From IMG/VR virus record IMGVR_UViG_3300010354_000662, positions 1-23,771 of that record: a DNA stretch of 23,771 nucleotides; one strand, written 5' to 3'. The notes under the pieces are model-generated. The model was not told the origin of the DNA. It saw only the letters and a program-made list of their open reading frames with translations, and did no database searches. The stretch is from a virus. Positions 1-23,771 of this stretch are shown piece after piece; positions within the stretch are counted from its first letter, which is position 1, and each line of letters opens with the position of its first letter. The translations under genes were made by a program, and so were the position numbers.

Positions 1-3000
1 TACTTGGCAATCATTCAGGTTTGCAACGTTGCTCCAAGTTATTGTTGCTGTAGAGAATGTAAAGTTACAGCGATTAACTGTAAACATGAGATCAGTCAAG
101 TTGTCTTGAACCGCTGGTCCTATTCCCTGCGGAGTGAAAAGGCTTCCTAGAAGTTGATTGTTTCCTGCGCGTCCAGAAGTTGCTGCCAAGTTGGTAACCG
201 TGTTTATCGCTGTTTCTGCCGCATATAGCGAGTAATCGTCGCTGTTTGCCAAAACACAGATCGAATATTCTCCTGGTTGCAAGTAAACTGGTGTGCTAAA
301 AGTGAACACTGTTCCTGTTGGAGAGGAAGAAGCGTTTACAGCATCAGGCATTAATGTAACTGTGCTGAACGGCAAACATACGGATGGAGAGGGATATCCA
401 CCCACCGTTGGACGAATCTGCACAGTTACAGGAAGAGAATCGTCCTTTGACGAGAAGAAAAGCGTAACGCTGCTAATGTGTATTCCATCAGGATTGGTCT
501 TTTTGTCAACAAAGAAGGTTTGTGATAGGGGATCGCTCCAATGGCTGTTTTCAACCGAGTCAATATCCCTGTTAAATGGATCCTTTGAAATAGTTTCGCT
601 GCTTGTGGTTTGCCTGCGGAAATGTGGAGGACGAACAGAGTAGGATCCAGAATCATTTTGCTCAATCAATCCTGTACAATGATAAACTGTTTCGGCAGCA
701 ATAGTTGCATTTTCGGTGTCCGGTCTATTTGAAATTCTTACTGTTCGTGATCCACAAAGGAAACGACCAGATGGAATGCTGAATGTTATTCCAACAGAAC
801 CGTCAGACTTAACCACTGTTCCGTTTTTATTGGTTGAAATACCAGACTTGATCAATTCTCCATCAAAATACAGAGAAAGACCTGTTGTATTGGGCTTCAA
901 TCCGTGAACAGTAGCCACCAAGTTTGACCGTCCTGGAATGTAAGGAACAACACTTCTGTCTACCACTCTAGAGCCAATCTTATACTTGATTCTGTTTCGG
1001 AGTTGACGAGCACGAATAAACTTGCTTGTTTTCTGATTTACAGATTCAACGGTTCTAGAAGTTCCTACACGAACGCTTCCACTGTTAAATGACTGAACAG
1101 CAGAAGTAGATGTTGTATGCGGTATACTTACTATTCTCTTCTGAATATCGTCCTGCTCTTCTTCTACCTGCTCTATTCCAGTCCAAATGCTTTCCCAATT
1201 ATTCCATTGGGTTCCAAATCCATTGGCGTTGTTTGGATTTGCAGAAATCCAATTATCATTTTCCATCAACGAATTCGTTTTAATCAGGGGACGGAACCCC
1301 AAATCATAGTACGCATCAATCTCACGGCTAAGTGTCATGAAGCCCAACCAATTCACAGTGTTGGAAGGATTAACACTAACTGTCTTTGTGTACTGACTAT
1401 TCTCAATGTAAGGAACTTCCTCGTAATCAAGCATGGCAATTCCATCACTGGTTACTCTTATGCCACTGCTTGGCTGAAAATTGCTGACTATTCCGTTTCT
1501 TTCAGTGAAATACGGTCGCATCTCTCCGCGTTCGTAGTCAATAGAGCAAACGTGTTCAGAATCACTTACATCTGCAATAGAGTGACCGTAGAACTCGTCT
1601 GAAAAAATTGATGTTTTCAGAGGTTCAATTGTGTCACCCACTGCCTTCAATGACTTGGACTCAACCTCCAATTCTGAAAGGGACAGTTTGGCAAAAACCT
1701 CAACTTCATCCACTCGCTTTTCTATCTTTCCAATATCACCCATTGTGTATCTCTTGCTGTCTACAGGAGTCACAACAACATCAGATGGGTTATGTGTATA
1801 CGAAGGAACAGTGAGAGTTGCAATAACTAATCCATCACTTGGATCAGGTGGGGCAATTGGAGACAGATCTGGTGTTCCCCGTTCAAAGAAGAACAAGGGA
1901 GAACCGTCTTCTGGATCTGCTTTTACGCACAACTTGTCTATTCGCGGAAGGTAATGGGTGTAACTAATTAGAGTATCTTCAGATGATGCAAACTCAGCAC
2001 GCCCATAGGGTTTAATCATGGGGGTAGTTGATGTTGGAGATGAACGCCTAAAATCCAAGCAATTTGCAAGAGATACTGTTTTACCTGTTCGTTGATCTGT
2101 ATATAGTGGAATTCTTTCATATGGAATGTTGACATACGAATGCTTGCCTATGAATGGAGCACACAACAAACCCTCATGCTTAAAGTAAGAATATGTTGCT
2201 GTAAATGCAATTGAAGCAGAACTACTGTATCGTGTCTCGCCTATCAGTGATTTCTTTACATACAGACGGGAGTTGTCGTAGTGGGTGTCCCGTTGACCGT
2301 CATCCAATTCAAAATCATTGGTGTAATCTATTCCGCCCCCGACAACCGATTCTATGGTATAGACATCGGTGTTTGGTATACGGAAATACGGTCTTCCGTT
2401 TTCATCCACAAGACGAGTGCCTAGTCCCTGATTCACTACCCGTTCAGATCTCTTTGTTCTGTAAGTATTGGGATTTGATATGTTTGGAGTATAAACAATA
2501 GGGAAAACTGCCTTGATGGATCCGGTCAAGAAATCTGATGGAACCGAAGCCATTGAAACAGTTGCAACAGATCCGTCGCCATTGGTGGATATTGATCCAC
2601 TGAAGGGAACTAGGGTATTTGATACTCCAGATCCAGATGAAAGAATAAATGCAACGTTTACTAGATCATCGGAGTCGGTTGACAGTTGAGTGTTTGTTCC
2701 ATAGTTAAGAAAACGGAAAGCAGAACTTCCTGAAGATGTGATTGTTCCAGAGAAATGGTTCTTTGATACCGTAAATGTTGTAATGTTGTTTGCACTCTGT
2801 CTGACTACAGGATGGGTTATAACATCATCGCCTATGATTTTTGCAACAATACGCAGAGATTGTACGGTGTCAATTGCGTAACCAGGTTCAATCTCATAGA
2901 CCAACGAAGAATTGTTTGTTAGCGATAGTGGAGTTTCTGGAACAAATCGTGCAGCAAGCGTGTTTCCGGATGGATTCAAGTATATTTCACCAGACAAACC

Positions 3001-4377
3001 AGCAGAAACGTCACCACTGATGCCGTAAAGGTATAGGTTGTAGTTGTACCCAATCTTTCCTGTTGATGCAGCGTTAATCGCGCTCGGGGGTGGATTTGGA
3101 ATGGCTCCGTGAACATAACCCCTAGCAACAACAGTGTTGGCAGCATTATAAAATGCTACTCTTGCTGACCCCGAACCAATAGTCGTTATGTTGTTTGCAA
3201 ATGTTTGTCCTAAATTGGCAGGAGAAGACAAGACCACAGTTATTTGGTTGCCAACAACAGTTTGCAATCTAATATCGGTTTCTGTCTGCTTGCTTCTAGC
3301 CTTCTCAAGAGAAATTCCTTGAGGATGTTGATTTTCAACTTCAAATCCCAACACATAAGCCTTTCCTCCAGAAATAGAAGCATTCAGGAATGTTTCTCCA
3401 GAAGACTTCATCAACACATCAAACGGCTTTACCGTATAAGAACCAGACTCGTCATAGGTTCTACGAGCCAATGCCTTTTCAATATCTCCGTAAGTTACAC
3501 GATCTATTTTCTTGGTTATTCTGCCGCTCTCAAAGCGAAGAAGTTCAACAAAATCGTTGGGTGTTTCGTCTAAATCTGCCTGACCTAAAGTCAAAATAAT
3601 TTTGAATCTGTCTGCACCAGGGGCATTATAGTTGTAAGAACCTATGGCTGGGTCACGAAGTGTTGGATCCTCTTGTTCTGTTACAGAATCACGACCAACA
3701 TAAAACCCTATTTTCTTTGAAAGTGTGGAGAAACCTGAGAAAGAGAGATCTCTATAATTTCCTGCATTTAAGAATGGGGTGAAATGTTGTGTATCTACCC
3801 TAACAAAAAATCCATCAACATAAAAAATTCCATCCGAAACACTAATCAATTTACACGGAGAGTCTTGTGTTGAATTAGAAAAACTTGATGTGGGGAATCC
3901 AACGGTGGGATTCTGTATTCCGCTGATGGGATCAATGCCATCTTTTTGGAAAGTTAGACTCCCGTTCAAGGATGATCCAGATACAAAATCAATGATAAGA
4001 ACCAAACGTCCGTCTGTTTGTGGATCAGGATTAATATAGTGAACCACTTTTGCCCTGTTTCCACTGCTGTCAGAAAGGAATCCGCCTACAAGCGCATCAT
4101 AGTCTGTTACTGTTTCTAGGGGAGAACCGCTACCAACCGAAACCATAATATAACCAGTGTTACGAACACTTATGCCACCACCAACAATCCGCGAACCGTC
4201 CTTAAACAGGTGGTCGCCAATTTTTGACAACTGATTTTGTAAAATAGACTGTACTTGGGTCAATTCACGGGCTTGGAGTGCGTATCCAGGCTTAAAAAGA
4301 ACACGAAGAAACCCCTTACCCGCATCAAAATCGTCGTAGTACGGATTGATGTTGAAAATACTTGGATCGTATGCCAT
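1..4377 (-). CDS. Very large virion structural protein, DUF4815-type (partial, C-terminus beyond window)
   Basis: An open frame of 1459 codons runs without a stop from the ATG at 4377 to the left edge, so the C-terminus is missing. The start is supported by an AAGAGGG Shine-Dalgarno just upstream and a 9-bp gap after the gp8 stop. The N-terminus (residues 1-50) carries NPYYDDFD, FLRVLFKPGYALQARELTQ and QSILQNQ, the signature I associate with the DUF4815 virion proteins of marine T4-like phages. Near residue 1280 comes SDPLSQTFFVD, followed by IHISSVTLFF and VTVQIRPTVGGYPS, a motif recurrent in large T4-like baseplate or fibre-attachment proteins. Its place after gp8 is where T4 carries genes 9-12, none of which is recognisable here. 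I infer a peripheral baseplate or fibre-network role. Family assignment is by pattern recognition; exact function is unknown. Confidence 0.85.
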   Translation of the reverse strand, partial: MAYDPSIFNINPYYDDFDAGKGFLRVLFKPGYALQARELTQVQSILQNQLSKIGDHLFKDGSRIVGGGISVRNTGYIMVSVGSGSPLETVTDYDALVGGFLSDSSGNRAKVVHYINPDPQTDGRLVLIIDFVSGSSLNGSLTFQKDGIDPISGIQNPTVGFPTSSFSNSTQDSPCKLISVSDGIFYVDGFFVRVDTQHFTPFLNAGNYRDLSFSGFSTLSKKIGFYVGRDSVTEQEDPTLRDPAIGSYNYNAPGADRFKIILTLGQADLDETPNDFVELLRFESGRITKKIDRVTYGDIEKALARRTYDESGSYTVKPFDVLMKSSGETFLNASISGGKAYVLGFEVENQHPQGISLEKARSKQTETDIRLQTVVGNQITVVLSSPANLGQTFANNITTIGSGSARVAFYNAANTVVARGYVHGAIPNPPPSAINAASTGKIGYNYNLYLYGISGDVSAGLSGEIYLNPSGNTLAARFVPETPLSLTNNSSLVYEIEPGYAIDTVQSLRIVAKIIGDDVITHPVVRQSANNITTFTVSKNHFSGTITSSGSSAFRFLNYGTNTQLSTDSDDLVNVAFILSSGSGVSNTLVPFSGSISTNGDGSVATVSMASVPSDFLTGSIKAVFPIVYTPNISNPNTYRTKRSERVVNQGLGTRLVDENGRPYFRIPNTDVYTIESVVGGGIDYTNDFELDDGQRDTHYDNSRLYVKKSLIGETRYSSSASIAFTATYSYFKHEGLLCAPFIGKHSYVNIPYERIPLYTDQRTGKTVSLANCLDFRRSSPTSTTPMIKPYGRAEFASSEDTLISYTHYLPRIDKLCVKADPEDGSPLFFFERGTPDLSPIAPPDPSDGLVIATLTVPSYTHNPSDVVVTPVDSKRYTMGDIGKIEKRVDEVEVFAKLSLSELEVESKSLKAVGDTIEPLKTSIFSDEFYGHSIADVSDSEHVCSIDYERGEMRPYFTERNGIVSNFQPSSGIRVTSDGIAMLDYEEVPYIENSQYTKTVSVNPSNTVNWLGFMTLSREIDAYYDLGFRPLIKTNSLMENDNWISANPNNANGFGTQWNNWESIWTGIEQVEEEQDDIQKRIVSIPHTTSTSAVQSFNSGSVRVGTSRTVESVNQKTSKFIRARQLRNRIKYKIGSRVVDRSVVPYIPGRSNLVATVHGLKPNTTGLSLYFDGELIKSGISTNKNGTVVKSDGSVGITFSIPSGRFLCGSRTVRISNRPDTENATIAAETVYHCTGLIEQNDSGSYSVRPPHFRRQTTSSETISKDPFNRDIDSVENSHWSDPLSQTFFVDKKTNPDGIHISSVTLFFSSKDDSLPVTVQIRPTVGGYPSPSVCLPFSTVTLMPDAVNASSSPTGTVFTFSTPVYLQPGEYSICVLANSDDYSLYAAETAINTVTNLAATSGRAGNNQLLGSLFTPQGIGPAVQDNLTDLMFTVNRCNFTFSTATITWSNVANLNDCQV

Positions 4378-4386
4378 TTTTCCCTC

Positions 4387-6738
4387 TTAGAAGCCCAAGC
4401 GCACTCGGAATTCCTCTTCCTGACCCCTAGTTCTGGTGATTGGTCTTACATTGGATATGTATACTACCTCACCAGAGGTTCGGTCTATATCAGGCTCGTC
4501 TACAGACGATATAATGAAGTTTCCTATTTGATTTCCCGTCAGTCCATGAGTAGCAACACTACGGAAGTTTCCTACCACATCCGTGAGATATAACCTTCCA
4601 CTTGCAGGATTAATGTATTCCCAATCATACACTCGCCCAGAAGCGTAATGCCCTATTCCCAAACTAGTACCCTGCTGAATGAAGTCCCCGTTAGAGAATG
4701 ATGATGGTAGAAGAGGAGCAGATGTGGTGTCTATGCCCCCACAAGTACCACTTATACTGCTTGCCACATGGAGAATGTGAAGACCACGATATGATGGGGT
4801 TTGTTCTAAATCAAAATATGCTTGACTCACATCATCAATCCTGTAAAGTTTTTGCACACTATTGTTTCTTGTCCTGAATGCCAAAGAACCATCACGACCA
4901 TCTGTAACCCACACCATCTCTCCATATCTTGGACCAACACTGATAACATTAGCCTTTACTCCGCTAAACTGACCGCTTATCTCCCTTCCCAACACAAAAT
5001 TACCAGTGCTTGATAGTCGAACAAACACTGATTGACGGGTTTGATCTGTCTCTACCACCGTTCCTTCAACAGTGAATTGATATGCATAACTCACTCCACC
5101 GATAACAGTGCCAGCAGGAACGCTCTGCTTCACGGTTTCTCCTATAGAAAAATCTGAAGCAGCACCAACAACTCCTAACTTATAGTCATTTACTCGGTCT
5201 TGTCTGCTGATAAATTTTCCAGATGTATTGATAGTCTTCAAAACAACATAGGAATTTGTTTGAGATTTTATCTGCATTGGTTTTGCTGATGCGTAGGATT
5301 CTGACCCTATTATGACATTTCCCTCTGATAGGGAAAAATCACCACCGTCAACTCTGCCATTCACTATGTCTGTGGGAACAAGAGTCATGTCCCTGTAGTT
5401 GGGTTCTTGTTTTCCAGCAATGCTTCTGGTAGATGACAGGATTGGATTCTTTATGATTCCAAACTGCCTATACATTCCGCCTTCACGAATGTTTTGCGAA
5501 TCATATTCCGTAATTTTTACTATGACTAGAACGTCTTTGATGTTTAGTTCTTTCAAGATATTACTTCCGTGACCGCCTTTAGGCGATAGAACAGGAGTCA
5601 ATACTGGATCAATGGTTCCTGGAGTTTTGTAACTGGCTGGAACAACGCTCACATTAGAATAATTTGTTCCCCCACCAACCAAATTTACTGATGATATGGT
5701 GTTGTTGCTGTTCATGTTTGCGAACGCATACGCACCACTACCATTCCCCATTATTTTAATATGTGGAAGTATTTGAACCGAAGTGTAACTAGTCACTGTT
5801 GTAGAGGGCTTCAGTGTAAAATCTATGACATCATTTTGCACTGTTAGCGTAATACCATTAGGACCAATACTAGGTGTTTCAGTTATGATGCCGTAGTTGT
5901 TTACTTGCTGTGGATCAACAGTGCTTGCGTTTATCCTTACCACATATCCAACATAATTTGAATTAACAACTCCTGCTCTTCCAGTTATTTTATCACGGGA
6001 TGCAGCATCCGTTATTCTGATGTATTTTTTTGTGGGATCTGATGCGTCAACGCTGAAACCATCAACTCGTAAAACCACAACACCCGAATCTGCCTGACTT
6101 ATAGTGTTGGGATACACAGCAGGAGTAGTTGTTGAATTTTGAACAGTTATTCGTGTGATAGAAGAGTTTTTTGCGCTTATCTGTGCGTTATACTGATTTG
6201 TGGTTTCTGAATCTGATGCAGAATAGGCAAAATCTATAGGAACATAGTCAGTGAGTTCGTAAGGAAGATCACTCTCCTTGACTGTTGCCAAGTACTGCCA
6301 AATGTATCCATCAGACAGTGTAAACGGCGATGTAATGGTAAGAGTTGGCTTTACGGTTGATTTGTTGGTGCTGCCATTATTCCACAAACACTTGTAAATG
6401 TGATTTTCGTCGGTCACAACATAGAATATTTTGGGATTACTGTCGTTAAACAACTCTGTGTTGTCATCGTATTGGTCGTAAACGGTGTTAGCCGTCCATT
6501 CATAGCGTGGAATGGCAAACAGTATGTTTTCCGAAGAGAGTTTCTTGTACCCTATTATGTCGTTCATCACCCTATATTCTGATGCAACAGTATCGGTATA
6601 AGACGGGGGCGAGTTTTCATTAGCCCATGTTGTACCCTTGCCTATAAAAAGGAAGTACTGATTATCATTACGCTCCAACTCTGCCAAGAAACTCTCGGCA
6701 TATGAGCGTTCCATAGATGCTTTAATGTAACTGGGCAT
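4387..6738 (-). CDS. 8: Baseplate wedge protein gp8-like (long form)
   Basis: 783 residues, more than twice the 334 of T4 gp8. The N-terminal 170 residues carry the pattern of gp8 in marine T4-like phages: QYFLFIGKGTTWAN, FAIPRYEWTANTVYDQYDD, FYVVTDENHIYKC, STVKPT and LSDGYIWQYL. Near residues 386-430 comes SPKGGHGSNILKEL and then YRQFGIIKNP, also typical of that branch. Between and after these are beta-rich insertions, including a glycine-rich GNGSGAYAFANM / GGGTNYSNV segment at about 331-365. T4 gp8 is a dimeric wedge subunit that binds gp7, gp10 and gp6; the same role is inferred. The ATG at 6738 has GAGGA 5 nt upstream. It lies 7 nt after the preceding small gene and 9 nt before the large DUF4815 gene. 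Confidence 0.82.
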   Translation of the reverse strand: MPSYIKASMERSYAESFLAELERNDNQYFLFIGKGTTWANENSPPSYTDTVASEYRVMNDIIGYKKLSSENILFAIPRYEWTANTVYDQYDDNTELFNDSNPKIFYVVTDENHIYKCLWNNGSTNKSTVKPTLTITSPFTLSDGYIWQYLATVKESDLPYELTDYVPIDFAYSASDSETTNQYNAQISAKNSSITRITVQNSTTTPAVYPNTISQADSGVVVLRVDGFSVDASDPTKKYIRITDAASRDKITGRAGVVNSNYVGYVVRINASTVDPQQVNNYGIITETPSIGPNGITLTVQNDVIDFTLKPSTTVTSYTSVQILPHIKIMGNGSGAYAFANMNSNNTISSVNLVGGGTNYSNVSVVPASYKTPGTIDPVLTPVLSPKGGHGSNILKELNIKDVLVIVKITEYDSQNIREGGMYRQFGIIKNPILSSTRSIAGKQEPNYRDMTLVPTDIVNGRVDGGDFSLSEGNVIIGSESYASAKPMQIKSQTNSYVVLKTINTSGKFISRQDRVNDYKLGVVGAASDFSIGETVKQSVPAGTVIGGVSYAYQFTVEGTVVETDQTRQSVFVRLSSTGNFVLGREISGQFSGVKANVISVGPRYGEMVWVTDGRDGSLAFRTRNNSVQKLYRIDDVSQAYFDLEQTPSYRGLHILHVASSISGTCGGIDTTSAPLLPSSFSNGDFIQQGTSLGIGHYASGRVYDWEYINPASGRLYLTDVVGNFRSVATHGLTGNQIGNFIISSVDEPDIDRTSGEVVYISNVRPITRTRGQEEEFRVRLGF

Positions 6739-6745
6739 TGTGTCC

Positions 6746-7279
6746 TCAACTTCCTTGTGTATCGTATGTATCGCCGCTCAAAATAGTCCCGTCAAAAAGT
6801 CGGGTTCCTGCGGATTTGTAGGTCGTTTGAGAAAGAGACAAGAAATTATTCAATTCAATGCCGCTGAATTCTGAACCAGGCTTGATGGTTTCCAAATCGT
6901 TTGTGTTTGGGTGATGCTCTATATTCCAATACGGTGCATTTACTGAATACGCGCTGTTGTGTGCCTGTTGGAAAGCATCAGGAAGTTTTGTCTCCAAAGC
7001 GTACTTGCGGGACAGGTATCCGTACACTATCTGCCGCTCCTCTTCAGACAGTTTTCGATTAAACACTATAACTTCAGACACCACACCCGAAAAAGAGAAT
7101 GATGGGTTTGTGGTGTTGTTTGTCAAATCTGAAACCCAAGTGGCATTTGGGGCTGCTTGGGTGCTTGTGGCAGTTGTTCGCACATAAGCACCCATTCGTG
7201 CCAATTCTACAGGAGAAGAATTATATTGTTCCTGAGCAGCAGCAAATTGGGATTCCTGTGATGTTAAAAACTCTGACAT
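6746..7279 (-). CDS. Small virion protein with a partial LamG-like C-terminal motif
   Basis: 177 residues. Residues 60-100 contain FSGVVSEVIVFNRKLSEEER and QIVYGYLSRKYALETKLP. This is the last-strand and helix pattern that closes a LamG/concanavalin A-like module, and it parallels the end of the first LamG module in the neighbouring gp7-like protein (FDGEIAEIL, DRQKIEGYLAHKYDL, AGKLP). Even the following linker is similar (KPGSEFSG versus PGGSFAGG). The usual first 120 or so residues of a LamG fold are absent; instead there is a short Gln/Ala-rich N-terminus. The ATG at 7279 is preceded by GGAG 8 nt upstream, inside the end of the gp7-like gene. It could be a cut-down receptor-binding accessory protein or a remnant of domain shuffling. 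Function is unknown. Confidence 0.7.
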   Translation of the reverse strand: MSEFLTSQESQFAAAQEQYNSSPVELARMGAYVRTTATSTQAAPNATWVSDLTNNTTNPSFSFSGVVSEVIVFNRKLSEEERQIVYGYLSRKYALETKLPDAFQQAHNSAYSVNAPYWNIEHHPNTNDLETIKPGSEFSGIELNNFLSLSQTTYKSAGTRLFDGTILSGDTYDTQGS

Positions 7280-7282
7280 GGA

Positions 7283-10200
7283 TTAGGCTCCAAACCGTTG
7301 ACGAAGAATGTTATAGTTTTGACGTATTTGATCGGCAGTTAACACTTGGGAATACATTCTTACGATTCCAACATTTCCTTGAATGCCGTAATTTGTGTCT
7401 CCCGTCCAAGAAGAACCATAAGGATATAGAGTCATTATGCAAAGAGAAAGATTTCCATTTCCGCCTGTAGGCGTATTATTGGTGATAGAATGACTAACCG
7501 ATCCAATCAAACTGCCATTTCTATAAACTATTTTTTCAGTTGGGGTCAATATTGCAAATATGTGTTCCCAATTTCCAGTGGACAGCGTGGGGAATGCCAA
7601 ATCATGCTGTTGAGTTCCAACTGTATTGTAGAAAGAATTATGTGTTATCCAATAATCGTATTCACCGTTACCGTTCCAAGGCTTGGACAAAAATCTTCCA
7701 CTTGTATCGGTAGACCTTACCCACATTTCTATTGATAGTGTATTATTTCCTACACCACTTGGGGTCCATGTGAAGTGATTGGTGGTGCTAGGAATATGAA
7801 CACTATCGTTCAATCCATCAAACACAAGAACTCCACCAGCCTCAGAACTAAAGACAGGACCGCCCATCAATGTTCCCACATGAGAATTTCCACTTATATC
7901 AAACCATGAAGTTCCACTTCCTGGATATGAATTTGTTTTTCCAGAATCTAACCAAAGTATCAGGCTACTATTTATCAGATAATCTTCCGTATTAGGAGTA
8001 TTAACTGCTGCGATCTTTCTGCCTGTAGCAAGGGAATAGTTCCTTGCCTCATGACCGTTTAAATACGTTTGCAGCCTGAATGAAGAATTCCGAGTCCATT
8101 CACCCACTGCCACACCAAAGCATACACCAGATACATGGGGATCATATGCCATGCTGTTCTGCTGAACGCCCGTTTTTGATCCTGATGGACGGAATCCAAC
8201 TAATCCTGAAGGCGAAACCGATGGATACAGTAAACTACCGTTCGGAAGAACTCTGTAGTAAGTGGAATTTGCCAAAGCAGTATTTCTGTCAACAGGATTA
8301 TATGAACGGTGGTAAAGAACAGTATCGTCCCTACGATACGAAGTTAATCCTGCATCTGAAGAGAACAGCCCCAAACCACGATCATAACCATCAACGGTAG
8401 GTCGAACCACCATAAAAATATCAACTTCGCCCTGCAAATTAAGCGGATTGGTAAGATAGATGTGTTGACCACTCAAAATGCGTTCAGCCGTTGTTCCTGC
8501 TCCGTGTGTGTTTCCTAACTGTATCCATTGTGCAAGGCTAGCACCATTCCATGTGGTGGTTGGCGCATACAGCGCACCACCATTGAAACACACTCCTGTT
8601 GGACCAGCAATGGAACCAAAAGAAATAGTGGGTCGTAACTTGTCTATGGTTACACCTGCGGCAGAGTATGCTGCACCATTGAACCTGCCCCATGTTGGCG
8701 GAAGAGCATGGTTCTGTGATGGAGAAGAGTCTCTCCAAACGTCAACACTTGCTCCGTTTACCGCCGAACCGCAAACACCAATATTTTCAGGCTTCAGCCA
8801 AAGCATCAACCCGCTGATGTGAGAAGGGTCAAGAGTGCTCTCTTTGTTGCCCCAAGTTGTTCCGTTGTCCCACCAAGACGCTGTGCTGCCCAAAGGCGAT
8901 CCTGTGGGATTGTGTGCAGTTATTCCGTTCTCGTCTGCAACAGTGTAGGTGTATCCCAAACCAGAATTTGCAAACACAGATCCCAAAGGAGCAGTTGTTC
9001 CATTAGCCCCGACCTGTGCCGTTGAACCAATGTATGGGTTATAGCCTATTGGATAGTAGTCTCCTGTGTTTCCATACCACTTTCCTCCTGCAAATGATCC
9101 ACCAGGAACAATGTTTTTGTACGGATGAGTAGACGGCAATTTACCTGCAAGATCGTACTTGTGGGCAAGATAGCCTTCAATCTTTTGGCGATCTGCTTCT
9201 CCCACATCACCCTGATAGCAGAGAATTTCAGCAATTTCACCGTCAAAGCAAGTGTCAACTGTATTAGACGGCATTCCTATCCCGAGTCTTGATGTTTGAA
9301 TAGCACTTGTTGGCAACTGAGCAGAAGAAGTAGTTCCCAAGCAAATACCATTCAAGAAAAGAGACAGCGGACCAGAGTTTCCAGAACCATTAAGGAATGT
9401 TTGAGAAATTAGTTTCCACTCTCCAGTTGGACCCAAATCACCAATAACCCAATTGGTTCTACTTGCTCCTGTATTCCAACCAAACACTCTAGGAATAGTA
9501 TTTCCTCCCGTGTAGCCAACAGCAATTCCATGTTGTCCCGAAGAATCGCTTAAAATGTGTCTAGTATTTCCCGATGGAGATCCAATAGAACCAATGGTAT
9601 CCAATCGTCGTGGTTTGCAAACCACAAAGTACGAACGAGAAGCCGTAAGACCCAACCTACCCATTGTTGGTCCAAGATGTCCATACCCAAAAGACCTCCA
9701 CCTAGTATTTGTGGACACCGAATAAAGATCACTTGTTGAGTCATTAATCGGTCTAAACACCAACGATGGGTGAGTATTTACCGCTTCTTCTTTAAATCGT
9801 GGAGTTGTCCATACATCTTCATATGCTGGATAGTGTCCAAAAGTAAAACCACCAACCAAACTGTTCCAAACATTAACTCCTAGTGCTGTATATCCCAAAC
9901 TAGTCCAACCAGCACTAACACCCGCAGAAGTATTACCTTCAACAGTATAAGTACTTAACCAAACCTGAAGAGTTGCTCCAAGAACCTGGTTGGGGAGGAA
10001 AATGCTGTTGCGGAGATTGTTGAATGTTCGTAGAGTGTAGGGAGTAAACTGACCAATTATTGGGGTTTCAGAGAAAGTTGCCTGAGTGGATGATGATATA
10101 GTGTTGTCTATGGAAGCCTTTGACAATATAGAACCAAACATCCGTAATCCAGCAGGATGTACAAGATTACGAAGAACTTCAAAGTAACTGTCTAGAGATA

Positions 10201-11263
10201 TACGAGACTTCAATTCATAAGAAAAGTCCTGATAGTAGTGTCCGTCCTGTATTTTCTTGTTGGAAGAAACTTTTCCACGATTTTCTCTGTAGTAGCCAGG
10301 ATAGTTGGTAACTGCGCTTCTTATGGCTACAACTTTAGCATTTTGAGTTCCAAAATCATTGAATATGTTCAGCACAATATCAGTTGGATAATTGACTCCA
10401 GAATTGGTGATGGATATCCTCTTGATTCCTCCAGCCAAACCAACTTGGTCAATCTTCGCGGAAAAACCAGTTCCTCCGCTTTCATCTGTGACAGAAACGG
10501 TATTGCCAACCTTATATCCTTGACCAGGCAACTCAACAAAAAACTCACCTAATACTGGATATGCAGTTTCTATAAAGGTAGTCTCGTTTTTTGTAATGAT
10601 TACTTCACGGTTGGGAGAAAAATCACCAATAATTCCAGATACAAAAAACTCGCAAATAGGAACACCATTCAGTTGGTACTGAACAACTGCATCTATTAGT
10701 GCAGTAGCAACTAATTCGGTTCCATTGTATTGTGATATCTGTCCTCCGTTTGCGGAAAACAAATTTTGACCGTTTGTAAGAGTTGTTTTTATTGATTTTG
10801 GCTCTATCCACTGACCATCAGAAACTTTTAACACATCTGTTTTGGGATAGTAAAACTCTAAATCACTATCGTAGAGTATCTTAAAGAGAAAACGATATGC
10901 ACTCTCTGTACCCTTGTTGCCGTAGAAGTCACGAATTTTCTTGAGAAGCGTTTTCTTGTTTGGTTTGTTTCCGTCTGTATCTACAGCAAATAGTTCGGGA
11001 AAAGAAGACAGATAAGTGTTCTTGAAATGACTATAGAACTCTTCGGAGTTTTGATCCACATCATATGCATCTTCCAATCCATACAACACGTTTCCAACGT
11101 TTCCGTTTTGATCAAGCCACTCATAGTATGCTTTTGTAAGAAGAACCAACTTGCTGTAGTTCTCTTTCATGAAAGAAGGAAACTGCTCACGAATAAAAGG
11201 AGCCAATATCCTTTCCAACTCCTCTTCTGGAGTTTCTGCTAGGATTTTGGTTACTGCGTTCAT
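7283..11263 (-). CDS. gp7-like baseplate wedge domain fused to three LamG-like modules
   Basis: 1326 residues. Residues 1-385 match the pattern of the T4 gp7 C-terminal region: FPSFMKENYSKL, AYYEWLDQNGNV, KIRDFYGNKGTESAYRFLFK, and later YYQDFSYELKSRI with LRNLVHPAGLRMFG. The rest is lectin-like. LamG module 1 spans about 430-705 (LQVWLS at the start; FDGEIAEIL and IEGYLAHKYDL at the end). A Gly/Pro-rich linker follows at about 715-810. Module 2 spans about 815-1085 (GLMLWLKPENIG ... VDIFMVVRP). Module 3 spans about 1095-1326 (LILWLDSGKT, WFDISGN, VLVFDGLNDSVHIP, LSIEMWVRS). Position between gp6 and gp8 equals that of gene 7 in T4. The N-terminal two thirds of T4 gp7 have no counterpart. I infer a wedge-anchored protein displaying carbohydrate-binding modules. 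gp7 relatedness is moderately sure; LamG folds are sure for modules 1 and 3, less so for 2. Confidence 0.78.
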   Translation of the reverse strand: MNAVTKILAETPEEELERILAPFIREQFPSFMKENYSKLVLLTKAYYEWLDQNGNVGNVLYGLEDAYDVDQNSEEFYSHFKNTYLSSFPELFAVDTDGNKPNKKTLLKKIRDFYGNKGTESAYRFLFKILYDSDLEFYYPKTDVLKVSDGQWIEPKSIKTTLTNGQNLFSANGGQISQYNGTELVATALIDAVVQYQLNGVPICEFFVSGIIGDFSPNREVIITKNETTFIETAYPVLGEFFVELPGQGYKVGNTVSVTDESGGTGFSAKIDQVGLAGGIKRISITNSGVNYPTDIVLNIFNDFGTQNAKVVAIRSAVTNYPGYYRENRGKVSSNKKIQDGHYYQDFSYELKSRISLDSYFEVLRNLVHPAGLRMFGSILSKASIDNTISSSTQATFSETPIIGQFTPYTLRTFNNLRNSIFLPNQVLGATLQVWLSTYTVEGNTSAGVSAGWTSLGYTALGVNVWNSLVGGFTFGHYPAYEDVWTTPRFKEEAVNTHPSLVFRPINDSTSDLYSVSTNTRWRSFGYGHLGPTMGRLGLTASRSYFVVCKPRRLDTIGSIGSPSGNTRHILSDSSGQHGIAVGYTGGNTIPRVFGWNTGASRTNWVIGDLGPTGEWKLISQTFLNGSGNSGPLSLFLNGICLGTTSSAQLPTSAIQTSRLGIGMPSNTVDTCFDGEIAEILCYQGDVGEADRQKIEGYLAHKYDLAGKLPSTHPYKNIVPGGSFAGGKWYGNTGDYYPIGYNPYIGSTAQVGANGTTAPLGSVFANSGLGYTYTVADENGITAHNPTGSPLGSTASWWDNGTTWGNKESTLDPSHISGLMLWLKPENIGVCGSAVNGASVDVWRDSSPSQNHALPPTWGRFNGAAYSAAGVTIDKLRPTISFGSIAGPTGVCFNGGALYAPTTTWNGASLAQWIQLGNTHGAGTTAERILSGQHIYLTNPLNLQGEVDIFMVVRPTVDGYDRGLGLFSSDAGLTSYRRDDTVLYHRSYNPVDRNTALANSTYYRVLPNGSLLYPSVSPSGLVGFRPSGSKTGVQQNSMAYDPHVSGVCFGVAVGEWTRNSSFRLQTYLNGHEARNYSLATGRKIAAVNTPNTEDYLINSSLILWLDSGKTNSYPGSGTSWFDISGNSHVGTLMGGPVFSSEAGGVLVFDGLNDSVHIPSTTNHFTWTPSGVGNNTLSIEMWVRSTDTSGRFLSKPWNGNGEYDYWITHNSFYNTVGTQQHDLAFPTLSTGNWEHIFAILTPTEKIVYRNGSLIGSVSHSITNNTPTGGNGNLSLCIMTLYPYGSSWTGDTNYGIQGNVGIVRMYSQVLTADQIRQNYNILRQRFGA

Positions 11264-11265
11264 TT

Positions 11266-13095
11266 TTACTGCTGCACCTTTAGATTAGTCTTCCTATTAG
11301 TCTCAGTAACCACATTTACAGTAACAGAATCAGCGTATCCTCTACTGACTCTCAAAATCTTGTTCTCAAACACAAATATGTCAGTGTTTCTTGGTTCAAC
11401 GGTAACACTAAAAAAGGCACTTCCAGACACAGGAGAGAAAGAAGTATTAAAATCAATCTTTCCTGCATCGTAATCAACCGATCCTATATTTGGATACACT
11501 AAAACCTTTTCCTCTGTTGTTGGATCATTTCGCACAAGATTGATTGTTCCGTTGTTATCGTCCTCAGCATATACTCCAGTAGAAACAACATTTCCATCCC
11601 TGTCCTTGTGCGAAAATGTGGTTGTTGTCATTATGCTTCCATAGTTTCTATCCACAGGATGATAGAGTGGATTCTTAAAATCTATTGAGAATCCTTTTGA
11701 TACTTTGAGTGTATTGAGATTTATGGTTTTCCTCAACTTTATCTTGGTTTGGTTTCCCAAGATGCTGCCGTTAAGAGAATCCAATCCCTGTATAATCTTT
11801 GACAGGTGCAGATTTCTTCCAAATGATTCTAGTTGAGAAACAGAATACGAATAGACGTATGCAACTGCTAGTGCCTTGATTGTTCCTACACCCAACGATG
11901 TGAGTGATGGATCGTAAGTAATAATGCTGTTTACAATAACGTCAATATAGTCAGGATCCACTATTTCAGGAATAACCGTAACAATAGAGCGGTCACGCCG
12001 CAGTTTATTCTGAAGAGTTATCTTTGCGTCAGGACTAACAGCATTTCCTGACTTTGGTTTTATAGCGATGAATACTTTTCCGTACTGTGGGGGTGTTATG
12101 GTATCTCCCCCATACACATAAACCATATTTGCATCTGGATACTCCTTCATCACAAGTGCAGTGTAATCGTTCTCTGTTACAGCACGGGATTGGGCTTGAT
12201 AGAACAGAGGAGCAATAAACTTGATTTGCTTTACGCTTTCTTCCAAAGACCCCCCAAAAGAGGGGCTGGATGCTGTGACTTGTCCAACACTTTGAACAGA
12301 AGTAGTAAATGTTTCTACCCCATTTGCAACATCAGCATTAGTTTCCAAATACTCAACAATAACAACACTTCCTGCCTGTGGCTGCTTTCCTAAAAAGTTG
12401 TCACCAAAATACACTTCATACATACCTGCTTCCTTTTCCTGAAGGAAGTACACTTTAGATTCTGGAGTAAGATCAATATAAGAATCAGCATAGGTCCACG
12501 ACTCTTCTATTCCGGTATTGTCAGTAGGAGATGCTTTAACTCTAACCTTTATTGTGGTTGTGTCTATTTTCTCATTTGGTATCAGCAAAAACGAACCCGC
12601 TCTTTTAGAGGGGTCGTAAATGTAACTCATTCTCCTGATTGTTCCCTCGTATACTGTAAAGTTTTCGAACTTCTGAGTAATTGGATTTGCATAAACTGTG
12701 TCAAGAAGAACAAACTTGTATTGGGTTCCTCCACCATCAACACCTACAAACTCCACACCTCTACTGAGATAGGTTCCACTTCCAGCACCAGGAGCAGTTG
12801 CAGTTAAAACTGCTTTTGATGCTCTTCTTGAGTTGGGAACATATCCCAACGATTTTGCATGGGAAACAACAGAAGGACGCAGAACAGCACTATCCAAGAA
12901 CATTTCATTGGCTACCATGTTTGCATAGAACGCTTGGTAGTGGGTATTGTACGCCAAAACATCTAGAATGGTACTAACTACGGAACCGTCAAAGTTGTAA
13001 TCCTTGAGTGTTTCTTGGGAACGAAGGAACTGCTTCAAGGAGTCTTTTGCCTCCTCAAAGTCTATTCCGACGACATTGAAATTTTCGTTCGCCAT
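11266..13095 (-). CDS. 6: Baseplate wedge protein gp6 (gpJ-like)
   Basis: 609 residues against 660 in T4. The N-terminus is the strongly conserved gp6/gpJ pattern: FEEAKDSLKQFLRSQ, YNFDGSVVSTILDVLAYN, FYANMVANEMFLDSAVLR and SVVSHAKSLGYVP. Further on are VYFGDNFLGKQP and AVTENDYTALVMKEYPD, as expected for baseplate J-like proteins. gp6 dimers link neighbouring wedges and form the continuous inner ring of the baseplate that rearranges at sheath contraction. The ATG at 13095 overlaps the gp25 stop by one base (TAATG), and the next gene starts 2 nt after its stop. This tight 25-6-7 order is as in T4-type phages. Confidence 0.93.
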   Translation of the reverse strand: MANENFNVVGIDFEEAKDSLKQFLRSQETLKDYNFDGSVVSTILDVLAYNTHYQAFYANMVANEMFLDSAVLRPSVVSHAKSLGYVPNSRRASKAVLTATAPGAGSGTYLSRGVEFVGVDGGGTQYKFVLLDTVYANPITQKFENFTVYEGTIRRMSYIYDPSKRAGSFLLIPNEKIDTTTIKVRVKASPTDNTGIEESWTYADSYIDLTPESKVYFLQEKEAGMYEVYFGDNFLGKQPQAGSVVIVEYLETNADVANGVETFTTSVQSVGQVTASSPSFGGSLEESVKQIKFIAPLFYQAQSRAVTENDYTALVMKEYPDANMVYVYGGDTITPPQYGKVFIAIKPKSGNAVSPDAKITLQNKLRRDRSIVTVIPEIVDPDYIDVIVNSIITYDPSLTSLGVGTIKALAVAYVYSYSVSQLESFGRNLHLSKIIQGLDSLNGSILGNQTKIKLRKTINLNTLKVSKGFSIDFKNPLYHPVDRNYGSIMTTTTFSHKDRDGNVVSTGVYAEDDNNGTINLVRNDPTTEEKVLVYPNIGSVDYDAGKIDFNTSFSPVSGSAFFSVTVEPRNTDIFVFENKILRVSRGYADSVTVNVVTETNRKTNLKVQQ

Positions 13096-13505
13096 TACCG
13101 TACCCTCTCTAGAGTTACCGTCAACCTGTCTGCTGTTCCTACTGCAACAATTGAATATTCGATATTGACCACATAATGATTCTGATCAGGATAAGCAACC
13201 ACATCCACTAACAGATTATCTATTCGTGGTTCATGATTTCTTATGGTCTGTATTATTCTGTCTTTGAGTTCAAATGTGGTTATTGCATCTATGGGTTCAA
13301 ACAACAGGTTTCGTATAGCACAACCTATTTCTGGTTGAAATAGCCGCTCTCCATATGCTGTTGAAAGCAAATTTTTTACTGATACACGAACAGCCCCATC
13401 ATTTTTTGAAACAATAATGTCTCCGGTCTTAAAACTACGGGTCAGATTAGGATCTAAATCCGTAAATATTGGTTTGTCGTCCGTTCCTACTACCTTTAGT
13501 GGCAT
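13095..13505 (-). CDS. 25: Baseplate wedge protein gp25 (lysozyme-like fold)
   Basis: 136 residues, close to the 132 of T4 gp25. Visible features are DLDPNLTRSFKTGDI, the loop GERLFQPEIGC (52-62), LLFEPID (67-73) and the EPR motif at residues 92-94, which in gp25 family proteins binds gp6 and the sheath. gp25 initiates sheath polymerisation from the baseplate and is conserved in nearly all contractile injection systems. Despite the lysozyme-like fold name, no enzymatic role is expected. The start overlaps the preceding stop and its own stop overlaps the gp6 start by one base each. Confidence 0.95.
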   Translation of the reverse strand: MPLKVVGTDDKPIFTDLDPNLTRSFKTGDIIVSKNDGAVRVSVKNLLSTAYGERLFQPEIGCAIRNLLFEPIDAITTFELKDRIIQTIRNHEPRIDNLLVDVVAYPDQNHYVVNIEYSIVAVGTADRLTVTLERVR

Positions 13506-14176
13506 TACTTTATTCCTGTGCTATACGTTAGATACGAATTTATGTTGTGGGTGGTCTGTGCTACTAACTCTTCTACGCTTGCTTTTGATATTCCCTCTCG
13601 CTCTATTTCATCTAGACTGTCGGAAGAACACCAATGACAGCACAAAAATCCTAGTGGAGTTATACCATCGTCACACTTTAGGGGAGCGATAGTGAAAAAC
13701 TCTACATTATTTATCTCAAGTGCTGAACGAAATGCGGAATGCGATAGGGATGAAACAGATAATATTTTAGAAGGTTTTGTCTCCATTAGGCTTATCATAT
13801 CGGTGTACTTTGTCAACAAAACATCTTGAGAATCTAAAAGTAAAGCCGAAATTCCCATTTCACACGACTCATGAGTAACAGAAAACCTTTTGATAGATCC
13901 TCCATCAACAAAGTTTCCTCCATTATGAAATTGAAAAACCACGGCTCGGGAGGCTCTAACAGTCACTCGGAGTTCCGTTAAAAGTTCGTGTATATTGCTG
14001 TGCTTTTCTACAAACTTCTTTTCCCGTGCAGGAGTCCATTTATTTCCTGCCCGTTGGCGACGAAATGCACCAACAAGTCCCACAACCAATCCCACCAAAA
14101 AAATACCCGCAATTTCACCTGCAATCCTTATAAACTCATGAAATCCAGATAATGCTTGTGTTTCTGCAATAGTCAT
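13505..14176 (-). CDS. Predicted membrane-anchored protein with possible GAF-like domain
   Basis: 223 residues. A single hydrophobic segment lies at about 19-38 (AGEIAGIFLVGLVVGLVGAF), followed by the basic stretch RRQRAGNK. The soluble remainder (about 60-185) includes ELLTELR, RAVVFQFHNGGNFV, KRFSVTHESCEMGIS and GFLCCHWCSSD, which recalls small GAF-like sensor domains seen in phage membrane proteins. The positive-inside rule would place this domain in the cytoplasm. It starts with an ATGA overlap with the upstream structural gene and its stop overlaps the gp25 start, so it is co-translated with baseplate genes although it does not look like a baseplate protein. One N-terminal membrane segment plus about 180 soluble residues resembles T4 holin in size, but the predicted topology is opposite and I see no clear sequence match. 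Function is unknown. Confidence 0.72.
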   Translation of the reverse strand: MTIAETQALSGFHEFIRIAGEIAGIFLVGLVVGLVGAFRRQRAGNKWTPAREKKFVEKHSNIHELLTELRVTVRASRAVVFQFHNGGNFVDGGSIKRFSVTHESCEMGISALLLDSQDVLLTKYTDMISLMETKPSKILSVSSLSHSAFRSALEINNVEFFTIAPLKCDDGITPLGFLCCHWCSSDSLDEIEREGISKASVEELVAQTTHNINSYLTYSTGIK

Positions 14177-15060
14177 CGGAAACTACTCCCGCCTGATGGA
14201 TACGCGCCGCGAACAGCATTTATGAACTGTGGACTTACCAAGCCTCCGTTTATGGTGCTTCCCAACTTGAAACACGGGTCTATCTCTGCCTGATTGATAA
14301 GGTCTGCCAATACCTGAACACTGGTGTATTTTTGAATAAGATCCGCTGCCATTCCTTGAATTTCGGATGCCACATTCATTACCTCATTAATTTTGCTGTT
14401 CACCTCATCTAATTTGGCGAATGCACTGTCCAATCCTGCCTGCAACTGCCCTACTGCATCCGCTGCTCCAGTACCCAAACCGTCAGATACCTGATTAAGC
14501 ACCTTTTCTAGATCAACGTTGGCAGATACGGCATACTGTATCGCAAATTGACCGTTTTGGTTTACCACATTTAAACCCAAACCAATATCAACGCCTTCTA
14601 TTCCCAACGCGCAACTCAGTTCGCTGTACAGACTAAGACTGCTTATGGTTGAGAGGAGTCCTTCGGGTGTGCTTAACCGCTCGCATTCCGCAGAAAATGC
14701 ATCAACTGCGCGATTAATGTCACCTAATTGGTTTTGTACTCTACTAATTGAAGGAAGGGCTTGAGTTAGAACTGATGGTGGTTGTCCTGGAAGAGAGGGA
14801 GTGCTAGCAGACTGTATAAGGCTTTCCAAACGACTGCTGTTTCTTCCGCCTAATTGACGAGCAGCAGATATGGCAGCGGCATTTGGATTTTGCAAAATAT
14901 CATTGAAGTTTTGTATTCCAAAATTAAGCATTCCCCTCTGACCATCAGTGGGGGTCTGCTTACACGGACATTCCTCATCTGCTGGTGCTGTCTCTGCACT
15001 ATCAGATACGGGAGGATTGTCTATGTCCGAAGTTGCAAAAATATCTTCAATCTCTGCCAT
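14173..15060 (-). CDS. Structural protein of unknown function, baseplate operon
   Basis: 295 residues, not confidently assigned to a family. The N-terminal 40 residues are acidic and contain the pair CPC (31-33). The body is Ala/Ser/Leu/Gln-rich and probably helical. Residues from about 205 to 255 (LDSAFAKLDEVNSKINEVM and on to MAADLIQKYTSVQVLADLI) look like a coiled coil. A conserved-looking end follows: IDPCFKLGSTINGGLVSPQF and NAVRGAYPSGG. It sits between the PAAR tip gene and the membrane-protein gene, 4 nt after the PAAR stop and overlapping the next gene (ATGA). ATG at 15060 has AGGA 7 nt upstream. The context suggests a virion or baseplate-assembly role; I cannot say more. Confidence 0.7.
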   Translation of the reverse strand: MAEIEDIFATSDIDNPPVSDSAETAPADEECPCKQTPTDGQRGMLNFGIQNFNDILQNPNAAAISAARQLGGRNSSRLESLIQSASTPSLPGQPPSVLTQALPSISRVQNQLGDINRAVDAFSAECERLSTPEGLLSTISSLSLYSELSCALGIEGVDIGLGLNVVNQNGQFAIQYAVSANVDLEKVLNQVSDGLGTGAADAVGQLQAGLDSAFAKLDEVNSKINEVMNVASEIQGMAADLIQKYTSVQVLADLINQAEIDPCFKLGSTINGGLVSPQFINAVRGAYPSGGSSFR

Positions 15061-15064
15061 ACCA

Positions 15065-15325
15065 CTATCCTATGAAAAATGTTGCCGATCCTGTTGCGGG
15101 ATCACCGCAACTTGCTTTGCTAGCAGTGGTGCAGACAGGTATTCCACCAACCACAAAATTGGGGTTTCCCTGCACCATTACCGCGTCATCATGAGGTGAA
15201 TCTCCGTGATCCTCAACAGGATTTCCCTCTAAAGCAACAGGAAATCCGTCCACAAAAAAAGACGAATTGCCAACAAGAATTTTTCCTCCTGCTGTATCTA
15301 TGAATGCTCTAGAAACTCCTGGCAT
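15065..15325 (-). CDS. PAAR-motif spike-tip protein
   Basis: 86 residues from the ATG at 15325. An upstream TTG at 15340 is in frame, but GGAG lies 9 nt before the ATG and between the two, so the ATG is chosen. The protein reads MPGVSRAFIDTAGGKILVG near the start, then FFVDGFPVALEGNPV, HGDSPHDD and NFVVGGIPVCT, ending in a Cys-containing SCGDPATGSATFF. These are PAAR-type repeats of Gly-, Pro- and Val-rich turns with conserved His and Cys that can bind a metal at the cone tip. PAAR proteins cap the gp5/VgrG spike and sharpen it for membrane penetration (T4 gp5.4 is the counterpart). It lies two genes after gp5. Confidence 0.88.
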   Translation of the reverse strand: MPGVSRAFIDTAGGKILVGNSSFFVDGFPVALEGNPVEDHGDSPHDDAVMVQGNPNFVVGGIPVCTTASKASCGDPATGSATFFIG

Positions 15326-15342
15326 AAGTGCTATCTCCAATT

Positions 15343-15825
15343 TTAAAAATAAGATCCACCATCAACCTTAAAACTTACTACACCAGTAATTCCATTAAAC
15401 GAAATAACATAATCACCGACAATTCCACTAGGACCAGTTGGACCCGTATTTCCCTGCGGACCAGTTGCACCTGTATTTCCCTGCGGACCAATAGGACCAG
15501 TTGCACCTGTATTTCCCTGCGGACCAATGGGACCAGTTGCTCCAGTGTTTCCCTGTGGACCACTAGAACCAGTTGCACCTGTATTTCCCTGCGGACCAAT
15601 AGGACCAGTTGCTCCAGTGTTTCCCTGTGGACCCGTTGGACCACCAAAAAACACTTGCATAACAACAAATCCAGAATTATTTTCTTCTGGAAGTTTTCCA
15701 AAAGTGCTATCTACATCGCATATGTAAAAAACACCATTTCTAGAGACAATATCTCCATACTTGTATACAGCATACTGAGAGGTTCCTGCTGCATATTTTC
15801 TGTGTTTTCCTCGATAATTGCTCAT
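15343..15825 (-). CDS. Collagen-like repeat protein with short N-terminal binding-type domain
   Basis: 160 residues in three parts. Residues 1-60 contain [19 protein letters not shown], the Y..GD.V...G..Y pattern of small chitin/carbohydrate-binding-like modules in phage fibres. Residues 62-136 are 25 uninterrupted Gly-X-Y triplets, mostly a 12-residue unit [12 protein letters not shown], expected to form a collagen triple helix. The C-terminus contains [11 protein letters not shown], a motif common at trimeric phage fibre ends. ATG at 15825 overlaps the gp5 stop (TAATG) with AAGGG upstream. Its place between the gp5 spike and PAAR genes is unusual. I infer a thin trimeric fibre or tail decoration; the partner is unknown. 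Confidence 0.85.
15418..15642 (-). repeat. Tandem 36-bp repeats encoding the collagen-like Gly-X-Y tract
   Basis: Five 36-bp units plus partial units encode (GPI/GPT/GSS)GPQGNTGAT. Two sequence variants of the unit are visible on the plus strand: one with gcacctgtatttccctgc and one with gctccagtgtttccctgt. They alternate towards the right end, making a 72-bp higher-order period. This points to expansion by slippage or unequal recombination. Confidence 0.9.
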
Positions 15826-16952
15826 TAGCCATTACCCTTAACATCTACTCTCTTTGGACGAAGAATTGGTTCACCAGAGTTAACTTCTATTCTCTTTCCT
15901 TGCTGCATTACCATTACATTATTATCCGTAATGAATGATATCGAACGACCAGATATTCCTATATTCTCATCCGCATAAAGTTCTATAGTCTTTCCAGATG
16001 CTTTCAAACTACCTTCAACCTGAACATTGAGATCGTTGTTAGCCAAGATGTTTGTGTTTCCATTGATCTCTATGTTTCCACCACCGTTGACAGTGATGTT
16101 TACAGATCCATCAACAACCAAGTTTAAACCACGGGTTCCTTTCACATGAACAAGTTTGTCACCATAAACAATCTCGTAATTGTTTCCTACGATTCTTTCA
16201 ACCTTTGTTCCATCTGGATTGATTATTGAACCATCTGCTGCTCTAGCCCAACCATTAGCAACTTCCCAAAAAGTGCCAGAGTTGTGATATTGGTGAATAC
16301 GTTCTTTTCCAGGAGTATCATCAAACTCTTCAATATGTCCGCTTTCGGTGTAACGAACGTGATTTTTTGGATATTTTGCGGCATATGGAGTAAATGGTTC
16401 ACTCCATTGAGATTTACTTCTCATATTAGGAGTACTTTGAACTGCCCTGTCCACCGATTGAGCGCGAACAGAGGCATTAGCACTTTTCATTTGATCTGAA
16501 ATGCTGTTCCTAGCAAGCCTATTTGTATCCTGTTCACCTACAACAGAAACACCAAGTGGAAATTTTCCTTCGTTAACGTCGGAAACTTTTGCAGGATAAC
16601 GACCGCTTGGATCTGCAAAACCTTTATCGGTGTTTGCTCCTTCTAAAGGAATACCACCAAATGATCCAACTATAATTGGATCCTGTCCTTCCTCTCCGTC
16701 ACGAAAAAAACCAAAAACATGAGAACCAGACAACAACCCAGTTGGCGATGTTCCTATTCCAGATAGAGCAGCACTTGTAATTGGCTGCATTGGATATGCC
16801 CAAGGAAGGGATTCCGTAGGAAGTTCCTTTTTGTCTTCAAGATGAAAACCAAATACACGAACTCTGCACCTTCCAAGAAATAATGGATCGTTGGTGTCTT
16901 CTACAACACCATGCCACCAAACAAATCCCTCTTTTCCCATGAAGCCTTTCAT
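15825..16952 (-). CDS. 5: Central spike protein gp5-like, OB-fold plus beta-helix, no lysozyme domain
   Basis: 375 residues against 575 in T4. Residues 5-105 form the gp5/VgrG OB-fold: [40 protein letters not shown] and [23 protein letters not shown]. Residues 182-235 carry [33 protein letters not shown] and [10 protein letters not shown], the conserved segment before the spike. From about 265 to 345, alternating short-residue repeats ([35 protein letters not shown]) give the triangular beta-helix. The T4 lysozyme domain that sits between OB-fold and helix is missing; only an unstructured-looking stretch at about 125-180 is there. It binds gp27 below the tail tube and carries the PAAR tip. 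The start overlaps the gp27 stop by one base. Confidence 0.9.
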
Positions 16953-18286
16953 TAAACCCCCATGCAGTTTCTAGAAAGTTCAAGTTTGCAACTATAAGAA
17001 CTCGCTAATGTATGCTTGATGCTAGTGATCATGTATTCACCACTAAGATTCTTGTCATACTTATCTGTTATAGCAGTGGTGTTGCTTTGCGGTTTGAAAA
17101 CATCAAGATGAATAATATCACCTACTCGTCTTCTACTGTCACCAAAAATCTGTATTGCTATTTTTTGAGTCATGAAAGTGTTCATGTGGTATTTTCTACG
17201 CAAGTATAAAGACTCTACCTGATGGTTGTCTACGAGTGGATTAAACACAGAATCTACTGTGTATGGTGTAGACGGCAGATAGAAATAAGAAACTCCACTT
17301 GACAGCAAACGGTGTGTTTCTGGATCTGTTGCCTTGAAGTGTGGTTTGTCTCCCAACTTTTTCATTGTCTCAAAAACTTCTTGCTCAAAAAACTCAGTTG
17401 TTCTTGCTTGTTTTCTAACTAAATCGTGAGCAATCAATTTGGATGATATGATTCCGTTCATTATGTTTGCCACCTCATCAAACCTAGACAACTCCTCAAA
17501 TTTTTGAACTTTAAGATAGCGATTAGGTAGTATTGAAGAAACACCCGATGTTTCATTCAAGGTTTCATCAGAGTGCATATTCGCTTGGGTATAAGTGTAG
17601 TATGGCATATTTGCACTAGACCCATCTGTTATGATCTTTGATATGCTCTTAAACCTATAGCCATCTAGAGTTTCATAAAAAAGAAAAGGACTATACTCTT
17701 TTCCTTTGTCTGAATACGCTTTTCCAGAAAGCCATTGTATTGATTTGAATGGTGTATATGAACCAGGAATAACGAACGAATAGTTCTCTGCTGTGTTTTC
17801 AACTTCCAAGCGATCTTTCCACACAGATTCAGGAAAGTGTTTCGTGAAAACAGATTTTACCATCTCGCATATTGGTCCATTTACAGAATAACCACAGTAC
17901 TGAGTAAAGTTAAAATACCCACCTTCACTCATGAGATGTAGGGTATAGTGCTGACTTTTTCCATTGTCCATGATTTGATGAGTATCTAACTTATAGACTC
18001 TAAACACCAACTCTACAGGTTTCATGGAAGTAATGTCGGACTTGAAGACGATTTCTACTTTTTCCTGACCAACTATTGGAAACTTTTCTGGAAAATTGTT
18101 TGCATCGTCCAAATACAACTTGGCAGAAATGTATGGAGAAAAAATATCTTCGTATATTTCGATGTATCTGAAAAGATTGTTCAAATCAATAGAACTGTTG
18201 TTTAACAGAGAGTACAGAACAAACTTGTCTAGTTTGTAGTCACCTGCCTTTAGATTGCTTCCTCCATGATTTTGGTAACTTCCCAT
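16952..18286 (-). CDS. 27: Baseplate hub protein gp27-like
   Basis: 444 residues; T4 gp27 has 391. The N-terminal part has DKFVLYSLLNNSSIDLNNLF and YIEIYEDIFSPYISAKLYLDD, where a tail-tube-like barrel domain begins, then VELVFRVYKLD and HYTLHLMSEGGYFN. The central QWLSGKAYSDKG and SPFLFYETLDGYRFKS and the C-terminal KNLSGEYMITSIKHTL / YSCKLELSRN fit the gp27/gpD hub family. Trimeric gp27 adapts the threefold spike to the sixfold tube. It is directly followed by its partner gp5 with a TAATG overlap, and starts 1 nt after the gp53-like stop. Family assignment is fairly sure. Confidence 0.85.
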   Translation of the reverse strand: MGSYQNHGGSNLKAGDYKLDKFVLYSLLNNSSIDLNNLFRYIEIYEDIFSPYISAKLYLDDANNFPEKFPIVGQEKVEIVFKSDITSMKPVELVFRVYKLDTHQIMDNGKSQHYTLHLMSEGGYFNFTQYCGYSVNGPICEMVKSVFTKHFPESVWKDRLEVENTAENYSFVIPGSYTPFKSIQWLSGKAYSDKGKEYSPFLFYETLDGYRFKSISKIITDGSSANMPYYTYTQANMHSDETLNETSGVSSILPNRYLKVQKFEELSRFDEVANIMNGIISSKLIAHDLVRKQARTTEFFEQEVFETMKKLGDKPHFKATDPETHRLLSSGVSYFYLPSTPYTVDSVFNPLVDNHQVESLYLRRKYHMNTFMTQKIAIQIFGDSRRRVGDIIHLDVFKPQSNTTAITDKYDKNLSGEYMITSIKHTLASSYSCKLELSRNCMGV

Positions 18287-18287
18287 T

Positions 18288-19187
18288 TTACACTCTCAGT
18301 AAAGATTCTAATTCCTGCATAGCCCTGTCCTTTAGACGGGGATGTATTAGTTTGATCGTTCTTTTTGTATTATTGCTGTTATTTTCGTGAGCCTGATTAG
18401 TAACAACAAAATTTGTGTTTGGTGACCCCGATATACCCATATACTTTCCTATGTAAGTATCGTAAAACTTGATCTCTCCATCTAAAGTTGCTCCCAAGTA
18501 ATCGTTTTGCAAATACGAGTATGTGGAATAATATTTACTGACTGGATCTATACGAGACTCAATAGGAGTTCCGTCAGCGTTGTTTCCTGTTACTTGAGAA
18601 AAGTGATGTATAGAACTAAATGAAGGATCCACACGGTGTATTCTTATACTAATTAAACCTCCACACAATCCTTGTATTGTCGCTAAACCAGGAGTTGCTC
18701 CTGGATTGCTTGGAGGAGTATATTCTTTACTATAACCAATAACATCAACAGATAGTTTACAAAGAGTCTCTTGATAGTTTTTGATTGTTCCAGAAATAGA
18801 TCCCTGAACAAGGGTAGCACCCGAACCTATTTGAGAAGAGTATAGGAAATTTCCACCATGATCTGTAAAGTACACAGAGTATCCTGAATACTTTGCCTGA
18901 ATGTATTCTTGCATAACACTATCTGATTTGTACCAACCATGATGGGGATCAATTGTGTCATTGGTCAGCAACACCAACCAATGGTAGTTTGGATCTCCAT
19001 ATAGTTTCTCTGCTATGTGTTCGGGTCTTTCTCCATCTTTTACGGAGTACTCTATAAAAGCAGCATCACTACTTTTAAGATCACCACTAAGAACTATTCT
19101 TCTGAGAATGTTTCTAGCATAGACGGTTTTAAAGGTTTCTCCGTCTTTGATGGGATAGTTGAGAATTGGAAACTTACTAAAATACAT
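18288..19187 (-). CDS. 53: Baseplate wedge protein gp53-like
   Basis: 299 residues from the ATG at 19187, which overlaps the gp48-like stop (TGATG) and has AAGGGA 6 nt upstream; a TTG one codon earlier is possible but less likely. T4 gp53 has 196 residues. The diagnostic segment is IEYSVKDGERPEHIAEKLYG followed by DPNYHWLVLLTNDTIDPHHGW and MQEYIQAKY (about residues 47-99), as in gp53. The middle and C-terminal parts (for example DYLGATLDGEIKFYDTY and IKLIHPRLKDRAMQELE) are longer than in T4 but follow the pattern of marine T4-like phages. gp53 locks neighbouring wedges together around the hub. Confidence 0.85.
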   Translation of the reverse strand: MYFSKFPILNYPIKDGETFKTVYARNILRRIVLSGDLKSSDAAFIEYSVKDGERPEHIAEKLYGDPNYHWLVLLTNDTIDPHHGWYKSDSVMQEYIQAKYSGYSVYFTDHGGNFLYSSQIGSGATLVQGSISGTIKNYQETLCKLSVDVIGYSKEYTPPSNPGATPGLATIQGLCGGLISIRIHRVDPSFSSIHHFSQVTGNNADGTPIESRIDPVSKYYSTYSYLQNDYLGATLDGEIKFYDTYIGKYMGISGSPNTNFVVTNQAHENNSNNTKRTIKLIHPRLKDRAMQELESLLRV

Positions 19188-20728
19188 CAATATCCCTTGT
19201 CTATTGCATCTCTGGTGAGTAGACCCATTTCAGAGAACTGCATTGAAACAGTTATTGCTGTTGGTGCGTTGTCAACAAATGAACTGTAAATGGAATTAGG
19301 TGTGTAATCTACACTTATGCTTGTCAAAGCACACCTTCCTATTTTTGGGATGTATTCGTTTTCCATAAATCCAGCAGAACCGCTACTTGGATTTGTTGAA
19401 AGAAATCGTATCTCAAATTCCGCAGGAACACGAAGCATGATCTGCACTTTCTGCTCATTTCCAGTGGATTGATCATCCGATGCTGGATGGGAATGGTATC
19501 TAAATGCCTCTATTATTTCACGAACAGAATCTACTTCTTTCTTGTTCTTGGGATAAAACTCCCAAGAAAAGTTGAATTGCCTAAACTGCTTTTGCTTGAA
19601 TAGTTTTTCCAAGCGAGGATTAAGAACTTTTCCCCGAGCAAGAGCAGCAGCATCTTTTGCTCCCGTAGAGTCAACTAATTTTTGAATGCCTAATTCTGCC
19701 CCTTGCAAGAAAGATTCTCCTGGACTACCAAGAGCATCAAAAAATCCACCAGCACCAGTTTGAGCACTCTCTTCATACTGAAATGCGTCTTCATTGTTGA
19801 TCTTTGTGCAATACGGCAAGTATATTGACACCATCTGATCATACACTGCTTGGTTTTGATATGCTTTGGCTAGTCCTGCTACTGCTGGAGCGGCTGCTCC
19901 ACCTATTACTGCCCCAACCAAACCGCCTTTTAGACCACCAACAGCCAATCCTGTTGCAAATCCGGCTCCCAAACCTGTAATAATTGACGAACCAACACCA
20001 ACCTGCTGAACAGTTTCGTTTAGACGATTTCCGACTAAAAGGCGTTCTTGTTGATCTAAACCAATCTTTCCAGTTTCATCAGAAATCTCCGCATTTATAT
20101 CTGTGAGGCGAGCCTGATATGACTTAACTGTTTCTTCCAATATAAGTTTGGCTTTCTTTGGGTTTATTGACAAAAGTGTAGCCAAATTATCATTGAATGA
20201 GGGGTCTACGGTTTTTACCACGTTTATGCTATTTGTGATTTCCTTTAGCGCGGCTATTTCCTCATCCGGAAGACCGCTCTGCTCTATGTTATTCCTATCC
20301 AACACACCCTGTGAAATCAAACCAGATAGAGTTTTTAGCCCAGCAAGAGTCTTTTCTGACTCCATTTTGGCATTTTGAAGTTTTTCCACCATATCTTTAC
20401 TTTCCCATCGCCAAAACACCTTAAACTGCATAACATGGGGAACTTCTCCGCTGCCAATCTCTTCAGGATAGCGCATAACAGAAGGCTTATTTCTAGCCCC
20501 CCTAGCAGTCTTTGGAACGCCCTCCAAAGCCCTCATCACATCAGAATCTAGTTGTTCGTTAAAGGAATCTTGAATCATGCTACCTGTGCTATTTGAGCGA
20601 TTGGTAGACATGAAGGGACGGACGGCTTCGCCAGACTCCCTAGTTCGGACAAATGCCACAGTTGGTCCTAAAGTAGAGGCAGCAACCCCGTCTTTTGTTC
20701 TAGTTTCGTATTCGTAGGCTGGGTCCAT
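19187..20728 (-). CDS. 48: Tail-tube cap / baseplate protein gp48-like with glycine-rich insertion
   Basis: 513 residues; T4 gp48 has 364. The C-terminal third is diagnostic of the gp48/gp54 tube-cap family: LNPRLEKLFKQKQFRQFNFS, WEFYPKNKKEVDSVREIIEA, MLRVPAEFEIRFL, CALTSISVDYTPN and ITVSMQFSEMGLLTRDAIDKGY. The N-terminal part has MRYPEEIGSGEVPHVMQFKVFW. In between are charged helical segments (about 110-240) and a hydrophobic Gly/Ala-rich stretch at about 245-285 (GLGAGFATGLAVGGLKGG ... VIGGAAAPAVAGL) that could be membrane-active or pack inside the tube. It is the first gene of the leftward block; AAAGGA lies upstream of the ATG at 20728. gp54 is the alternative assignment, but the LNP...LF motif fits gp48 better. 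Confidence 0.8.
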   Translation of the reverse strand: MDPAYEYETRTKDGVAASTLGPTVAFVRTRESGEAVRPFMSTNRSNSTGSMIQDSFNEQLDSDVMRALEGVPKTARGARNKPSVMRYPEEIGSGEVPHVMQFKVFWRWESKDMVEKLQNAKMESEKTLAGLKTLSGLISQGVLDRNNIEQSGLPDEEIAALKEITNSINVVKTVDPSFNDNLATLLSINPKKAKLILEETVKSYQARLTDINAEISDETGKIGLDQQERLLVGNRLNETVQQVGVGSSIITGLGAGFATGLAVGGLKGGLVGAVIGGAAAPAVAGLAKAYQNQAVYDQMVSIYLPYCTKINNEDAFQYEESAQTGAGGFFDALGSPGESFLQGAELGIQKLVDSTGAKDAAALARGKVLNPRLEKLFKQKQFRQFNFSWEFYPKNKKEVDSVREIIEAFRYHSHPASDDQSTGNEQKVQIMLRVPAEFEIRFLSTNPSSGSAGFMENEYIPKIGRCALTSISVDYTPNSIYSSFVDNAPTAITVSMQFSEMGLLTRDAIDKGY

Positions 20729-20759
20729 TAATTTTCCTTTTGTCTTCTACATATCTATA
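20729..20759. promoter_or_regulatory. 31-bp divergent intergenic gap with candidate late-type promoter element
   Basis: This is the only place where the two gene blocks diverge. On the minus strand TATAGATA (20759-20752) differs from the T4 late -10 box TATAAATA at one position, and an AAAGGA Shine-Dalgarno follows before the gp48 ATG. On the plus strand the same bases read TATCTATA directly against the gp4 ATG, with no purine-rich ribosome-binding site. The rightward promoter may lie inside the 5' end of the gp48 gene. This is inference from motif similarity only. Confidence 0.4.
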
Positions 20760-21200
20760 ATGGCATACAAAGGATTTTTTAGACCACAAAACCCCACAAA
20801 ATACATGGGAAACCCCATGAAAGTTATCTATCGTAGTATGTGGGAACGAAAGTTTATGAAATACTGTGACACCAGCCCAAACGTGATTCGTTGGGGGTCT
20901 GAAGAGGTAGTAATACCGTATTTCAGCCCTATAGACAAAAAGCGACATCGGTATTATGTTGATTTTTTTGTAGAAGTAAAAACAGAAGAGGGAATCAAGA
21001 CTTGGTTGGTAGAAATCAAGCCCAAAAAGCAGTGCGAACCCCCCGAAAAAAAGTCAAAAATCACCCGTTGTTACATTAATGAAGTCAAAACATGGACTGT
21101 AAACAGCGCAAAATGGAAAGCCGCACGGGAAATATGCGAATCCAAGGGGTGGGAGTTTAAAATCTTAACCGAAGACCACCTGTTCAGGAGTAAAAAATGA
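20760..21200 (+). CDS. 4: Head completion protein gp4-like, predicted PD-(D/E)XK nuclease
   Basis: 146 residues, close to the 150 of T4 gp4. The protein has the full family pattern: YKGFFRPQNPTKYMGNP, IYRSMWERKFMKYCD, VIRWGSEEVVIPYFSPID, RHRYYVDFFVEV, WLVEIKPKKQCEPP, RCYINEVKTW and GWEFKILTED. Candidate nuclease residues are E29, D68 and the E85-x-K87 pair. gp4 acts with gp50 to finish DNA-filled heads before tail joining, and a nuclease trimming role has been proposed for the family. It is the first gene of the rightward block. No Shine-Dalgarno precedes the ATG, which lies 31 bp from the divergent gp48 start. It overlaps the next gene by ATGA. Confidence 0.92.
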   Translation: MAYKGFFRPQNPTKYMGNPMKVIYRSMWERKFMKYCDTSPNVIRWGSEEVVIPYFSPIDKKRHRYYVDFFVEVKTEEGIKTWLVEIKPKKQCEPPEKKSKITRCYINEVKTWTVNSAKWKAAREICESKGWEFKILTEDHLFRSKK

Positions 21201-21784
21201 CTCCAGACGAGATGAAGCAGGAACTAGAAATCTTGCTAGAAGAAACAACTACTGCATTGGGGTCAACAGACCAAACATACGTTCACCTTCTGCATATGCT
21301 CAACAAAGCATCAAAACTATCAATCCCATCACGATTATACCAAGGTCAATTGGTGTTTTTTAAATACAAACCACAGAGCAAACAGTATGTGAATGGAAAT
21401 AAATATTACGATAAATATCCGCTTGTAATGGTGACAGAAACACGAAAAGGAGGATTCTATGGATTGAATCTTCACTTTCTTCAACCAAATTTAAGAAGAT
21501 TTTTGTTTGAAGCAATAGTAGACGATCTTCCCACAATCAAAGCAACAGAAGAGTGGAGAACCAGAGTAAAAATAAACTATGACCGATTAGTAGCAAGAAG
21601 ACAGTTTAGATTTTTTGAACCTTGCTACAGACAATACAATTGGAAAAGTATGAGAAGAAGACCAGTTGTCATACCATTTGAAATATGGGAAGAAATGGTA
21701 ATGTCTAATACAGGAAGAATTGAGCGAGCAAAACCCATCACCGTATATCGAGAGAGTTACAATCAAGTAATACGAAAAGGCTAA
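21197..21784 (+). CDS. Conserved phage protein of unknown function
   Basis: 195 residues, starting in an ATGA overlap with gp4. The recognisable core is LYQGQLVFFKYKP (48-60), KYYDKYPLVMVTETRKGGFY (69-88) and GLNLHFLQPNLRRFLFE (89-105). This resembles a conserved but uncharacterised protein of marine T4-like phages (YYD.FPLV, GFLGLNLHYL). The C-terminal half is very basic (RRQFRFFEPCYRQYNWKSMR) and rich in Arg and aromatic residues, suggesting contact with nucleic acid or an acidic partner. In T4 the gene next to 4 is gene 2 (DNA end protector), but I see no basis to assign it. By position between head completion and tail tube it may act in head or neck maturation. Confidence 0.75.
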   Translation: MTPDEMKQELEILLEETTTALGSTDQTYVHLLHMLNKASKLSIPSRLYQGQLVFFKYKPQSKQYVNGNKYYDKYPLVMVTETRKGGFYGLNLHFLQPNLRRFLFEAIVDDLPTIKATEEWRTRVKINYDRLVARRQFRFFEPCYRQYNWKSMRRRPVVIPFEIWEEMVMSNTGRIERAKPITVYRESYNQVIRKG

Positions 21785-21785
21785 C

Positions 21786-22463
21786 ATGAGCAATATACCA
21801 TCAAACATTACCCAAATGATGCAAGAAATACAGGCATCAGGTCTTGCATTTACCAACAGATACGAAACCATAATATACACACCACCATGTATGAAAGTTT
21901 CTCAATTTAGCCAAATAAGATCACTGTCTATTCGTTGTGATGCTGTCACTATACCTGGAAGATCTTTTTCCACTACACCCTTCAGATTTTACGGTCCAGC
22001 AAGAAATATGCCGTATGAGCAGATTTACAGCGGAGAACTTAACCTTTCATTTGTGTTGTCCGAAGATCTACGAGAAAGAACATTTTTTGAAGAGTGGATG
22101 ACTGGGGTTTCAAGTGTAAACAACTACAAAATGGAATACTATGTAAACTACACAACAAATATGGAAATAACCGTTATTGGAAAAGACGATGTTCCTGTTT
22201 ACAGATTCATAATCGAAGAGGTATATCCCAAATCGTTGGGAGACATACAGGTTGGCTACGATAAAGATAATGAAGTGATGAGACAAGAGGTTACTGTGTG
22301 CTTTAGAAAATACTCCAGAGAGCCAATCACTAGAAGAACTCCACCGATTAATCCAACTACCAACCAAGCATTACCTTGGTCAACTCAAAACTTCTACAAG
22401 AAACCAGGTGGTGGGATAGAACGCTATTCTAGAGATGGAACTGTAAACGGGTTTCAGCCTTGA
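21786..22463 (+). CDS. Tail-tube-fold protein (gp54/gp19-like)
   Basis: 225 residues. Visible pattern: FTNRYETIIYTPP, SLSIRCDAVTIPGRSFSTTP, GPARNMPYEQIYSGELNLSF, SEDLRERTFFEEWM, YKMEYYVNYTTNMEI and YPKSLGDIQVGYDKDNEVM followed by VTVCFRKY. The last part parallels the T4 gp54 segment in which a PISVS.P.LSYD pattern precedes the final strand, and the overall fold is that of the tube proteins gp19, gp54 and gp48. It could be the tube initiator gp54, or a tube/tube-terminator paralogue. AAAGG lies 6 nt before the ATG, and the gap to the preceding stop is 1 nt. Fold assignment is fairly sure, exact orthology is not. Confidence 0.75.
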   Translation: MSNIPSNITQMMQEIQASGLAFTNRYETIIYTPPCMKVSQFSQIRSLSIRCDAVTIPGRSFSTTPFRFYGPARNMPYEQIYSGELNLSFVLSEDLRERTFFEEWMTGVSSVNNYKMEYYVNYTTNMEITVIGKDDVPVYRFIIEEVYPKSLGDIQVGYDKDNEVMRQEVTVCFRKYSREPITRRTPPINPTTNQALPWSTQNFYKKPGGGIERYSRDGTVNGFQP

Positions 22464-22465
22464 TG

Positions 22466-22473
22466 TCTAAATA
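22466..22473 (+). promoter_or_regulatory. Candidate late promoter box upstream of the gp26-like gene
   Basis: TCTAAATA followed by CTT lies in the 38-bp gap 22464-22501, the longest gap of the rightward block. It differs from the T4 late box TATAAATA at one base and is placed so that transcription would start shortly before the AAAAAGGAA ribosome-binding site at 22489-22496. Motif similarity only. Confidence 0.4.
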
Positions 22474-22501
22474 CTTGTTGTTATATTGAAAAAGGAACAC
22501 C

Positions 22502-23212
22502 ATGAATACATTGAATCTACAAAACAGTACTCTTCCGCAATACACCATGACTCTTCCCGTGTCAGGAACCATTCATAAGTACAGACCATTCATCGTTAAA
22601 GAAGAAAAAATACTACTGATGGCACTTCAGGCTAAAGACCTGAATCAGATTAATGATGCAATGAGAACCGTGATTAGTGCCTGCACCAACGGATCTATTG
22701 ATACACGAAAAGTATGCACTGCTGATGCAGAGTATGCATTTCTGCAAATACGCTCAAAATCTGTTGGAGAAGAGGTAAAGCCCGAAGTTGAATGTTCCAA
22801 CTGCCACAAGAAAACCAATATCAAAATCAAGTTAGATACAATCACCGTATCAACACTAGACAAGCAAAAAGTTGATCCAATGATCAGTATCACAGATAAT
22901 GTTACTATCGTCATGCGATATCCATGTATACACGATATTAACTACAACGACAACGAAATAGAAATAGCGTTTAACATTGCAAAATCATGCATTGAATCGG
23001 TGGTTATTGATGACAAAGTTCATGAGGCTAAAGACATTAATCCAAAAGAACTATCGGATTTTGTGGACAATATGCTTCCTGAACAGTTCTCAAAAATCAT
23101 GGATTTTATCCAAAGCATACCTGAACTCCGATACAAATTTAAATATACCTGCCCATCTTGCTCAAGCACTGTTAATGTACAGTTGAATTCGGTGTCTGAT
23201 TTTTTTCGGTAG
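22502..23212 (+). CDS. 26: Baseplate hub / tail-assembly chaperone gp26-like (T4_baseplate family), zero-frame product
   Basis: 236 residues; T4 gp26 has 208. The family pattern is clear: LPQYTMTLPVSGTIHKYRPF, IVKEEKILLMALQAKD, YAFLQIRSKSVGEEVKPEVE. Two CxxC knuckles (C98-C101 in CSNC and C217-C220 in CPSC) probably form one zinc site. gp26 is needed for hub assembly in T4. In many phages, proteins of this position act as chaperones for the tape measure. A strong AAAAAGGAA lies 5 nt before the ATG. The gene ends GAT TTT TTT CGG TAG, which places a run of seven T directly before the stop in the phase required for -1 slippage; see the extension. Confidence 0.85.
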   Translation: MNTLNLQNSTLPQYTMTLPVSGTIHKYRPFIVKEEKILLMALQAKDLNQINDAMRTVISACTNGSIDTRKVCTADAEYAFLQIRSKSVGEEVKPEVECSNCHKKTNIKIKLDTITVSTLDKQKVDPMISITDNVTIVMRYPCIHDINYNDNEIEIAFNIAKSCIESVVIDDKVHEAKDINPKELSDFVDNMLPEQFSKIMDFIQSIPELRYKFKYTCPSCSSTVNVQLNSVSDFFR

Positions 23213-23237
23213 CCCTCTGTCATAGCGACTTGGGGGC
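23200..23237 (+). promoter_or_regulatory. Predicted programmed -1 ribosomal frameshift signal
   Basis: T23200-T23206 form T_TTT_TTT in the gp26 zero frame (GAT TTT TTT). After a 5-nt spacer (CGGTA), 23212-23217 GCCCTC can pair with 23232-23237 GGGGGC (six pairs, one G-U). Above an internal loop, 23219-23221 GTC pairs with 23227-23229 GAC around a 5-nt loop. The -1 frame is closed by TGA at 23197 and the zero frame by TAG at 23210, so the shift can only happen on this heptamer. Confidence 0.8.
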
Positions 23238-23394
23238 GTACTATCAGACAAATTTCAGCCTGATGAAGCACCACGGGTATTCTCTTACTGAAATAGAAGA
23301 GATGATTCCTTGGGAGCGAGAGGTATACATACAAATGCTGATTCAGTATTTGAAAAAAGAACGGGAGCGAGTATCAAAAAGAAAACCCCTGTGA
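23206..23394 (+). CDS. -1-frame C-terminal extension of the gp26-like protein (tail-chaperone fusion)
   Basis: After slippage on TTT TTT, translation continues for 62 codons to the TGA at 23392-23394, giving a fusion of 297 residues (235 plus 62). The extension contains LGAYYQTNFSLMKHHGYSLT, EIEEMIPWEREVYIQMLIQY and a basic end KKERERVSKRKPL. Such a YY..NF.LM.HH.YSL..LE.M.PWER.IY pattern is what I recognise from T4-like and other phages just before the tape-measure gene. The frame has no ATG until 23263, inside the motif, with no Shine-Dalgarno, and a TTG at 23230 is equally unsupported. Independent translation would therefore remove the start of the conserved part. By analogy with lambda gpG-T, the fusion would bind the tape measure. 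The frameshift is inferred. Confidence 0.78.
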   Translation, partial: SVALCHSDLGAYYQTNFSLMKHHGYSLTEIEEMIPWEREVYIQMLIQYLKKERERVSKRKPL

Positions 23395-23423
23395 ACCCTA
23401 GACCATGATATTCAGGATATCGT

Positions 23424-23771
23424 ATGGCTAAAAGAAAAGGGAAAGGGAAAAAACAAAGTCCACGCTCAAGAGCAGCGGCGGCAAAACCTCGCAACAAGCG
23501 GGGTCATTTTATGCCCTCTAAAAAGGCTGCTCCGTCTGCTCCTGCCTCTACAGCAACCGCTCCCGCCACTACGCCTGCTACTGCTCCAACAAGTGGAGAG
23601 TCGCCCACAACAACGTCAATAAAAGAAAATATTGACTTTATTCAGTCGATAATTGACCAAAGAAAAGAGATGGGCATTCCAACAAGCGAGTTGGAAAAGA
23701 TAATACTAGGACTAGACAAGAAATTAGGCGTAAGACAACAACTTCAAGATTTTGTTGATGCAAATGTGTCA
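23424..23771 (+). CDS. N-terminus of probable tape-measure protein (partial)
   Basis: 116 codons are visible and the frame is open at the right edge. The ATG at 23424 has CAGGA about 8 nt upstream, in a 29-bp gap after the frameshift ORF. Residues 1-34 are strikingly basic (MAKRKGKGKKQSPRSR, then KPRNKRGHF and MPSKK; 14 Lys/Arg). A low-complexity Ala/Pro/Thr/Ser linker follows at about 35-67. After that comes a helical, charged region starting SIKENIDFIQSIIDQRKEM and ELEKIILGLDKKLGVRQQLQ. The helical character and the position right after a tail-chaperone frameshift gene suggest the tape measure, but no tape-measure-specific motif is visible in this fragment. It could instead be another structural or DNA-associated protein. 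Confidence 0.5.
   Translation, partial: MAKRKGKGKKQSPRSRAAAAKPRNKRGHFMPSKKAAPSAPASTATAPATTPATAPTSGESPTTTSIKENIDFIQSIIDQRKEMGIPTSELEKIILGLDKKLGVRQQLQDFVDANVS

Follow-up and report, generated by a model that had tools for sequence, protein, structure and literature searches.

The gp26 gene of this uncultivated T4-type virus very probably ends in a programmed -1 ribosomal frameshift, such that a single gene yields both a short tail-assembly chaperone (TAC-N, gp26) and a long one in which gp26 is joined to a gp51 domain (TAC-NC, gp26-gp51), the two presumably acting as chaperones of the tape measure in the manner of lambda G/GT. The probability of this overall reading is put at roughly nine in ten. 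In a preliminary description of the DNA it had been proposed that gp26 is fused to the C-terminal domain of a tail chaperone through a programmed -1 frameshift, and comparative sequence analysis now gives that proposal strong support. The window referred to throughout is the whole stretch of 23,771 nucleotides that was analysed.

The gp26 gene and the frame overlapping its end

The product of the gp26 gene (Table 1) matches the PF12322 T4_baseplate profile (E 1.3e-55, profile 2-219 of 219) and the baseplate hub family phrog_150 (E 1.2e-56). A structure model of gp26 (pLDDT 87) has confident viral matches in the gp26 family, these being predicted structures; comparison of the model with the PDB by fold gave no match at E <= 0.001, and comparison with the PDB by sequence gave nothing useful. 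As the model thus matches gp26-family predictions only, and no solved structure, the fold offers no guide to function.

The final codons of gp26 are GAT TTT TTT CGG TAG and, as was recognised when the DNA was first described, the T_TTT_TTT within them stands in the zero-frame phase at the very end of the gene. The -1 frame is bounded by TGA codons at 23197-23199 upstream and at 23392-23394 downstream, which bears out the accompanying claim that both frames are open solely over 23200-23209. The -1 ORF itself matches PHROG 634 (phrog_634, gp51, annotated as 'baseplate hub assembly catalyst') with E 3.6e-26, and translation beyond the slip is predicted to give FSVALCHSDLGAYYQTNFSLMKHHGYSLTEIEEMIPWEREVYIQMLIQYLKKERERVSKRKPL. 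The preliminary description had seen here 62 residues carrying what looked like a conserved tail-protein motif and had suggested comparison with a gp51-type profile; the coding nature of the stretch stands, but the motif is not an unknown one, being that of the gp51 family.

In-frame T_TTT_TTN motifs are present in five genes of the window. That in gp26 is the sole site lying four codons before a gene end, where it opens a -1 ORF of 64 codons, and the remaining sites open just 3-38 codons in the -1 frame. Runs of seven T's number 7 in the whole window against 16 expected; this scarcity was dropped as evidence, such runs being common. Taken by itself the heptamer is weak evidence, and it is its conservation, as judged from the aligned relatives described below, that raises the site above chance.

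Both strands around gp26 and gp51 carry T4-type structural genes of the ordinary sort, namely those for gp4-like head closure, gp2-like DNA end protector, tail tube, gp48-like tube cap and gp53 wedge proteins, and the gene order around gp26/gp51 resembles that of cyanophages and Methylophilales phages. The ORF that follows gp51 is cut by the end of the contig, its counterparts in close relatives having 607-653 aa. The counterparts in the more distant Melnitz-2, P-HM2 and Cr30 match tape-measure families, and those in the two closest relatives gave no tape-measure family match; because such matches occur only in distant counterparts, the tape-measure step of the mechanism given below is one that we infer.

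Three further genes, all on the minus strand, were observed in passing. A gene at 15343-15825 encodes collagen-like GPTGPQG repeats (PF01391, E 4e-13) and lies beside a gene for a PAAR-motif spike tip, within the baseplate module; another, at 13505-14176, is inserted in the baseplate cluster and encodes a protein of 223 aa with an N-terminal hydrophobic segment and without a Pfam match. The third (7283-11263) encodes a protein of 1326 aa that resembles baseplate wedge proteins and has laminin-G/concanavalin-like domains (PF13385, E 3e-13), perhaps serving to bind surfaces.

Table 1. Positions of the features at the gp26-gp51 junction
Feature	Position	Strand	Remark
gp26 (TAC-N, short tail-assembly chaperone)	22502..23212	+	236 aa
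Slippery heptamer T_TTT_TTT	23200..23206	+	zero-frame phase, fits a tandem -1 slip
-1 extension, gp51 domain (TAC-C)	23200..23394	+	FSVALCHSD...KRKPL then TGA; phrog_634
gp26 zero-frame stop TAG	23210..23212	+	3 nt 3' of the heptamer
Candidate stimulatory hairpin	23212..23237	+	GCCCTC/GGGGGC
Next ORF, 5' part, cut by contig end	23424..23771	+	tape-measure-like by position

Conservation of the junction and reading of the -1 frame

Relatives gathered from IMG/VR and from phage records comprise 225 loci with gp26. A recognisable gp51 domain is present at 216 of them, and in every one of these 216 it is encoded in the -1 frame, in overlap with the 3' end of gp26. When distinct junctions are considered, gp51 in the -1 frame is accompanied at 179 of 180 by an in-phase T_TTT_TTN located 0-24 nt upstream of the gp26 stop; the last base of this heptamer varies (C 103, T 50, A 21, G 5), and its spacing to the stop is 3 nt, as in the window, at 137 of the 179 junctions. 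The exception is Salmonella phage Det7, which has a gp51-like sequence in the -1 frame without a canonical heptamer. The junction of Vibrio phage K357 is likewise gp26/gp51-like and in the -1 frame, although no gp51 match was scored; the heptamer is absent there and TAATG is present.

Conservation extends to the codons used. Across 45 clusters, defined at <60% identity, the first slippery codon is TTT without exception, including in lineages where TTT accounts for 0-11% of gp26 Phe codons elsewhere, and the codon preceding it likewise ends in T in 45/45 clusters. The probability of the latter, estimated from codon usage and ignoring shared descent, is about 7e-12, a value that overstates independence since the clusters share descent. 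The corresponding product of TTT codon frequencies was not used, as it comes to 0 solely through one cluster representative in which TTT does not occur elsewhere.

The slippery site is thus almost certainly real and common to well over a hundred related viruses. A sequencing error, or a chance overlap of gp26 and gp51 as independent genes, might be entertained given how common heptamers of the T_TTT_TTN type are in the window by chance, but an identical break, in the same frame and with the same heptamer, is seen throughout the 45 divergent clusters, which come from independent assemblies, and in isolate genomes, by which either idea is effectively refuted. At the level of sequence, the coding arrangement for two products is established. 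The alignment of gp26 homologues advocated in the preliminary description finds the slippery run and the -1 ORF conserved, with the run usually 3 nt ahead of the gp26 stop; the stem, which was to be included in the same comparison, has support in the close family only.

Within the close family, substitutions downstream of the slip are distributed 769:412:237 over -1-frame positions 3:1:2, and in the first 20 codons of the -1 frame they are distributed 273:98:91 over positions 3:2:1. Most of these 20 codons precede the first ATG in the window, which begins 63 nt downstream of the first heptamer base. Because it is third positions that change most rapidly, starting with the codons directly behind the slip and ahead of any usable start, the -1 frame appears to be translated as a fusion.

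Production of gp51 as a separate protein, whether from a start codon belonging to it or through reinitiation by ribosomes that have just terminated on gp26, is considered very improbable. Annotators have assigned internal starts to gp51 in many cyanophages (e.g. P-HM2 and syn9) and in Melnitz-2, and a stop-start overlap (TGATG or TAATG) occurs in the -1 frame at 11 of the 180 junctions, including those of Cr30, RHph_I1_9 and PVA8, and also in Yut2. In the window, however, the stop codon has no overlapping start, and the first in-frame candidates, a TTG at +30 and the ATG at +63 nt from the heptamer, lack a Shine-Dalgarno match, so that no start with such support precedes the conserved domain; the original judgement that the -1 frame has no usable start codon is therefore upheld. 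Further, residues ahead of the first Met show conservation, along with the codon periodicity of the -1 frame, whereas codons ahead of a separate start would not be conserved, and the slippery heptamer is retained even where TGATG or TAATG occurs. In Cr30, RHph_I1_9, Yut2 and PVA8 (the last with TAATG) heptamer and stop-start overlap are found together, such that frameshifting and reinitiation are both possible there; the ATG of the overlap may also do no more than encode a Met within the fusion.

Proposed mechanism and the candidate hairpin

We further infer a ribosomal mechanism, a product ratio and a role in assembly. Most ribosomes would terminate at the zero-frame TAG, giving gp26 (TAC-N), and a minority would slip back by one base on U_UUU_UUU, with the tRNAs in the P and A sites each pairing anew one base further upstream, perhaps with assistance from the hairpin 5 nt downstream. 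The shifted ribosomes would read on in the -1 frame to give gp26-gp51 (TAC-NC) of about 297 aa. On the model of lambda gpG/gpGT, the tape measure protein would be coated by many copies of TAC-N and few of TAC-NC, with the C-terminal (gp51) domain contacting or recruiting tail tube subunits and so starting polymerisation; the recruiting and coating roles at the tape measure are likewise those suggested by lambda. It counts against the proposal that U_UUU_UUU is far less shift-prone than A_AAA_AAG in Escherichia coli (PMC5009743).

A run of T's could also promote slippage by RNA polymerase, giving a mixed pool of mRNA, part of which encodes the fusion. The window has a run of seven T's, and runs of 7-9 T's occur at 52 of the 179 junctions; at the other 127 there are exactly six, ending in C, A or G, which is few for slippage by a polymerase, and at no junction does the run depart from the phase that a tandem -1 slip demands. 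Tandem tRNA slippage is the better fit to six T's in a fixed phase, and polymerase slippage is regarded as very improbable.

With respect to stimulation of the -1 ribosomal frameshift, the G/C-rich hairpin first described as lying 5 nt 3' of the heptamer does fold as proposed: its stem pairs 23212-23217 with 23232-23237, with one G-U pair, there is an inner stem of 3 bp, and folding of 23207-23246 as RNA gives a minimum free energy of -16.7 kcal/mol (z -3.0). In an alignment of the window with 6 close relatives, 96.8% of the pair cells are paired and two one-sided changes keep pairing; no pair among these sequences is altered on both sides, i.e. compensatory changes were not found. Retention of the hairpin in close relatives could be explained by codon constraint alone.

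Across the 45 clusters, the region just 3' of the heptamer has a mean folding z of -1.10, compared with -0.6 to +0.35 elsewhere in the gene; z falls below -2 in 13 of them, and most are without a strong stem. As a family-wide signal the hairpin was rejected, the base pairs of the window scoring 5.8 of 13 across clusters versus 3.3-4.8 when slid, and the hairpin being unformed in most clusters. A role for it as stimulator within the close family is plausible.

Annotation and comparison with T4 and other systems

In most of the deposited relatives that were checked gp51 is truncated, internally started or omitted. It appears as a truncated internal ORF in the records of P-HM2, syn9 and Melnitz-2, and is missing from those of ACG-2014h, DSL-LC03 and VmeM-32. 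Since its frame is mishandled in most checked records, annotation pipelines should join both frames. The value of the present results is modest, and chiefly one of annotation correction; beyond that, an uncultivated branch is added in support of frameshifting as the usual condition of gp26/gp51 outside the T4 subgroup.

The comparison with T4 itself is informative in this regard. T4 gp26 is homologous to the gp26 of the window, and T4 gp26 and gp51 are both PF12322 proteins: residues 1-201 of T4 gp51 match the profile over positions 1-219 (E 3.9e-52), and are followed by the same C-terminal domain as that encoded in the -1 frame here, the C-domain profile also matching T4 gp51 (20 bits). T4 gp51 is colinear with a fused gp26-gp51 profile, scoring 41 bits, compared with 10 for the N-terminal part alone and 20 for the C-terminal part alone. 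On these profile matches gp51 of T4 is a paralogue of gp26 and a TAC-NC encoded in a single frame, and its resemblance to a gp26 with a tail would follow from frameshifting being common outside the T4 subgroup. The two systems differ in that the short and long forms of T4 are encoded by two genes on opposite strands, in keeping with the original statement that the T4 hub genes are read separately, whereas the window has one frameshifted gene.

It is conceivable, if unlikely, that three routes to the long chaperone coexist among T4-like phages, i.e. frameshifting only (this virus and cyanophages), a heptamer combined with TGATG or TAATG (Cr30, RHph_I1_9 and PVA8) and a separate in-frame gene (T4 gp51), with the stop-start groups perhaps making both the fusion and free gp51 and so being intermediate between frameshifting and separate genes.

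Vladimirov and co-workers are said to have found frameshifting conserved in several groups of T4-like phages, with genes 26 and 51 as the T4 pair. Poly-T slippery sequences in 'TAC-N genes of T4-like phages' are attributed to their study (Vladimirov, Gautam & Davidson 2022, Virology 566:9-15, as cited by PMC12846349), and the PRFect paper (PMC10885494) cites the same work for T4-like phages with a short and a fused long TAC gene; a 2016 review had treated T4 as an exception to G-T frameshifting (PMC5009743). The poly-T -1 signals so described are, to the extent that the citing papers convey them, like that of the present virus, which is known from an uncultivated contig. The suggestion that a gp26 frameshift might be undescribed or underannotated can accordingly be retained in its second part, given the state of the deposited records, but not, for T4-like phages in general, in its first, a frameshifted TAC in T4-like phages having, by the account of the citing papers, been reported in 2022.

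Among other known systems, lambda has the slippery site G_GGA_AAG, which is unlike that of the window, and the site of P2 is T-rich (T_TTT_TTG). Compared by description, lambda gpG/gpGT is similar in that a short chaperone and a minor -1 extension of it serve the tape measure protein (PMC5009743), and the parallel with lambda drawn at the outset is judged apt. P2 gpE/gpE+E', again compared by description, is a myophage tail chaperone pair likewise produced via a -1 frameshift (PMC5009743). The TAC of the Vandenendeviridae and Andersonviridae, described for phage Adele, resembles the present case in that a -1 frameshift is conserved at the 3' terminus of TAC-N and its C-domain ORF is mis-annotated in databases; by that description it differs in its slippery motif, GTTTTT (PMC12846349).
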